Positions 1 through 64,000 of a DNA stretch of 64,000 bases are shown here, piece by piece. The notes under the pieces are model-generated. The model did no database searches, was not told the origin of the DNA, and saw only the letters and a program-made list of their open reading frames with translations. The position numbers and the translations under genes were made by a program. This DNA comes from an uncultured Alphaproteobacteria bacterium (lineage in GTDB: Bacteria > Pseudomonadota > Alphaproteobacteria > HIMB59): the NCBI GenBank assembly GCA_902530745.1, contig CACABO010000001.1, forward strand, positions 62,001 through 126,000, written 5' to 3'. Each line of letters starts with the position of its first letter. Within the stretch, counting starts at the first letter, position 1.

Positions 1-1
1 T

Positions 2-1261
2 TCTTCTTTTGTATCTTCTGCATTGGGTTTTTGGATAATATTTTCTCCTGCCGCAGCAGCTACTTGGGGTGGAATGGGTAATGTGATTGGTTATGCACTT
101 GGAGCTGCGATGCCTTTAGTTTTATTCATCTTTATAGGAAAATATGTAAGAAAGGTTTTTCCAAACTCAACAGGCTTTCACGATTGTATCGAAAATCGGT
201 TTGGCAAGAACTTATCCCACTTTGTTATAATAGTTTCGTTAGTTTATATGACAGTTTTTTTAATAGCTGAAATTACAGCTATCTCAAAGTTCTTTAATTT
301 TTTAAATGATACACCTTATTGGATTTCTTCAATGATAATTATATTAATTGCTTTATCGTACGTTCTAATTGGAGGTTTGTCGGCAACAATATTCACCGAT
401 TTAATTCAATTCATATTCATTATAGGAATTTGTTTGTTTTTAGTTTTTAAAATTCCATTCCATGACTTTTCAAATAACTCTTCATTTATGATCGAAAATG
501 CACATTTATTTGATTTTAATAATCAATTCCTATGGATAACAGGTTTGACTTTTTTAATAGCAGTTACATTTACAAATCTTTTTCACCATGGTAATTGGCA
601 AAGAATTTATGCTGCTAAAGATAATAAAACACTTAGTATTGGTTTAGTTATATCTGCTTTAATTATATTTATAATTGTTTATTTCATTGGATACTCTGGA
701 CTAGTTTCAATCTCGCTTTACGCAATGGACGATCCTGATTTAACATTTGTGAAACTTTTCGGTTTACTCGAGACTTCATTTATAAAATACATTTTTGTAA
801 TATTAGCTACTTCCCTTGTATTGAGTAGTATTGATACATTAATAAATGCGATAAATTCTCAGATTGTCTCCCTGAGCACAAGTTACTCCTTAAAATCCTC
901 TTCAAATTTATACTTTATTATTGTTTTCTTGGTGGCAGTTTTCATACTATCTTCACAAGGCTACAATGTCTTATACGTGTTCTTAATTGCCGATTTAATT
1001 TGTTGTTGTTTAGTTTTACCTTTTCTGTTGGGATTATTTGGTTTTAATATCACTACTAAACAAATATACATAATTTCTTTTTTGAGCTTACTACTGGGAG
1101 TATTAATATTTCCTGACCCCTCTTATAGTAAAAATATATTGAGCAATTTTTTAAATATTAATTTCACATTTATTAATAACTATAAATTATTCTCATCATT
1201 TTTAGTGCCAATTCTATTTTCAACAATATTGACACTTTTGATGAAAAAGAAAGGTATATAA
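2..1261 (+). CDS. thiV: SSS-family transporter, ThiV-like (5' end cut by window edge)
   Basis: This is a sodium:solute symporter family membrane protein. About 419 codons are visible and the frame is open back to base 2, so the TTG at 23 in the ORF track is not the real start. The visible part shows roughly ten hydrophobic segments, with the Gly/Ala-rich stretch AAAATWGGMGNVIGYALG near its beginning that is typical of this fold. The stop overlaps the thiM start by one base (TAATG), so it is the first visible gene of a thiamine salvage operon. That position matches ThiV, the SSS protein proposed in SAR11 to import a thiamine pyrimidine precursor (family knowledge). Substrate is inferred from context only. 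A TPP riboswitch would be expected upstream, outside the window. Confidence 0.8.
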   Translation, partial: SSFVSSALGFWIIFSPAAAATWGGMGNVIGYALGAAMPLVLFIFIGKYVRKVFPNSTGFHDCIENRFGKNLSHFVIIVSLVYMTVFLIAEITAISKFFNFLNDTPYWISSMIIILIALSYVLIGGLSATIFTDLIQFIFIIGICLFLVFKIPFHDFSNNSSFMIENAHLFDFNNQFLWITGLTFLIAVTFTNLFHHGNWQRIYAAKDNKTLSIGLVISALIIFIIVYFIGYSGLVSISLYAMDDPDLTFVKLFGLLETSFIKYIFVILATSLVLSSIDTLINAINSQIVSLSTSYSLKSSSNLYFIIVFLVAVFILSSQGYNVLYVFLIADLICCCLVLPFLLGLFGFNITTKQIYIISFLSLLLGVLIFPDPSYSKNILSNFLNINFTFINNYKLFSSFLVPILFSTILTLLMKKKGI

Positions 1262-2058
1262 TGGAGCATATTTATAATGATTTAAAAAATTTAAGAGATA
1301 AAGGAGCGCTTGTACATTGTATTACAAATTACGTGGCAATGAACATAAACGCTAATATTCTTCTCTCTATCGGAGCATCTCCTTTGATGTCTCATGCAAC
1401 AAATGAACTTAAAGAAATAGCTGTTATATCGTCTTGTCTTGTTAATAATATTGGAACGTTAGACGACAATTGGAGGCCTAGCTTTTTAGAGGCTTCTAAA
1501 TATTATGTTGAACAAGAAAAACCAATCATATTAGACCCTGTAGGTTCAGGTGCGAGTAAGTTAAGAACACAAACTTCTCTTGACATTATTAAAAGCTCTA
1601 AAAACTTAATTATTAGAGGAAACGCATCTGAAATTCAATCACTAGTAGATCAAAATAAAATATCTTCAAAGGGAGTTGACTCATCAATTGAAAGTCACGC
1701 AGCTATTGAGTCTGGAAAAATTTTATCTAACGAGAATAATTGTGTTGTATTTATAAGCGGTAGTGATGACTTTATTATCTATGAAGATAATGTCACTAAA
1801 ATTTCAAATGGATCGAGTGTAATGACGAAGGTTACAGCTATTGGTTGCTCTTTATCGTGCATAGTAGGAGCATTTGCTGCTGTAGGTGAAAGTTTATATA
1901 AATCTGCGATAAGCTCAGCGGCTATTTTTTCAATCGCAGGAGAACTCGCAGCATCAAAATCAGAGGGGCCAGGAGATTTTCAAGTAAATTTCTTGAACAA
2001 ATTAAATAATATTACAGAAAAAGAAATTTTAGATAATTTAAAGATTACTAGTGTTTAA
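1261..2058 (+). CDS. thiM: Hydroxyethylthiazole kinase ThiM
   Basis: Cytosolic kinase that phosphorylates hydroxyethylthiazole in thiamine salvage. At 265 aa it has the usual length. It opens with the family block VHCITNYVAMNINANILLSI, followed by LDPVGSGA and a C-terminal anion-hole/active-site segment VTAIGCSLSC. This last segment corresponds to the VTGTGC motif of ThiM, with the catalytic-region Cys kept but Thr-Gly replaced by Ala-Ile. Its start overlaps the transporter stop by one base and its end overlaps thiE by 8 bases, so translation is probably coupled. Identification as ThiM is secure. The TG to AI change in the motif is a mild oddity. Confidence 0.93.
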   Translation: MEHIYNDLKNLRDKGALVHCITNYVAMNINANILLSIGASPLMSHATNELKEIAVISSCLVNNIGTLDDNWRPSFLEASKYYVEQEKPIILDPVGSGASKLRTQTSLDIIKSSKNLIIRGNASEIQSLVDQNKISSKGVDSSIESHAAIESGKILSNENNCVVFISGSDDFIIYEDNVTKISNGSSVMTKVTAIGCSLSCIVGAFAAVGESLYKSAISSAAIFSIAGELAASKSEGPGDFQVNFLNKLNNITEKEILDNLKITSV

Positions 2059-2674
2059 ATTTTGTTTTGTTACTGACGATAAACTTACACCATTAAGTAA
2101 GTTGGATAATTATTTGAACATAATATTTGAGAGTAAGGTCGATTGTATTCAATTAAGGTTTAAAAATTTAAAAACAATTGATTTATTCAACTTAGGAAAA
2201 GATTTAAAAAAAGATTGTATTAAATTTAAAAAAACTCTCATTGTCAATGATCGTGTGGATATTGCAAAATCTATAAATGCTCATGGTGCGCATGTTGGTA
2301 TGGATGATTTACCCTACAATAAAGCTAGAAAAATATTGGGAAGAAAATCTATAATAGGAGTGTCAGCAAGTAATAAAAATGAATTTATAAAGGTAAAAAA
2401 GTTAAAGGGAGTTGACTACATAGGTGTTTCAGCCTTCTCGTCTAATACAAAAAAAGAAATGAAAAATTATTTTGGTTTAAGCGGGCTTAAAATTTGTGCC
2501 AAAGCTACAAAAATTCCTTTAATAGCAATAGGAGGTATCAATATTAGTGATGTAAATAGTATACTTAAACTAAAAATCCATGGTGTTGCTATGATATCCT
2601 CTTTATTAAAAGGTAATATTAAAAAGAATTGTATGGATGTAAGTAAAATTATTTCAAGTTATGAAAAGATATAA
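2051..2674 (+). CDS. thiE: Thiamine-phosphate synthase ThiE
   Basis: Joins HMP-pyrophosphate with thiazole phosphate to give thiamine phosphate. The 207 aa TIM-barrel has the expected motifs in order: an early CIQLRFKN (binding strand), LIVNDRVDIA, GAHVGMDDLP, IIGVSASN, DYIGVSAFSS and IAIGGI at the phosphate-binding end. The start is GTG, lying 8 bases inside thiM, and the stop lies 14 bases inside thiD, so the gene is fully embedded in the operon. DDLP takes the place of the usual GQxDLP but keeps the pattern. Function is secure. Confidence 0.93.
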   Translation: MFKFCFVTDDKLTPLSKLDNYLNIIFESKVDCIQLRFKNLKTIDLFNLGKDLKKDCIKFKKTLIVNDRVDIAKSINAHGAHVGMDDLPYNKARKILGRKSIIGVSASNKNEFIKVKKLKGVDYIGVSAFSSNTKKEMKNYFGLSGLKICAKATKIPLIAIGGINISDVNSILKLKIHGVAMISSLLKGNIKKNCMDVSKIISSYEKI

Positions 2675-3452
2675 AACTGTATTAACAATTGCAGGATCTG
2701 ACTCATCAGGAGGGGCAGGTATCCAAGCTGACATTAAAACTATAACATACTTTAAATGTTATGCGATGTCTGTAATTACTGCTTTAACTGCACAAAATAC
2801 TCAAGAGGTCAAAAGTATTTTTAATACAACCCCAAAGTTCATAAGAGAACAACTTAATACGACGTGCAGTGATATTAAACCAGACTCAATAAAGATTGGT
2901 ATGTTAAGTGATAAAAAAATTATTCAAGAAATTTCAAAATTTATTGACAACTATAAAATATCTAAAGTTGTTTTAGACCCTGTTATGGTTTCAACATCTG
3001 GTTATTTACTCTTAAAGAAAAGCGCTATATCAAGTTTAACTAAAAACCTTATAATAAAATCTATGATAATTACTCCTAATTTGAAGGAGGCAGAAATTCT
3101 TACAAATACCAAGATTAATAGTAAAGATGATATGATTAATGCAATTCAAATTTTAGAAAAAATTGGCGCTAAGGATATACTGATTAAAGGTTTAATTAAA
3201 AATGGAAAAATATTCGACTGTCTATTTATAAAAAAAAATAAAAAAATTCACTTTTTTGAGTCTAGTATCATTAAAAGTAAAAACACACATGGAACTGGGT
3301 GTACTTTATCGTCAGCAATTGCTTCGAATTTAGCTTTAGGTGAAGATATTTTAAATTCTGTCAAAAAATCAAGAAATTATATAAAAAGAGCCATAATTAA
3401 AGGAAGTTTGTATAAAATTGGTAAAGGTAGCGGCCCGGTTTACCATTTTTAA
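2661..3452 (+). CDS. thiD: HMP kinase / HMP-phosphate kinase ThiD
   Basis: Bifunctional ribokinase-fold enzyme that phosphorylates hydroxymethylpyrimidine twice, feeding ThiE. It is 263 aa, as usual. The N-terminus TIAGSDSSGGAGIQADIKT is diagnostic, VLDPVMVSTSG is the substrate-binding strand, and THGTGCTLSSAIA is the anion hole with the catalytic region. Last gene of the thiV-thiM-thiE-thiD operon, overlapping thiE by 14 bases. No thiC or thiG is visible here, which fits an organism that imports precursors. Absence elsewhere in the genome cannot be judged from this window. Confidence 0.95.
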   Translation: MKRYKTVLTIAGSDSSGGAGIQADIKTITYFKCYAMSVITALTAQNTQEVKSIFNTTPKFIREQLNTTCSDIKPDSIKIGMLSDKKIIQEISKFIDNYKISKVVLDPVMVSTSGYLLLKKSAISSLTKNLIIKSMIITPNLKEAEILTNTKINSKDDMINAIQILEKIGAKDILIKGLIKNGKIFDCLFIKKNKKIHFFESSIIKSKNTHGTGCTLSSAIASNLALGEDILNSVKKSRNYIKRAIIKGSLYKIGKGSGPVYHF

Positions 3453-3596
3453 CTTTAAATTTAGAAAAATTGCTATAAAAAGTTTACCAATATTTAGGCT
3501 TACTATTTGAATACTAATTAAAAAAATCTCAAAAAATTTTTAACTATGTTTGGATACGCTAAATATTTACTACTTAAGATTAAGAAAGGACTATAA

Positions 3597-3800
3597 ATGG
3601 CTACAGGAACAGTGAAATGGTTTAACCCAAAAAAAGGATATGGGTTTATTGCCCCTGATGGAGAAGATAAAGATATCTTTGTCCATATCACAGCTGTTCA
3701 ACAAGCAGGTTTAGACCGCCTCGATGAAGGCGACAAAGTCGAATTTGAAGTTGTTGAAGACAAAGGCAAATCCAAAGCAGATCAGTTAAAAAAAGTTTAA
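3597..3800 (+). CDS. Cold shock protein, CspA family
   Basis: Single cold-shock domain, 67 aa, binding single-stranded RNA/DNA. Both RNA-binding motifs are intact: KGYGFI (RNP1) and DIFVHI (RNP2), after the starting TGTVKWFNP. The ATG is preceded by AGAAAGGA, a good ribosome binding site. A 144-base gap separates it from thiD and should hold its promoter and 5' leader; I see no clear structure there beyond A/T-rich sequence. Its stop overlaps the stop of the convergent DjlA-like gene by 4 bases. Which CspA paralogue it is cannot be told. Confidence 0.95.
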
Positions 3801-4528
3801 TTGATTTTGCGAATACTTTTTATTTTATCGTAGGCTTGATTTATCTCGGATAGTCTGTCTTCAGATTTAATGATTAATTCTTGAGGAACACCCTGTGCCC
3901 TTAATTGGTCAGGGTGTAACTCTTTGCTTAATTGTATCCATCTCTTTCTAATTTCACCATCAGAAAAACTTTTCTCAACTCCTAAAATTTTGTATGGATC
4001 AATTTGTTTATCCATCCACATAGTTTTTATGCTTTCATATTGAGCTTTATTTAGTCCAAAATAATCAGAACAATTTTTAATAAATACTATCTCTAAGTCG
4101 CTGATTTCACCATCAGCCTCTGCGATATAAAAAAGTAAGTTTAAAATTTGCTCCAAAACTTGAGGCTGTCCACGAAATAGCATTCCTATTTGTTGAGCAT
4201 ATTGATGATAGTCATCTGAGCTTTTTTTAGCTTCATTAAATATTTTGCTAACATCGCTTTGAAAATCAGGAGGTATTTTAAATTTTTCTTTAAAGGCGCT
4301 TATTTCATCAGATGTAACTTGACCATCTGCTTTAGCAAGTTTAGCTGCTAAAATAATTATACCTATCGTTATAATTTCTTGTGGTGAATTAGAGGCTATA
4401 TTAGAGTCGAATTTTTGGTTTCGAATACGATCAACACTGTGACCCGCTATTACACCTAACATAGCTCCTATTGGCCCCCCAAGAGCAAAACCAAAAGTCC
4501 CAGCTAAAAGTTTTCCCCAAATGCTCAT
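3797..4528 (-). CDS. DjlA-like TerB/J-domain co-chaperone
   Basis: At 243 aa it has three parts: a Gly-rich N-terminal membrane-type segment ([19 protein letters not shown], about residues 12-31), a central helical TerB-like domain (about 50-165) with acidic repeats [10 protein letters not shown] and [10 protein letters not shown], and a C-terminal J domain (about 175-243) starting DPYKILGV with an intact HPD in KELHPDQL. That is the DjlA architecture: a membrane-anchored co-chaperone that stimulates DnaK. It sits alone between convergent cspA and the BHMT-like gene, transcribed in the same direction as the latter with a 30-base gap. Confidence 0.85.
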
Positions 4529-4558
4529 CTAAAATTTATTTTTTATAAGTCTAATTAA

Positions 4559-5596
4559 TTATTTAAGCCATTCTTTAGTTTTGTTAATTTCCTTAAGACT
4601 GCTTTCTGTGCCATGAGAAAAATGTTTGCTCATATCAGGGTAATATTTATAAGAAATTGGTTTTCTACCCATAGCAACTGCCATTTCTCTTACATGATGA
4701 GGGTCGGCACCGCAACAAATACCAATAAAATTTACATTGATGTCCATACATTGTTTGGTGAATTCAGCCATTTCAAACCTGTTACATGTTAATCCATCTA
4801 GAGCAATATGCGAAACATTACCATCTAAACAATTACAATTTGGATCCTCTATATACATGTGTGTTGGGAATTCTTCAGTTGTTCTATATGGAACAGGTAA
4901 TGCAGCCACATGGCATGAGACTTTTTCTCTAATGCTTGGCAGCAGTTTCATTGTCATTTCAGGACCACGATAACAATTAAGACCAACTACATCAGCACCA
5001 TGGTCTTCCAAAATTTTACAGGCCTCTGCAGCACTATGGCCTTCTCTTGTTTTGTCACCTTTAGGTATAGCAAGATTCACGACAGCTATTAAACCTGCAT
5101 TTTTAATTTCCTTTAATGCTAATTTAGCTTCTTCAGTCCAATTAATTGTTTCAGCAATAACAAAATCAACATTAGCTTCTTTAGCCCAAGCTATTTGTTC
5201 TTCAAACATTTTTTGACAATCAATGTGAGATTGTTTGTTATCAGGATCATAAATATTAGTATTAGCTACATTACCAGCTATCATTAAATCTAACTGGGGA
5301 AACTCAGCTGCAGCATTTTTTGCAATTTCTAATGCATTTTTTTGAAGAGGTTCTAATAATTCTTCCTTTCCAATCAAACGCAACTTTTCTCTGTGACCGT
5401 AATAAGTAAATGCTTGAACAACATCACTACCAGCTCTAATAAACTCTCTATGAAGTTGAGTTACTACTTCAGGATTATCAAGAACAACCTCAGGAACGTA
5501 AGTTCCTGCCTGTAAATATCCTCTTCTCTCCATTGCAAAAAGATAGCCTTCTGCACACAAAATAGGTCCTTCATTGAGTCTCTGTAATAGATCCAT
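4559..5596 (-). CDS. Betaine-homocysteine methyltransferase-like (BHMT)
   Basis: Zn-dependent homocysteine S-methyltransferase, 345 aa from the chosen start. Zn ligands typical of the family are visible: Cys208 in GLNCYRG and Cys294-Cys295 in GICCGADPHH. The N-terminus has GPILCAEG, a variant of the usual DGG(M)GT loop. The ORF track begins 29 codons earlier, but GGAGG lies 4 bases before the ATG at 5596, so I prefer that start. In this setting, beside a choline-kinase-like gene and a dimethylglycine dehydrogenase, the likely methyl donor is glycine betaine, giving methionine and dimethylglycine. S-methylmethionine as donor is an alternative the sequence cannot exclude. Confidence 0.78.
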   Translation of the reverse strand: MDLLQRLNEGPILCAEGYLFAMERRGYLQAGTYVPEVVLDNPEVVTQLHREFIRAGSDVVQAFTYYGHREKLRLIGKEELLEPLQKNALEIAKNAAAEFPQLDLMIAGNVANTNIYDPDNKQSHIDCQKMFEEQIAWAKEANVDFVIAETINWTEEAKLALKEIKNAGLIAVVNLAIPKGDKTREGHSAAEACKILEDHGADVVGLNCYRGPEMTMKLLPSIREKVSCHVAALPVPYRTTEEFPTHMYIEDPNCNCLDGNVSHIALDGLTCNRFEMAEFTKQCMDINVNFIGICCGADPHHVREMAVAMGRKPISYKYYPDMSKHFSHGTESSLKEINKTKEWLK

Positions 5597-5718
5597 ACTA
5601 CCTCCTAAATAATTATCTAGATTATTATAACTTTTAAAATAAATTCTATAAAAAATTTCAAAATGTTTTTGGATTTTATCCATAGAAAATAATTCAAAGA
5701 TCAGTATGTTTTAATCAA

Positions 5719-6576
5719 ATGGAATTTGAAAATAAAATCAAGAGTCTTCCAATATGGAAAAATCTTGAAAATATTGAACCTTTAGAGGGAGGAATTACAA
5801 ATCTTAATTTCCTGGTATCAGACTCTGGTTCTAAATCAGTTGTTAGATTAGGTTTAGATATACCAGAACATCTAGTTTACCGATCAAACGAAATTATTGT
5901 TAGTGAAGCAGCCTATCAAATAGGGGTGTCTCCAAAATTAATTTATAATGAACCTGGAGTATTGGTCTTAGAATTCATTGAAAGTAAAACTCTTGAACCA
6001 AAAACTGTAAGAGAAAATTTAAATAAAATTGTTCCGATCATAAGAAAAATTCATGAAGAAATACCTAACAAGTTATCAGGTCAGCCTCAAATTTTCTGGG
6101 TTTTTTATGTCATAAAGTACTACTCAAATTACTTATTAAATAATAATAGCTCTCACATTTCATTAATTCCAAGTTTGTTAAAAAAAGCAGAAAAGTTAGA
6201 AAAACTCTCCTCTCCAAGAGAAATTGTATTTGGTCATAATGATTTATTGGCTGCAAATTTTCTTGATGATGGTTCTAAAATATGGGTAGTAGATTGGGAA
6301 TATGGTGGTTTTAATGATCCTTTATTTGATATAGGAGGTTTATCTTCTAATAATGATTTAGATGAAAATCTAGAAAATGAAGTTTTAGAAATTTATTTTA
6401 AAGAAAAACCATCAAAAGACTTAATAATTAAATATAACGCAATGAAAACTGCTAGTTTATTAAGAGAGACAATGTGGAGTATGGTCTCTGAGATCACTTC
6501 TAAGATAGAATTTAATTATGCTGAGTATACTTCAGATAATCTCAAAAAATTTGAGGAGTCATTTGATAAACTATAA
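5719..6576 (+). CDS. Choline kinase-like (APH-fold) phosphotransferase
   Basis: 285 aa protein of the aminoglycoside phosphotransferase/choline kinase fold. Seen: a Gly-rich nucleotide loop (LEGGITNLNF), the Brenner-type catalytic motif GHNDLLAANF near residue 173, and the metal-binding VVDWEYGGFNDP near 190, a form common in choline/ethanolamine kinases (LicA type). It overlaps the start of the dimethylglycine dehydrogenase gene by one base (TAATG), so the two are co-translated, and it diverges from the BHMT-like gene. The substrate is probably choline or another small alcohol/amine, but only the kinase fold is certain. Thiamine or homoserine kinase activity is less likely. Confidence 0.7.
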   Translation: MEFENKIKSLPIWKNLENIEPLEGGITNLNFLVSDSGSKSVVRLGLDIPEHLVYRSNEIIVSEAAYQIGVSPKLIYNEPGVLVLEFIESKTLEPKTVRENLNKIVPIIRKIHEEIPNKLSGQPQIFWVFYVIKYYSNYLLNNNSSHISLIPSLLKKAEKLEKLSSPREIVFGHNDLLAANFLDDGSKIWVVDWEYGGFNDPLFDIGGLSSNNDLDENLENEVLEIYFKEKPSKDLIIKYNAMKTASLLRETMWSMVSEITSKIEFNYAEYTSDNLKKFEESFDKL

Positions 6577-9008
6577 TGATAGATAGTTCAAAAATTGTAG
6601 TAATTGGGGGTGGTATAGTGGGTTGCTCTACTGCATATCACTTAGCTGATTTAGGACATGAAGTTGTACTTATTGAAAGTGGTAAATTAACATCTGGTAG
6701 TACATGGCATGCTGCTGGACTAGTTGGCCAATTAAGAACAAATGCAAATATTACTCAATTATTAGGATACTCTGTTGATCTGTATGACAAGCTTGAAAAA
6801 GAAACAGGATTAGGAACAGGATGGAAGATGAATGGTGGATTGAGACTAGCTTGTAATAAAGAGAGATGGCAGGAGGTTTTAAGACAAACTACCACAGCTC
6901 ATTCATTTGGTTTGGAGATGGAACTACTTACTCCAAAAGAGGCTCAAGATTTATGGCCAATCATGAATATAGATGATGTTTATGGAGCAGCCTTCCTTCC
7001 TACAGATGGACAAGCAAATCCGACAGATATTTCACAAGCATTGGCTAAAGGAGCTAGAAACAAAGGAGCAAAAATATTTGAGGAAACTAGAGTATCAAAG
7101 GTAATTATAAATAATGGCGTAATTGAAGGTATTGAAACATCTAAAGGTAAATTAAAGTGTGAAAAAATTGTTTGTTGTTGTGGTCAGTGGACCAGACAGT
7201 TTGCACAAGATGTTGGAGTTAATGTCCCTTTAGTATCTTTTCAACATCAATATTTGGTTACTGAAAAAATAGAGGGTGTTAAATCAGACCTTCCTACTTT
7301 AAGAGATCCTGACAGGTTAATTTATTTTAAAGAGGAAGTTGGAGGCCTTGCAATGGGAGGGTATGAACCAAACCCTTTATCATGGGCTGAAAAATCAGTC
7401 CCAGAAGATTTTCATTTTTCACTTTTAGATTCAAATTACGATCATTTTGAACAAATAATGAATAATGCTCTTGGAAGGGTCCCTAGTCTTGAAACTGCTG
7501 GAGTCAAAGAATTAATAAATGGACCAGAGAGTTTTACACCAGATGGAAACTTTATTTTAGGAGAGAGTCCTGAATTAAAAAACTTTTATGTTGGCGCAGG
7601 TTTCAACGCATATGGGATAGCTGCTGGAGGTGGAGCGGGTATGGCTCTTGCAGAATGGGTAGCTAATGGAAGACCACCTTACGATTTATGGCCAGTTGAT
7701 ATAAGAAGATTTGGAAAACCCCATCAAGATTTGGAGTGGGTAAGAAAAAGAACTTATGAGGCTTATGCTAAACATTACACTATGGCATGGCCTTTTGAGG
7801 AAAACTCCTCAGTGAGAGAATTTAAAAAATCTCCAATATATGAAAAACTTAAAAACTCAAATGCATGCTTTGGTGAAAAAATGGGTTGGGAGAGACCTAA
7901 TTGGTTTGCACCAAAAGGAAGTGAGCCTAGGGATATTTATTCCTTTGACAGACAAAATTGGTTTGAATTTGTTGGAAATGAAGTAAAGGCCGCAAGAGAG
8001 AGTGCTGTTCTAATTGATCAAACATCTTTCGCTAAGTTTATTGTATCAGGTAAAGACTCACTACAAGCTTTAGAGTATTTATGTGCAAATAAAATTGATA
8101 GACCAATCGGTTCGACAATCTATACCCAAATGTTGAATGACGATGGTGGAATTGAATGTGATTTAACAATAACAGTTATAGATAAAAATACCTTTTATAT
8201 TATAACTGGAACAGGTTTTATGACCCATGACTATGATTGGATAATTTCAAATATTCCAAATAATTTAGAAGTAGAAGTTAAAAATATAACATTTGATAAT
8301 TCAGTTTTTTCATTAATGGGACCAAATTCTAGAAAGATCCTTCAAGGGCTAACAAATACAGATTTATCAAATGATAATTTTCCATTTGCTACATGTAAAA
8401 AAATCAAAATTGCATCAAAAGATGTTTATGCAATTAGAATAACCTACATGGGTGAGTTAGGTTGGGAGCTTCATTTCCCAATAGATTTTTCCTCAGAAAT
8501 TTATTCAAAGATAATGGAATATGGAAATCAATTTGGACTAATTAATGCTGGATATCGATGTATAGAGAGTTGTCGTTTAGAAAAGGGCTACAGAGCTTGG
8601 GGTTCAGATATTGGGCCGGACCATACCCCTCTTGAGGCTGGATTAGGATGGGCAACTAAAATTAACTCTGACAGAGATTTCATTGGAAAAAAAGCACTGT
8701 TAAATCAAAAATCAAAAGGTTTGAAAAAGATTTTTGCAGGTTTTACGTGTGATGATCCAAATCAAATACTTTTAGGAAGAGAAACTATATTTAGAGATGG
8801 TAAACAAGTAGGTTGGTTATCAAGTGGGGGTTACGGATACACCATAGGCAAATCTATTGGCTATGGGTACATAAGAAGTAAAGATGTTATTGATCAAAAC
8901 TTTGTAGAAAATGGTAATTACGAATTAGAGATAGCTACTAAAAAAGTTCCCTGCAATGTGCATCTTTATCCTATCTATGATAAAGAGATGATTAAGATTA
9001 AATCTTAA
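6576..9008 (+). CDS. Dimethylglycine/sarcosine dehydrogenase (FAD + GcvT fusion)
   Basis: 810 aa, the typical length of dimethylglycine and sarcosine dehydrogenases. The N-terminal half is a DAO-type FAD domain with VVIGGGIVGCSTAYHLADLG and TSGSTWHAAG; His45 in the WHAAG motif is the residue that carries covalent FAD in this family. The C-terminal half (about residues 430-800) is a GcvT/folate-binding domain that traps the released one-carbon unit on tetrahydrofolate. Electrons normally go to ETF, and EtfB/EtfA/ETF-QO genes lie just downstream. Dimethylglycine is the favoured substrate because of the neighbouring BHMT gene, but sarcosine cannot be excluded. The stop overlaps the convergent Nudix gene by 11 bases. 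Confidence 0.85.
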   Translation: MIDSSKIVVIGGGIVGCSTAYHLADLGHEVVLIESGKLTSGSTWHAAGLVGQLRTNANITQLLGYSVDLYDKLEKETGLGTGWKMNGGLRLACNKERWQEVLRQTTTAHSFGLEMELLTPKEAQDLWPIMNIDDVYGAAFLPTDGQANPTDISQALAKGARNKGAKIFEETRVSKVIINNGVIEGIETSKGKLKCEKIVCCCGQWTRQFAQDVGVNVPLVSFQHQYLVTEKIEGVKSDLPTLRDPDRLIYFKEEVGGLAMGGYEPNPLSWAEKSVPEDFHFSLLDSNYDHFEQIMNNALGRVPSLETAGVKELINGPESFTPDGNFILGESPELKNFYVGAGFNAYGIAAGGGAGMALAEWVANGRPPYDLWPVDIRRFGKPHQDLEWVRKRTYEAYAKHYTMAWPFEENSSVREFKKSPIYEKLKNSNACFGEKMGWERPNWFAPKGSEPRDIYSFDRQNWFEFVGNEVKAARESAVLIDQTSFAKFIVSGKDSLQALEYLCANKIDRPIGSTIYTQMLNDDGGIECDLTITVIDKNTFYIITGTGFMTHDYDWIISNIPNNLEVEVKNITFDNSVFSLMGPNSRKILQGLTNTDLSNDNFPFATCKKIKIASKDVYAIRITYMGELGWELHFPIDFSSEIYSKIMEYGNQFGLINAGYRCIESCRLEKGYRAWGSDIGPDHTPLEAGLGWATKINSDRDFIGKKALLNQKSKGLKKIFAGFTCDDPNQILLGRETIFRDGKQVGWLSSGGYGYTIGKSIGYGYIRSKDVIDQNFVENGNYELEIATKKVPCNVHLYPIYDKEMIKIKS

Positions 9009-9543
9009 GCTCTTTTATTTTTAAAAAAGCGTATTTTGTAACAATATTTTGTGTTTTATTTGATTTTAAAATTTCTAAGATTTGTTTTTTTTTCATCGGG
9101 ATTATCTTTATATATTCTCCCTCATTAGGATTTATAATTTTAAAGTTTGTAATTCTAGGTACGTATGCAAGATAGATATCAGTAATTTCTTCTAAAATAT
9201 CTGGAGCAATAATGAGTGACTCCAACTTTTTTACCGAAATAGGTTTGACTCCAAGTTCCTCTTTGATTTCTCTAATAATAGCTTGTCTACTTGATTCTTT
9301 CTTGTTAATCCCACCTGCAACTATTTCCAGAGGGTAGGGTGAGAATTTATTAAAAAAATAATTTGGTCTCACCTGTCTTATAAAATAAAAAACTTGATCT
9401 TGTTTGTTAAAACAAATAGCTGAGACACTATTTCCATTATAAATGTAGTTTTCTCTTATCTCTTTAAAATCAAGTTTATTAGTATATTTAATAAATAATT
9501 CATAAATATTTTTATAGATCTTCCTCTTCTTAATATTTGTCAT
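8998..9543 (-). CDS. Nudix hydrolase (ADP-ribose pyrophosphatase-like)
   Basis: 181 aa with a complete Nudix box that fits GX5EX7REUXEEXGU: GGINKKESSRQAIIREIKEE followed by LGV (about residues 77-99). The region before the box (VSAICFN...VFYFIRQVRPNYF) matches the ADP-ribose/nucleotide-sugar pyrophosphatase subgroup, which cleaves nucleoside diphosphates linked to another moiety. It is convergent with the dehydrogenase gene and divergent from etfB, so it is probably transcribed alone. Substrate is not determinable. Confidence 0.85.
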   Translation of the reverse strand: MTNIKKRKIYKNIYELFIKYTNKLDFKEIRENYIYNGNSVSAICFNKQDQVFYFIRQVRPNYFFNKFSPYPLEIVAGGINKKESSRQAIIREIKEELGVKPISVKKLESLIIAPDILEEITDIYLAYVPRITNFKIINPNEGEYIKIIPMKKKQILEILKSNKTQNIVTKYAFLKIKELKI

Positions 9544-9595
9544 AGTTTTTGGATCTTGTAAGTTGTTTAACTTAGTTTATTTTATTGAAATTCAA

Positions 9596-10345
9596 ATGAA
9601 AGTTTTAGTTGCTGTCAAAAGGGTCGTTGATTACAAAGTGCAGATTAGAGTAAAAAGCGACAATAGTGGAGTAGAAACACAAAATGTTAAAATGTCTGTT
9701 AATCCACCAGATGAAAATGCCATTGAAGAGGCAGTAAAGCTTAAGGAACAGGGTCATGCGAATGAAATAATATCTGTATCTATTGGAGATGACAAATCTC
9801 AAGATGTTTTAAGAACATCCATGGCTATGGGAATTGATAGGTCTATATTGGTAAAAAGTCAAAATACATTAGAGCCATTAGCAGTTGCTAAAACATTAAA
9901 AAAAATAATTGACAAAGAAAAACCAGATCTCGTTTTAATGGGTAAACAAGCTATTGATGATGACTCAAATCAAACAGGTCAGATTTTATCTGCATTATTA
10001 AATTGGCCACAAGGATGTTTTATTTCAAATTTAAAAATTGAAAATAGTAAAGTTTTTATATCAAGGGAGATAGATGAAGGTATTGAAAACCTAGAAACTT
10101 CACTTCCAGCTGTTTTAACATGCGATTTAAGATTAAACACACCAAGGTTTGCCTCTCTTCCAAATATAATGAAGGCCAAAAAAAAACCTCTTGAGACAAT
10201 TGATATTGACACTCTTGGAATTGATACATCATCAAAAATTAAAACCTTAAAAGTAATTGAGCCTCCAAAAAGAAAAGCAGGGATTATGGTTAATGATGTT
10301 AAAGAATTGGTTCAAAAACTAAAATACGAGGCAAAAGTAATTTAA
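9596..10345 (+). CDS. etfB: Electron transfer flavoprotein beta subunit EtfB
   Basis: 249 aa from the ATG at 9596. The ORF track extends 11 codons upstream to a TTG, but EtfB proteins begin MKVLVAVKRVVDYKVQ, exactly as here. Family features include the MSVNPPDENAIEEAV segment, the AMP-binding-region pattern MGKQAIDDDSNQTGQ and the conserved C-terminal RFASLPNIMKAKKKP with the ETF recognition region. Forms the soluble ETF heterodimer with EtfA, whose ATG follows its stop with no gap. Accepts electrons from acyl-CoA dehydrogenases and dimethylglycine/sarcosine dehydrogenases, both of which are encoded within a few kb. Confidence 0.96.
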   Translation: MKVLVAVKRVVDYKVQIRVKSDNSGVETQNVKMSVNPPDENAIEEAVKLKEQGHANEIISVSIGDDKSQDVLRTSMAMGIDRSILVKSQNTLEPLAVAKTLKKIIDKEKPDLVLMGKQAIDDDSNQTGQILSALLNWPQGCFISNLKIENSKVFISREIDEGIENLETSLPAVLTCDLRLNTPRFASLPNIMKAKKKPLETIDIDTLGIDTSSKIKTLKVIEPPKRKAGIMVNDVKELVQKLKYEAKVI

Positions 10346-11299
10346 ATGTCTGTACTAGTTGTAGCGGAACATGATAACAAAAATTTAAAATCATCAACTC
10401 TTAATACTATTAGTGCTGCCGAAAAATTAAGCGAAGATATTCATCTTTTAATTTTAGGGAATAAAATTGAAGATCTAGCTAAAAGTTCAAAATCAATACA
10501 GTTAGTTAAAAAAGTAATTTTTTGTGATCATGAGAAATTAGAAAATCAAATACCAGAATTATCATCTCCTATAATTTCTAATTTAGCTGAAAATTATTCA
10601 CACATTTTAGCACCTTCTAGTACATTCGGAAAAAATCTACTACCTAGAGTATCTGCTCAGTTAGATGTCACTCAAATAAGTGATATCATAGGTATAGAGT
10701 CCCAAGATACTTTTATTAGACCTATTTACGCGGGAAACGCTATTTCTTATGTTCAAACAGATCAAAAAATTAATTTAATGACTGTCAGGCCCACTTCTTT
10801 CGAAAAATGTGAAGAAGTAGGGGGTGATGCTGTTTTAGAAAATATTACTTTCATTGATTCAGAGGCTAAAACAACATTTGTAAGTAGAGAAGTATCAAAG
10901 AGTGACAGACCTGAATTGGGTAACGCTCGAGTGGTTGTATCTGGAGGTAGAGGACTAGAAAACTCTGATAATTTTAAACTTTTATATGATTTAGCTGATA
11001 AACTTAATGCAGCTGTTGGGGCGTCGAGAGCTGCTGTTGACTCAGGGTATATTGGCAATGAATACCAAGTCGGACAAACTGGTAAAATGGTTGCTCCTGA
11101 GCTTTATATTGCCGTAGGTATATCCGGTGCAATACAGCATTTAGCGGGTATGAAAGAAAGTAAAGTCATAGTCGCTATTAATAAGGATTTAGAGGCACCA
11201 ATATTTAATATAGCTGACTACGGACTTTCTTCGGATTTATTTCAAGCAATACCTGAAATTATTAAAGAGTTAGATCTACTTAATCAGATAGAATCGTAA
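10346..11299 (+). CDS. etfA: Electron transfer flavoprotein alpha subunit EtfA
   Basis: 317 aa, normal size. The FAD-binding C-terminal domain carries [46 protein letters not shown] and [10 protein letters not shown], all diagnostic. Starts directly after the etfB stop and is followed 22 bases later by the ETF-quinone oxidoreductase gene, so all three form one electron-transfer operon. The complex carries FAD and AMP in the cytosol and delivers electrons to the membrane ETF-QO. Confidence 0.96.
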
Positions 11300-11321
11300 T
11301 ATTTAATATATAATCAATATT

Positions 11322-12959
11322 ATGAGCGAAGTGCAGAGAGAAGAATTAAATTACGACATAGTAGTAGTTGGAGCTGGTCCAGCTGGTTTATCAACAGCAA
11401 TTAAACTAAAACAACTCGATACGAATTTGTCTATTTGCGTTCTAGAAAAAGCATCTGAAGTCGGGGCTCATATTTTAAGTGGTAATGTTTTTGAAACTAA
11501 GGCTTTAGATGAGCTCATTCCAAATTGGAAAGAACTTAATAGTCCAATCAAAACATCAGTAACTTCAGAAGATTTTTTATTTTATACAAAAACTAAAAGT
11601 ATGAAGGTGCCAAACTTTTTTTTACCAAATGTTTTAAAAAATCATGGAAATTACATAATTAGCTTATCTAATCTTTGTAAGTGGTTAGGTGAATTTGCAG
11701 AAAACTTAGGAGTAGAGATTTTTCCAGGATTTGCAGCTAGTAAATTACTTTATGATAAAGATCAAAAGGTAGTTGGTGTTCAAACAGGTGATATGGGTTT
11801 AGACAAAGATTTTAAACCTAAAGATAATTATGAACCTGGGATTAATATCAAAGGTAAAGTTACAGTTTTATCAGAAGGATGTAGAGGTCACCTGGGAAAA
11901 GAGGTTCTTAAAAAATTTAATTTAGACTCCAACAACAAATCTCCTCAACAATACGGTATAGGCTTTAAAGAAATTTGGGAGATCAACTCTGAAAATCACC
12001 AACTTGGTAAAGTATCACATAGTGTGGGATGGCCTCTTGAAAGTGATACATATGGAGGTAGTTTTTGCTATCATGCTGAAAATAATCAAATATACCTAGG
12101 TTACGTAATCGGTTTGGATTATAAGAATCCATACCTTTCTCCTTATGATGAATTTCAACAGTTTAAAACTCACCCTGATATCAAAAAATTATTAGATGGT
12201 GGAAAAAGAATTTCTTATGGTGCAAGAGCTCTAATAGAGGGAGGATTGCAGAGCCTTCCACAAATGCATATGCCTGGGGCATTATTGATAGGATGTGATG
12301 CAGGTACTCTAAATATGCCAAAAATTAAAGGATCACATACCGCAATGAAAAGTGGAATAATTGCTGCAGAAGTCATCAATGATCATATAAATAGCCATAA
12401 AGAACTGTCAGAGTATGAGTCAAAATTTAAAAACTCATGGGTATTTGAAGAATTATACAAAGCAAGAAATGTAAAGCCCAGTTTTCAATGGGGCCTGATA
12501 CCAGCAATGATTTTTACTGGATTAGATCAAAAAATATTTGGAGGTAAACTTCCCTTTACCCTTCAACATAAGCACGCTGATCATGAGTCTTTGATCCCAG
12601 CTAAAAAAGCAAAAAAAATTACCTATCCTAAATATGATGGTGTTATTACTTTTGATAAACCCAGCTCAGTTTATCTATCAGGAACTAACCACGCAGATGA
12701 TCAACCTAACCATTTGTTACTTAATGATAAAGATCTGTCAACTAATTTTACTATTGAAGAATATGACGAACCTGCCCAAAGGTATTGCCCTGCAGGTGTG
12801 TATGAAGTTGAATTTGATAATGACCTCCAAAAAAAAATTTTAAAAATTAATTCTCAAAATTGTATTCATTGTAAGACATGCGATATTAAAGAACCTTCTC
12901 AAAATATTGAGTGGGTAACTCCTGAGGGTGGGGGTGGACCTATTTACTCTGGGACCTAA
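11322..12959 (+). CDS. Electron transfer flavoprotein-ubiquinone oxidoreductase
   Basis: 545 aa membrane-associated flavoprotein that passes electrons from ETF to ubiquinone. N-terminal FAD motif VVVGAGPAGLSTAIKL, then GAHILSGNVF. The C-terminal [4Fe-4S] domain has RYCPAGVYEV followed by NCIHCKTCDIKEP, supplying four Cys, and ends with the conserved WVTPEGGGGPIY. Same operon as etfBA. Ends convergently with an unknown gene, overlapping it by 4 bases. It links the demethylating dehydrogenase and the acyl-CoA dehydrogenase of this block to respiration. Confidence 0.96.
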   Translation: MSEVQREELNYDIVVVGAGPAGLSTAIKLKQLDTNLSICVLEKASEVGAHILSGNVFETKALDELIPNWKELNSPIKTSVTSEDFLFYTKTKSMKVPNFFLPNVLKNHGNYIISLSNLCKWLGEFAENLGVEIFPGFAASKLLYDKDQKVVGVQTGDMGLDKDFKPKDNYEPGINIKGKVTVLSEGCRGHLGKEVLKKFNLDSNNKSPQQYGIGFKEIWEINSENHQLGKVSHSVGWPLESDTYGGSFCYHAENNQIYLGYVIGLDYKNPYLSPYDEFQQFKTHPDIKKLLDGGKRISYGARALIEGGLQSLPQMHMPGALLIGCDAGTLNMPKIKGSHTAMKSGIIAAEVINDHINSHKELSEYESKFKNSWVFEELYKARNVKPSFQWGLIPAMIFTGLDQKIFGGKLPFTLQHKHADHESLIPAKKAKKITYPKYDGVITFDKPSSVYLSGTNHADDQPNHLLLNDKDLSTNFTIEEYDEPAQRYCPAGVYEVEFDNDLQKKILKINSQNCIHCKTCDIKEPSQNIEWVTPEGGGGPIYSGT

Positions 12960-13447
12960 TTAAAGTCGTATTCAAAGTTTTGCGAAGTTGCATTGATATT
13001 TACTAATTTAGCTCCATGCTTTATATGAAAATGTGTTGCAATAGGTGTCAAAGGAGAAAGTGTGATAAAGCGATCTATATTTTTCATCTCATCTTTAACA
13101 AGCTTTTTTGTTGTAAAAATAGTTTGTTTACCTGCTCCTCTTTTTCTTGACCAAACAGTATAGGCTACAGCAATGTTTGCGTTTTTTTCATGAAAAGCAT
13201 TTTTGCTCATTAAGTCTAATTCTTTCATTGTTTGTGGTACATCGTTACAGAATGCAAGGCAAATAAACCCCTCAACATCTTCATTAGATTTTAATCCATA
13301 AATCTTGCGGCCATACGAGGTGCGAAATTCATTGTCAATGTCTGGTCTGATTGGATCTTCGCTAGTATCCACTGAGTCTAACTCAACTAATTCTGCCTTT
13401 GAAAGCCAACTAAAAAAATTACTTAATTTATTTTTAAATTTTTCCAA
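12956..13447 (-). CDS. Unknown protein, possible GNAT-fold acyltransferase
   Basis: 163 aa and not recognised with confidence. No signal peptide or membrane segment. The C-terminal half has an alternating strand/helix pattern with AVAYTVWSRKRGAGKQTIF and a later FITLSPLTP segment, which recalls the GNAT-like acyltransferase half of malonyl-CoA decarboxylase (ITLSPIP). This is a weak resemblance, not an assignment. Only 1 base separates its start from the end of the acyl-CoA dehydrogenase gene on the same strand, so the two are an operon and a CoA-linked role would make sense. Confidence 0.5.
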   Translation of the reverse strand: MEKFKNKLSNFFSWLSKAELVELDSVDTSEDPIRPDIDNEFRTSYGRKIYGLKSNEDVEGFICLAFCNDVPQTMKELDLMSKNAFHEKNANIAVAYTVWSRKRGAGKQTIFTTKKLVKDEMKNIDRFITLSPLTPIATHFHIKHGAKLVNINATSQNFEYDFN

Positions 13448-13448
13448 A

Positions 13449-15212
13449 CTACAACCATTGATGCTTCATAGCTAAAACATCCTCATCACCATTTAAAATT
13501 ATGGAAGCTAAACTATCAATTTTTGGCAAAATACTTGATACATAAATGCTTGATGTAACTATTTTTGCGTCCAGAAATTCATTATCAATTTCACCTTTAT
13601 CTTTTAATTCAAGTGATTTTTTGGCAGTTTTAATCATCATCCAACCTCCAAAAATATAACCTAACATCATTAAAAAATTTACACTCGATACAGCAGGTCT
13701 TTTTTTATTGTTGGATGTAGAAACAATGTGCTCAACAACTTTTTTTGCAGAGTCAATTGAACTATCCATTTTTTTACATAACTCTTTTAATCGATCTGAA
13801 CTCGTAGATTCTTCTGTATCAGTTTTAATTTCATCAATTAATTCTAATATGCTTTTACCATTGTCTCGAAGCGTCTTCCTAAAAACTAAATCATTTGCTT
13901 GAATTGCAGTGGTGCCCTCGTATATAGGGAGGATTCTAGCATCTCTATAATGTTGTGCGATTCCTGTTTCTTCAATAAAACCCATGCCACCATGAATTTG
14001 AATAGCATTTGATGTAATCTCAAGTGACCTTTCAGTCAGCCACCCTTTGATAATTGGTATCATTAAAGATGATTTTGTTTCCCAATATTCACTCTCATCT
14101 GACTTAGTCATATCCAAAGCAAAAGCTCCATAAATTGCAAGAGCTCTCATAGCTTCGATTTCTGATTTCATGGTCGAGGACAATCGAAGCACATCTGGGT
14201 GATGAATAATAGGATCGCCTTTCTGACCATCAATTGGAACTCCTTGAACTCTATCAAAGGCATACATTTTAGATTGTTGGTAAGCTCTTTCAGAAACAGC
14301 AAGTCCTTGTACTCCAACTGAAAACCTCGCATGGTTCATCATTTCAAACATAATATTTAAACCCTGATTTTCTTCTCCAACTAAATAACCAATTGCTCCA
14401 TCCTTTTCACCAAACTGTAAAACCGCAGTAGGGGAACCTTTAACACCAAGTTTTTTTTCAATAGACAAACAGGTTACATCATTTTTTTTGCCAATACTGC
14501 CGTCATCATTTGGAATAAATTTAGGAACAAGAAAAACAGAAATACCTTTATTACCCTCTGGCGCTTCAGGTGTTCTGGCTAAAACCAAATGAATAATATT
14601 CTCAGATAAATCATGTTCCCCATAGGTAATATAAATTTTTTGTCCATAAATTTTATAATGACCATTTTCTTTTATGGCTTTAGTTTTAATCGTAGAAAGG
14701 TCTGTCCCGGATTGTGGTTCAGTTAAATTCATTGTACCTGTCCAATGACCTGATGCTAATTTTGGTATATAAAAGTCTTTTTGATCTTCTGATGCTGATT
14801 TTTGCAATGCATATATCAAACCTTGTGTTAGTAGGTGGCAAAGCGCCAATGACATATTAGAACTATGCCAAATCTCATTAACAGCGGCAGATAAAGTAAC
14901 TGGTATCTGTTGACCACCAAATTTTTCTTTGGCCTCTAAGCCAAACCACCCACCATCTCTTAAACTCTCATAAGCCTCTTTGTAGCCTTTAGGAGTTACG
15001 ACTTCACCATTATCGAGTCTTTTTGAGCCCTCATGGTCTCCTGAAAGGTTACAAGGGTCTAATACTTCAGAAGCTATTTTTCCTGCCTCTTCAAGAACAG
15101 CTTCAACTAAATCATCAGAAAATTCAGAATAATCACTAACTTTATTAAGTTTGCCTAAATCTATTAAATTTTTAATTACAAAATTTAAGTCTTTAATTGG
15201 AGCTTCGTACAT
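13449..15212 (-). CDS. dmdC: DmdC-like acyl-CoA dehydrogenase
   Basis: 587 aa, clearly longer than ordinary acyl-CoA dehydrogenases (about 390 aa) and matching the long DmdC/AcdA-like subgroup with an extra C-terminal domain. Seen: GTMNLTEPQSGTDLS (FAD/substrate loop), ARFSVGVQGLAVSERAYQ, IQIHGGMGFIEE and RILPIYEGTTAIQA, where the Glu of YEGTT is the catalytic base. DmdC dehydrogenates 3-methylmercaptopropionyl-CoA in DMSP demethylation. The long subgroup also includes medium/long-chain enzymes, so the DMSP role is inferred. Electrons would go to the adjacent ETF/ETF-QO. In an operon with the downstream 163 aa gene. Confidence 0.68.
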   Translation of the reverse strand: MYEAPIKDLNFVIKNLIDLGKLNKVSDYSEFSDDLVEAVLEEAGKIASEVLDPCNLSGDHEGSKRLDNGEVVTPKGYKEAYESLRDGGWFGLEAKEKFGGQQIPVTLSAAVNEIWHSSNMSLALCHLLTQGLIYALQKSASEDQKDFYIPKLASGHWTGTMNLTEPQSGTDLSTIKTKAIKENGHYKIYGQKIYITYGEHDLSENIIHLVLARTPEAPEGNKGISVFLVPKFIPNDDGSIGKKNDVTCLSIEKKLGVKGSPTAVLQFGEKDGAIGYLVGEENQGLNIMFEMMNHARFSVGVQGLAVSERAYQQSKMYAFDRVQGVPIDGQKGDPIIHHPDVLRLSSTMKSEIEAMRALAIYGAFALDMTKSDESEYWETKSSLMIPIIKGWLTERSLEITSNAIQIHGGMGFIEETGIAQHYRDARILPIYEGTTAIQANDLVFRKTLRDNGKSILELIDEIKTDTEESTSSDRLKELCKKMDSSIDSAKKVVEHIVSTSNNKKRPAVSSVNFLMMLGYIFGGWMMIKTAKKSLELKDKGEIDNEFLDAKIVTSSIYVSSILPKIDSLASIILNGDEDVLAMKHQWL

Positions 15213-15215
15213 AAC

Positions 15216-16259
15216 TTATATATATACTTTTCTTAAGTTCCTGCCTAAAGAAATTAAAATCTCGTGTTCATTAGTCCCAGTTTCGTATGCAATTCTCTCA
15301 TATCGTTGATTACTTCCAATTATTTCGACAGGTTTACCCAGATACAATTTGTTATTGGGAACTTTAGACACATCAATCGTGATCAAGTCCATTGAAACTC
15401 TTCCTAAAATTCTACATTGAAATTTATCTATATAAACAGATGCTTTATTACTTCCGCTTCTAAGAAATCCATCAGAGTAACCAAAATCTATTGTTGCAAC
15501 TTTTAAGTCTCTTTTAAGTTTGTAAGTTTGGCTATAGCCAATTGAATTTCCTTTTCTGACATTTTGAACTTGTAATATAGGTGAGTAAATACTCATAACC
15601 TGTCTTAAGTTAAATCTTTTTTTATAGAAAGGATTAATTCCGTATAGACTTTTTCCAGGTCTTACATAATTTAAATGATATTGCTTTCCTAAAAAAATTC
15701 CAGATGAATTAGCTATGCTTAAAGGTAAATTAAAATTTTTATTTAGGTCAATAAGTTTATTTAATTGTTTATTTGACTCATTTTTTTTTAAATCATCTGC
15801 AGAAGATAGGTGAGACATTAAAAAAATAATATTCTTTTTATCGATTAAATTAGAATATTTTTCAAGTTCGCTTGACTGCAATCCAAGACGATTCATTCCA
15901 GTATCAATATGCAAAACGTACTTAAGTTTTTGTGAAGTTTTTAATAAGGATAATTGATCGACATTATTAACAATAGGAATTATTTTATATTTTTTTATTT
16001 CTTTTAAATCATTGTTTGAAATCACACCTGATAAAAGGTAAATATTTATATTCTTAAAATTTTCTCTCAGTTTGATAGCATCATCTAACCTAGCAACATA
16101 AAAATCTTTACATTTATTCGTTTTTAATATTTTACAACATTCCAAAAGGCCGTGCCCATAGCCATCACCTTTTATTACGCTTATAATCTTTGAATTACCT
16201 GAAAACTTATCGATTTGCCTGTAATTATGCGACAGATTTTCTTTACTCACAAAAATCAT
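15216..16259 (-). CDS. alr: Alanine racemase
   Basis: PLP enzyme making D-alanine for peptidoglycan. 347 aa from the ATG at 16259, which gives the usual beginning (MIFVSKENLSHNY); the ORF track start at 16304 adds 15 Lys-rich codons and falls inside a putative IclR operator. The PLP-lysine motif is ISVIKGDGYGHG rather than the common VVKANAYGHG. The second catalytic Tyr is likely in SIGYSQTYKL, and GRVSMDLITIDVS and FGYSDGFLR are conserved. No strong ribosome binding site precedes either start. Divergent from tmoX and 3 bases downstream of dmdC on the same strand. Confidence 0.88.
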   Translation of the reverse strand: MIFVSKENLSHNYRQIDKFSGNSKIISVIKGDGYGHGLLECCKILKTNKCKDFYVARLDDAIKLRENFKNINIYLLSGVISNNDLKEIKKYKIIPIVNNVDQLSLLKTSQKLKYVLHIDTGMNRLGLQSSELEKYSNLIDKKNIIFLMSHLSSADDLKKNESNKQLNKLIDLNKNFNLPLSIANSSGIFLGKQYHLNYVRPGKSLYGINPFYKKRFNLRQVMSIYSPILQVQNVRKGNSIGYSQTYKLKRDLKVATIDFGYSDGFLRSGSNKASVYIDKFQCRILGRVSMDLITIDVSKVPNNKLYLGKPVEIIGSNQRYERIAYETGTNEHEILISLGRNLRKVYI

Positions 16260-16294
16260 TTTTTTATTGATTTTTTGGTTTTTTTTAAAGACTA

Positions 16295-16313
16295 GTTGTT
16301 TCATATTATGGAT
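16295..16313. promoter_or_regulatory. Putative IclR operator, degenerate copy, upstream of tmoX
   Basis: GTTGTTTCATATTATGGA (16295-16312) is identical over 18 bases to the copy upstream of mgdA at 25622. Only the right half-site is degraded here (GGATTT instead of GGAACA). It lies 72 bases before the tmoX ATG, where an operator would be expected, and just upstream of the preferred alr start on the other strand. Binding by the IclR protein encoded at 33779 is inferred. Confidence 0.5.
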
Positions 16314-16384
16314 TTTAAGGCTTCAACCTTGTTGTCTTATGCCCTATATTACTTCTACTATTATAATAGATATAGGAGGAGTAA

Positions 16385-17326
16385 ATGAAAAAGTTTATTT
16401 CATTATTTTACGCTCTAGTCCTGTTTGCTGGTTTTACAACTGTAGCAAAAGCAGCAGACCCGATTAGAATTCCAGTTTTAAACTGGTCAAGCCAAATCGT
16501 TATGGCTAACGTTATGGCACAAGCTTTTGAAGAGCTTGGTTATGATGTTGAATTAGTCCCTGCTGAGTCGGCAACAAGATATGAAGCTGTAAGAGTAGGT
16601 GAACTTCACGTTGCTCACGAAACTTGGGAGTCAACAATGGCACTGCCTTTTTATGAAGCTATGGACAAAGGTGGATTAATTGATGCTGGAAGTCACGACC
16701 TTATTACTTTTGAAGAAATGGGTGTTCCTAACTGGGTAATCGAAGATGGATTATGTCCTGGTCTTCCAAGCTGGGAAGCACTTAAATCTCCAGAGTGTGC
16801 AGCAAACTTTGCAACACCAGACTCTGAAGGTAAAGGTAGATGGTTAGAAGGTCCTTATGAGTGGCACACAGAAGTTATGCCTAACAGACTTAAAGGTCTT
16901 GGTATAGATGATTTATGGATGGTAAAATTTGCAGGTACTGCAGATGCATTATGGGCTGAATTAGAAGCAGCTAAAAAAGAAGGAAGAGGCACAATTATCT
17001 TTAACTGGTCTCCAAACTTTACAGATGCAGCTGGTTTTACTTTCATTGAATTTCCTCCATACTTCGAGGGATGTAGACTAGAACAAGGTGGTTCTTTAGA
17101 GACTACTGGTTGTGGTTCTCCAAAAGGTTGGCTTAAAAAAGCTGCTCACATTAAGTTCCCAATCACTCATACATCTGCATATAAGTTCTATACAAAAATG
17201 GAATTTACAGCACCTAACATTGGTGAAATGGCAAACTACGTTGACAACGAAGGCATGACTCATGCTGAAGCTGCAACTGCATATATTGCAAATAATAGAG
17301 ATCAAATCGATCTATTTATGAAGTAA
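16385..17326 (+). CDS. tmoX: TMAO-binding periplasmic protein TmoX
   Basis: 313 aa substrate-binding protein of a betaine-type ABC importer. A clear signal peptide spans residues 1-23, with likely cleavage after AKA. The mature part begins ADPIRIPVLNWSSQI and is rich in Trp and Tyr (HETWESTM, GVPNWVI, FNWSPNF), as in quaternary-amine binding pockets. AGGAGGA lies 4 bases before the ATG, a strong site suiting an abundant protein. First gene of tmoX-tmoW-tmoV followed by tdm, a set known from roseobacters and SAR11 for trimethylamine N-oxide uptake. Glycine betaine or choline remain alternatives, but the directly linked TMAO demethylase favours TMAO. Confidence 0.85.
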   Translation: MKKFISLFYALVLFAGFTTVAKAADPIRIPVLNWSSQIVMANVMAQAFEELGYDVELVPAESATRYEAVRVGELHVAHETWESTMALPFYEAMDKGGLIDAGSHDLITFEEMGVPNWVIEDGLCPGLPSWEALKSPECAANFATPDSEGKGRWLEGPYEWHTEVMPNRLKGLGIDDLWMVKFAGTADALWAELEAAKKEGRGTIIFNWSPNFTDAAGFTFIEFPPYFEGCRLEQGGSLETTGCGSPKGWLKKAAHIKFPITHTSAYKFYTKMEFTAPNIGEMANYVDNEGMTHAEAATAYIANNRDQIDLFMK

Positions 17327-17339
17327 TATTTCTAATTTG

Positions 17340-17367
17340 AATTCCTCCCTCTTTTGAGGGGGGAATT
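17340..17367 (+). terminator. Stem-loop between tmoX and tmoW (partial terminator or mRNA stabiliser)
   Basis: AATTCCTCCCTC and GAGGGGGGAATT form a 12-base-pair stem (one G-T pair) with a TTTT loop, followed by a T-rich stretch. It sits 13 bases after the tmoX stop and 27 bases before tmoW. In ABC importer operons such hairpins usually let the binding protein be made in excess over the ATPase and permease. Read-through must occur because tmoW has no other obvious promoter. Confidence 0.75.
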
Positions 17368-17393
17368 AATTTTATTTTAGGAAAGATTAATTT

Positions 17394-18407
17394 ATGTCAC
17401 CAACTATTAGCTGTTCATCTGTCTATAAAATTTTTGGTAATAATGCTCAGACACTTTTATCTGAAAGTGGAGGGAATGTAGATGCCAAAAAATTTCAAGA
17501 AGCAGGGTGCATAGTTGGCGTTAACAATGCTTCTTTTGATGTAAATCAGGGAGAAATGCTTGTAGTTATGGGCCTCTCCGGATCAGGAAAATCAACATTA
17601 CTAAGGTGTATATCTAGATTAACAGACGCAACTTCTGGTAAAATTTTAATTGATGGTGAGGATATTTGCTTAATGAATAATAAGCAATTAATCGAACTTA
17701 GAAGAGAAAAGATGGGAATGGTATTTCAAAATTTCGCTCTTCTTCCACATAAAACAGTTTTAGAAAATATTGCTTTTCCGCTTCAAGTAAAAGGAGTCAC
17801 TACTGAAAATAGTATTCATAAAGCACTTGAAATGGTTGAGCTTGTAGGCCTAAAGGGTAGAGAAAATTACTTTCCAAGAGAACTCTCTGGTGGACAGCAA
17901 CAAAGAGTTGGAATTGCGCGGTCATTAGCAGTTGAACCTGATATTTGGTTTTTAGATGAGCCTTTCTCTGCGCTTGATCCTCTAATTAGAAAAGAAATGC
18001 AAGACGAGTTTTTGAGACTCCAGTCTGTTTTGAATAAAACAATTATGTTTGTCACTCATGACTTTGACGAAGCATTGAGGCTTGCTGATAGAATAGCTAT
18101 TATGAAAGATGGAATAATAGAACAATTAGACAAACCAGATAATATAGTTTTAAATCCTGCTACTGACTATGTTAGGAAATTTACTGAGGATGTCCCTCGT
18201 GAAAAAGTATTGAAGATAGAGTCAATCATGGATGCCACTGATCCACATGCCTCCGGAGAAATAGCTGTTAAAAAAGATGATATTATAGAAACCGTAGCAG
18301 AAAAAATTTTAAATAGTAAAGAAATTATTAAAGTTGTTGATGGTAAAAATTCAGTAGTTGGCTCTATAAACCCTTCTAAAGTTATAAAAGTTTTATTCGG
18401 TGGATAA
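17394..18407 (+). CDS. tmoW: TMAO ABC transporter ATPase TmoW
   Basis: 337 aa ProV-type ATPase. Walker A is GLSGSGKST (about residues 60-68), the signature ELSGGQQQRVGIARS follows, and Walker B is IWFLDEPFSALDP, then the H-loop FVTHDFDEAL. It has the N-terminal extension of about 50 residues seen in glycine betaine-type ATPases and a short C-terminal tail. Follows tmoX after a stem-loop and overlaps the permease gene by 8 bases. Energises TMAO import at the inner membrane. Confidence 0.88.
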   Translation: MSPTISCSSVYKIFGNNAQTLLSESGGNVDAKKFQEAGCIVGVNNASFDVNQGEMLVVMGLSGSGKSTLLRCISRLTDATSGKILIDGEDICLMNNKQLIELRREKMGMVFQNFALLPHKTVLENIAFPLQVKGVTTENSIHKALEMVELVGLKGRENYFPRELSGGQQQRVGIARSLAVEPDIWFLDEPFSALDPLIRKEMQDEFLRLQSVLNKTIMFVTHDFDEALRLADRIAIMKDGIIEQLDKPDNIVLNPATDYVRKFTEDVPREKVLKIESIMDATDPHASGEIAVKKDDIIETVAEKILNSKEIIKVVDGKNSVVGSINPSKVIKVLFGG

Positions 18408-20472
18408 GAATTATTTAAATATCATTAGATCTTCAAAACTAGCTCAGTTTGGTATTTTATTAATTGTATTTTTGCTTTTATACAATTTAGTTCCACATAA
18501 TGAGGGCAACTATTTTTGGAGACTTCCCTCTTTATTAGCTTTCATACCAATTAAGTTAAATGAGATTATATATGCAGCTTTATATGAATGGTTTCCTCTC
18601 AAAGTATGGGACCCCATATTTGAAATGTATGAAGAAAAAGCAGCATTTCGTGAATTCACAAAATCCATATCTAAAGGTTTATTATTTTTAATTACTTTTG
18701 TAAGAGAACTTTTATTGGGTGGTGACAAAATAATTGATGTTTTTGTTAGTGATGCTTGGCTGAAAGATAATGATTGGATGACATGGCCAGCACTTCCATG
18801 GACAGCAGCTACAGTCGGTGCTTTTTTGCTTGGGTTCCAACTTGGTGGTATCAGATTGGCTTTACTTGGAGGGATAGGATCTTTATATGTATCAATCTTT
18901 GGAAATTGGGTACCATCTATACAAACACTCTCTTTTGTTCTAATTACAACACCAATTTGTTTTGTACTAGGTCTATCCTTTGGAATATGGGGATACCTAG
19001 ATAGAAAAGTTGAGACAGCTTTGCAACCAGTACTAAATGTAATGCAAACTATGCCTCAATTTGCATATCTAGTCCCTATTATAGCTTTATTTGGTTTAGG
19101 CGATCATGCAGGTTCGATAGCTACTATAGTAATTGCTACCCCACCAATGATAAGAAATACCATTTTAGGATTAAAACGAATTTCACCTGAGGTAGTAGAA
19201 GCGGGACTTATGAGCGGTTGTACAAAAACTCAGCTTTTATTTAAAGTATTAATACCAACAGCTAGACGAGATATTTTAAACGGTGTCAATACAGTTATTA
19301 TGCAATGCCTAGCAATGGTTGTAATTGCGTCTTTCGTTGGTGCAAAAGGACTTGGTCTAAATTTAAAAATTGCCTTAAATAGTTTAAAAATTGGCAAAGC
19401 TGCTGAAGCAGGTTTTTGTATCGTCTTAATTGCTGTTATCCTTGATCGATTTACAAAAGCATGGGCGAATAAACAAGTTGATTATTTTGAAAATTTAACT
19501 TTTTTTCAAAGATATAAACTCTTAATCATCTTTGGAACCTCAATTTTAATTTTTTCAATCATTGCTTTTATAGCAAATGGTTACTTCGATAAAATTAATT
19601 ACCTATATGTCATACCTATTGAAAAAGGTTTTACTTTTGCTCACTATATTGATGCTGCTGTTGATTGGGTTTGGGAAACTTTTTTCTATTCTCTCAATTC
19701 TTTCAATAAGTTTCTTCTAACAGAAGTTCTAGGTCCTATGAAAAAAGCTTATCTAGGTATGCCAGTAGTTGCCACGTTGACTCTAACTATGGGTGTCGCT
19801 TATATCATTGGTGGAATTAGAACAAGCTTATTAGTTGGGGGCATGATGTTATTTATTGCTATGTCAAAATATTGGGACAGAGCTTTAATTACAATGTACA
19901 TGGCAACATTTGCTGTAATTATGGCATCTCTCAATGGAATAATAGTTGGATCAATATTTGCACAAACTGAGAGGGGGTCAAAAATTATTCTCTCCGTGTG
20001 TGATTTTTTTGAAACATTTCCATCCTTTGTTTATTTAATACCTGTTATCTTCTTGTTCAATATTACTGATACCTCAGTGTTAATAGCTGCAATTGTTTAT
20101 GCTACTGTTCCTGCTACTCGATATACTGTCTGGGGTCTAAATAGTGTCCCACTCTCCTTACATGAAGCAGGCACCATGTCCGGTGTCTCAAGAATACAAA
20201 GATGGACAAATATTGAAATTCCCTTAGCTTTCCCGACAATTATGCTTGGCGTTAATCAAACAGTTGTTTTCACTCTTCAAATGGTAATTTTAGGGGCGTT
20301 AATTGGAACTGAAGATTTAGGCCAACTTATTTTTGGAGCATTATCAAGAGCTCAAGACGGTCCTGGTGTTGCTATAACACTAGGTTTATTCGTTTCTTTA
20401 ATGGCTATTTCAGTAGATGTAATTGTGAGAAAATGGGCCGAGGAAAGAAAAAAAGCTCTTGGATTAGCATAG
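18400..20472 (+). CDS. tmoV: TMAO ABC transporter permease TmoV (tandem fused)
   Basis: 690 aa, about twice an ordinary ProW permease, because two permease modules are fused. Each carries its own cytoplasmic coupling (EAA) loop: EAGLMSGCTKTQLLFKVLIP in the first half and EAGTMSGVSRIQRWTNIEIP in the second. About a dozen or more membrane segments are visible. The start is GTG, 8 bases inside tmoW. The doubled architecture matches TmoV of the TMAO transporter. A single chain probably supplies both permease halves of the complex. Confidence 0.87.
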   Translation: MDKNYLNIIRSSKLAQFGILLIVFLLLYNLVPHNEGNYFWRLPSLLAFIPIKLNEIIYAALYEWFPLKVWDPIFEMYEEKAAFREFTKSISKGLLFLITFVRELLLGGDKIIDVFVSDAWLKDNDWMTWPALPWTAATVGAFLLGFQLGGIRLALLGGIGSLYVSIFGNWVPSIQTLSFVLITTPICFVLGLSFGIWGYLDRKVETALQPVLNVMQTMPQFAYLVPIIALFGLGDHAGSIATIVIATPPMIRNTILGLKRISPEVVEAGLMSGCTKTQLLFKVLIPTARRDILNGVNTVIMQCLAMVVIASFVGAKGLGLNLKIALNSLKIGKAAEAGFCIVLIAVILDRFTKAWANKQVDYFENLTFFQRYKLLIIFGTSILIFSIIAFIANGYFDKINYLYVIPIEKGFTFAHYIDAAVDWVWETFFYSLNSFNKFLLTEVLGPMKKAYLGMPVVATLTLTMGVAYIIGGIRTSLLVGGMMLFIAMSKYWDRALITMYMATFAVIMASLNGIIVGSIFAQTERGSKIILSVCDFFETFPSFVYLIPVIFLFNITDTSVLIAAIVYATVPATRYTVWGLNSVPLSLHEAGTMSGVSRIQRWTNIEIPLAFPTIMLGVNQTVVFTLQMVILGALIGTEDLGQLIFGALSRAQDGPGVAITLGLFVSLMAISVDVIVRKWAEERKKALGLA

Positions 20473-20475
20473 AAA

Positions 20476-22827
20476 ATGATCATCCCAAGAGTTACTCAAC
20501 CTTATGAACCTGGATTACCAGCTCTTGGTGACGACTTAGAAAATTATTTGGTAATTGGTGGAGGTTCTCTCACATTAAAATTAGAACCAGATGACAAATT
20601 TAAAATAATTAATTTAGAGGGCCATCAACAGGCCGAGATTGTATGCTTTAATTCAAAGCGAGAGTGTAATCTATCACCTTTAGGTCTTAATAACGAGCAC
20701 AACGGACAATTAACAAAAAAAATCCTTACCAGCAAGGAGGAGTCAGCTCAAATAGCACGTACTAAATTAAAAAAACTTGGATATGAGGTAGAGTCTATTA
20801 ATCAATCGATTTTAGTATTTTCTCAAAATTCACTTTCAGGTTCAATTGAGGAGTTTAAAACAAACGACTCCATTGTTTGTATAATTTCTGCACCAGGCGA
20901 AAGTGAAATTACACATGAAAATATTCCTGCATCCGAACTACGAGTAATTGTTCAAAGAAATAAAAAACGTGAAGAGGGGGAATTTTTATTACCAGACCCT
21001 TTAATGGATCCTGTTGAAGAAATTTTTGTTAAAAGATATACCGCAATGGCCTATGAGGTCAAAGAAGGAGATTTTATTCAGATAATTGATGTTTATGGAA
21101 GACAATGTTCTGACTTTATGGCATTCGACTCACAGAGCCTTCAAAAAGGCCAAGAGCTCTCAATAGATACAACTAATAGTAGATATTTAATGGGTAGTGC
21201 TTTTCCAATGCCAGGTCTCCATTCTAAATATTACGATGAAAATCAAATGCCCATGGTTGAAGTCTACAGAGACACTGTCGGAAGACATGATACGTTCGGT
21301 ACTGCATGTACTTCAAAATTTTATGATGATATTGGCTATTTTGGTCATCCAAATTGCTCAGATAATTTCAATTATGTATTAGATAAGTTTACTGTGAGAA
21401 AAAGACTAGGTTGGAATGCTATAAATTTATTTTACAACACAGCCATTGATGCAAATAATGCTTTAATTTTTGATGAACCATGGTCTAGACCAGGAGACTA
21501 TGTGATGTTTAAAGCCCTGAAAAATTTAGTTTGTGTCTCCTCTGCCTGTCCAGACGACGTAGATGCAGCTAATGGATGGAATCCTACTGACATTTTTGTT
21601 AGAGTCTATAGACCGAATAGACCTTTTAGTAAAGGAATGGCATTTAGAATGAAAGCAGACTCTGATCCCAAATTAACTAAAGAAACTGGTTTTCACCCAA
21701 GAGTATCAAAACTTACTGAAAATATTGTTGAGTACAAAGGCTTCTGGTTAGCTTCTAATTATAATAATCACGGGGCGCACCAAGAGTATGAAGCTTGCAG
21801 AGAGAGGGCTATCATTATGGATCTATCAGCACTAAGAAAGTTTGAAGTACGAGGCCCAGACGCTGAAGAACTTTTACAAATGACTTGCACCAGAAACATC
21901 AGAAAACTATCTGTTGGCCAAGTTGTTTACACTGCGATGTGCTACGAGCATGGAGGTATGCTTGATGACGGTACAGTATTCAAAATGACGGATGATAATT
22001 TTAGGTGGATTTGTGGAGATGAGTATTGCGGTGAATGGTTAAGAGAAAAAGCAAAGGAACATAACTTAAAGGTATGGATTAAATCTTCTACTGATAATTT
22101 ACATAATGTTTCCGTCCAAGGGCCAAAGAGTAGAGAGATATTAAAAAAGATAATCTGGACCCCTCCTCATCAAACATCATTGACTGATTTAGAGTGGTTT
22201 AGGTTTTCTATAGCTAGGTTAAATACTTTAGATGGAATTCCTTTAATGGTTTCTAGAACTGGATATACAGGTGAACTAGGTTATGAAATATTCTGTCATC
22301 CGAGTAAAGCTGCTGAAGTTTGGGATGCTGTAATGAAAGCCGGAGAGGAGTTTGGAATTGTGCCTATGGGATTAGACGCTTTGGATTTAGTTAGAATTGA
22401 AGCTGGTTTAGTTTTTGCAAATTATGAATTCGATGATCAAACTGATCCGTTTGAGGCGGGAATTGGTTTTACAGTTCCTCTTAAATCAAAAGAGGATAAC
22501 TTTATTGGTAAAGAAGCTTTACTTGAAAGAAAGGCAAACCCTCAAAGAAAACTAGTTGGACTTGAGATTGAGGGAAATGAAACTACCGGGCATGGAGACT
22601 GTGTTCATCCTTCAAATAATGGAAGGGAGCAAGTTGGCATTATAACAAGTGGTATGAAATCCCCTGTTCTAAATAAAAATATTGCTCTTTGTAAAATCAA
22701 TGTCAAATACAGCGAGCTTAATACTGAAGTTGAAATAGGTAAGTTAGATGGTCAACAAAAAAGAATAAAGGCTAAGGTTGTACCTTTCCCATTTTATGAT
22801 CCAACTAAATCAAGAGTTAAATCCTAA
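20476..22827 (+). CDS. tdm: Trimethylamine N-oxide demethylase Tdm
   Basis: 783 aa, the size of known TMAO demethylases, which convert TMAO to dimethylamine and formaldehyde. Layout: a short N-terminal module, a DUF1989 domain (about residues 170-370) with GTACTS, GHPNCSDNF and SACPDDVDAANG carrying the Cys/His/Asp candidates for the metal centre, then a GcvT-type folate-binding domain (about 400-780) with SRTGYTGELGYEI and GLDALDLVRIEAGL. The folate domain is thought to capture formaldehyde as methylene-THF. The ATG follows tmoV by 3 bases, so demethylase and transporter are co-expressed. Confidence 0.92.
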   Translation: MIIPRVTQPYEPGLPALGDDLENYLVIGGGSLTLKLEPDDKFKIINLEGHQQAEIVCFNSKRECNLSPLGLNNEHNGQLTKKILTSKEESAQIARTKLKKLGYEVESINQSILVFSQNSLSGSIEEFKTNDSIVCIISAPGESEITHENIPASELRVIVQRNKKREEGEFLLPDPLMDPVEEIFVKRYTAMAYEVKEGDFIQIIDVYGRQCSDFMAFDSQSLQKGQELSIDTTNSRYLMGSAFPMPGLHSKYYDENQMPMVEVYRDTVGRHDTFGTACTSKFYDDIGYFGHPNCSDNFNYVLDKFTVRKRLGWNAINLFYNTAIDANNALIFDEPWSRPGDYVMFKALKNLVCVSSACPDDVDAANGWNPTDIFVRVYRPNRPFSKGMAFRMKADSDPKLTKETGFHPRVSKLTENIVEYKGFWLASNYNNHGAHQEYEACRERAIIMDLSALRKFEVRGPDAEELLQMTCTRNIRKLSVGQVVYTAMCYEHGGMLDDGTVFKMTDDNFRWICGDEYCGEWLREKAKEHNLKVWIKSSTDNLHNVSVQGPKSREILKKIIWTPPHQTSLTDLEWFRFSIARLNTLDGIPLMVSRTGYTGELGYEIFCHPSKAAEVWDAVMKAGEEFGIVPMGLDALDLVRIEAGLVFANYEFDDQTDPFEAGIGFTVPLKSKEDNFIGKEALLERKANPQRKLVGLEIEGNETTGHGDCVHPSNNGREQVGIITSGMKSPVLNKNIALCKINVKYSELNTEVEIGKLDGQQKRIKAKVVPFPFYDPTKSRVKS

Positions 22828-22843
22828 TTTTTTTATCTTTTAA

Positions 22844-24013
22844 ATGAGTTCAATTTTTTTAGATAAATCTTCAACTTTACCAATTAGTGATAACAGGTTT
22901 GATAAAGGACCTTTTTTTGAATTTTATCATAAAGAAGATAATTCTTATGGTGTATATGCCGATCGCTATTTTCCAATATCTGTTGGAAATAAAATTAAAG
23001 ATAGTTACTGGAATTTGAGAAGAAAAGCTGTCATGTATGATGTACCTGAAAAACCTATTCAAATAGAGGGACCACAGTCAGAGGAATTTCTTGATAAAAT
23101 ATTTTGTCGCAAAATTAAAGATATGAAAGTAGGCAGGGGTAAATATGCAATTGCCTGTTATGAAAATGGCGGAATATTTATTGATGGTGTACTTTTTAGA
23201 TTAGAACAAAATAAATTTTGGTACGTCCAACCTGATGGACCCCTTGAAACTTGGTTAAAAGCTCATCAAAAAAACTATGAAGTTACTATAACTGACCCTA
23301 ATTCTCGAGTGATACAAATACAAGGTCCAATTTCTAAAGATATAATTTCAAAGCTGACAAATGGAGAAATAAACAATGATTTTAAATATTATCATTCAGG
23401 CTATTCAAAAATAGCTGATCAAAATGTATATGTCTCTAGAACAGGATGGACTTCTGAATTAGGCTTCGAAATTTATACTCTAGGAAATAAGACTAATTAT
23501 AAAAAAATTTGGGATACTATTTGTGAAATCGGATATCCGATGGGTATGACATTTGATGGTCTAGAATCAATGGATATAAGAAGAATTGAAGCAGGCATCC
23601 TAGATAACAACACAGATTTTGACTCTTCTATGAATCCTTATGAAATTGGATTAGGCTCTCTAGTTGATTTGGAAAAAGAAAGTTTTATTGGAAAAAAAGC
23701 TTTAGAATTTTTATCAACAAAATTTGGAAAGAGATTATTTGGTATAACTACCGATAAAGAAATTATTCCTAGAGCAAAAGTTTATTTATCATCAAATGAA
23801 CAAAAAATTGGATATCTCTCAGCATCAACTTGGTCTCCTACTTTAGAAAAGTATGTAGGTTATGTGCGTTTTGACTACCCTGGTGAGTGGAAAGAATTTC
23901 AAATTAAAGTTGAGTCTGTTAATGATAATTTAGTTGACTGCGAAATAATTGATTTACCATTTTATGATAAAGAAAAACTAATCCCAAAGGGGATTGACAA
24001 AAATATTCCTTAA
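22844..24013 (+). CDS. GcvT-like folate-binding protein in the TMAO operon
   Basis: 389 aa stand-alone aminomethyltransferase-fold protein. Typical GcvT-family pieces are present: GRGKYAIACYENGGIFIDGV, VIQIQGPISKD, SRTGWTSELGFEIY and ESMDIRRIEAGI, the last close to Tdm's folate-domain signature. It starts 16 bases after tdm. It is neither DmdA nor true GcvT by overall sequence, and no gcvH/gcvP is nearby. As I recall, roseobacter dimethylamine monooxygenase operons (dmmDABC) include a folate-binding member, so a role in C1 capture from dimethylamine or TMAO is plausible. This is inference. The stop overlaps the small gene on the other strand. Confidence 0.7.
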   Translation: MSSIFLDKSSTLPISDNRFDKGPFFEFYHKEDNSYGVYADRYFPISVGNKIKDSYWNLRRKAVMYDVPEKPIQIEGPQSEEFLDKIFCRKIKDMKVGRGKYAIACYENGGIFIDGVLFRLEQNKFWYVQPDGPLETWLKAHQKNYEVTITDPNSRVIQIQGPISKDIISKLTNGEINNDFKYYHSGYSKIADQNVYVSRTGWTSELGFEIYTLGNKTNYKKIWDTICEIGYPMGMTFDGLESMDIRRIEAGILDNNTDFDSSMNPYEIGLGSLVDLEKESFIGKKALEFLSTKFGKRLFGITTDKEIIPRAKVYLSSNEQKIGYLSASTWSPTLEKYVGYVRFDYPGEWKEFQIKVESVNDNLVDCEIIDLPFYDKEKLIPKGIDKNIP

Positions 24014-24183
24014 TCTTTATTTTTTTCTTTTCTAAAGAATGGTATTAGAAACACAAAACAAGCTACAAAGAAAAAAAGACTTCCAAACATAGCCCAGAAA
24101 CTACCAATGCTTGATATTATAAAGCCTACAGCAGAAATAATAAATAAAACCCACCCAATAAAATTAAGAGTATTATTGGACAT
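24010..24183 (-). CDS. Small two-segment membrane protein downstream of tmm
   Basis: 57 aa ORF absent from the ORF track. It reads MSNNTLNFIGWVLFIISAVG at the N-terminus, has a second hydrophobic segment (AMFGSLFFFVACFVFLIPFF) and ends in a charged KEKNKD tail, so two membrane helices are likely. It starts 7 bases after the tmm stop on the same strand and fills an otherwise unexplained 177-base gap exactly, its stop overlapping the convergent GcvT-like gene. Function unknown. Co-transcription with tmm suggests a link to TMA oxidation or to the membrane. Confidence 0.75.
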   Translation of the reverse strand: MSNNTLNFIGWVLFIISAVGFIISSIGSFWAMFGSLFFFVACFVFLIPFFRKEKNKD

Positions 24184-24190
24184 ATAATAT

Positions 24191-25525
24191 TTATTTTGTA
24201 TCTAAATATGTAGCCATAGAGTCATCCATGGCATCCAACCATGTAGTATGATGTGAGGGACCAGTGGTGCCAGTGACTGGCGAGGAAAAGGATTTATCTC
24301 TATAAGTCAGGATATTTTCTTCCTTATGGTGTTCCCAATCATAAAAATGTTTGCGAATTAACTCAAAGTCAATTTTTGGGTAGTCAACAGCAGAACATAA
24401 ATCCACACAATAATCTGTTTGAAAATCAATCATTTGATAGGCATCCTCTAGGGCTTCTTCCTTTTTAACCCAGTTATCAATATCCTTTGCTAACTCATCA
24501 GCTGAAGGCAGAGTTATTTTGTTCATTATTATGTCTCTTACATACCAAGCTTGGGCATCAAACATGTTAAAGGTATGAAACTGATCTTGCATACCAAGAT
24601 AAAACAAATTTTGATTATTTTGCCATACTACTCCTTTGTATAAGTTTGGAGGATACAGTCTGTTATGAGTTTTTAATTTTAGATCTTCTGGTAAAAAAGG
24701 AAAATGATGCAAGTAACCTGTACATAGTATTAAGGCATCCATTTCTTGAACTGTGCCATCTTTAAAAACTGCTTTGTTTCCATCGATCTTATCCATGTAA
24801 TGTACTTCTTTCATGCCTTCAGGCCAATTGAAACCCATTGGATTGTTTCTATAACCAATAGTAACAGTTTTAGCTCCATATTTATAGCACTGTAACGCTA
24901 CATCTTCAGCAGAGTAGCTACTTCCGAGAACGACAACGTTTTTATCTCTAAACTCTTCAGCGTCTCTGAAATCATGAGAGTGCATTATTCTCCCTGGAAA
25001 ACTATTCATCCCCTCATATTCAGGAATGTAGGGAACAGAGAAGTGACCAGTCGCAACAACTAATTTATCAAAACTTTCAGTTTTAGTTTGATCGTCTTTT
25101 TTATTTCGGTATGTAATATCAAATCCATTACCATTATCAGCAACAGAGGTAACAGTGGTGTTAAACTTTACGTATTTTTTTACATCTGAATTTTCTGCAC
25201 GACCTAAAATGTAATCTTGAAGGACGGCTCTTGGAGGGAAGGAGGGAATTGGTTTTTTGAAATGATCATCAAAAGAATAATCTGCAAATTCAAGGCACTC
25301 TTTTGGCCCATTCGACCAAAGGTATCTATACATGCTATTGTGAATTGGATCTCCATATTGATCAGACCCGGTTCTCCAAGTATAATTCCAAAGACCACCC
25401 CAACTTTCTTGTTTTTCAAAGGCAACAACCTCAGGAATATTTTCGCCTTTGCTTTGCGCTTGATGCAGAGATCTTAAAAAAGATAGTCCACAGGGACCTG
25501 TTCCAATTAGTGCAACTTTTGTCAT
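24191..25525 (-). CDS. tmm: Trimethylamine monooxygenase Tmm
   Basis: 444 aa flavin-containing monooxygenase that oxidises TMA to TMAO with NADPH and O2. It shows the FAD motif GTGPCGLSFLRSLHQAQSKG, a glutamate-linked EKQESWGGLWNYTWRTG, the FMO fingerprint FPGRIMHSHDF (FxGxxxHxxxF) and the NADPH site VVLGSSYSAEDVA. The long identical-looking blocks HNSMYRYLWSNGPKECLEF and DYSF are characteristic of bacterial Tmm rather than other FMOs. GGAGGAGA precedes the ATG. Divergent from mgdA across a 173-base region that holds a putative IclR operator. Such enzymes can also oxidise dimethylsulfide. Confidence 0.93.
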   Translation of the reverse strand: MTKVALIGTGPCGLSFLRSLHQAQSKGENIPEVVAFEKQESWGGLWNYTWRTGSDQYGDPIHNSMYRYLWSNGPKECLEFADYSFDDHFKKPIPSFPPRAVLQDYILGRAENSDVKKYVKFNTTVTSVADNGNGFDITYRNKKDDQTKTESFDKLVVATGHFSVPYIPEYEGMNSFPGRIMHSHDFRDAEEFRDKNVVVLGSSYSAEDVALQCYKYGAKTVTIGYRNNPMGFNWPEGMKEVHYMDKIDGNKAVFKDGTVQEMDALILCTGYLHHFPFLPEDLKLKTHNRLYPPNLYKGVVWQNNQNLFYLGMQDQFHTFNMFDAQAWYVRDIIMNKITLPSADELAKDIDNWVKKEEALEDAYQMIDFQTDYCVDLCSAVDYPKIDFELIRKHFYDWEHHKEENILTYRDKSFSSPVTGTTGPSHHTTWLDAMDDSMATYLDTK

Positions 25526-25623
25526 TATTCTCCTCCGATTTGAATTAATATTAATAATTTAATTTTTATTTCCAATCCATTTTTAGTCATACTCTGTAAT
25601 AAATACAAGGATAATAAAAATGT

Positions 25624-25642
25624 TGTTTCATATTATGGAACA
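25624..25642. promoter_or_regulatory. Putative IclR operator between tmm and mgdA
   Basis: TGTTTCATATTATGGAACA is a near-perfect inverted repeat with 9-base arms around one central base and one mismatch. It lies 57 bases before the mgdA ATG and 99 bases before tmm, so it could act on either divergent promoter. Its first 16 bases, plus two before them, recur upstream of tmoX, and related palindromes precede iclR and the dadA-like gene. Confidence 0.65.
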
Positions 25643-25698
25643 GGTTTATTGTAGCATTTTATTAGGAATATATATTTTCGAAGAGGTTTAATTGAATC

Positions 25699-26955
25699 AT
25701 GCAAAAGTACTCAGTTTTTAGTTTAGTAAAAAATGCTTTCACCAACCATGAAAATTGGGAGGTAGCTTGGAAAGACCCTGAACCTAAAAAAGAATACGAT
25801 GTCATAATTGTAGGCGGCGGTGGTCATGGTCTTGCAACAGCTTATTATCTTGCAAAAGAACATGGCATCACAAACGTTGCCATACTTGAAAAGGGTTGGA
25901 TTGGTGGAGGTAATGTTGGAAGAAACACTACCATCTTGAGATCTAACTATATGTTTGATTCAAACGCTCATTTTTATGAGTTTGGTATGAAGCTTTGGGA
26001 AACACTTAGCCAAGAATTAAATTACAACGTTATGTACTCACCGAGAGGAATTATAAACCTAGCTCACTCTGATGCACAAATGAATGCTTACGCTAGAAGA
26101 GGTAACTCTATGAGATTAAATGGTATTGATGCAATTCTTCTTGGAAGGGATGATTTAAAAAAGATGATCCCATTTGCAGATTTTTCAGAAACATGTCGTT
26201 TTCCCATTCATGGTGGTTTAATGCAGCCACGTGGGGGAACTGCAAGACATGATGCAGTTGCTTGGGGATATGCGAGACAGGCAGACTCCATGGGTGTCGA
26301 TATAATTCAAAATTGTGAAGTGACAGGTTTTGATGTTAACAACGGAAAAATAGAAGGCGTTCAAACATCAAGAGGAAATATTAAAACTAAAAAAGTTGGA
26401 TTGTGTGTTGCTGGAAGCACTACACTTTTAGCAGACATGCTAAATATGAGACTTCCAATTGAAGCACATGTTCTGCAAGCTTGTGTCTCAGAACCAGTTA
26501 AACCTTTACTTCATAACGTAGTTACATTCGGAGCAGGTCACTTTTATTGTAGCCAATCTGACAAAGGTGAAATGGTTATGGGTGGTGATTTAGATGGTTA
26601 CAATAGTTATGCTCAAAGAGGAAATATGCCAATGATACAGCATGTTTTAACAGGTGGATTGGCTGTCTTCCCAAACTTTAGTAGACTCAAAATGCTTCGA
26701 ACTTGGGGAGGTATTATGGATATGTCCATGGATGGTTCTCCAATAATCGATAAAACTCATATTGAGGGGGTATATCTTAATTGCGGTTGGTGTTACGGAG
26801 GCTTTAAAGCCACTCCAAGCTCAGGTTTTGTTTTTGCACACACAATAGCACAAGATCAAGTACATGAACTCAACTCAGACTTTAACCTTGAAAGATTCCA
26901 TACTGGAAAAATTATAGATGAAAAGGGTGTAGGCCCTAAACCTTGGATCGGTTAA
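25699..26955 (+). CDS. mgdA: N-methylglutamate dehydrogenase subunit A (SoxB-like)
   Basis: 418 aa homologue of the sarcosine oxidase beta subunit. FAD motif VIIVGGGGHGLATAYYLAKE, then GGNVGRNTTILRSNY, and GGTARHDAVAWGYARQAD, where the His of RHD is the position that carries covalent FMN in SoxB. The C-terminal substrate region is CGWCYGGFKATPSSG. It heads a SoxB-SoxD-SoxA-SoxG gene order shared by sarcosine oxidase and N-methylglutamate dehydrogenase. I favour the latter because an N-methylglutamate synthase trio follows 6 bases after the last subunit. Predicted reaction: N-methylglutamate to glutamate plus a folate-bound C1 unit. Confidence 0.8.
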   Translation: MQKYSVFSLVKNAFTNHENWEVAWKDPEPKKEYDVIIVGGGGHGLATAYYLAKEHGITNVAILEKGWIGGGNVGRNTTILRSNYMFDSNAHFYEFGMKLWETLSQELNYNVMYSPRGIINLAHSDAQMNAYARRGNSMRLNGIDAILLGRDDLKKMIPFADFSETCRFPIHGGLMQPRGGTARHDAVAWGYARQADSMGVDIIQNCEVTGFDVNNGKIEGVQTSRGNIKTKKVGLCVAGSTTLLADMLNMRLPIEAHVLQACVSEPVKPLLHNVVTFGAGHFYCSQSDKGEMVMGGDLDGYNSYAQRGNMPMIQHVLTGGLAVFPNFSRLKMLRTWGGIMDMSMDGSPIIDKTHIEGVYLNCGWCYGGFKATPSSGFVFAHTIAQDQVHELNSDFNLERFHTGKIIDEKGVGPKPWIG

Positions 26956-26958
26956 TAG

Positions 26959-27231
26959 ATGTTAGAAATAAAATGCCCATACTGTGGCAAGCGCTCACAA
27001 AATGAATTTTCTTATGGCGGAGACGCTACTATAAAAAGACCTCAACTAGGAGAAGAAATTTCAACCGAGGATTGGGATAATTTTGTTTACTACAGAGATA
27101 ACCCAAGAGGAAAACACTCAGAACTATGGCATCATGTTTCTGGATGTAGACAATGGTTTAAAGTCTCAAGAGACACCGCTACACATGAAATTTTTGACAC
27201 TTGTAAAATGAACGAGGACTTTAATGTCTAA
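26959..27231 (+). CDS. mgdB: N-methylglutamate dehydrogenase subunit B (SoxD-like)
   Basis: 90 aa, the small zinc-binding subunit of the heterotetrameric sarcosine oxidase family. The N-terminal KCPYCGKRSQNEFSYGG and the later WHHVSGCRQWFKVSRDT supply three Cys and nearby His residues for Zn, as in SoxD. It lies 3 bases after mgdA and overlaps mgdC by 8 bases. The ATG is close to the previous stop with no strong separate ribosome site, fitting coupled translation. Confidence 0.85.
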   Translation: MLEIKCPYCGKRSQNEFSYGGDATIKRPQLGEEISTEDWDNFVYYRDNPRGKHSELWHHVSGCRQWFKVSRDTATHEIFDTCKMNEDFNV

Positions 27232-30223
27232 CAGTTTTAGAACAACTAACTCAACTGGACTTATTAATAAGGATAAAAAAATTAATTTTACTTTTAATGG
27301 TACTATTTATCATGGCTATGAAGGAGACACTCTTGCATCTGCTTTAATTGCAAATGGTGTTCATTTAGTTGGAAGAAGTTTTAAGTATCATCGACCTCGT
27401 GGTTTTTTGGGAGTTGGTGTTGAAGAACCAAATGCAATGGTACAATTGCATGATGGTAATAAATCTGAACCTAATATCATTGCAACCGAAGTTGAATTAG
27501 TTGAGGGATTAAAAGCAAAAAGTCAAAATTGTTGGCCTTCAGTTCAATTTGATATTGGAGAAATCAATAATGTATTAAATCGTTTTTTTCCTGCAGGTTT
27601 CTATTACAAAACATTTATGTGGCCAAAAAGTTTTTGGATGAAAATCTATGAACCATTTATAAGAAAAGCTGCTGGTATGGGTAAAGCACCACTGTTACCT
27701 GACCCAGATAGGTACGAACATAATTATGAACACTGCGATGTACTAGTTGTTGGCTCTGGCCCATCAGGCCTCGCAAGTGCTCTGGCTGCCGCTAAAAATG
27801 GGGCAAGGGTTATATTAGCAGAAGACAAGCCTAATTTTGGCGGCTCTCTTCTAACTGACGAAGTTACGATTGGTAACATGTCAGGAAAAGAGTGGGCTAG
27901 TGATACCATTTCCCAACTAAAAAGTATGCCAAATGTAATATTAAAAAAAAGGTCACAAGTCTTCGGATACTATGATCACAATATGACCGTAATGATTGAG
28001 AGAGTTAGCGATCATATTGAAAATCCCTCAAAATACACACCAAGACAAAGACTACATTATATTAGAGCCGGAGAAGTAATAGTTTCAACTGGTTCTATTG
28101 AAAGACCAATATCTTTTGGAAATAATGATAGACCAGGAATTGTATTAGCCTCAGCAGCAAAAGAGTATATGAAGGTTTATGAAACATTAGTTGGTAAGAA
28201 ACCAATTATATTTACCAATAATGATACAGCATATTCAACTGCCCTTGAGTTTATTAAAAATGATATTGAACCAATCATTGTAGACACTCGAGACAGCTCA
28301 AACGGTGAATTAGTCAAGGAAGTTCAGCAAAAGGGTATTTCTATAAAATTTAATTCAGGGATCGCAGACACTAAAGGACATTTGAAGATAAATTCTGCTA
28401 TCATCGGCAAGCTTGACTCTTCAAAAGAATCTTTTATTTCAGAAGAAACAGTAGAGTGTGATTGCATTTGTATGTCCGGAGGCTGGACACCAACGGTTCA
28501 TTTATCTTCCCAAGCTGGAAATAAATTAAAGTTTAATGATGATATTGATGCGTTCGTACCGGATAAAAAAAGACAAAAAGAAACAGCAATTGGAGCAGCT
28601 AATGGTTCTTTCACCTTAAATCAATCTCTAGCTGAAGGTTTTCAAGTGGGCTTTGATTTATCAAACAAATTCACAGATCAAAATAATCCTACAAATAGTC
28701 CTAACTCAAATGAACCTAGCTATGAAAAACATGAAAAGCTCTGGTGTATGCCTTTACCATCTGGAAAAAAACCAAAACGCTTTATCGACTTTCAAAATGA
28801 CGTTGCAGTTTCTGATGTAGAGCTAGCAATTAGAGAAGGCTTCAGATCAATTGAGCACGTCAAAAGATATACAACTCTTGGGATGGCTGGCGATCAAGGC
28901 AAGACAAGTAATTTAAATGGTTTGCAATATGTATCTAAAATTGAAAAAAAGATTGTTCCAGAAGTTGGTCATACTACATTTAGACCACCATACACTCCTG
29001 TAACAATTGGAGCTATCGTGGGTAGAGAAGTTGGTAATCACTATTTACCTACAAGAAAATCTCCCATTCATACATGGCATGAGGAAAATAATGCTGTTTT
29101 TGTAGCGGCAGGTTTATGGCAAAGACCCAGATACTACCCAAGGGGTTCTGAGGACATGAACAGTGCTGTTAATAGGGAAGCTGCAAATGTAAGAAAAAAC
29201 GTTGGAATTTGTGATGTTACGACACTTGGTAAGATTGATATTAAAGGTCCGGATGCACCAGAATTCTTAAATAGAGTTTATACAAATGCATGGCTGAAAC
29301 TGCCCGTTGGAAAAGCTAGATATGGTGTAATGCTAAGGGAAGATGGCATGGTTTTTGATGATGGAACAACATCTCGATTATCTGAAAATCATTTTCATAT
29401 GACTACCACTACTGCCCAAGCTGCAAATGTTTTATCGCACTTAGAGTATTATTTACAAGTTGTATGGCCAGATTTAGATGTAAATGTCTTATCAACTACT
29501 GAACAGTGGTCTGGTATAGCAGTGGCAGGTCCAAAATCTAGAGATCTTTTATCAAAATTATTTCCTGATGTAGATATGTCAAATGAGGGTTTACCATTCA
29601 TGGGTCTTGTTGACTCTTCAATAGACGGTATCAAAGCTAGAATTTATAGAATTTCTTTTTCTGGCGAACTAGCTTATGAGGTTAATGTCGAGTCAAACTA
29701 TGGTCTTTATATTTGGAAGAAGATCATGGAAGAAGGTCAGTCATTTGATATTCAACCATACGGAACAGAGGCTCTATCAACCTTAAGAATAGAAATGGGC
29801 CATGTCGCAGGAGCAGAATTAGACGGACGCACTATTCCTTTTGATGTTGGACTGAATAGTATGGTGAGTCAGAAAAAAGATTTCATAGGTAAAAGATCTT
29901 TATCTAAAGACGCATTCACTGAGTCGGATAGACAAACTATTGTTGGACTTGTTCCACTAGACAAAAAAACAAAGATCCCAGAGGGTTCACATATTATAGA
30001 AGATAACAGTGCTGTTGCCCCAATACCTAAACTTGGACATGTTTCATCTTCTTGTTGGAGTGTTGAATATAATAATCCCTTTTCCATAGCCATAATAAAA
30101 GATGGTAAAAATAAAATTGGTAAAAATCTATATGCTGTCTCTCCTTTAAAAGATATTTCAATTCCAGTTGAGGTAGTATCCTCACACTATGTTGACCCCG
30201 AAGGCACAAGGGTGAGATCATAA
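27224..30223 (+). CDS. mgdC: N-methylglutamate dehydrogenase subunit C (SoxA-like)
   Basis: 999 aa, the usual SoxA length. Domains in order: a ferredoxin-like N-terminus (about 15-110, with GRSFKYHRPRGFLGVGVEEP), an FAD/NAD-binding domain (VLVVGSGPSGLASALAAAKN, about 173-200, then IVSTGSIERPISF-type segments), and a C-terminal GcvT/folate domain (about 600-999) with RISFSGELAYEVNV and LSTLRIEMGHVAGAELDG. It would house the NAD site and transfer the oxidised methyl group to tetrahydrofolate. Overlaps mgdB by 8 bases and mgdD by one base. Sarcosine as true substrate remains possible. Confidence 0.82.
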   Translation: MSNSFRTTNSTGLINKDKKINFTFNGTIYHGYEGDTLASALIANGVHLVGRSFKYHRPRGFLGVGVEEPNAMVQLHDGNKSEPNIIATEVELVEGLKAKSQNCWPSVQFDIGEINNVLNRFFPAGFYYKTFMWPKSFWMKIYEPFIRKAAGMGKAPLLPDPDRYEHNYEHCDVLVVGSGPSGLASALAAAKNGARVILAEDKPNFGGSLLTDEVTIGNMSGKEWASDTISQLKSMPNVILKKRSQVFGYYDHNMTVMIERVSDHIENPSKYTPRQRLHYIRAGEVIVSTGSIERPISFGNNDRPGIVLASAAKEYMKVYETLVGKKPIIFTNNDTAYSTALEFIKNDIEPIIVDTRDSSNGELVKEVQQKGISIKFNSGIADTKGHLKINSAIIGKLDSSKESFISEETVECDCICMSGGWTPTVHLSSQAGNKLKFNDDIDAFVPDKKRQKETAIGAANGSFTLNQSLAEGFQVGFDLSNKFTDQNNPTNSPNSNEPSYEKHEKLWCMPLPSGKKPKRFIDFQNDVAVSDVELAIREGFRSIEHVKRYTTLGMAGDQGKTSNLNGLQYVSKIEKKIVPEVGHTTFRPPYTPVTIGAIVGREVGNHYLPTRKSPIHTWHEENNAVFVAAGLWQRPRYYPRGSEDMNSAVNREAANVRKNVGICDVTTLGKIDIKGPDAPEFLNRVYTNAWLKLPVGKARYGVMLREDGMVFDDGTTSRLSENHFHMTTTTAQAANVLSHLEYYLQVVWPDLDVNVLSTTEQWSGIAVAGPKSRDLLSKLFPDVDMSNEGLPFMGLVDSSIDGIKARIYRISFSGELAYEVNVESNYGLYIWKKIMEEGQSFDIQPYGTEALSTLRIEMGHVAGAELDGRTIPFDVGLNSMVSQKKDFIGKRSLSKDAFTESDRQTIVGLVPLDKKTKIPEGSHIIEDNSAVAPIPKLGHVSSSCWSVEYNNPFSIAIIKDGKNKIGKNLYAVSPLKDISIPVEVVSSHYVDPEGTRVRS

Positions 30224-30819
30224 TGGAACAAGCTCAAAATCTATCACCACTTCATTTTGATCATAAGCTCGGCTTGTTTGGCGACCATGAGAATAAAGAA
30301 AACCTACTAAAAATTTCGGAAATAAAAGACCTAAGTATTTTCCAAATTGCTAAATTTAAAAAAAGCTCAATTGAGATTGAAAAAGTTACCATAAATGAAC
30401 TTAATTTACCGACAGAAAGCCTAAAAGTTTCTCACAACCAAGAAACAAGAGTACTGTGGACCGGTCCTGATACCTGGTTAATTATCTCAAAAAAAATTGA
30501 CTTGAAAGACGAAATTTACAAATCGATTAGAGGTCAGGATTTTGCTATTACAGATATTTCACAATCAAGGGCTGTATTACAAATATCAGGCGTAAATGCA
30601 AAAAATGTTTTAAAAAAAGGTTCTCCAATAAATTTTAATGAAAATATGTTTAAACCAAATAATTGTGTGAACACTACATATAACGGTATTAACATATTGA
30701 TCGACTATTTAGACGACCAACCGTTTTGTTTTAACCTTTATGCATTAAGAAGTTTTGGTGGTTCTTTTTACCATAGCATTACTGACTCGTCATTAGAGTA
30801 TGGGTATGAGGGTATTTAA
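30223..30819 (+). CDS. mgdD: N-methylglutamate dehydrogenase subunit D (SoxG-like)
   Basis: 198 aa homologue of the sarcosine oxidase gamma subunit, itself a reduced GcvT-like fold. Recognisable stretches are RVLWTGPDTWLII, the central AITDISQSRAVLQISG and NLYALRSFGGSFYH near the C-terminus. The start overlaps the mgdC stop by one base and mgsA follows after 5 bases, showing that dehydrogenase and synthase genes form one transcription unit. Structural subunit with no known independent catalytic role. Confidence 0.8.
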   Translation: MEQAQNLSPLHFDHKLGLFGDHENKENLLKISEIKDLSIFQIAKFKKSSIEIEKVTINELNLPTESLKVSHNQETRVLWTGPDTWLIISKKIDLKDEIYKSIRGQDFAITDISQSRAVLQISGVNAKNVLKKGSPINFNENMFKPNNCVNTTYNGINILIDYLDDQPFCFNLYALRSFGGSFYHSITDSSLEYGYEGI

Positions 30820-30824
30820 TTTTA

Positions 30825-31706
30825 ATGTGTGGTATAGTTGGAATATATTTAAAAAATAAAAAATACAATTCACAATTAGGTAAATTTCTCACTGGGATGA
30901 TGAATAGCATGGCTACGCGTGGTCCTGATAGTGCAGGTTTTGCGATATACTCATCTGAGAAAAAAAAGAAATATAAATATTCAGTCTGCTCTAATACTGA
31001 TCAGGTAAAAGAAATTTCAAAAAAACTATCTAGGCATGTAAAAGATATCAAAATAAAATCTATTTCAGATCATTTAATAATTGAAACAGCAATGAAGCCT
31101 AAGAAATTTATAGAAATTTTAAAAAACCATGAAGAATTAAGTTTAGTTGGTTATGGTAGTTGCATAGAAATATTTAAACAAGTGGGAAATCCAAAGGATG
31201 TTGTTAAAAATTTTTCACTAGAGAAGTTTTCTGGCTCACATGCTATTGGGCATACAAGGATGGCAACAGAAAGTGCAATCACGACAGATGGCTCTCATCC
31301 ATATTCCACAGGTGAGGATGAATGTCTTGTACATAACGGATCCTTGTCAAATCATAACAATTTAAGAAGATCGCTTCAGAAAAAAGGGATTGAAATAAAG
31401 TCCATGAATGATACGGAAGTCGCTGCAGGTTATATTTCAAACGGATTATCTGACAAAAAATCACTAAAAGAAACACTTTTGGATGGACTGAAGGACCTCG
31501 ATGGTTTTTACACATTTATTTCTGGAACCAAAAATGGCATGGCAATTGTTAGAGATGAGATTGCTTGTAAGCCCGCAGTTGTTGCAGAAACAAAGGATTA
31601 TGTTGCTATTGCCTCAGAGTTTCAAGCAATGGCACATTTACCAAATGTAAATTCAGCAAAAATTTTTGAACCAGAGCCCGGAAAAGTATATAGCTGGGGC
31701 AAATAA
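30825..31706 (+). CDS. mgsA: N-methylglutamate synthase subunit A (GlxB-like amidotransferase)
   Basis: 293 aa class II glutamine amidotransferase domain. Mature-type N-terminus MCGIVGIYLKN puts the nucleophile at Cys2; ATRGPDSAGFA, IGHTRMATES and VHNGSLSNHNNLR are the conserved glutamine/amide-binding motifs. In the methylamine pathway this subunit is thought to attack gamma-glutamylmethylamide and release methylamine to the synthase site. First of three overlapping genes corresponding to split pieces of glutamate synthase. A second copy lies at 37524, so assignment of this one to NMG synthase rests on its link to mgdABCD. Confidence 0.82.
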   Translation: MCGIVGIYLKNKKYNSQLGKFLTGMMNSMATRGPDSAGFAIYSSEKKKKYKYSVCSNTDQVKEISKKLSRHVKDIKIKSISDHLIIETAMKPKKFIEILKNHEELSLVGYGSCIEIFKQVGNPKDVVKNFSLEKFSGSHAIGHTRMATESAITTDGSHPYSTGEDECLVHNGSLSNHNNLRRSLQKKGIEIKSMNDTEVAAGYISNGLSDKKSLKETLLDGLKDLDGFYTFISGTKNGMAIVRDEIACKPAVVAETKDYVAIASEFQAMAHLPNVNSAKIFEPEPGKVYSWGK

Positions 31707-32389
31707 TGAATTTAAATTTAAAAAAAGAGTCATTGAGGAAAGTTAATGAAACTCTTCAAAGTATAGATAGAAAATCAAATAAAAAGATTTTTAAAATTTC
31801 AAATCCAGATGGAAATCACGCTATTTGTGCTGGATTAAAAGACGAGATTGAAGTCACTATTGATGGTCACACAGGATACTATTGTGCTGGTATGAACATG
31901 AATGCAAATATCATTGTAAATGGAAATGTGGGCACAGGTGTTGCCGAAAATATGATGTCTGGAACTGTTCATGTTAAGGGCAATGCATCCCAATCAGCCG
32001 GTGCTACAGCACATGGTGGAACTTTGATCATTGATGGTGATACTAGTTCACGTTGTGGGATTTCAATGAAAGGAATAGATATTATAGTTAAAGGATCGGT
32101 AGGCCATATGTCTGCATTTATGGCTCAATCTGGAAACTTAGTTATATGTGGAGATGCTGGAGACGCTCTGGGAGACAGTATCTATGAAGCAAATATTTTT
32201 ATTAAGGGTAAGGTGAAATCACTCGGTGCTGACTGCGAAGAGAAAAAAATGAATAAAAAAGATCAAAATATTTTGAGATCTCTTTTAAAAAAAGCAAGTA
32301 TAAATGAAAGTGAGATTAAAAACTTCAAAATGTATGGTTCAGCAAGAAAACTTTATAATTTTAATATAGATAATGTATCGGAGTACTGA
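31706..32389 (+). CDS. mgsB: N-methylglutamate synthase subunit B (GlxC-like)
   Basis: 227 aa right-handed beta-helix protein equivalent to the C-terminal GXGXG domain of glutamate synthase. The repeating pattern of Gly and short hydrophobic turns is visible (GHTGYYCAGMNMNANIIVNG, VAENMMSGTVHVKG, MKGIDIIVKGSVG, GDALGDSIYEANIFIKG). The domain is structural and lines the channel between amidotransferase and FMN sites. Overlaps mgsA and mgsC by one base each. About 50 residues shorter at the N-terminus than its paralogue at 38453. Confidence 0.82.
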   Translation: MNLNLKKESLRKVNETLQSIDRKSNKKIFKISNPDGNHAICAGLKDEIEVTIDGHTGYYCAGMNMNANIIVNGNVGTGVAENMMSGTVHVKGNASQSAGATAHGGTLIIDGDTSSRCGISMKGIDIIVKGSVGHMSAFMAQSGNLVICGDAGDALGDSIYEANIFIKGKVKSLGADCEEKKMNKKDQNILRSLLKKASINESEIKNFKMYGSARKLYNFNIDNVSEY

Positions 32390-33708
32390 TGGCAGAAAAA
32401 TTTAAAACTACACCAAGAAAATCTTGGACATTTGATGACTATACAAACTCTGAAATTCGAAGAGCTGCAGAAACAGGTATTTATGATATTAGAGGTGGTG
32501 GTTCAAAAAAAAGATTACCTCATTTTGACGATCTTCTTTTTTTAGGCGCATCAATGTCAAGATACCCTTTAGAGGGCTACAGAGAAAAGTGTAGCACTAA
32601 CGTCACTCTTGGAACAAGATTTGCAAAAAAACCGCTTGAATTAGATATTCCAATAACAATTGCTGGAATGAGCTTTGGAGCTCTCTCAGGACCTGCAAAA
32701 GAAGCGCTTGGAAGAGGAGCTAGTATTGCCGGGACTTCAACGACAACAGGCGATGGAGGCATGACCCCTGAGGAGAGAGGACAATCAAAGCATTTGGTTT
32801 ACCAATTACTTCCCTCAAGGTATGGAATGAACCCAGAGGATTTAAGAAAAGCAGATGCTATTGAAGTTGTGATAGGTCAAGGTGCCAAACCTGGCGGCGG
32901 AGGTATGTTACTCGGTCAAAAGATAAGTGATCGTGTTGCCGAGATGAGAACATTACCAAAAGGAATTGATCAGAGATCAGCATGTAGACATCCAGATTGG
33001 ACTGGACCAGATGATTTGGAAATTAAAATTTTAGAACTCAGGGAAATAACAGGTTGGAAAGTTCCCATATTTGTAAAAATTGCAGGATCTAGGCCTTACT
33101 ACGATACTGCTCTTGCAGTAAAAGCCGGTGCTGATGTGGTGGTGCTTGATGGCATGCAAGGAGGTACTGCAGCTACACAAGAGGTATTTATCGAAAACGT
33201 AGGTCAGCCAACATTGGCATGTATCAGGCCAGCAGTAGATGCTTTATTAGACTTAGATATGCACAGGAAGGTTCAGTTAATTATTTCAGGTGGAATTAGA
33301 AATGGTGCGGATGTTGCAAAAGCTATGGCATTGGGTGCTGATGCTGTTTCCATAGGTTCATCAGCATTAATCGCACTTGGTGATAATGATCCAAAGTGGG
33401 AGAGCGATTACAAAAAACTTGGAACAACAGCTGGTGCTTTCGATGATTGGCATGAAGGTAAAGACCCATCTGGTATAAATACACAAGACCCAAAATTAAT
33501 GAAAAGATTAGATCCAGTAAAAGGTGGAAAAAGATTATCTAATTATCTCAAGGTTATGACTCTTGAAGCCCAAACTATAGCGAGGGCATGTGGTAAAAAC
33601 GATTTAAATAATCTTGAACCTGAGGACCTATGTGCATTAACAGTTGAAGCTGCTGCAATGGCTAGAGTTCCTTTAGCGGGAACCGGTTGGGTGCCTGGTA
33701 AGATTTAA
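32389..33708 (+). CDS. mgsC: N-methylglutamate synthase subunit C (GlxD-like, no Fe-S cysteines)
   Basis: 439 aa FMN-binding barrel homologous to the synthase domain of glutamate synthase. Motifs include ITIAGMSFGALSGPAKEALG, GTSTTTGDGGMTPEERGQ, VIGQGAKPGGGG, DGMQGGTAATQ and ISGGIRNGADVAKAMALGAD. Where glutamate synthases and the paralogue at 39289 have Cys ligands for an iron-sulfur cluster, this protein reads AFDDWHEGKDPSGINTQDP with no Cys at all. That fits a net non-redox exchange of amines on glutamate. As I recall, the same DDWHEGKDP variant occurs in roseobacter homologues. Confidence 0.82.
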   Translation: MAEKFKTTPRKSWTFDDYTNSEIRRAAETGIYDIRGGGSKKRLPHFDDLLFLGASMSRYPLEGYREKCSTNVTLGTRFAKKPLELDIPITIAGMSFGALSGPAKEALGRGASIAGTSTTTGDGGMTPEERGQSKHLVYQLLPSRYGMNPEDLRKADAIEVVIGQGAKPGGGGMLLGQKISDRVAEMRTLPKGIDQRSACRHPDWTGPDDLEIKILELREITGWKVPIFVKIAGSRPYYDTALAVKAGADVVVLDGMQGGTAATQEVFIENVGQPTLACIRPAVDALLDLDMHRKVQLIISGGIRNGADVAKAMALGADAVSIGSSALIALGDNDPKWESDYKKLGTTAGAFDDWHEGKDPSGINTQDPKLMKRLDPVKGGKRLSNYLKVMTLEAQTIARACGKNDLNNLEPEDLCALTVEAAAMARVPLAGTGWVPGKI

Positions 33709-33742
33709 CCATTAGTTGCTAATAACTTAAACTATACTATAA

Positions 33743-33761
33743 TGTTTCACTTTGTGGAACA
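33743..33761. promoter_or_regulatory. Putative IclR operator upstream of iclR (autoregulation)
   Basis: TGTTTCACTTTGTGGAACA lies within a longer inverted repeat (33741-33763) with 10-base arms and one mismatch. It ends 18 bases before the proposed iclR start at 33779. It matches the sites at 25624 and 34589 in both half-sites (TGTTTCA and TGGAACA/TGAAACA), as expected for self-regulation by an IclR-family protein. Confidence 0.65.
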
Positions 33762-33778
33762 TTGGTTGGAGGACAGTT

Positions 33779-34549
33779 TTGCAACAAGATTTAAAATATA
33801 TAAACAAATCTCTGGAAAAATCTTTTAAAATTCTTGAAATTTTATCAAAATCGATTTTCCCTTTGAAGGCATCAAATATTTCCAGAAAAGCAGTTTTATC
33901 TAGAACAACTACATTTAGACTATTGTCTGTTTTATCTCAACTTGGTTATATCCATAAAAATACTGGATCGAATACATACACTATGGGGCATAAAGCTTTT
34001 CAATTTGGAGAAACCTCAGATTATCTTCAGTCAATTTCTGAGACTTCTAAAGAAATTCTAAAAGAGGTCTCTAGTAAAACGAATTTAATTACATATTTGG
34101 CAATGCTTGAAGGCTCTCAAATAGTTCATTCCGATAAAATTTCTGACAACAATGATGATGCAACTATTAGAACTTTTAGAATGAGACTTGACGCTCATTG
34201 CTGTGCTTTGGGAAAAGTCATGCTTGCTTACAGACCTGAAAATGAAATTGCAACAATTTATCGAAGTTATAATTTTTATCCTCACACAAACAATACAATT
34301 ACAAATTTAAATGATTTAAAAAGACAACTTGGAAAAATTAGAACTAATGGTTATGCACTTAATCATGGAGAAGCTTTTGAAAACTCTTATGGAATAGGAG
34401 TTGCTATTTTAGACAAAGATAAAAGATCATTTGCCGGAATCGCTTTATCAGGAAGTAAAAATATTTTAAACCCAAAAACTATGATGGATTATGTCGATCT
34501 CCTTCAATCTGCCTCGATTAAAATTTCTCGACTAATTGTTGCCAATTGA
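33779..34549 (+). CDS. IclR-family transcriptional regulator
   Basis: 256 aa from TTG at 33779. GGAGGA lies 5 bases upstream, and the track's alternative TTG at 33752 sits inside the operator palindrome, so I reject it. N-terminal winged helix (about 5-70: LEKSFKILEILSK, SRTTTFRLLSVLSQLGYIHK) followed by the effector-binding IclR domain (about 80-255) with DAHCCALGKVMLAY and the conserved GYALNHGEAFENSYGIGVAI. Placed between mgsC and a DadA-like gene. Related palindromes at 25624, 33743, 34589 and a weaker one at 16295 suggest it controls the methylamine, TMAO and second gamma-glutamyl modules. The effector is unknown; an N-methylated or gamma-glutamyl metabolite is a guess. Confidence 0.88.
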   Translation: MQQDLKYINKSLEKSFKILEILSKSIFPLKASNISRKAVLSRTTTFRLLSVLSQLGYIHKNTGSNTYTMGHKAFQFGETSDYLQSISETSKEILKEVSSKTNLITYLAMLEGSQIVHSDKISDNNDDATIRTFRMRLDAHCCALGKVMLAYRPENEIATIYRSYNFYPHTNNTITNLNDLKRQLGKIRTNGYALNHGEAFENSYGIGVAILDKDKRSFAGIALSGSKNILNPKTMMDYVDLLQSASIKISRLIVAN

Positions 34550-34585
34550 CGATTATTGTTGATAAATAATAGATTTTTATAAAAA

Positions 34586-34610
34586 TTTTGTTTCATAATA
34601 TGAAACAAAA
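34586..34610. promoter_or_regulatory. Putative IclR operator, perfect palindrome, upstream of dadA-like gene
   Basis: The core TGTTTCATAATATGAAACA (34589-34607) lies in a perfect inverted repeat with 12-base arms around a single central A. This is the strongest of the four related sites and lies 56 bases before the ATG at 34667. It falls between iclR and the second module, on the shared regulator side. Confidence 0.7.
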
Positions 34611-34666
34611 TGTGTTTTTTTCATACCTCGCAGACAAAATGTAATTGCTTGGAGGTTACTAAAATA

Positions 34667-36013
34667 ATGAGCTTACCTACTAAATGTGACTATTTAATAA
34701 TCGGGGCTGGAATTCACGGTCTGAGCACCGCATGGCATCTTTGTAAAAAATTATCCAGCAAAGGCCAACTCAAAGAAAATTCTGTAGTCGTTTTGGAAAA
34801 ATCCAAAGTTGCAAATGGAGCAAGTGGTGTTGCATGTGGAATTGTAAGGAACAACTACTACCAGCCTGCAATGAGAAGACTAATGGCTCATTCTGTAAAT
34901 GTTTGGAATGAGAATGCAGAGGCTTTAACTTACAAGCCAGTTGGCTACATGCAGATCAACTCCGAGCTTATGCAAGAGGGCATGTCTGAAGTTTATGAGC
35001 AGCAAAAAGAAATAGGATTTGACTCTGAGTTTATCGAGGGAGCATCTGATTGTGACAAGTATATGAAAGACATGTTGCCAGATTGGCAAGCTCAAGGCAT
35101 CACTTCAGTTTTACACGAAAAGAAAACAGGATATGGAGCTAATAGAGGAGCCATAGAGGGCTTCCATAAGTTAGCTGTATCGGCTGGAGCAAAAGTTTTA
35201 GAGGGTGTGACTGTTAATAATTTAATTTCTTCTAACGGTAGTGGCGCAGTTTCGGCTGTAGAAACATCAGAGGGTAAAATTGAATGCACTCAATTAGTTG
35301 TTGCGGCTGGTCCATGGGTAAGAAAATTCTGGGAAATTTTAGAATTACCTAACACCGTAAAAATAAAAAAACCTGATGGTTCATTTACTGATGATATACC
35401 TATGTGGTCATACATGGCGCTTGAAGAGGGTGAGTTGGAAGTTGATCCAAGAAGTTATAAAACAGCAAACGGAACAGAGTACCCAGTTATTCATGTTGAT
35501 ACAGAAGCTACACTTGTCTCAAATAAAACAGGAGATGTTATACATGAAAATGTTATGTGGGGTTTTTACTATAAGCCCGATGTCTACAGAGATGGTATAC
35601 AAGGCGGTTCCTCTCCATATGACATAAATAAACCTGTAAACGACATAAGTCTTGACCCTTATGGTCATGACTCAGATGAGTTTCAACCAAGGGCTTCTTT
35701 TGAGGATAAATGGACCTCAGCTTTGGCTTTTTGCCAAAAGCAATTTGATGGATGTCACGCTAAATACAAAAAGCAAAAAGCTGGCGGTATTGGCTGTGTT
35801 ACCCCAGATCGTTTTCCCGTATTCGACCGATACAGAGAAAACGTATATATTATAGCTGATGCAAACCATGGATACAAAATGGCTGGGTTAGGTGATCTTG
35901 TATCTTATGAGTTACTTGGTGAGAAATCTGAAATTCTAGAACCTTTTAGATTTTCTCGTTATGAAGAAGGGAAGTTACATCCGGTTTCAAAGAGCCCGTT
36001 CCCTTGGAGTTGA
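34667..36013 (+). CDS. DadA-like FAD-dependent amine oxidoreductase
   Basis: 448 aa from the ATG at 34667, which has GGAGG upstream; the ORF track start at 34610 adds 19 residues overlapping the operator. Dinucleotide motif YLIIGAGIHGLSTAWHL, then VLEKSKVANGASGVACGIVR, and a C-terminal FAD/substrate segment VYIIADANHGYKMAGLGDLV. It belongs to the DAO/DadA family (D-amino acid, sarcosine, N-methyl- or gamma-glutamylputrescine oxidases). First gene of a unit with the GlnT-like ligase and GlxBCD, 21 bases upstream of the ligase. I infer oxidation of an N-alkylated glutamate or related amine. Substrate is unknown. Confidence 0.75.
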   Translation: MSLPTKCDYLIIGAGIHGLSTAWHLCKKLSSKGQLKENSVVVLEKSKVANGASGVACGIVRNNYYQPAMRRLMAHSVNVWNENAEALTYKPVGYMQINSELMQEGMSEVYEQQKEIGFDSEFIEGASDCDKYMKDMLPDWQAQGITSVLHEKKTGYGANRGAIEGFHKLAVSAGAKVLEGVTVNNLISSNGSGAVSAVETSEGKIECTQLVVAAGPWVRKFWEILELPNTVKIKKPDGSFTDDIPMWSYMALEEGELEVDPRSYKTANGTEYPVIHVDTEATLVSNKTGDVIHENVMWGFYYKPDVYRDGIQGGSSPYDINKPVNDISLDPYGHDSDEFQPRASFEDKWTSALAFCQKQFDGCHAKYKKQKAGGIGCVTPDRFPVFDRYRENVYIIADANHGYKMAGLGDLVSYELLGEKSEILEPFRFSRYEEGKLHPVSKSPFPWS

Positions 36014-36034
36014 TGTAAAAGGAGGAGGAATAAA

Positions 36035-37504
36035 ATGACAGCGCTAGAAACGTACGTTAAGGATAAAAAGAGACAAGACTATATAAAACAAGTTAGAAAA
36101 AAAATTGATAAATTAGGAATTGAGTACATTTATTATCAATTTATTTCTGTTACAGGTCGAATTGTAGGTAAAGGTGTTCCTGCAGATCATTGGGAGAGTG
36201 TAGCCAATAAAGGTTTCCAATTAGTTTATGGAGCTACTGCTAATCTATTTACAAATAGACATGGTGATTACATAGGTTATGGACCAGAGGCTCACGAATT
36301 AGTGGGTATACCTGACCCTGAAACATTTGTTCAAATCCCATGGGATAAAAGAATTGCCAGAGTTTTTTGTACTTGTTTTAGAAACAGGGAAGAAGAAAAA
36401 GATCCTGGTGGATATCTTACATCTGATTGCAGAGGTAACTTAAAAAGAGCCCACGAAGAATTTAAAAAGAAACACAAACTAGAATTACGAGCAGGAACAG
36501 AACCTGAAATGATGTGGTTAACAAAAAACGAAGATGGTTCACCGACTGGTTCAGGTTTCTCTAAGCCCTACTGCTATCACATTGATCAATTTGAATCATT
36601 AAGACCTGTTTACATGAAAGTAATTGAGTATTCACGTGCAATGGGTTTGGACATTATCCAAGGTGACCATGAGGACGCGCCTGGACAATTAGAACTAAAT
36701 TTCAACTACGATGATGTTGTTAGAAACGCTGACAGGCTATCAACTTACAGACAAATCTGTGCTCAAGTAGCAAGAGAATTTAATTTGATTGCTTGTTTTC
36801 TGAGTAAACCATTTGTTGGCGTGTCTGCTTCTGGGTGTCACACAAATATTTCACTCTGGAAGGGCGGAAAAGATGAGTTAATACCATGTGGTAATAAGAC
36901 TATCCCAGGTATGGAAAATGTATTTCATCACCGTAGGGGAGGTACAAATGTCTTTATGCCGGACGGAAAAGATAGAAGAATCCCTGGAAAAATAGGCCTT
37001 CAAGCAATTGGTGGTGTCATGGAACACCTTCCTGCTTTAACAGCCTTGGGTTCCTCAACTGTGAATTCATATAGAAGACTTTGGGATACAGGTTTTTGGG
37101 CTCCAGTTTATGCGGACTGGGGATATCAAAACAGAACCTGTGGTTTAAGGGTATCTGCCCCTGGTAGATTTGAATATCGATCAGTTGACTCAGCCCACAA
37201 CCCATACTTAATGGGAAGCGGTCTGTTGAAAGCATTCGACCATGGTATTTCAAAGAAAATGGATCCAGGCAAACCTGAACAACAAAATATGTATGAACAA
37301 ATGAAAGCTGGTAAGCAAGTTGAAAAATTACCAATGACTCTTGGTGAGGCATTAGATCGATTAGAAACCGACAAGGTAATACAAGATGCTCTACCAGGCG
37401 ACATGATGAAAGTGTTTATGGAGTATAAAAGAGATGAGTGGGAAGAATTTTTAGCAACTCCGACTCAATGGGATCTCGATAAATACCTAGATTGCTTACC
37501 ATAA
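36035..37504 (+). CDS. glnT: GlnT-like glutamine synthetase homologue
   Basis: 489 aa ligase of the glutamine synthetase superfamily, type seen as GlnT beside glxBCD in rhizobia. Catalytic-domain motifs are present: glutamate/metal residues in RAGTEPEMMWL, HEDAPGQLELNF, the ATP/His motif SKPFVGVSASGCHTNISLW, and GRFEYRSVDSAHNPYL. The N-terminal FDGSS loop that forms the ammonium site in true GlnA is not visible (here VYGATANLFTNRHGD), suggesting an amine other than ammonia is joined to glutamate. GGAGGAGGA precedes the ATG. Followed 19 bases later by glxB. Confidence 0.8.
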   Translation: MTALETYVKDKKRQDYIKQVRKKIDKLGIEYIYYQFISVTGRIVGKGVPADHWESVANKGFQLVYGATANLFTNRHGDYIGYGPEAHELVGIPDPETFVQIPWDKRIARVFCTCFRNREEEKDPGGYLTSDCRGNLKRAHEEFKKKHKLELRAGTEPEMMWLTKNEDGSPTGSGFSKPYCYHIDQFESLRPVYMKVIEYSRAMGLDIIQGDHEDAPGQLELNFNYDDVVRNADRLSTYRQICAQVAREFNLIACFLSKPFVGVSASGCHTNISLWKGGKDELIPCGNKTIPGMENVFHHRRGGTNVFMPDGKDRRIPGKIGLQAIGGVMEHLPALTALGSSTVNSYRRLWDTGFWAPVYADWGYQNRTCGLRVSAPGRFEYRSVDSAHNPYLMGSGLLKAFDHGISKKMDPGKPEQQNMYEQMKAGKQVEKLPMTLGEALDRLETDKVIQDALPGDMMKVFMEYKRDEWEEFLATPTQWDLDKYLDCLP

Positions 37505-37523
37505 GATAAGATAGGAGAAAAGT

Positions 37524-38465
37524 ATGTGTGGAATAGCTGGAGTTATAAATAAAAAGAAGACAGTCAACGTCGGTGAACAAATGGGCCTTATGTTACAAGG
37601 TCTTAAACATAGGGGACCTGACTCAACAGGATATGCTATGTACGGAACACCTTTAAAAAAAGGCTTTGTAATGAGATTTAAAATATCTGAAAACGAGGCT
37701 GAAAAGGTAAATGCAACTGTCGACTCACCTGCTGATTTAAAAAATAGAAAAAATGCTGTCGACTCTATTTTAAAAAAACATGGTGCTAAAGTAACAAAAG
37801 AAAGCTCCAGCACCCCATACGCTTTCAGATATATATTTGATTTTAAAGGTGACCTCACAGATTTGGCTACTGAGATAGAAACAGTCGAAAAAACTGAAAT
37901 TTTATCAATTGGTAAGGGTCTTGAACTCATTAAAGACTTAGGCGATGCAAATACTGTATCCAATCAATATGGCCTTGATAAATTTATGGGTACACACGGT
38001 ATTGGCCATACAAGGATGGCTACCGAGTCTGATGTAGATATTAAATCTGCACACCCTTATTGGGCTTTCCCTTTTGAGGATGTGTCAGTTGTTCATAATG
38101 GTCAATTGACTAATTATTGGGGCAATCGAAGAGTACTTGAAAGAAAAGGTTACAGGTTTAATTCAAATTGTGACTCAGAAATAATTGCTGTCTATATAGC
38201 TGATAAGATGGCTAACGGCATTGAACTAGAAAAAGCTATGCATGATAGCTTGGATGAGCTCGATGGAGTTTTTACATATGTTGTAGCAACAAAGGATCAG
38301 TTAGGAATGGCAAAAGACCATATGGCCGCTAAGCCAATGGTAATCTACGAAAGTAAAGACATCGTAGCATGTGCATCAGAGGAAGTTGCTATTAGGAATA
38401 TATTTCCTCACGAAATTAAAACATATGACCCTTATGAAGCGGAGGTAAAAGTATGGCAGGCATAA
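37524..38465 (+). CDS. glxB: GlxB-like class II glutamine amidotransferase (second copy)
   Basis: 313 aa. MCGIAGVINKKK puts the nucleophile at Cys2, and KHRGPDSTGYAMYG, HGIGHTRMATESD and VVHNGQLTNYWGNRR complete the site. It is about 20 residues longer than MgsA (30825), with insertions after residue 50. First of the second split glutamate-synthase trio, overlapping glxC by 13 bases. With the GlnT-like ligase directly upstream, it may hydrolyse the gamma-glutamyl amide that ligase makes and pass the amine on. The family role is known, the substrate inferred. Confidence 0.83.
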   Translation: MCGIAGVINKKKTVNVGEQMGLMLQGLKHRGPDSTGYAMYGTPLKKGFVMRFKISENEAEKVNATVDSPADLKNRKNAVDSILKKHGAKVTKESSSTPYAFRYIFDFKGDLTDLATEIETVEKTEILSIGKGLELIKDLGDANTVSNQYGLDKFMGTHGIGHTRMATESDVDIKSAHPYWAFPFEDVSVVHNGQLTNYWGNRRVLERKGYRFNSNCDSEIIAVYIADKMANGIELEKAMHDSLDELDGVFTYVVATKDQLGMAKDHMAAKPMVIYESKDIVACASEEVAIRNIFPHEIKTYDPYEAEVKVWQA

Positions 38466-39289
38466 CAAAAAGAACTACTGCTTTTGATGATGAAAATTTA
38501 TCAGGTAGATCGCAAAAATTATATTTTGAAGTAACAGAAGAAGAAAATTATACCTACTACGGTAATCACGAAGTTGATTTTAATAAAAGAACCTCCATTG
38601 ATTGTGAAGGCATTGATGCACATGAGTTGAATCAAAAAATTAGAGATGCAATTCGAAAGGGATATGGGTCTATAGTTATTAAAAACCCTGGTGCAAAACA
38701 CTCACTTGGTGTGGGAATTCTAAATAAGTTAAACTTAATCTTTGAGGGTAGCTTAGGTTATTTTGGTATCGGTTGTATCGATGGACCAACAGTGAGAGTT
38801 AACGGAAGAGTTGGTTGGTCATGTGCTGAAAATATGATGTCAGGAAAAGTTGTTGTTGAAAACAATGCAGGATCTTGTTTTGGAGCTGCTCTTAGAGGTG
38901 GTGACCTTATAGTTAAAGGCGATGCAGGTGCAAGAACTGGAATTGATATGAAAGGTGGCACTATTCTTATTGGAGGAAATGCTGGAGCTTACACGGGATT
39001 TATGATGCAAAGAGGAAGAATTATCGTTTGTGGTGATGTAAACGCAAACATGGGTGACTCAATGTATGATGGAATCATTTTTGTAGGAGGAGAGCCTCAT
39101 TCGCTTGGAACAGACTGCGTACCTGGTGAAATGAATGAACACGAGGTTAGATGGCTAGAACAAAAAATTAAAAATGCTGAGATTGATTGCAAGGTCCCAG
39201 CTTCAAAATTTAAGAAATACGTTGCAGGAAGAATGCTCTGGAATTATGACAATCTAGAGCCAGCAGAAAAGAAAGGAATATTAGGCTAA
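38453..39289 (+). CDS. glxC: GlxC-like beta-helix subunit (second copy)
   Basis: 278 aa counterpart of the GXGXG domain of glutamate synthase, about 50 residues longer than MgsB owing to an N-terminal extension. Repeats seen include GSLGYFGIGCIDGPTVRVNG, CAENMMSGKVVVEN, GGDLIVKGDAGARTG, GGNAGAYTGFMMQRGRIIV and GDSMYDGIIFVGG. Overlaps glxB by 13 bases and glxD by one. Likely structural, joining amidotransferase and FMN subunits. Confidence 0.85.
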   Translation: MAGITKRTTAFDDENLSGRSQKLYFEVTEEENYTYYGNHEVDFNKRTSIDCEGIDAHELNQKIRDAIRKGYGSIVIKNPGAKHSLGVGILNKLNLIFEGSLGYFGIGCIDGPTVRVNGRVGWSCAENMMSGKVVVENNAGSCFGAALRGGDLIVKGDAGARTGIDMKGGTILIGGNAGAYTGFMMQRGRIIVCGDVNANMGDSMYDGIIFVGGEPHSLGTDCVPGEMNEHEVRWLEQKIKNAEIDCKVPASKFKKYVAGRMLWNYDNLEPAEKKGILG

Positions 39290-40623
39290 TGGCAAAACGT
39301 AATACACAACTATTAGGACAAAACTCAATTTTTACCCCCGAGGTAATGGACGACATTCATATCAAATCACAACTTGGTCGTTATCGTATGCGTGGTATGG
39401 CGTTAATGAAAAAAATTCCTCACTGGGATGACTTAGTTTTTTTACCAGGCACATTAACAAGATTTGTTATTGAAGGTTACAGAGAGAAGTGTCTAACAGA
39501 AACAATAATAGGTCCTAGAGCAAAAAATCCTATCAAACTTGATATTCCTGTTTACATAACAAGTATGAGTTTTGGTGCTCTTTCTTATGAAGCAAAAACT
39601 GCTTTAGCTAGAGGTTCATCAATGGCTGGAAGTGCAACTTGCTCTGGAGAAGGGGGTATGATACCTGATGAGAGAAGGTACTCTCACAAATGGTATTATC
39701 AATGTATTCAATCCAGGTATGGCTTCAACCCACACCATGCTCAATTAGCTGACGCCATTGAGGTTTTCATTGGCCAAGGTCAAAAAGTTGGGATGGGTGG
39801 TCACTTAATGGGCCAGAAAGTTACTGACCAAGTAGCTGAGATGAGATCGTTACCTGCTGGTATTGATCAAAGATCTCCTGCTAGACACCCAGACTGGATG
39901 GGACCGGACGATTTAGCTCTTAAGGTTCAAGAATTAAGAGAATTAACTGACAATCAAGTGCCAATTCAATTGAAGTTAGGTGCATCAAGAGTTTATGATG
40001 ATGTCAGAATGGCAGCAAAATGTGACCCTGACTCTATATTTTTAGACTCTATGGAAGGTTCAACAGCAGCTGGTCCACACATTGCAGCAGCTAATACTGG
40101 TATTCCTGGTATCGGTGCAATTAGAGAAGCAAGAAGAGCTTTGGACGATGTGGGAAAAACTGGTGAAATATCATTAGTATTTGCTGGAGGTATTAGAGAT
40201 GGAGCTGATATGGCTAAAGCCTTAGCTCTTGGGGCAGATGCTATTGCTATCGGTACAGCTGGATTAGTAGCACTGAACTGTAACAAAGATATTCCAGAAG
40301 CTGATTATGAAAAAGAAATGGGAGTGGAGGCAGGTTACTGCTATCACTGTCATACTGGTAGATGTCCAGTTGGTGTGGCCACACAGGATCCTGTTCTTAG
40401 AAGTAGATTAGACCCAACAGAGGCAGCAGAAAGAGTTTATAATTTGCTCAGCACTATGACTCTTGAGTGCCAAATGTTAGCAAGAGCATGTGGTAAGACA
40501 AACATTCACTCACTTGAGCCAGAAGATCTAGCTGCATTGACAATGGAGTCATCAGCAATGGCAAAAGTTCCATTAGCTGGTACAGATTTAACAGTAGGTG
40601 TAGATAACTACCACTCAATTTAG
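39289..40623 (+). CDS. glxD: GlxD-like FMN glutamate-synthase subunit with Fe-S motif (second copy)
   Basis: 444 aa paralogue of MgsC with the same FMN-barrel motifs (YITSMSFGALSYEAKTALAR, GSATCSGEGGMIPDE, VFIGQGQKVGMGGH, DSMEGSTAAGPH, FAGGIRDGADMAKALALGAD). Unlike MgsC it keeps a Cys cluster: Cys351, Cys354 and Cys359 in YCYHCHTGRCPVGVATQDP, the place of the iron-sulfur ligands in glutamate synthase, so this copy can probably do redox chemistry. Last enzyme gene of the unit; a Lys-rich small protein follows after 9 bases. Confidence 0.86.
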   Translation: MAKRNTQLLGQNSIFTPEVMDDIHIKSQLGRYRMRGMALMKKIPHWDDLVFLPGTLTRFVIEGYREKCLTETIIGPRAKNPIKLDIPVYITSMSFGALSYEAKTALARGSSMAGSATCSGEGGMIPDERRYSHKWYYQCIQSRYGFNPHHAQLADAIEVFIGQGQKVGMGGHLMGQKVTDQVAEMRSLPAGIDQRSPARHPDWMGPDDLALKVQELRELTDNQVPIQLKLGASRVYDDVRMAAKCDPDSIFLDSMEGSTAAGPHIAAANTGIPGIGAIREARRALDDVGKTGEISLVFAGGIRDGADMAKALALGADAIAIGTAGLVALNCNKDIPEADYEKEMGVEAGYCYHCHTGRCPVGVATQDPVLRSRLDPTEAAERVYNLLSTMTLECQMLARACGKTNIHSLEPEDLAALTMESSAMAKVPLAGTDLTVGVDNYHSI

Positions 40624-40632
40624 GAGAGTATT

Positions 40633-41109
40633 ATGGTTAAAAAGAAAGTTACAAAAAAGAAATCAACTTCTGCAAAATCAAAAAAACCTACTAAGTCAAA
40701 AGGTTATCAAGTTGTCGGCGGAGCTAAATTAAAAGATAAGGAAATTAAAACATCAAGAGAAAAAATGATTGGCCAGCATATTGGCTATCGTTATGATGTT
40801 AACTTAATTCCTGATTACAAGCACTTAACACCATTTCTTAAACAATATATCGAAATTATGGGTTGGGATGATTTAAATTGGTTAGAGGACATCCATATGG
40901 GTTTTGAAGGTGATACCCCTGCTGTGTTTGACAGAAATGCAAACGCTTGGATCACTTTGCCAAAGAAGATTAAACTTCCAAAAAACCAACAAGATAGAGA
41001 TATGTTAGCAAGAGAACTTTTAATTAAGTTTCAAATGTCACCTAATCATCCCTTGGTACAGTTAAAAAGAACATACGCTAAGGGTGAGAACTTTAAGTTA
41101 GTTGAGTAA
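40633..41109 (+). CDS. Unknown Lys-rich protein ending the glnT-glxBCD unit
   Basis: 158 aa, not recognised. The first 25 residues are Lys/Ser/Thr-rich (MVKKKVTKKKSTSAKSKKPT) and probably disordered. From about residue 45 there is an ordered region with many aromatic and acidic residues (IGYRYDVNLIPDYKHLTPFL, EIMGWDDLNWLEDIHMGFEG). No signal peptide or membrane segment. It begins 9 bases after glxD with a GGAGAG site and ends at a strong terminator, so it belongs to the operon. It may be an accessory or assembly subunit. No function can be assigned. Confidence 0.7.
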   Translation: MVKKKVTKKKSTSAKSKKPTKSKGYQVVGGAKLKDKEIKTSREKMIGQHIGYRYDVNLIPDYKHLTPFLKQYIEIMGWDDLNWLEDIHMGFEGDTPAVFDRNANAWITLPKKIKLPKNQQDRDMLARELLIKFQMSPNHPLVQLKRTYAKGENFKLVE

Positions 41110-41119
41110 AATTTTATAA

Positions 41120-41143
41120 ATAAGGGAGCCTTTGCTCCCTTAT
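41120..41143. terminator. Bidirectional terminator after the glxBCD unit
   Basis: ATAAGGGAGC and GCTCCCTTAT form a perfect 10-base-pair stem with a CTTT loop. A-rich sequence precedes and T-rich sequence follows, so it can stop transcription from both the glxD/Lys-rich gene and the convergent gene ending at 41157. Confidence 0.88.
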
Positions 41144-41156
41144 ACTTTCAAATATT

Positions 41157-41711
41157 TTAATCTTTAATTCTTATTAATTTAGATTTTTTCCAATTTGGAA
41201 TAAACTTTATAACATCTATGTCATTCCCCAAACCAGGATTAAAATTTTTATTATGCCAAAAAATATTTTCCCAATGTTCCTCATTTTTATCAAGAATAAA
41301 AGGAGAACATGACAATCTATAATTTGTAGAAAGGTGAATAAAATCTAAAATACATGAGCCGTCTTTAACTACTTTTTTTGAAATACTTGAATTTTTTGGA
41401 AAAGTAGCAAATAAAGAGTCTGAAAATTTATCTTTATCCATAAAATATTCAGAAGATAAAAATTTATTCATTTTATCAAATCTATCAGCAGGATCGTAAG
41501 TTCGTTTAAATGTGTGTTCAAATAGTTTTGTCGTGTTTACAGGATCATTTTCTGAAATTACAACAATAATTCTTAGAAGTTCATTTCCTTTTTTATCAAG
41601 CAATATTGGTGCCATAGATGAGTTTGGTCTACCATTTTGTGTTCTAAATGCCTGAATTCTAGATTGACATTGCCAATCAAGAAACTTTTCTTGTAAAACT
41701 TCAGGAGTCAT
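41157..41711 (-). CDS. Unknown protein co-transcribed with gmaS
   Basis: 184 aa, not recognised. No signal peptide, membrane segment or known nucleotide-binding loop. Starts MTPEVLQEKFLDWQCQSRIQ and is rich in Trp, Phe and Asn, with a conserved-looking core RLSCSPFILDKNEEHWENIF. It begins 7 bases after the gmaS stop and no other gene follows on this strand before the terminator, so it must be expressed with gmaS. This suggests a role in methylamine assimilation, possibly as a regulator or partner of GmaS, but nothing in the sequence shows the activity. Confidence 0.7.
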   Translation of the reverse strand: MTPEVLQEKFLDWQCQSRIQAFRTQNGRPNSSMAPILLDKKGNELLRIIVVISENDPVNTTKLFEHTFKRTYDPADRFDKMNKFLSSEYFMDKDKFSDSLFATFPKNSSISKKVVKDGSCILDFIHLSTNYRLSCSPFILDKNEEHWENIFWHNKNFNPGLGNDIDVIKFIPNWKKSKLIRIKD

Positions 41712-41718
41712 TAATAAT

Positions 41719-43026
41719 TTAACAATCTAGAGTTGTTTCTCTTTCCCAACTAGAAAGGTGTTTATTAAAAGTACCCCAATCTAGATTTTTTAATTTTACA
41801 TAGCTATTAACTAAATCATCACCAAAACCTGCTCTAATGATTTTTGATTTATCAAAATCACGTATTGCATCAAGAAGATTTAATGGCAATTTTTTTACTT
41901 TCCCAGCCTTGTGACCCTCTGTGTACATATTAATGTCTAATCGTTTTCCAGGGTCTCTTTTATTATTTAAACCGTCCAAACCTAAAAGTAAAATACCTGC
42001 TTGAAGTAAATAAGGATTTGTAGCTCCATCCATTAATCTTAATTCAAATCTTCCTGCTCCAGGAACTCTTACCATGTGTGTCCTGTTGTTACCTGCCCAA
42101 GTAATCGAGCTTGGCGACCAAGTTGCACCTGATGTTGTTACACTACCGTTAATTCTTTTATAGGAGTTTACAGTTGGGTTAAAAACAGCAGCCATTTTGT
42201 CCGCACTTTCCATTATTCCACCTAAGAAATTGTAACCAGTTTTGGATAAACCTAATTCATCTTTTTTATCTAAAAACATATTTTTTTTGCCAAATTTATC
42301 CCAAATAGAAATATGACAATGACAGCCATTACCAGTTAAATTTGTAAAAGGTTTGGGCATGAAAGTTGCCCTTAATAAATGTTTTTCTGCAATAGATTTT
42401 ACCATGAATTTAAAAAAAGCATGTCTATCTGCAGTTACTAGACAATCTGAGAAATCCCAATTCATTTCAAATTGCCCATTCGCATCCTCATGATCATTTT
42501 GGTAAGGTTTCCATCCTAGTGAAATCATTGAGTCACATATCTCAGTGATAACATCATATCTTCTCATTAAAGCAGAGGAGTCATAGCATGGTTTTGCTTG
42601 CGTATCCCTTTGATCTGATAAAGATGTCCCGTCTTCGTTGACCAAAAAGAATTCACATTCAACACCTGACTTCATATAAAGATTTTTTTTAGCTGCTTTT
42701 TCTATTTGTCTTTTTAAGGCTATTCTTGGCGAAGCTTCTACTGGTTTACCATCCATATACAAATCAGAGGCAACCCAAGCTATTTCTTTATTCCAAGGAA
42801 GCTGGATAACACTATCACCATCAGGCATACCAAACATATCAGAGTCAGCTGGAGACATATCAAGCCATGTTGCAAAACCTGCAAATCCAGCTCCTTCAGA
42901 TTGAATTTCATCTATAGCTGTTGCAGGTACAAGCTTTGATCTAAGCACCCCAAATAAATCTACAAAGCTTACAAAAAAATATTTGACACCATTTTTTTTA
43001 GCAAATTGGTGAAGGTTAGTTGCCAT
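41719..43026 (-). CDS. gmaS: Gamma-glutamylmethylamide synthetase GmaS
   Basis: 435 aa ATP-dependent ligase joining methylamine to glutamate. The N-terminus (KYFFVSFVDLFGVLRSKLVP) is characteristic of GmaS. The superfamily sites are present: GVECEFFLV, NDHEDANGQFEMNW, MPKPFTNLTGNGCHCHIS and GRFELRLMDGATNPYL. The ammonium-site FDGSS loop of true glutamine synthetase is replaced by FAGFATWLDMSPADSD. AGAGGAGA precedes the ATG. Divergent from the Amt-type channel across 233 bases, and forms an operon with the unknown 184 aa gene. It feeds MgsABC. Confidence 0.88.
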   Translation of the reverse strand: MATNLHQFAKKNGVKYFFVSFVDLFGVLRSKLVPATAIDEIQSEGAGFAGFATWLDMSPADSDMFGMPDGDSVIQLPWNKEIAWVASDLYMDGKPVEASPRIALKRQIEKAAKKNLYMKSGVECEFFLVNEDGTSLSDQRDTQAKPCYDSSALMRRYDVITEICDSMISLGWKPYQNDHEDANGQFEMNWDFSDCLVTADRHAFFKFMVKSIAEKHLLRATFMPKPFTNLTGNGCHCHISIWDKFGKKNMFLDKKDELGLSKTGYNFLGGIMESADKMAAVFNPTVNSYKRINGSVTTSGATWSPSSITWAGNNRTHMVRVPGAGRFELRLMDGATNPYLLQAGILLLGLDGLNNKRDPGKRLDINMYTEGHKAGKVKKLPLNLLDAIRDFDKSKIIRAGFGDDLVNSYVKLKNLDWGTFNKHLSSWERETTLDC

Positions 43027-43047
43027 TATATATCTCCTCTATTTGAA

Positions 43048-43064
43048 TATGCAAATCGTGCATA
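43048..43064. promoter_or_regulatory. Inverted repeat upstream of gmaS
   Basis: TATGCAAATCGTGCATA: 6-base arms TATGCA/TGCATA around AATCG, ending 22 bases before the gmaS ATG. It has the T-N11-A form of LysR-type sites but resembles no site I can name with confidence. It is unlike the IclR-type palindromes elsewhere in the window. Confidence 0.35.
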
Positions 43065-43209
43065 CCATTAAAAAAACAATTGAACTCAATCTTTTTTTAA
43101 CATTAATTAACTTCTTTTGATTTTATAATTAAGTCAATTAAAAGTAAAATACATAAAAGTACAGGAAAGAAGATTCTATAAAGTTGTAAAAAGATTTTTT
43201 CTCTGTCCT

Positions 43210-43233
43210 TTTTTATTTTTATAAAAATAAAAA
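43210..43233. promoter_or_regulatory. AT-only palindrome upstream of the amt-type gene
   Basis: A perfect 24-base palindrome made only of A and T, with 12-base arms and the centre TTTTTATAAAAA, ends 26 bases before the channel-gene ATG. It could be an operator, a cruciform-prone element or a leader hairpin. In such AT-rich sequence chance is a serious alternative. Confidence 0.3.
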
Positions 43234-43259
43234 GTAATAATTTATAAGGAGATCATATA

Positions 43260-44537
43260 ATGACACTTGAAGAACTTGAATCGTACGTGATGATGCAAGC
43301 AAACGTCAGTATGGAAGCTTACTATTGGTGGTGTACTGCGTTAATGATTGCAATTCACGTGGGTTTCTTGATGTATGAAGTAGGATCGTCTCGTTTTAAA
43401 AACGCGGTCTCTTCAGCTACAAAAAACCTTTTAGCGTTCGCGTTTATGATACCAACCTTCTGGTTATTTGGTTGGTATATTTATTTAGCATTCCCAATGG
43501 GATTTACTCCTATTGAGCTAGAGGGTTATGGAACACCTTGGAACGTATCAATGGGACCAATGTTAAGTGACCAAGCCACAGGTGTTTTCTGGGCGGCATT
43601 TACATTATTTGCTTGTACCACAGCATCTATTTTTTCAGGATCTGTTCTTGAGAGAATAAGAATTAGCTCATTTACTTTCTTAGCTGTTGTTTTAGGATCA
43701 GTAGCTTGGATCTTAGCCGCTTCATGGGGCTGGCATCCTGATGGATGGTTAGTAACACAATTTGGATATCATGATGTTGGAGCAGCTGGTGTTGTTCACA
43801 TGGTAGCAGGTTGGTTTGCTTTCGGAGTTGTCTTAAACTTAGGTCCTAGAGTTGGTAAATACAATGCTGACGGTTCTGCGAATGAGATTGAGGGTCATGA
43901 CCTTCGTTTCTCATTTATAGGCCTGTTAATGATTATTGTTGGTTTCTTCGGATTCCTAGGTGGTTGTTTAATCTGGGCAGGTGCAGAGTTTGGTGGTTGG
44001 ATAAACATTTACGGTGCTCCAGCAACACTATCTTCTTTCGCATTCAATACCCTAATGGGTCTTGGCGGTGGAATGATTGGAGCATTTTGGATGAGTAAAG
44101 GTAACCCATTCTGGATGATGTCAGGTGGACTTGCAGGTATATTCTCCTGTGCGTCGGGACTTGATGTTTGGTATCCAGGATTAGCCTTTGTTCTTGGTTT
44201 TGTTGGCGGTGTGATAATTATTCCTGCGAATAATTGGCTACATAGTGTTTTCAAGATCGATGATCCAGTAGGAGCTATCTCTGTTCACGGAGTTGCCGGT
44301 ATATGGGGTGTGATTGCAATGGGATTATTTGCATCAGGCTATCCAGCATCTGGTGATATTCCTCCAACAAGTTTTGGTGGACAGTTAGTTGGATGTATAG
44401 TCATGTTCTTAGTAGGATTTGTACCTGGTTATGGTTTATCATTTATTATGAAAATGATGAATTGGTTACGTGTACCAGATGCAGTTCAAAAAGCAGGTAT
44501 TGATAGCGCTGAGTTAAATCTCAAGGCATATCAGTAA
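43260..44537 (+). CDS. amt: Amt/Mep-family ammonium or methylammonium channel
   Basis: 425 aa with about 11 membrane segments. The two pore histidines typical of Amt are kept, in HDVGAAGVVHMVAGW and in SVHGVAGIWG, and the Asp before the first is also present. The N-terminus has no obvious cleavable signal beyond the first helix. AAGGAG precedes the ATG. Being divergent from gmaS, it probably imports methylammonium and/or ammonium for gamma-glutamyl ligation. A 57 aa membrane protein follows 20 bases later. Transport of methylammonium rather than ammonium is inferred from position only. Confidence 0.88.
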   Translation: MTLEELESYVMMQANVSMEAYYWWCTALMIAIHVGFLMYEVGSSRFKNAVSSATKNLLAFAFMIPTFWLFGWYIYLAFPMGFTPIELEGYGTPWNVSMGPMLSDQATGVFWAAFTLFACTTASIFSGSVLERIRISSFTFLAVVLGSVAWILAASWGWHPDGWLVTQFGYHDVGAAGVVHMVAGWFAFGVVLNLGPRVGKYNADGSANEIEGHDLRFSFIGLLMIIVGFFGFLGGCLIWAGAEFGGWINIYGAPATLSSFAFNTLMGLGGGMIGAFWMSKGNPFWMMSGGLAGIFSCASGLDVWYPGLAFVLGFVGGVIIIPANNWLHSVFKIDDPVGAISVHGVAGIWGVIAMGLFASGYPASGDIPPTSFGGQLVGCIVMFLVGFVPGYGLSFIMKMMNWLRVPDAVQKAGIDSAELNLKAYQ

Positions 44538-44557
44538 CATATAAGGAAGGAGAAAAT

Positions 44558-44731
44558 ATGAATACATTTCCAGGACCTGAAAATAGTTGGGAAGGTGTGG
44601 ACGCTTATTTCACATATGCTAACAGTGAAGGTGCACTGATATTTTGGACCCTTTTTGTTATTGCTCTATGCGTGCTAGTCACTATGGCAACAGCAAGACA
44701 CGAGTCTGATACTGCAAAAAAAACAAAATAA
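44558..44731 (+). CDS. Small single-span membrane protein downstream of amt
   Basis: 57 aa ORF missing from the track. A soluble N-terminus MNTFPGPENSWEGVDAYFTY is followed by one hydrophobic segment (ALIFWTLFVIALCVLVTMAT) and a polar tail HESDTAKKTK. GGAAGGAG lies 6 bases before the ATG and the gene starts 20 bases after amt, ahead of the terminator at 44741, so it is co-transcribed. It may be a small partner of the channel. No known family recognised. Confidence 0.78.
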   Translation: MNTFPGPENSWEGVDAYFTYANSEGALIFWTLFVIALCVLVTMATARHESDTAKKTK

Positions 44732-44740
44732 TGTATAATT

Positions 44741-44766
44741 TAAGGCGGGGAATTATCCCCGCCTTA
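44741..44766 (+). terminator. Rho-independent terminator after the amt unit
   Basis: TAAGGCGGGG and CCCCGCCTTA form a perfect 10-base-pair, GC-rich stem with an AATTAT loop, 9 bases after the small membrane gene stop. The following run is only modestly T-rich (TAATAAAT). Confidence 0.85.
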
Positions 44767-44772
44767 TAATAA

Positions 44773-44943
44773 ATGGATTACAACACTTCAAATCTCTTTT
44801 TTCAAAATCTCATTCAATCAATAGCTGAAAATAAACTAATAGCAGCAGTTATTTGGATTGCATTTATGATTTTTATTTTAAGAAAAATAGCAAAAAAAGA
44901 TAACGAATTGATTTTAAAAAAGAAATTCTCTAGACATAAATAA
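44773..44943 (+). CDS. Possible small single-span membrane protein
   Basis: 56 aa ORF not in the track, starting 6 bases after the terminator stem. One hydrophobic segment (KLIAAVIWIAFMIFILRKIA) sits between a polar N-terminus (MDYNTSNLFFQNLIQSIAEN) and a strongly basic tail (ILKKKFSRHK), a believable membrane topology. There is no good ribosome binding site, because the stem-loop occupies that position. It ends 9 bases before the amidotransferase gene start. Could be real and co-transcribed with the next gene; less sure than the two other small proteins. Confidence 0.5.
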   Translation: MDYNTSNLFFQNLIQSIAENKLIAAVIWIAFMIFILRKIAKKDNELILKKKFSRHK

Positions 44944-44952
44944 ACAGAAAAC

Positions 44953-45693
44953 TTGAATTTACTAATTATCAGTGGCATGGATAAAAACCATGATAATGAA
45001 CATGTTAAATCAAATTCTTCTTATCAATATAGTTTTTTTGAAGAAATTATTAAAAAGCAAAATCCTCTCTCAAATATCTCGGTTTATAAACCTTATATTG
45101 AGGATGTAAATAAATTTAGTTTTGAAGATTACGATGCCTTTTTATGGACCGGAGGTCTTGGTAATATTTATGATGACAATGATCACAATAAAAATCAGTT
45201 GAAGATATTTGATAGAATAGCAACTCTAGAAAGACCAATTTGGGGAAGTTGTTGGGGTCTTCAAGTGGCTGTAACAGCATTTGGAGGAAAAATATCAAGT
45301 TCTATGAGTCCAGAGTTTGGATATTCTGAAAAAATAAAAATTATAAAAAAACATTTTGTTTATAAAAATAAAAAGAATTTATTTACTGCCCCTGGTCATC
45401 ATTACGATAGTTTAGAAACTCTTCCCAAAGACTTTGATATAATTTCTGAGAATAATCATTCTATTCAATCTATATGTCATAAAAAACAAAACATATTTTG
45501 TACTCAATATCATCCAGAACTACCATACAACTATATTGGTAAATTAATGAGTTATTGGAAAAGAAATTATTTAAAGATTATGAGTGAAAGTGAATTTGAA
45601 GCATTATTAAATAAATTACAAAGTTTTGAAAATGAAGATCAATTTAACAGAGAACTTGAATTACTGAATTGGTTAGAAAATATTAAGTTGTGA
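44953..45693 (+). CDS. Class I glutamine amidotransferase (GATase1) protein
   Basis: 246 aa, start TTG at 44953. The catalytic triad of class I amidotransferases is visible: the nucleophile in GSCWGLQVAV (Cys near residue 98) and His/Glu in QYHPELPYN. No synthase domain is attached, so it is a stand-alone amidase or gamma-glutamyl hydrolase, resembling GMP synthase-type GATase proteins. It is on the same strand as, and upstream of, a glutamine-synthetase-like ligase (46016), with only a small convergent membrane gene between. That pairing recalls the PuuA/PuuD scheme, where one makes and the other cleaves a gamma-glutamyl amide. Substrate unknown. Confidence 0.78.
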   Translation: MNLLIISGMDKNHDNEHVKSNSSYQYSFFEEIIKKQNPLSNISVYKPYIEDVNKFSFEDYDAFLWTGGLGNIYDDNDHNKNQLKIFDRIATLERPIWGSCWGLQVAVTAFGGKISSSMSPEFGYSEKIKIIKKHFVYKNKKNLFTAPGHHYDSLETLPKDFDIISENNHSIQSICHKKQNIFCTQYHPELPYNYIGKLMSYWKRNYLKIMSESEFEALLNKLQSFENEDQFNRELELLNWLENIKL

Positions 45694-45939
45694 TTATTTT
45701 TTAGTAGCGATCATAATTAGTGATAAAAAAATCACTGCTAAAAGACCACAAAAAACTGCTGCAAAAAAAATAGTGGATATAATGAACATAAATACTTTTA
45801 TATCTGTAATCTTACTAAAAAAAAGTGGTGTCTGTAAAAACTGATCAACAGTGAGTATAAAAGTTAAAACAAAAAATCCCATCATAAAGCCTCTTTTGTA
45901 AAATTTAATCCATGATTTTTTAAAGTAATCAATATTCAT
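45694..45939 (-). CDS. Small two-span membrane protein, unknown
   Basis: 81 aa from the ATG at 45939; the track's 95 aa version uses a TTG at 45981. After a basic N-terminus (MNIDYFKKSWIKFYKRG) come two hydrophobic segments (MMGFFVLTFILTVDQFL and VFMFIISTIFFAAVFCGLLA, the latter continuing to the end), so two or three membrane helices. It sits alone on the minus strand between two plus-strand genes of the amidotransferase/ligase group. No family recognised. Confidence 0.55.
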   Translation of the reverse strand: MNIDYFKKSWIKFYKRGFMMGFFVLTFILTVDQFLQTPLFFSKITDIKVFMFIISTIFFAAVFCGLLAVIFLSLIMIATKK

Positions 45940-46015
45940 AATTTGAAGTAGTAATTTTATATTATGGTCATATAATTTCAATTCGATAAGATTTAAATTT
46001 TAGGAGGAAACTAAC

Positions 46016-47413
46016 TTGGGTCAATATTTTGAAAATTTTAAAGACGCCTTACCTGATGTAAAAAAAGTTAGAAAAATAAAAAAGGATTTAGAAAAAAAAG
46101 GCGTAAAATACATTTATTCTAATTGGATTGATTTTCTGGGTAGTCCAAAAACTAAGCCTATGCCTATATCTGATTTTGAGGATCTTTGTATGGGTAAAGG
46201 CCCTCAATTTGCTGTTCATTCTGTTTCCTTTGTTCCAGAATTAACTCCAGCAGATAATGATCAAATCCCTGTGCCAGATTTGGATAGTCTTGTTATATGT
46301 CCATGGGATAAAACATGTGCATGGGTTTTTGCAGATTTATATTGGAATGACAAACCTTACGATGTTTGCCCAAGAATGACGTTAAAAAAACAAATAAAGG
46401 AAAGCGCTAAATCTGACTTGAAATTTTTTGTTGGTATCGAACCTGAATTTTTCTTAATGAAGTGGGAGGGCGACAAACCAGTTAAAGCAATTGACAGAGA
46501 TCCTATAAATTTGAGAAGACAAGCTTTTGGGTATGACTCAGAGTACTCAATAGATGGAATGCATTTTTTAAAAGAAATAATAGATATTTTAAATAATGAT
46601 TTGAAATGGGATCTCCATGACGTCGTTGCTGAGGGCGCATATGGCCAGTATGAATTAGATTTCGGTTACACAGATATTTTAGGGATGGCTGATAGATTTG
46701 TATTTTTAAGAGTATTACTCAAGGAAGTTGCAAAAAAATATGGATATTTTGTATCATTTATGCCAAAGACAACTATTAGTGATTGGAGAGCTGGTGCTCA
46801 CATCAATCATAGTGCGGCATCAATTAAAAAGAAAAATAATAACATTTATAAGAATGGGAATAATTTCTCTGATAAAGCCTACAATGCTGTCGCTGGAATT
46901 TTAAAACACGGAGCAGCGATTACAGCTCTAGCGTGTCCAACTGTTAACTCATATAACGGATTTGTTCCTACAGTTGAGGGCCTTGATGGTGGCCGTCATA
47001 CATGGGCTCCTACACACATGACATACGGCAGTAATAATAGATCAGCTATGATAAGACTACCACAAAATAGATATTGTATAGAAAATAGGGCGTCTGATTT
47101 AACACAAAATCCTTATTTAACTTTTTCTTTATTAGCGGCAGCTGTTACAGAGGGTATCGACAAAAAAATGAAGCCCCCAAAACCAACTAATAAAAGTCTT
47201 TATGATTTGACCGAGAAAGAAAAAAAAGAGGTTACTACACTGCCAAGAAATTTATTAGAGGCAGTAGACGCTTTTGCTGCTGATGAATTAACTAAAAAAG
47301 TTTTTTCTGAGGCTATGATAAACAATTTTATTGGATATAAATATGATGAGTGGTCTAGATATCATACAACTACAACTGATTGGGAAATCAAAGAATATCT
47401 GAAGTTATTTTAA
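46016..47413 (+). CDS. Glutamine-synthetase-like gamma-glutamyl ligase, third homologue
   Basis: 465 aa, start TTG at 46016 with AGGAGG 8 bases upstream. Superfamily residues are kept but are more divergent than in GlnT or GmaS: FVGIEPEFFLM, GAYGQYELDFGYTD, FMPKTTISDWRAGAHINHS (the His before the Ser pattern) and NNRSAMIRLP...CIENRASDLTQNPYL. The FDGSS ammonium loop is absent. It probably joins glutamate to an amine, like GmaS or PuuA, but the amine is unknown. Followed with no gap by a MetX-like hydrolase, and preceded by a GATase1 gene. Confidence 0.75.
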   Translation: MGQYFENFKDALPDVKKVRKIKKDLEKKGVKYIYSNWIDFLGSPKTKPMPISDFEDLCMGKGPQFAVHSVSFVPELTPADNDQIPVPDLDSLVICPWDKTCAWVFADLYWNDKPYDVCPRMTLKKQIKESAKSDLKFFVGIEPEFFLMKWEGDKPVKAIDRDPINLRRQAFGYDSEYSIDGMHFLKEIIDILNNDLKWDLHDVVAEGAYGQYELDFGYTDILGMADRFVFLRVLLKEVAKKYGYFVSFMPKTTISDWRAGAHINHSAASIKKKNNNIYKNGNNFSDKAYNAVAGILKHGAAITALACPTVNSYNGFVPTVEGLDGGRHTWAPTHMTYGSNNRSAMIRLPQNRYCIENRASDLTQNPYLTFSLLAAAVTEGIDKKMKPPKPTNKSLYDLTEKEKKEVTTLPRNLLEAVDAFAADELTKKVFSEAMINNFIGYKYDEWSRYHTTTTDWEIKEYLKLF

Positions 47414-48430
47414 TTGATTAGTAAAGAGGAACTACATAAATACCAACTAAATAATTTCAAATTAAAATCAGGCGACATAATAGATTTACAATTAAATTAT
47501 TTAGCATTTGGTAAACTAAATTCTGACAAATCAAATGTAATTTTATTTCCTACTAGGTATGCTGGTACACATCTTGAGCAAGGATATCTGATTGGTAATA
47601 ATTTACCCATAGATCCAGATAAATATTTCATCATTATACCAAATATGTTTTGTAATGGTGTTTCATCCTCACCCAGTAATACAGAAAAACCCTTTAATGG
47701 ACCTAATTTTCCCTTAATAACAATATATGATAACGTGCAAGCACAATACACACTTCTAAAAGAAATATTTAACATAGAAAAAATTAAATTAGTTATAGGT
47801 TGGTCAATGGGAGGACAACAAGCATTTGAGTGGGCGTCATATTTTCCAGACATGGTAGAAAATATGATTTCTATGTGTGGTCATGCTAAAACTACAGAGC
47901 ATACATATGTATTTTTAGAAGGCGTATATGCTGCTTTGACTTCAGATCCAAACTGGAATTCTGGAAATTATGAAAAACAACCTCAAAATGGAAAAACAAC
48001 AATGGCAAGAGTATGGGCTGGATGGGCGCATGGGCAAGACTGGTTTAGGGAAAAAAAATATATCGACGATGGTTACAAAGATGCAAAAGAAGTTTTGGAT
48101 AAACTTTGGAATAGAATTTATTATCGTAAGGATGCAAATGATTTATTAGCGATGATAAGAACTTGGCAAGAGCACGACATTAGCAACAATAATAAATTTA
48201 ATAATCAATTTGATAAAGCTCTTAACTCTATTACTGCGCGATGTATTTTAATGCCAGGTAAAAATGATTTATACTTCCCCCCAGAGGATAATGAAATTGA
48301 ATTGAAGAATATTAAAAATGGTGAATTACGTATCATTCCTTCAAGCTACGGTCACTATGCTGGAGCAGGTAAGTCCAAAGATGATTTAAATTTTGTTAAT
48401 GATGCTATAAAAGAAATATTGGTTACTTAA
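47414..48430 (+). CDS. MetX-like alpha/beta hydrolase
   Basis: 338 aa of the homoserine O-acetyltransferase-like alpha/beta-hydrolase family. Nucleophile elbow GWSMGGQQAFEWA (Ser near residue 139), acid in MPGKNDLYFPPEDN and His in SSYGHYAGAG give a full triad. The N-terminal region VILFPTRYAGTHLEQGY is typical of the family's non-MetX members rather than genuine homoserine acetyltransferases. The start is TTG directly after the stop of the GS-like ligase gene, so translation is coupled. It may act on the same unknown compound. Overlaps the convergent tyrS by 8 bases. Confidence 0.7.
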   Translation: MISKEELHKYQLNNFKLKSGDIIDLQLNYLAFGKLNSDKSNVILFPTRYAGTHLEQGYLIGNNLPIDPDKYFIIIPNMFCNGVSSSPSNTEKPFNGPNFPLITIYDNVQAQYTLLKEIFNIEKIKLVIGWSMGGQQAFEWASYFPDMVENMISMCGHAKTTEHTYVFLEGVYAALTSDPNWNSGNYEKQPQNGKTTMARVWAGWAHGQDWFREKKYIDDGYKDAKEVLDKLWNRIYYRKDANDLLAMIRTWQEHDISNNNKFNNQFDKALNSITARCILMPGKNDLYFPPEDNEIELKNIKNGELRIIPSSYGHYAGAGKSKDDLNFVNDAIKEILVT

Positions 48431-49619
48431 CAATAATTTTAAAATATTTTTTTTTGCCAATCTTGAGTATTTTATTGTTATAAGACTTATCAATCGTGAG
48501 ATTAATATCGTTAATTTGGTCATCGTCAATTTTTATACCACCACCCTCAATTAGCCTTTTTGCTTCAGATTTTGATGAGACCGTACTATTTGATGTTAGT
48601 GTATCTATGAGTTTTGAGTCTATTTTAAAGTTAATTTCATCAATATTATCGAAAGAATTATTTTCAAAAATTGATCTTGCTTTTTCTTCAGCCTCTTGTG
48701 CTGAGCTTTCTGAGTGACAATCTGTTGTAACTAAATATGCTAATTTTTTTTTCGCATTATTGATATCTTCTTTAATTAATATTATTATTTCTTCTTTGTC
48801 TAAGTCACTAAAAATAAGTAATAGTTTTTCCACATCATTATCATCCACATTTCTCCAATACTGATAGAAATCGTAAGAACTGTATTTATTTTGATCTATC
48901 CAGACAGCGCCTTGCTCGGTCTTGCCCATCTTCTTACCTGTAGAGGTAGTTAAAAGAGGTGTAGTCAGACCAAAAGCATCTTTTTTGTTTATTTTTGATA
49001 TAATTTCCATACCTAAAACGATATTACCCCATTGATCCGAGCCGCCAATTTGCAACTCACAATTTTCATGTTTATTTAAATGAAGAAAATCATAACTTTG
49101 GAGTATCATGTAATTAAATTCTAAAAATGATAATGATTGCTCTCTTTTTAGTCTCTCTTTAACACTCTCAAATGTAAGCATACGATTGATTGAAACTTGA
49201 CTTCCCAAATCTCTCAATAACTCTATGTAATTTAATTTATCAAGCCATTGATCATTATTTATAAATTTTATATTTTCTTTGAAATCTCTAAAATAATGTT
49301 CAAATATTCTTTTAAAATTCTCAATATTTTTTTGGATTGTTTCGTAAGTTAAAATTTGTCTTGAGGCATCTTTGCCAGAGGGGTCACCAATTTTTGTTGT
49401 GCCTCCACCTAATAGTACTATAGCCTGATGACCATGTTTGATTAGAGTCTTAATAGCTCTTAATTGAACAAGACTACCGGCATGTAATGCATCAGCAGTA
49501 GCATCAAATCCAATATAAAAAATAATTTTTTTCTTATTGAGTAAATTATTAAGTTCTATTTCATTAGTGCATTGATTGAATAGATTTCTATCTTTAAATA
49601 ACTGTATATAATCTATCAT
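48423..49619 (-). CDS. tyrS: Tyrosyl-tRNA synthetase
   Basis: 398 aa class I synthetase. The HIGH-equivalent lies in FDATADALHAGSLVQLRAI, KIGDPSGKD and the LGGSDQWGNI tyrosine/AMP site (here QIGGSDQWGNIVLG) are clear, and the KMSKS-equivalent is KKMGKTEQGAVW. The C-terminal S4-like RNA-binding domain (SEAKRLIEGGGIKIDD) closes the protein. Divergent from anmK with 33 bases between them. This neighbour pair is common in alphaproteobacteria. Confidence 0.95.
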   Translation of the reverse strand: MIDYIQLFKDRNLFNQCTNEIELNNLLNKKKIIFYIGFDATADALHAGSLVQLRAIKTLIKHGHQAIVLLGGGTTKIGDPSGKDASRQILTYETIQKNIENFKRIFEHYFRDFKENIKFINNDQWLDKLNYIELLRDLGSQVSINRMLTFESVKERLKREQSLSFLEFNYMILQSYDFLHLNKHENCELQIGGSDQWGNIVLGMEIISKINKKDAFGLTTPLLTTSTGKKMGKTEQGAVWIDQNKYSSYDFYQYWRNVDDNDVEKLLLIFSDLDKEEIIILIKEDINNAKKKLAYLVTTDCHSESSAQEAEEKARSIFENNSFDNIDEINFKIDSKLIDTLTSNSTVSSKSEAKRLIEGGGIKIDDDQINDINLTIDKSYNNKILKIGKKKYFKIIVK

Positions 49620-49652
49620 ATATAATAATTAACATAATTTTATAGATATCAA

Positions 49653-50702
49653 ATGGAATATATCGCCCTCGGTTGCATGTCTGGTACTTCTTTAGATGGT
49701 ATTGATTGTAGCTTGGTCAAATCTGATGGAGTTTCATATGTGACTGATATATCAAATGAATTCATTCCATATAGTGATGATCTGCAATTAAAATTACGTA
49801 ATGTAATTTTGAAAGGATACTTAGACGATACCAAAGTTATAAACCAGCTAAATCAAGAATATAAGGATTCTATAAACAATTTTATTAAAAAAAATAATTT
49901 CGAAATAGACTTAATTGCAATGCATGGACAAACAATATATCACGATCAAAAAACAAAAATTTCAATACAACTATTTGATAAGAGTATTAGATTTAACACT
50001 AACTCTCCTGTTATATGCAACTTTAGAAAAAATGATTTGTTAAATGGTGGTAATGGGGCACCAATAATGCCAGAATTCCATCGAGTCTTAGCTAATCAAC
50101 TAGATTTAAAAAAGATTATTTTTGTCAATATAGGAGGTGTTACTAATATAACTGTAATTGATAACCAAAAAATTACTGCTGGTGATAGTTCTTTTGGTAA
50201 TGCCATCGTTAATGATTTAATTTATGAAAAAACTAAAGAAAGATTTGATGTTGATGGTTCATTATCTAATAATGGTCAAAAAATTGATGTTCTATTTAAG
50301 AGAATAATAAGTGACAAGTATTTTTTAGAAAAACTTCCTAAATCTTTAGACAGAAATTATTTTCATAAATATATAGATAATTCTATTAAAGATAAAAATT
50401 TAAATGATTTAATTTATACATTACTTGAAGTTATTCCATTTGCTATTAATTCTTTGATTTCCTCGCAATCAGAATTCAAAATTATTTTAATGGGTGGTGG
50501 AAGAAAAAATCTAACTTTAAAAAAAATTTTCAGTAATTATTTTGATAATATTTCTTTAATTGATGATTTCCAAATAGATGGAGATTTTATAGAATCCCAA
50601 GGAATGGCATTACTTGGTATAAGATATATGCTAAAAAAACAATCTACATATTATGAAACTACAAAAGTTTTAAAAAATATTTACTTAGGTGAAAAGTGTT
50701 AG
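49653..50702 (+). CDS. anmK: Anhydro-N-acetylmuramic acid kinase AnmK
   Basis: 349 aa sugar kinase of peptidoglycan recycling that cleaves and phosphorylates 1,6-anhydroMurNAc. The ATP-binding start ALGCMSGTSLDGIDCSLV is diagnostic; AMHGQTIYH, NGGNGAPIMPEFH, NIGGVTNIT and the C-terminal LMGGGRKN follow in order. The usual FDTGPGN is GDSSFGN here. The stop overlaps the convergent hydrolase gene by 4 bases. Confidence 0.93.
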   Translation: MEYIALGCMSGTSLDGIDCSLVKSDGVSYVTDISNEFIPYSDDLQLKLRNVILKGYLDDTKVINQLNQEYKDSINNFIKKNNFEIDLIAMHGQTIYHDQKTKISIQLFDKSIRFNTNSPVICNFRKNDLLNGGNGAPIMPEFHRVLANQLDLKKIIFVNIGGVTNITVIDNQKITAGDSSFGNAIVNDLIYEKTKERFDVDGSLSNNGQKIDVLFKRIISDKYFLEKLPKSLDRNYFHKYIDNSIKDKNLNDLIYTLLEVIPFAINSLISSQSEFKIILMGGGRKNLTLKKIFSNYFDNISLIDDFQIDGDFIESQGMALLGIRYMLKKQSTYYETTKVLKNIYLGEKC

Positions 50703-51337
50703 CTTTTGTGCTTTTGAATATACTTATTTAAAGTATTCATAAGAGGATCTAGCTTTCCCTCAAATAAGTGATTTGATTTTGAGATAGTTTCCATTGAAAC
50801 TTCTGCATTTTTTTGTTTTTTAAATGTTTCAAAAAATTCTTTTAAGTTATCTCTTTTTACTATTTCATCTTGTTCAGCTCTAACTATCAATGTTTTTATA
50901 GGACAGGGTGATAAAAAATTAAAATCGTACAAATTTACAGGTGGGGCTATTAAAATTAATCCATCTACTTCTGGTCTTCTCATTAGAGTTTGAAATCCAA
51001 TCCAAGCACCAAAGGAGAATCCTACAATCCAACACGACCTAAAATCCTCATTTTTTTTTTGGAGCCAATCTAAAGAGACACTCGCATCATTTAGCTCTCC
51101 CTCTCCCTCAGTGAAGGCACCATCACTCTTGCCAACACCACGAAAATTTATTCTTAAAGTTGAAAAACCAGCATCTTTCATCACTTTAAATGCAGCATAA
51201 TTAACTTTAGTGTCCATAGTTCCACCATGTTTAGGATTAGGATGGAGAATTATAGCTATATTTGGTTTTTCTTGCTCACTAGGTGAGTATTTGGCTTGAA
51301 GTTTACCTTCGCCACCTTGTATAAATACTTCTGGCAT
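50699..51337 (-). CDS. Alpha/beta hydrolase of the suf-locus type
   Basis: 212 aa from the ATG at 51337, giving the family-typical N-terminus MPEVFIQGGEGKLQAKYSP; the track start at 51355 adds six residues and neither has a clear ribosome site. Triad: Ser in GFSFGAWIGF, Asp in RAEQDEIV and His in SKSNHLFEG, with HPNPKHGGTMDTKV near the N-terminus. Small serine hydrolases of this kind are often found between anmK/tyrS and the suf operon in alphaproteobacteria (from memory). Substrate unknown. Confidence 0.8.
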   Translation of the reverse strand: MPEVFIQGGEGKLQAKYSPSEQEKPNIAIILHPNPKHGGTMDTKVNYAAFKVMKDAGFSTLRINFRGVGKSDGAFTEGEGELNDASVSLDWLQKKNEDFRSCWIVGFSFGAWIGFQTLMRRPEVDGLILIAPPVNLYDFNFLSPCPIKTLIVRAEQDEIVKRDNLKEFFETFKKQKNAEVSMETISKSNHLFEGKLDPLMNTLNKYIQKHKS

Positions 51338-51387
51338 AATTAAAGAAGAGATCATAGATTACTTTTGATAAAAAAAGCAAGTTATAA

Positions 51388-52488
51388 ATGAATTCATTAG
51401 GTTTTAATAAAGATCCATCAAGCACAACAGTGGTGGTTGCTATGTCTGGTGGAGTGGATAGTTCTGTCACAGCTGGTCTATTAAAAAAAGAGGGATACAA
51501 TGTTATAGGTATAACTCTTCAGCTCTATACTTCTAATAACTCTGCAAAAAAAGGTTCTTGTTGTTCAGGTCTTGATATTTATGACGCTAGAAGAGTTGCC
51601 CAAAAATTAGATATACCCCACTATGTATTTAATTATGAAAAAACATTTAAATCAGATGTAATCGATTACTTTATCAACGCTTACGAAAATGGTGAGACAC
51701 CCATACCTTGTGTTAAGTGTAATGAGACTGTTAAGTTTAGAGATTTAATGAACTTTGCAAAAAAATTAGAGGCAGATTGTATGGCAACAGGTCATTACAT
51801 TAGAAGAAAAGGTAATATTAAAGATGCACATATGTATAGGGCTGAGGATAAATCGAAGGATCAAAGTTATTTTTTATTTGCAACAACACAGGATCAGTTA
51901 GATTACCTAAGATTTCCACTTGGTGAGATATCTAAAGCAGAAACTAGAAAAATAGCAGAGGATCTTGGTCTTATCGTTTATGACAAGAAGGATAGTCAAG
52001 ATATATGTTTCATTCCAGATGGAGATTATAAAAAATTTATTAAGTCAAATAAGAAGAAAGGTGAAATACTCGACCTTTCAGGTAATGTTTTATCTTTTCA
52101 TGACGGTATTCAAAATTTTACAGTTGGTCAAAGAAGAGGCTTAGGTATAGCAAATGAAGACCCACTTTATGTTGTTGATATTATTAAAGATAAAAACCAA
52201 ATAATTGTTGGTGATAAGAAAGATTTGTTAGGTAAATCCCTTTTATTAGGTGATTTGAATTTTATTATGCCAGAGTACGACCTTTCCAAAAAAACTGTTG
52301 AAATCCCTTGTAGTGCAAAAATTAGATCTTTATCTGAGCCAAAAAAGGGAAAACTTATTAAACAATCTACTTCCTACTCTTTTGAGTTTGATGAACCCGC
52401 AGAGGCAATTACCAAAGGTCAAGCTTGTGTTTTGTATGATAATGATAGGGTTTTAGGTGGTGGGATTATTAAACAGAAACTGAACTAA
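51388..52488 (+). CDS. mnmA: tRNA-specific 2-thiouridylase MnmA
   Basis: 366 aa enzyme that thiolates U34 of certain tRNAs. PP-loop AMSGGVDSSVTAGLL at about residue 14-28, catalytic Cys in PIPCVKCNETVKF and the second in SQDICFIPDG, then the C-terminal beta-barrel with FTVGQRRGLGI. ATG at 51388. It lies just upstream of the suf operon, 60 bases away on the same strand, and the two may share regulation because MnmA needs sulfur from a desulfurase. Confidence 0.95.
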   Translation: MNSLGFNKDPSSTTVVVAMSGGVDSSVTAGLLKKEGYNVIGITLQLYTSNNSAKKGSCCSGLDIYDARRVAQKLDIPHYVFNYEKTFKSDVIDYFINAYENGETPIPCVKCNETVKFRDLMNFAKKLEADCMATGHYIRRKGNIKDAHMYRAEDKSKDQSYFLFATTQDQLDYLRFPLGEISKAETRKIAEDLGLIVYDKKDSQDICFIPDGDYKKFIKSNKKKGEILDLSGNVLSFHDGIQNFTVGQRRGLGIANEDPLYVVDIIKDKNQIIVGDKKDLLGKSLLLGDLNFIMPEYDLSKKTVEIPCSAKIRSLSEPKKGKLIKQSTSYSFEFDEPAEAITKGQACVLYDNDRVLGGGIIKQKLN

Positions 52489-52548
52489 TTAGGGTATTTA
52501 CTCGTATTTTCTTGTAAAAATCCTTATTTATCATATATATCGAGACCT

Positions 52549-54006
52549 ATGGCAGCTACAGAACAAACAATTAAACAAGTAAACACACTAGGTAGTAGTG
52601 ATTACAAATATGGTTTTTCTACTGAAGTAGACGAGATCCGACCTCCAAAAGGTTTAAATGAAGAAATAATAAAATTCATATCTGCCCAAAAAGATGAACC
52701 AGAGTGGATGCTTGAATGGAGATTAAATGCATTTAAAGTCTTCAACAAATTACCAAAGCCTCAATGGGCAAAATTGAATATTCCAGAAATTGATTATCAA
52801 GATTGTTATTATTACTCAATACCTAAAAGTTTAAAAGATAAACCAAAGTCACTAGATGAGATAGACCCAGAAATACTAAAAACTTATGAAAAACTTGGTA
52901 TTCCATTAAAAGAACAAAAAATGTTATCTGGTATAGCTGTTGATGCTGTTTTCGACTCCGTATCAGTTGCAACGACATATAAAAAACAACTGAGTGACTT
53001 AGGTATAGTATTTTGTTCAATTTCTGAGGCAGTAAAAACTTACCCAGAATTAGTAAAAAAATATCTAGGAAGTGTAATTCCAGTATCAGATCATTCTTTC
53101 GCAGCATTAAACTCAGCCGTTTTCACTGATGGATCGTTTATTTACATTCCTGAGGGAGTAAGGTGCCCAGTTGAATTATCAACATATTTTAGAATTAATG
53201 CAATGAATACAGGTCAATTCGAAAGAACGCTTATCATTGCTGATAAAGACAGTTATGTGAGTTACCTAGAAGGCTGTACTGCACCAATGAGAGATGAAAA
53301 CCAACTTCATGCTGCTAATGTAGAGTTAGTTGCCCTAGATAATGCTGAAATTAAGTATTCAACAGTTCAAAACTGGTACCCAGGAGATAAAGAAGGTAAG
53401 GGAGGCATCTACAACTTTGTAACCAAAAGAGGTGCCTGCAGAGGGAAAAATTCTAAAATATCTTGGACTCAAGTCGAGACAGGATCTGCAATTACATGGA
53501 AATATCCAAGCTGCATTTTACAAGGAGATAACTCAAAAGGAGAATTTTATTCAGTAGCCATAACTAACAATATGCAACAAGCTGACACTGGCACAAAAAT
53601 GATACACATTGGTAAAAACACGTCTTCTAAAATCATATCGAAAGGCATCTCAGCTGGAAAAGCTAATAATACATATAGAGGCCTTGTAAATATTTTGTCG
53701 AAAGCCAAAAATGCGAGAAATTTTACTCAATGTGACTCTCTATTAATAGGTAATCAATGTGGAGCTCATACAGTTCCATATATAGAGTCAAGTAATTCCG
53801 ACTCAATGGTTGAGCACGAGGCCACAACCTCAAAAATTAACGAAGATCAATTATTTTACTGTCAGCAAAGAGGATTAAACAGTGAGGATGCAGTGGGGTT
53901 AATTGTGAATGGTTTTTGTAAAGAGGTACTTCAACATTTACCAATGGAGTTTGCTGTTGAAGCTCAAAAATTAGTCGCAATTAGCTTAGAGGGAAGCGTT
54001 GGATAA
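52549..54006 (+). CDS. sufB: Fe-S cluster assembly protein SufB
   Basis: 485 aa scaffold subunit of the SufBCD complex. Conserved [80 protein letters not shown] (with the Cys used in cluster building), and [10 protein letters not shown] near the C-terminus. Heads a six-gene operon with overlapping or touching ends. No IscR/SufR-like regulator gene adjoins it here. Confidence 0.96.
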
Positions 54007-54752
54007 TGTTAGAAATTAAAAACCTTCATGTCTCTATTGAAGAAAAAAAAATAATTAAAGGTTTGGATTTATCTATTAATAAAGGTGAGGTGCACGCACT
54101 TATGGGTCCTAACGGTTCTGGTAAAAGCACACTCTCTTACGTACTATCCGGTAAAGATAAATATGAAATAAATGATGGAACAATAGATTACAATGGTAAA
54201 AATTTATTGGAATTAGATGTTGATGAAAGAGCAAACGAGGGATTATTTCTTGCATTTCAATATCCAATGGAGATACCTGGTGTGCAAACTTCATTTTTTT
54301 TGAAAACAGCAATCAATTCTAAAAGAAAATATTTAGGTCAAAGTGAAATGGACGCATTGGAATTTGCTAAATTAATGAAATCAAAAGCAGAAGAATTGAA
54401 TATAAGTACTGAAATGCTTAAAAGAGATCTAAATGTTAACTACTCTGGTGGTGAAAAAAAGAAACAAGAAATTTTACAGATGTCTATGTTAAGTCCCAAA
54501 ATGGCTATTTTAGATGAAACAGACTCCGGTTTAGATATTGATGCCTTAAGAATTGTCTCTGAGGGAGTAAATAAATTAAGAAATAGTGATAATTCTTTCT
54601 TAGTTATCACTCATTATCAAAGACTTTTAAATTATATAAAGCCTGATTTTGTTCATATTATTGCAGATGGTAAAATCGTAAAATCTGGTGATTACTCTTT
54701 AGCTTTAGAGCTAGAAGAAAAAGGTTACGAAGAGATATCTCAAACTGCTTAA
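54006..54752 (+). CDS. sufC: Fe-S cluster assembly ATPase SufC
   Basis: 248 aa ABC-type ATPase. Walker A GPNGSGKST, Q-loop LAFQYPMEIPGV, signature NYSGGEKKKQEI, Walker B MAILDETDSGLDIDALR and VITHYQRLL. These match SufC rather than transport ATPases. Overlaps sufB and sufD by one base each. Drives conformational change in SufBCD. Confidence 0.96.
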   Translation: MLEIKNLHVSIEEKKIIKGLDLSINKGEVHALMGPNGSGKSTLSYVLSGKDKYEINDGTIDYNGKNLLELDVDERANEGLFLAFQYPMEIPGVQTSFFLKTAINSKRKYLGQSEMDALEFAKLMKSKAEELNISTEMLKRDLNVNYSGGEKKKQEILQMSMLSPKMAILDETDSGLDIDALRIVSEGVNKLRNSDNSFLVITHYQRLLNYIKPDFVHIIADGKIVKSGDYSLALELEEKGYEEISQTA

Positions 54753-55852
54753 TGGAACTTGTATTAAATTTAGACAAGATACAATCTGAAAGTGTATCTC
54801 AATATGCTAAAGACATCTTAGATAATCAAAACCCATATAAAAATTTTAAAATTGAAAATTATAAATACGCTCAACTTCATAAAGATGTCAAATCTGAAAT
54901 CTTACTTAGAGATATAAATTTTTCTGAACTATTAGATAATACTAAAAATATTACCTCTTCTATTTCAAATCCATTTGACTTAACAGCTAAATTAAATCTC
55001 TGGAATTACAATAATGAAGATAGCTTTTTTAGAGTTTCCTCTTTAGTAAAGAGGGAAACTAAATCTGTAAATTTAGATAAATTTGATGAAAGAAATTTAT
55101 TTTTAGATATTTCTCAAATAAATGAGAACATACATATATCTAAATCCTCTACAAACGAAGTCAATCTTATTATTTTTAATAGCAAATCAAATGATGAGTA
55201 CCCTAAATCAATTTTCTTAGATTTATTTAATAATTCTAAGTTAAATTTAGTTCACTTTAATGTTTCAAATTATAAATCTTTTTTATACTTTGAGACTAAT
55301 TTACAAGACAACTCATATTTAAATTTTGTTTCTTTTCAATCAGATAATATCCATACAAGAAACGAGTTTTATGCTTCATTAAATCAAGAGTGTAACTTTG
55401 ATTTATATGGTCTTAATATCAACAATTATGGTGTAAATGACAATTATTCTTTTATACAACATTTAAAGCCTTCTTCATCAAGTAGAGAAGTTTTTAAATC
55501 TATTGTTGAAAAGGGCGCTATTACAAACTTTCAAGGAAAGATATATGTTGACTCTATTGCTCAGAAAACTGATGGATATCAAATGAGTAGATCATTGCTT
55601 TTAGATGACATATCGAAAGCCAACAATAAACCAGAACTTGAAATTTATGCGGATGATGTAAAATGTAGTCACGGGTCTACTGTTTCCAAATTAGATGACG
55701 AGCAAATTTATTATTTTAAGTCCAGAGGTATTGATAGCGAAATAGCTAAAAAAATATTAAAAAAAGCATTTATTGTTGAGATTATTGAGTCAATTAAAGA
55801 CGATATGTTAAAGAATTATTCAAATGAGTTAATTGAAAGTTTATTATCATGA
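54752..55852 (+). CDS. sufD: Fe-S cluster assembly protein SufD
   Basis: 366 aa, beta-helix partner of SufB. The N-terminal half is poorly conserved, as in most SufD proteins, while the C-terminal core shows NFQGKIYVDSIAQKTDGYQM, LEIYADDVKCSHGSTVSKLD and YYFKSRGID, including the conserved His of CSHG. One-base overlap with sufC, 4-base overlap with sufS. Confidence 0.93.
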   Translation: MELVLNLDKIQSESVSQYAKDILDNQNPYKNFKIENYKYAQLHKDVKSEILLRDINFSELLDNTKNITSSISNPFDLTAKLNLWNYNNEDSFFRVSSLVKRETKSVNLDKFDERNLFLDISQINENIHISKSSTNEVNLIIFNSKSNDEYPKSIFLDLFNNSKLNLVHFNVSNYKSFLYFETNLQDNSYLNFVSFQSDNIHTRNEFYASLNQECNFDLYGLNINNYGVNDNYSFIQHLKPSSSSREVFKSIVEKGAITNFQGKIYVDSIAQKTDGYQMSRSLLLDDISKANNKPELEIYADDVKCSHGSTVSKLDDEQIYYFKSRGIDSEIAKKILKKAFIVEIIESIKDDMLKNYSNELIESLLS

Positions 55853-57057
55853 ATAATATTAAATTAGATTTTCCAATTTTAGATAAAAAGATCAGAGACA
55901 AAGCTATTACTTATCTTGACTCTGCAGCAAGCACTCAGAAACCCAAACAAGTAATTAACTCTATTTCTGAATTTTTAGAAAACTCTTATGAAAATGTTCA
56001 TAGAGGAATGAATTCACTTAGTATAGATGCTACAGATTTATATGAAAAATCTAGAGATGTAGCAAAAAGTTTTATTAATTCTAATTCTACAAATGAGATA
56101 ATTTTTACAAGAGGGGCTACTGACTCTATAAATATTATTGCTAATTCATTAGCTGAAAACCTTAAAGAGGGCGATAAGATTGTTGTAACTGAATTAGAAC
56201 ATCACTCAAATTATTTGCCTTGGATGAACTTATGTAAAAAATTAGGTTTAGAATTAAAAATAATTCCTATTTCTAAAGATGGCATTTTATCTGAAGACGA
56301 TATCATTAATAATTGTGATGACTCCACAAAGGTTCTCTCTTTAACACATATGTCAAATGTAACTGGCCAAATACTTGATATTAAAAAGATTAAAAAATCA
56401 ATTAATAAAGATACTTATGTTGCCGTTGATGGTTGTCAATCAATAGCACACTTAAAAATTGACGTAAAAGATTTGGATTGTGATTTTTACTCTTTTTCAT
56501 CTCATAAACTTTATGGTCCATCTGGTATTGGAATTATGTATGGTAAAGAAGATATTTTAAATAAATTAAATCCTCCAACACTTGGAGGAGGGATGATCAA
56601 TGAAGTTTCATCTAATGATTTTTCCTATGCTATGTTACCCAATAAATTTGAACCGGGTACGCCTTCAATTGAGGCAGCAATTGGCTTTAAAACTGCTATG
56701 GAATATTTGAATAATAATAATTACCAAGACTATTTTCTGAATGAAAAAAAACTCAGATCTACATTAATTAAAGCTTTACGTGAATTCAAAGAAGTAGATA
56801 TATATGGCTCTAATGAAGATGGAAATGCTACATCGATTGTTTCTTTTAATATTAAAAACCAAAATTTTAATGATATTGCCACTTTTCTTGACCAGTATGG
56901 AATTATGATTAGAGGAGGTCACCATTGTTGCCAACCATTTATGAAAAAGTTAGGTATCCCTGGTTCTTGCAGAGTCTCTTTTGGTATTTATAACGATCTT
57001 AATGATATTGATCATTTTATAGACTCTTTGAAAAAAACTCTAAAACTTCTTCAATAA
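55849..57057 (+). CDS. sufS: Cysteine desulfurase SufS
   Basis: 402 aa PLP enzyme supplying sulfur. Motifs: YLDSAASTQKPKQVI at the start, TELEHHSNYLPW, VDGCQSIAHLK, SFSSHKLYGPSGIG with the PLP-binding Lys, and RGGHHCCQPFM carrying the catalytic Cys (CC here where many SufS have CA). No sufE or sufU is visible in the operon. Overlaps sufD by 4 bases. Confidence 0.95.
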   Translation: MNNIKLDFPILDKKIRDKAITYLDSAASTQKPKQVINSISEFLENSYENVHRGMNSLSIDATDLYEKSRDVAKSFINSNSTNEIIFTRGATDSINIIANSLAENLKEGDKIVVTELEHHSNYLPWMNLCKKLGLELKIIPISKDGILSEDDIINNCDDSTKVLSLTHMSNVTGQILDIKKIKKSINKDTYVAVDGCQSIAHLKIDVKDLDCDFYSFSSHKLYGPSGIGIMYGKEDILNKLNPPTLGGGMINEVSSNDFSYAMLPNKFEPGTPSIEAAIGFKTAMEYLNNNNYQDYFLNEKKLRSTLIKALREFKEVDIYGSNEDGNATSIVSFNIKNQNFNDIATFLDQYGIMIRGGHHCCQPFMKKLGIPGSCRVSFGIYNDLNDIDHFIDSLKKTLKLLQ

Positions 57058-57060
57058 GCT

Positions 57061-57450
57061 ATGGATAATAAAACACTCTCTGACTTTATGCCAAAAGTAA
57101 ATTCTGAAGGTGAAATTACTTACGGAGAAAAATCGTCATCACAGTCAGTGACATTAACAAATGATCATATAATCAAAGTTCTCACAGATATAAAAGATCC
57201 TGAAATGGATATGAATATTTATGATCTTGGTTTAATTTACGACATATCAATAGATAATTTTAACAATATTAAAATTATCATGACACTGACAACAGTTAAC
57301 TGTCCAGTTGCTGATAGTTTTCCATTAGAGGTCGCTAAAAAAGTTCATGAACTAAATGATGTAGGACAAGTCAGTATAAAACTAACCTTTCAACCACCAT
57401 GGAATAAAGATATGATGAGTGAAAATGCAAAGTTAGCTTTAGGTTTTTAG
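57061..57450 (+). CDS. sufT: SufT-type MIP18 (DUF59) protein
   Basis: 129 aa. After a variable 30-residue head, the DUF59 domain reads IKVLTDIKDPEMDMNIYDLG, IIMTLTTVNCPVADSFPLEV and LTFQPPWNKDMMSENAK, the full family pattern. Members in suf operons aid Fe-S maturation, exact step unsettled. Sits 3 bases after sufS and one base before the A-type carrier gene. Confidence 0.9.
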   Translation: MDNKTLSDFMPKVNSEGEITYGEKSSSQSVTLTNDHIIKVLTDIKDPEMDMNIYDLGLIYDISIDNFNNIKIIMTLTTVNCPVADSFPLEVAKKVHELNDVGQVSIKLTFQPPWNKDMMSENAKLALGF

Positions 57451-57451
57451 T

Positions 57452-57787
57452 ATGACCAGTCCATTATTTTCATTATCCAAAACTGCTGAAGAACAAATTT
57501 CTAAATTATTAGTTAATAATAGTAATGCTATTGGTTTAAAGATTGGCTTAAGCACTAAAGGTTGTGCGGGATTGAGTTATACAATGGAGTATGTGAGTAA
57601 TGATAATATACAAGGTTGTGAGCTAGTCAATGATTACAAGTTTCCTCTTTATATTGAGGACAAAGCAGTTATGTATGTAATAGGCACAGAAATGGACTTT
57701 ATTAAAGAAGAATTTGGAGAAAGGTTTATTTTTAAAAATCCTAATCAGACTAGTGAATGCGGTTGTGGTGAGAGTTTTCACGTTTAG
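57452..57787 (+). CDS. sufA: A-type Fe-S carrier SufA/IscA
   Basis: 111 aa with the three conserved cysteines: one in STKGCAGLSYTMEYV and two in the terminal ECGCGESFHV. ATG one base after the sufT stop. Last gene of the suf operon; it delivers clusters to apoproteins. The window encodes several Fe-S proteins, such as ETF-QO and GlxD. Confidence 0.92.
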   Translation: MTSPLFSLSKTAEEQISKLLVNNSNAIGLKIGLSTKGCAGLSYTMEYVSNDNIQGCELVNDYKFPLYIEDKAVMYVIGTEMDFIKEEFGERFIFKNPNQTSECGCGESFHV

Positions 57788-57802
57788 ATTTTAGTTATAT
57801 CG

Positions 57803-58657
57803 ATGGCAATCTTATTGGGTATTCTCTCAGCTTTTAGTTTTGGTGTTGGAGATTTTTTAGCAAGATTTTCATCTAAGGAAGTTGGATTTAAAAATTCACT
57901 TTTTTGGATGCTGGTTGTTGGCTCAATATTTTATTTAATTTTATTTTATTTTTTTGGAAGTGGTCTTTCTCCAAATGCGATTGGTCTAAGTAATAGTTTC
58001 CTATCAGGAATTCTAATAATGTTTGGACTTCTTTGTTTGTACAGAGGTCTCCAAATGGGACCAGTGTCAATTGTAGCCTCGATAACAGCAACCAATCCCT
58101 TTTTTGTTTTTGTTATTAGATTTTTTTTAGGAAGTGAACCCACACTTACTCAATGGATTGCCACACTTGTTGTAATATCCGGCGCAATATTTGTATCCAT
58201 AAGCGCTGATAGTTTTAAAGAAAGCCTAGGTTTGTCAAAAAAACAGATAAAAGAGTCTCTGATTGTGTCATTTATGGCCAGTGGCATGCTTGCTTTGGGT
58301 CTTATTTTTTCTCAAGAGGCCTCTAATTCTTTAGATCCAATTGAGGCTGTTATTTATGTAAGATTTTTTAGCTTATTGGGTATTGCTTCTTTATTATTTT
58401 TTATGAATTCTAAAATAACTCTAACAAAGAAAGCAGTTCCTATTTTATTTTTTCAAGGAATATTAGAAACCACAGGTTATTTTTGTTTGGTCTCAGCATA
58501 TGCTTTTGACAAAGTGAGTATTGCTGTAGTCATTTCTTCAGGTTTTGGTCTTGTAACAGTTTTATTGGCTAGACTAGTTTTAAAAGAAAAAATATCTAAA
58601 ATTCAAACTTTAGGCATCTCTTTAACTTTCATTGGTGTTGTTGGTCTTACTATCTAA
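57803..58657 (+). CDS. EamA-family (DMT) transporter
   Basis: 284 aa with about ten membrane helices in two EamA repeats (about 1-135 and 150-284). Typical pieces are ILIMFGLLCLYRGLQMGPVSIVASITATNPFF and the second-repeat DKVSIAVVISSGFGLVTVLLARLVLKEKIS. Drug/metabolite transporter family; substrate cannot be told. Starts 15 bases after sufA and is convergent, by an 8-base overlap, with another EamA gene. Confidence 0.85.
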   Translation: MAILLGILSAFSFGVGDFLARFSSKEVGFKNSLFWMLVVGSIFYLILFYFFGSGLSPNAIGLSNSFLSGILIMFGLLCLYRGLQMGPVSIVASITATNPFFVFVIRFFLGSEPTLTQWIATLVVISGAIFVSISADSFKESLGLSKKQIKESLIVSFMASGMLALGLIFSQEASNSLDPIEAVIYVRFFSLLGIASLLFFMNSKITLTKKAVPILFFQGILETTGYFCLVSAYAFDKVSIAVVISSGFGLVTVLLARLVLKEKISKIQTLGISLTFIGVVGLTI

Positions 58658-59546
58658 TTAAATTTTGAAGCCTCTTTTTATCAAAACGATATGAATTCAT
58701 CGCTATAGCTAAGCAAATAATTATTCCTCCTATAATTGTATTAATATCTGGTGTTTCATTGATACCCAGAATAGGTAGCCACGCCCAAAAAATTCCTCCA
58801 ACTACTTCTAATAAAGATAGCATTGTTAGTTCTCCTGAAAGTAATTGTTTTGAACCAATGCTAAACAGAATAAGCCCAGTTGCAACAATTAAACCGTGAG
58901 TCATGCTCAACAAAACATTTCTTAAAGGTAAATAGATTTCTTGATCATTAAAAACCATTAAAAATGCGGAAATAGCTGCACAAAAAATTCCTGCATAAAT
59001 TAAAATATAAAATTTTTTAAAGTTACTTTTGCTTCTCAAAGCAACGGTGAATGCTGAAAAGCCAAGACTTGATATAAAGCCCATAATTAATCCATACAAC
59101 GATCCACTAAAGGCACTTGCATATATCATTATTAAAGTACCAATAAACGCAATAATCATAGTTATAAAATTTTGTTTTGAGATTTTCTCATTAATAAACA
59201 CTAGGGCAATTAATGATGCTAAAAAAGGCATTAACGCCAACATAAATAGAGTAACTGCGGCAGTTGTATTGCTTATTGAATAAATAAAACCAACCATGGC
59301 TGTTGTTAAACTAAGACCACCAATCACAGAAACTTTATCTATTTTGATTACATTCATAAAAAAGCCTTTTTGCTCAATAAGAATAAGATATGTGGCGATG
59401 ATAATTGCAACTGTAAGCCCTCTAATAACAAGGTAGGGGAGTTGATAGATCTGAGGGTCTATCATATTTTTGACCACCAGTGGTCCAAAACTCCATATTA
59501 ATCCACTTAAAACTACTATAATTACTGCCTTGATGTGGTCGCTCAT
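58650..59546 (-). CDS. EamA-family (DMT) transporter
   Basis: 298 aa, ten predicted helices in two EamA halves. VGFIYSISNTTAAVTLFMLALMPF and the following FINEKISKQNFITMIIAFIGTLIM are standard for the first half; LLSGELTMLSLLEVVGGIFWAWLPILGINE marks the second. Not a recent duplicate of the convergent neighbour, since the two sequences differ widely. Substrate unknown. Confidence 0.85.
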   Translation of the reverse strand: MSDHIKAVIIVVLSGLIWSFGPLVVKNMIDPQIYQLPYLVIRGLTVAIIIATYLILIEQKGFFMNVIKIDKVSVIGGLSLTTAMVGFIYSISNTTAAVTLFMLALMPFLASLIALVFINEKISKQNFITMIIAFIGTLIMIYASAFSGSLYGLIMGFISSLGFSAFTVALRSKSNFKKFYILIYAGIFCAAISAFLMVFNDQEIYLPLRNVLLSMTHGLIVATGLILFSIGSKQLLSGELTMLSLLEVVGGIFWAWLPILGINETPDINTIIGGIIICLAIAMNSYRFDKKRLQNLIR

Positions 59547-59587
59547 TTTAAGAAATTAACTTATTTTATAAATTAACTTTTTAATAG

Positions 59588-61372
59588 TTAATTACTGATA
59601 AAGAAATCTGAGAGAGTTTTAATATCATCAAAAGAAGTATTCTTACCCTCATTACTTCTTAGAGTAAATGAGTCTGACTCAATCTCTTTCTCACCCATTA
59701 CTAGAGAATAGGGTATCTTTTTAGAAACAGAATTTCTTATTTTATAACCCAATTTGTTATCAGATCCATCAACAATTACTCTCACACCCAGTTTTTGAAG
59801 TTCCCCTTTAATTCGGTTACTATGATCAACAAATTTTTCGGACACAGGGAGAATTGCAAGTTGTATGGGCGTAACAAATAAAGGAAGCCAGCCATTAGTG
59901 TTTTCAAGAATAATTGCTATAAACCTTTCTAGAGATCCGACAACTGCTCGGTGTATCATTATTGGAACTTGATTTTTGTCATCTTTGTCTTTGTATTTTG
60001 CGCCCAATCTATCAGGGAGATTGAAGTCAATTTGTATCGTTCCACATTGCCATTCTCGACCCAGTGAGTCCTCTAATGTAAATTCTATTTTTGGGCCATA
60101 GAATGCCCCTTCACCCTCTAAAATATTAAATTCTTTATTGTTGTCTTTTAAAACTTTTTTTAACTGATTTTCTGCATTGTCCCAGTTTTCTTGAGTACCA
60201 ATACTTTTTTCTGGGCGAGTAGAAATATTATATTTTATTTTTTCAAATCCGAACTTTTTATACACTCTCTCAATTAATAGGGTTGTCTCATTACAAACAT
60301 CATATATTTGTTCAGCAGAACAAAATATGTGGGCATCATCTTGAGTAAAACCTCTGACCCTGAATAATCCATTTAGAGCTCCTGAGGGTTCGTATCTATG
60401 ACACTTACCAAACTCCGAGTATCTAAGTGGTAAATCTTTGTAAGTTATTAGTTGAGAGTTAAATAAAACAATATGACATGGACAATTCATAGGTTTTAGT
60501 GCAAATGTCTTGTTGTCAGTTTCTGATGTAAACATATTTTCTTTAAAATTGTCCCAATGACCAGACTTTATCCAAAGCTCATTTGATACTAGCTCAGGTG
60601 TTTTTACTTCAAAATAATTAAGTTTTTGTTGCTCAGAGCGAATATATTTTTCAATATTTTGATACAATGTTAAGCCTTTATCTTTCCAAAATACATTCCC
60701 TGCTGATAAATCAGTTAGAAGGAACAAACCCATATCAGTGCCTAATCTTCTATGATTTCTTTCTTTAGCCTCTTCTAAATTTTTTAAATAAACTCGAAGT
60801 TCTTTTTCAGAATACCAAGCAGTTGCATAAATTCTTTGAAGCATTTTGTTAGTGCTAATACCTCTCCAATAAGCCCCTGATACATTTGTTATTTTAAAGC
60901 TGGCATTATAATCTTTTGTGCTTTTATGATGAGGACCTTTACAAAGGTCAGTAAAATTTTTTTGCTCGTAAAGTGTTATTTCATCGGAATTATCTAAATT
61001 ATTAATAAGTTCCAATTTATATTTATTATCTTTAAATATTTCTGATGCTTCTTTTTTAGTTACAGCCCTCTTTAAAAAGTCTCTTCCCTCTGAGAGAATT
61101 TCTTTCATTTTTTTTTCTATATTAGCTAAGTCATCATCTGATAGAGTGCTTTCCATATCAAAGTCATAATAAAAACCGTTCTTTATAAAAGGACCAATAG
61201 TTGGTTTAGCATTTGGAAAAAGAGTAATTACAGCTTCAGCCAAAATATGTGCCATATCGTGGCGCATTATATTTAATGCATCATCAGATTTAGGTTTAAT
61301 GGGAGTGCTATTTTCAACTTCAGTATCCCAATAATTATTATTCGAGTCTTTAAATGCTATTATATCGCTCAT
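59588..61372 (-). CDS. thrS: Threonyl-tRNA synthetase lacking the TGS domain
   Basis: 594 aa class II synthetase, about 45-50 residues shorter than most bacterial ThrS (around 640). The missing part is the N-terminal TGS domain: after about 30 residues the protein is already at the editing-domain start (DALNIMRHDMAHILAEAV). Editing and catalytic parts look complete, with KPTIGPFIKNGFYYDF, GPHHKSTKD, MNCPCHIVLF (Zn Cys), motif 2 FGKCHRYEPSGALNGLFRVR, motif 3 HRAVVGSLERFIAIILEN and the anticodon-binding C-terminus. Its ATG overlaps the hisI stop, so there is no room for a longer reading frame. Confidence 0.93.
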   Translation of the reverse strand: MSDIIAFKDSNNNYWDTEVENSTPIKPKSDDALNIMRHDMAHILAEAVITLFPNAKPTIGPFIKNGFYYDFDMESTLSDDDLANIEKKMKEILSEGRDFLKRAVTKKEASEIFKDNKYKLELINNLDNSDEITLYEQKNFTDLCKGPHHKSTKDYNASFKITNVSGAYWRGISTNKMLQRIYATAWYSEKELRVYLKNLEEAKERNHRRLGTDMGLFLLTDLSAGNVFWKDKGLTLYQNIEKYIRSEQQKLNYFEVKTPELVSNELWIKSGHWDNFKENMFTSETDNKTFALKPMNCPCHIVLFNSQLITYKDLPLRYSEFGKCHRYEPSGALNGLFRVRGFTQDDAHIFCSAEQIYDVCNETTLLIERVYKKFGFEKIKYNISTRPEKSIGTQENWDNAENQLKKVLKDNNKEFNILEGEGAFYGPKIEFTLEDSLGREWQCGTIQIDFNLPDRLGAKYKDKDDKNQVPIMIHRAVVGSLERFIAIILENTNGWLPLFVTPIQLAILPVSEKFVDHSNRIKGELQKLGVRVIVDGSDNKLGYKIRNSVSKKIPYSLVMGEKEIESDSFTLRSNEGKNTSFDDIKTLSDFFISN

Positions 61373-61701
61373 AATTCTAATTTTTTATAAAAACAACTTT
61401 TTTTACCCGTATGACAAGCGCCAATTCCTTCAAGCTCAACCTCATAAATTAAAGCGTCACTGTCACAATCAGTATAAATATTAATAATATTTAGTTTATT
61501 GCCAGAAGTTTCACCTTTTAACCATAATTTTTTTTTACTTCTACTCCAAAAGTGAGCTTTTTTTGTTTTTACTGTCATTTCAATAGAATTTTTATTTGAA
61601 TAGGCCATCATAAGAATTTCATTAGTTGACTTCTCTTGAGCAATTGTAGGTATTAGCCCATCAGAATTAAAAACTAGTTGATTTATGTTGAAATTTTCCA
61701 A
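61369..61701 (-). CDS. hisI: Phosphoribosyl-AMP cyclohydrolase HisI
   Basis: 110 aa, the single-domain form, histidine biosynthesis step 3. Conserved MAYSNKNSIEMTVKTKKAHF, FWSRSKKKLWLKGETSGN, the metal site DCDSDALIYEVE and the Cys-rich end GACHTGKKSCFY. Overlaps thrS by 4 bases (ATGA) and starts 66 bases from the divergent dus gene. No other his genes are nearby. Confidence 0.93.
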   Translation of the reverse strand: MENFNINQLVFNSDGLIPTIAQEKSTNEILMMAYSNKNSIEMTVKTKKAHFWSRSKKKLWLKGETSGNKLNIINIYTDCDSDALIYEVELEGIGACHTGKKSCFYKKLEL

Positions 61702-61767
61702 TGTCTTGATTTTTAATGATTTTTACTTTTATTAAAGTATTTTTCAATTATTAAAAGAATTTTTTCG

Positions 61768-62694
61768 ATGAATTATTATTTAGCACCAATGATGGGTTAC
61801 ACAGACTGCTATTTTAGAAGTTTAGTGGAAAACATTTATGGAAATAGTGTAACTACCTTTTCTGAAATGATAGTGGATAAAGCAATCATCCACAATGAGA
61901 CTAAAACAATAACCAAGCATTTTTTAAAAAATAATAAAAGCGCCATTCAAATTGCAGGCTCAGATCCTGAAGAAATTAAAAGAGCAATAAATATTTTAAA
62001 TAAAGTAGATATTATTAAACATGTAAATTTTAATTTAGGGTGCCCAAGTTCTAGAGTCCAAGAAAATATGCTTGGTTTAGCTTTAACCCAAAAGTATGAC
62101 TTAGTAAAAAAATGTTTATATGAATTGATCAAATATAATAAAGATGTATCGGTAAAATGTAGACTTGGTTTAGGTATGAATGAGGATAAGAGTTATATTT
62201 TTGATTATCTTAAATTGTTTAATAAAATAGGAATTAAAAAAGTATTTATACATTGTAGAAATGGTGTTTTGAACTTAGATACCAAAAAAAATAGAACAAT
62301 TCCAAAAATTAATTACAATTTATTTTTAGAGTGTTGTGATCAATTTCCTGAAATGGAACTTATTCCTAATGGTGAGGTTAATGATTTAGAAACCTTTAAA
62401 TTTTTTCAGTCAAAAAATATTACTCAATTTATGATTGGTAGGCAATTTGCGAAAGACGCCTTTTTTTTAGAAAAATTAGATCTTGAGAATGTCAAAAAGA
62501 AGACAGCTTCAATAATTAATACAATAAATGAATTAGAGCATTACAAATATTTAAATATTAATTTATTAAAAAAAAGTATATTCACTGCGCTTAGTAACAT
62601 ATCAAATTCCAAAAAAGTAAAAAAAGAAATCTCAATTATTAATAACTATAGTGGCTTACTAAATTATTTTGAGAGGAATGCCATTTGGAGTTAG
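61768..62694 (+). CDS. tRNA-dihydrouridine synthase (DusA-like)
   Basis: 308 aa FMN enzyme reducing uridines in tRNA. APMMGYTDCYFRSLV opens the barrel, NFNLGCPSSRVQENMLG holds the catalytic Cys of the GCPS motif, VSVKCRLGLGMNED and the DusA-type KKNRTIPKINYNLF then LIPNGEVNDLE follow. The position that usually reads GAC after the GCPS loop is GLA, which does not affect the catalytic Cys. Closest in layout to DusA. Its stop lies inside the start region of glnE. Confidence 0.85.
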   Translation: MNYYLAPMMGYTDCYFRSLVENIYGNSVTTFSEMIVDKAIIHNETKTITKHFLKNNKSAIQIAGSDPEEIKRAINILNKVDIIKHVNFNLGCPSSRVQENMLGLALTQKYDLVKKCLYELIKYNKDVSVKCRLGLGMNEDKSYIFDYLKLFNKIGIKKVFIHCRNGVLNLDTKKNRTIPKINYNLFLECCDQFPEMELIPNGEVNDLETFKFFQSKNITQFMIGRQFAKDAFFLEKLDLENVKKKTASIINTINELEHYKYLNINLLKKSIFTALSNISNSKKVKKEISIINNYSGLLNYFERNAIWS

Positions 62695-64000
62695 AGAGAT
62701 TATATAAATCTTCAACTTTCTTATCAAAATATGAATATCTTAATAATTCTTATGATGTTTCAAAGGTTGATGCTCAATTAATACTTAACCACTACAAAAG
62801 TAATATAAAAAAATATTTTAATTCCTCTACAACTAACTTTCTCAATATAAATACACTTAAAAATGAGCTTATTTATTTAATTTTTATATCAATTCATCAA
62901 AATTTAATTTCTCAGTCTAATGGATCAAGATTGTGGTCTGTTTTATGCAAAAATATTTTAAGTAAAATCATTAATATCAATCTATACAGATCATTTAATA
63001 ATAGTTTAAAAAAATATTATTTTATTCTAGGTATGGGCAAAATTGGCGTAAGAGATTTAAATTTTGCCTCTGATATCGATATAATCATATTCTATGACTC
63101 CAAAAATAGTCCTATTTCCCTCCAAGATTTTAATAAATCTATAAAGAAAACCATTAGTGACATATCGAATATTTCTGAGTCTTTTTTTCATAAAATAGAT
63201 TTAAGGTTACGACCAGATTTTGGTGATTCATTAATTATATCTGATATGGATCAAGCAATTAATTATTATACTTCAGTAGGCAGAAATTGGGAGAGATTAG
63301 CATTTCATAGATCAAGTTTTTTGTGTGGCGATATTCAAAAATATTTCTCATTTAAGGAAGCAATAAAAAGTTTTCTATTTAGAAGAACATTTGACTATTA
63401 CGCTATAGATGAAATTAAAAAGCTTTTTGCCTCCAGTAATTCTGAACAAAAGCTAGATATAAAAAATTCTTATGGCTTTATTCGATCTTGTGAAAATATA
63501 ATACATTTTAACCAACTTCTTTGGTCTGGAAAAATAAATTCTCTTAAAGAGAGCAATATTCATAAATTACTTATAAATTTAAAAAAACATGAAAATATAA
63601 TTCCAAAAAATGACTTAAAAAATATAATAGAGGCATATTATTACTTCCGTAAAATTGAGAATTATTTACATATAAAAAAGAATACTTTTCAGAATATAAT
63701 TAACTCTAATGAAACCTATTTAAATGCAGTATTAGATAACTTTTCAAACAAATTAGAGAAGCATAAATCTGAAATTCAAACAATATATCAGCGTTTATTT
63801 TTCCCTAAAATAAATAGAGAAAGTTTACGACGTGATAAATTTAATGAGTCTAGCCAAAAAATTATTGATAGTCTTCTAAAACGAGCTGGGAACATCAATA
63901 GTTCAGAAACAGTAAAAAATGATTATTTAGAGTCTATTTCAAGTCTCATAAATATTTTATCAAAACATAATAAACGAGATGATCTAATTATAAAATTTGA
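62685..64000 (+). CDS. glnE: Glutamine synthetase adenylyltransferase GlnE (3' end outside window)
   Basis: The ORF is missing from the track because it runs off the right edge; about 438 codons are visible. The nucleotidyltransferase signature LGMGKIGVRDLNFASDIDII appears near residue 115, followed by DLRLRPDFGDSLI and the helical region RNWERLAFHRSSF, as in GlnE. The likely start is TTG at 62685 with AGAGG 8 bases upstream, overlapping the dus stop by 10 bases. The part before the signature is about 115 residues, shorter than in enterobacterial GlnE. It modifies classical glutamine synthetase; none with a true GlnA signature is in the window. Confidence 0.85.
   Translation, partial: MELERLYKSSTFLSKYEYLNNSYDVSKVDAQLILNHYKSNIKKYFNSSTTNFLNINTLKNELIYLIFISIHQNLISQSNGSRLWSVLCKNILSKIININLYRSFNNSLKKYYFILGMGKIGVRDLNFASDIDIIIFYDSKNSPISLQDFNKSIKKTISDISNISESFFHKIDLRLRPDFGDSLIISDMDQAINYYTSVGRNWERLAFHRSSFLCGDIQKYFSFKEAIKSFLFRRTFDYYAIDEIKKLFASSNSEQKLDIKNSYGFIRSCENIIHFNQLLWSGKINSLKESNIHKLLINLKKHENIIPKNDLKNIIEAYYYFRKIENYLHIKKNTFQNIINSNETYLNAVLDNFSNKLEKHKSEIQTIYQRLFFPKINRESLRRDKFNESSQKIIDSLLKRAGNINSSETVKNDYLESISSLINILSKHNKRDDLIIKF

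Follow-up and report, generated by a model that had tools for sequence, protein, structure and literature searches.

A conserved ligase-hydrolase gene pair with an unexpected active-site change in a HIMB59/AEGEAN-169 genome

Introduction

Bacteria of the HIMB59/AEGEAN-169 group are widespread in the oligotrophic surface ocean. A genome belonging to this group (alphaproteobacterial, 1.28 Mb in 27 contigs, about 90% complete) encodes a divergent glutamine-synthetase (GS) homologue, LIG, directly followed by an alpha/beta hydrolase, HYD, and the question raised by this locus is which compound the two enzymes act upon, and in which order. Both genes lie in a stretch of 64,000 nucleotides, the whole of which is referred to here as the window. 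A preliminary description of the locus had likened it to the Puu putrescine pathway and had proposed a third gamma-glutamyl ligase that may serve a third amine.

Results

Organisation of the locus

The following features were delineated:

41719-43026, minus strand: GmaS, a separate bona fide copy (612 bits to 7CQL; 639.7 bits to TIGR03105)
44953-45693, plus strand: GATase, a stand-alone Cys hydrolase of class I GATase fold (Pfam PF00117, 3.9e-19; C100, H187 and E189 kept)
45694-45981, minus strand: small conserved membrane protein of 95 aa (ORF; orthologues)
46016-47413, plus strand: LIG, an ATP-dependent amide ligase of the GS superfamily with a remodelled acid pocket (PF00120, 8e-82; tree; AF2 fold)
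46784-46789, plus strand: LIG codons for W257-R258, replacing the x-Gly for glutamate (GmaS Gly231, MtGS Gly246; alignment)
46958-46960, plus strand: LIG codon for G315, replacing the glutamate-binding Arg (GmaS Arg288, MtGS Arg303; alignment)
47414-48430, plus strand: HYD, a PRK07581/MekB-type alpha/beta hydrolase (PRK07581 score; triad S131-D285-H314)

The GATase, LIG and HYD reading frames are present on the plus strand as described earlier, and HYD starts at the base right after the LIG stop codon, leaving zero gap. LIG itself starts with TTG and has a strong AGGAGG upstream. GATase does precede LIG on the same strand, with the qualification that the two are separated by 322 bp holding the membrane ORF on the opposite strand, for which no Pfam match was found. 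LIG is a third ligase only locally, six GS-family genes being present in the source genome. No PuuB oxidase or PuuC dehydrogenase was found at the locus or among the conserved partners.

Classification of LIG

LIG is neither GlnA, GmaS nor PuuA. The FDGSS ammonium loop (Asp50) by which GlnA is recognised is replaced by FAVHS, in agreement with the preliminary description, and the scores fell below the cut-offs of the models for GlnA (TIGR00653; 273 bits, cut-off 429), GmaS (TIGR03105; 356.6 bits, cut-off 469.6) and PuuA (NF045547; 181 bits, cut-off 650). Phylogeny placed the LIG clade outside the true glutamine synthetases, on the GmaS/GlnT side of the superfamily tree and outside GlnA, PuuA and GmaS, with PuuA grouping apart from LIG at a branch support of 98/96. 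The nearest fold to the AF2 model of LIG, for which three plasmid rows were left out of the run, was that of GmaS (TM 0.84, 30% identity); the confidence of the model was low precisely at pocket segments 250-257 and 315-327. Besides the fold, LIG shares with GmaS (7CQL, 9QUR; TIGR03105) the metal and ATP residues, the base Glu186 and the lack of an Asp50 loop.

Residues of the LIG active site

In the crystal structure of GmaS, a glutamate mimic is held by Glu124, Glu179, Gly231, His235, Arg288 and Arg327, and Asp177 deprotonates methylamine (PMC7948447); the matching glutamate set of an archaeal GS (MtGS) includes Gly246 and Arg303 (PMC10799026). LIG differs from GmaS in having R258 (after W257) for Gly231, G315 for Arg288 and V204 for Asp177, the remaining glutamate-site positions being unchanged. 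Both the W-R and the Gly were present in 132/132 readable LIG-clade loci, many of which are redundant, whereas each of the 14 ligases used for comparison keeps the glutamate Arg, among them PuuA, GmaS, the ligase that partners HYD in cyanobacteria and the sister types L142, L113 and L040. Residues E142, E144, E206, E213, H262, R342, R347, E356 and R358, which cover the metal, ATP/phosphate and catalytic Glu functions, are invariant, and LIG carries the residue set of a GS-superfamily amide ligase.

Judged from these residues, LIG very likely works as an ATP-dependent ligase on an amine, and its acid is very likely either held in a different way or itself different. The earlier label of gamma-glutamyl ligase now appears doubtful, because the glutamate-site Gly and Arg are replaced across the clade and the residues present would speak against canonical glutamate binding. 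However, R258 might substitute for the lost Arg and let LIG still take glutamate. That LIG handles a third amine, as had been suggested, is possible.

Assignment and settings of HYD

HYD belongs to the MetX superfamily but fell short of the MetX equivalog (152 bits, cut-off 500) and passed NCBIfam PRK07581 (426.9 bits, cut-off 332). Its aligned catalytic triad, S131-D285-H314, is the same as in the closest solved relatives, 5E4Y and 5D6O, both deposited as homoserine O-acetyltransferases, which are also known as MekB and a Corynebacterium (C. glutamicum) acetyl-ester hydrolase. To our knowledge, no member of the PRK07581/MekB type has been described together with a GS-like ligase.

Three types of GS-like ligase adjoin HYD, namely the LIG clade, the L142/L143 type and a GmaS/GlnT type; in Leptolyngbya and Nostoc, a HYD-type hydrolase is followed by a GmaS/GlnT-type ligase whose glutamate pocket is intact. 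Such a variety of partners is hard to explain unless the product of HYD feeds the ligase or vice versa. Some HYD relatives with no ligase nearby belong to operons for aliphatic amidase, formamidase or urea/amide transport, and others come directly after a membrane oxygenase of the desaturase type, or after a Rieske oxygenase and a 2-hydroxyacid dehydrogenase, which argues that HYD needs no ligase to act on a compound that is oxidised or of the amide type. In a midpoint-drawn tree without outgroup, the HYD of the window grouped with amidase-linked HYDs, and the LIG-linked HYDs also formed one side of a branch (92/84), a topology compatible with a partner swap of HYD as well as with none.

Co-occurrence of LIG and HYD

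Among 150 relatives, LIG was present in 50 and HYD in 50, both genes occurring together in 49 and each occurring alone in one (Fisher p 2e-37, which is no true probability as the genomes are related). The window's family comprised 39 genomes with both genes, none with LIG only, one with HYD only and 12 with neither; the corresponding numbers for the sister family were 10, 1, 0 and 87. In a class-wide sample, HYD was found in 9/9 genomes with a LIG-clade ligase versus 40/376 others; further alphaproteobacterial families have the pair as well, as do plasmids of Rhodobacterales. Both genes are retained 32 kb apart in genome G041 and far apart on one contig in G407. GATase, the membrane ORF, LIG and HYD are jointly absent from genome G038 (locus L097), where AmtB adjoins TyrS. 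The neighbourhood survey called for by the preliminary description thus returned a strongly conserved pair, and neither of the two outcomes that the description had named as contradicting it came about. Ligase and hydrolase form a genuine, conserved and uncharacterised module, in which the ligase carries an unexpected change of its active site. A literature search on the gene cluster yielded no matching description.

Partner genes in relatives

The usual companions of the pair are Rieske oxygenases, glyoxalase-like proteins, cupins, 2-hydroxyacid dehydrogenases, Lrp or an ABC importer of the SsuA/NMT1 type. The order in the sister family is GbcA-like Rieske oxygenase, lactoylglutathione-lyase-like protein, EutQ-type cupin, LIG, HYD, membrane ORF and AmtB, and a plasmid of Leisingera thetidis BMJM1 shows the same order with an SsuA/NMT1-type ABC importer inserted before HYD. 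On plasmid CP081100.1 (strain M382), LIG-HYD is accompanied by Lrp, an SsuA/NMT1-type importer and guanidino-related genes. Elsewhere among the alphaproteobacteria, LIG-HYD comes right after genes for a second, LigXa/phthalate-dioxygenase-like Rieske oxygenase and for a D-2-hydroxyacid dehydrogenase, and in further ones a GbcA-like Rieske oxygenase, GloA and Lrp are divergent from the pair. The earlier remark that no oxidase or dehydrogenase is present therefore holds for the window's lineage but does not extend to these relatives. No Rieske oxygenase was found in the source genome, the single Rieske domain belonging to a 176-aa ORF of bc1-subunit size. The cupin is missing from the window's family save on contig G015:C33, which looks like sister-family contamination. 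The absence of the oxygenase and dehydrogenase from the window's lineage reflects loss or separate evolution.

GATase and the membrane ORF

The adjacency of GATase to LIG is confined to the window's family, whereas the membrane ORF also adjoins HYD in most sister-family loci. Cys100, His187 and Glu189 of GATase are invariant in nine orthologues, although the protein evolves faster than LIG (46-62% identity to more distant orthologues versus 83-97%). GATase is closer to PF00117 than to C26, and the nearest fold to its AF2 model (pLDDT 93) was Arabidopsis gamma-glutamyl peptidase 1, just before GMP-synthase GATase subunits. At 15% identity, the likeness of the predicted fold to this peptidase is a lead only; GATase could cleave gamma-glutamyl amides or supply ammonia.

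Discussion

LIG-HYD, usually accompanied by iron oxygenases, marks an uncharacterised pathway for a nitrogen compound, of which the HIMB59 lineage keeps a shortened form. From the genes, co-occurrence, residue changes and partners observed, we infer the order of steps, the chemistry and the substrate as follows. Our favoured reading, held tentatively, is that LIG and HYD catalyse successive steps in the scavenging of a nitrogen compound by 'release and trap'. Where relatives have the full cassette, the parent compound would first be oxidised by a Rieske or desaturase-type di-iron oxygenase. HYD would then cut an amide- or ester-like bond by means of its Ser-Asp-His triad, freeing an amine or acid, and LIG would make an acyl phosphate at the expense of ATP and couple the amine to a carboxylate, thereby fixing the nitrogen. 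The substrate of LIG would be an amine rather than ammonium because the Asp50 loop is lacking, and its carboxylate partner is probably bound otherwise than L-glutamate. The shortened version in the window's lineage would consist of LIG, HYD, the small membrane protein and GATase, without the Rieske oxygenase. This reading is favoured by the occurrence of ligase-free HYDs in oxygenase and amidase contexts, by the pairing of HYD with GmaS-type ligases and by the retention of LIG-HYD without the Rieske oxygenase in the window's lineage. Against it, gene order does not determine reaction order, and the likeness of the fold predicted for GATase to a gamma-glutamyl peptidase would, for the window's lineage, suit a gamma-glutamyl product.

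The chief rival is a mask-oxidise-unmask route: LIG would acylate an amine, the Rieske oxygenase would hydroxylate the masked amine and HYD would unmask it, a scheme proposed for the degradation of aniline, naphthylamine and isopropylamine. Rieske oxygenases accompany LIG-HYD in the sister family, Leisingera and several other families, and the NpaA1/AtdA1 pathways likewise unite a GS-like ligase, a GAT-like hydrolase and a dioxygenase, which is of the Rieske type. This scheme is nevertheless rather unlikely, given that the source genome retains the pair without a Rieske oxygenase, that HYD is found with oxygenases in the absence of LIG and that HYD is unlike the GAT-like hydrolases. The relatives' cassettes resemble AtdA1A2/NpaA1A2 with their dioxygenase (aniline/1-naphthylamine) in uniting ligase, hydrolase and oxygenase, but differ in having an alpha/beta hydrolase, a GbcA- or LigXa-like oxygenase and, in addition, GloA, cupin and 2-hydroxyacid dehydrogenase. 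The aniline-type set of ligase, GAT-like hydrolase and Rieske oxygenase in one genome is incomplete on both sides: the source genome lacks the oxygenase, and relatives that have it lack GATase at the locus. Unlikely as well, and slightly more so, is the Puu-like route for a third amine, in which LIG would be a gamma-glutamyl ligase and GATase the gamma-glutamyl hydrolase of the window's family; this route would require LIG to bind glutamate in some novel manner. Descent of LIG from the GmaS/GlnT side, the company of GATase in the window's family and the fold nearest to GATase are in its favour, and the Puu system (PuuA/PuuD) also places a GS-like ligase near a hydrolase. However, PuuA keeps the glutamate Arg and HYD is no Cys hydrolase; the analogy drawn earlier is further weakened by the low PuuA score of LIG, its position outside the PuuA clade, the clade-wide replacement of two glutamate-binding positions, the absence of PuuB- and PuuC-type genes from the locus and the lack of an adjacent GATase in other lineages.

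Two further readings concern single proteins of the pair. HYD could be a MetX-like acyltransferase of a biosynthetic pair, acylating an alcohol or amine derived from the LIG product; its place in the MetX superfamily is consistent with this, but its score is far below the MetX cut-off, it is closest to the MekB/acetyl-ester hydrolase type and its relatives are located in amide-catabolism operons, making such a role improbable. It is more improbable still that LIG is catalytically dead or regulatory: its glutamate- and amine-site residues are unlike those of known enzymes, yet none of the metal, ATP and phosphate residues varies, and conservation of the whole protein within the window's family is high, at 83-99% identity.

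Returning to release and trap, the LIG clade may have moved off glutamate and, with a MetX-type hydrolase and oxygenases, may constitute an undescribed dissolved-organic-nitrogen route of abundant ocean bacteria, a proposal made with the same tentativeness. The conservation of a ligase-hydrolase pair in the very small HIMB59/AEGEAN-169 genomes points to a nitrogen source of importance to them. Use of a non-glutamate acid by LIG, if true, would add to the reactions known for the GS fold, and genes whose annotation reads glutamine synthetase or type III glutamate-ammonia ligase would then be misnamed. W-R, together with Gly for the glutamate Arg, provides a simple residue signature by which such proteins can be tested.

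Several other pathways were considered. Homarine, brought up by the marine context and the Rieske genes, has no free amine and was not supported. Carnitine/betaine genes (TauD_TmpA, M24, ALDH) near some loci are variable and were judged separate, and a guanidino theme is not claimed since no arginase-family gene is present in the source genome. Six sister-family loci do have arginase-family genes adjacent to the Rieske operon, and the M382 plasmid has such genes next to LIG. In addition, the desaturase that accompanies other HYDs shows a weak likeness to GntB (63 bits, cut-off 380), and a urea carboxylase is encoded near L142.

A PuuA-type ligase is encoded in the same genome as the window, away from the locus (G000:C8:24205-25224), and was grouped with E. 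coli PuuA in the ligase tree (support 100/98). Therefore, a Puu-like route, if any, was placed there.

Neighbouring genes in the window

36035-37504, +, GS-like protein, strongly diverged (branch of 3.4 in the ligase tree)
37524-40623, glutamate-synthase-like glxB/C/D set, the second such set, adjoining the GS-like gene
40633-41109, Lys-rich ORF, adjoining the GS-like gene and glxB/C/D set
41157-41711, -, conserved 184-aa protein, adjoining GmaS in both the window's family and the sister family
44558-44731 and 44773-44943, +, a pair of short ORFs resembling membrane peptides, directly following AmtB

The glutamate-binding Arg (GmaS Arg288) is retained in the GS-like protein. The Lys-rich ORF had no Pfam match and the 184-aa protein neither a Pfam nor an NCBIfam match.

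Related loci

An arginase/agmatinase-family gene flanks the operon of Rieske protein, GS-like ligase (LIG) and PRK07581-type hydrolase (HYD) at L078, L080 and L086-L089, and arginase genes adjoin LIG on plasmid CP081100.1; such neighbours of LIG-HYD raise a possible guanidino link. At L085 (G015:C33), a LIG-HYD-cupin-GloA-Rieske cassette of the sister-family type lies in a bin of the window's genus, and this contig is probably a contaminant. Stops or frameshifts interrupt HYD, the stand-alone GATase and GmaS at L096 (G039), reflecting either assembly errors or decay, while LIG is open.

A membrane fatty-acid-desaturase-family oxygenase, weakly GntB-like, recurs paired with a PRK07581 hydrolase, with no adjoining ligase seen at these loci (L177-L179, L182, L184-L187, L190, L191 and L203).
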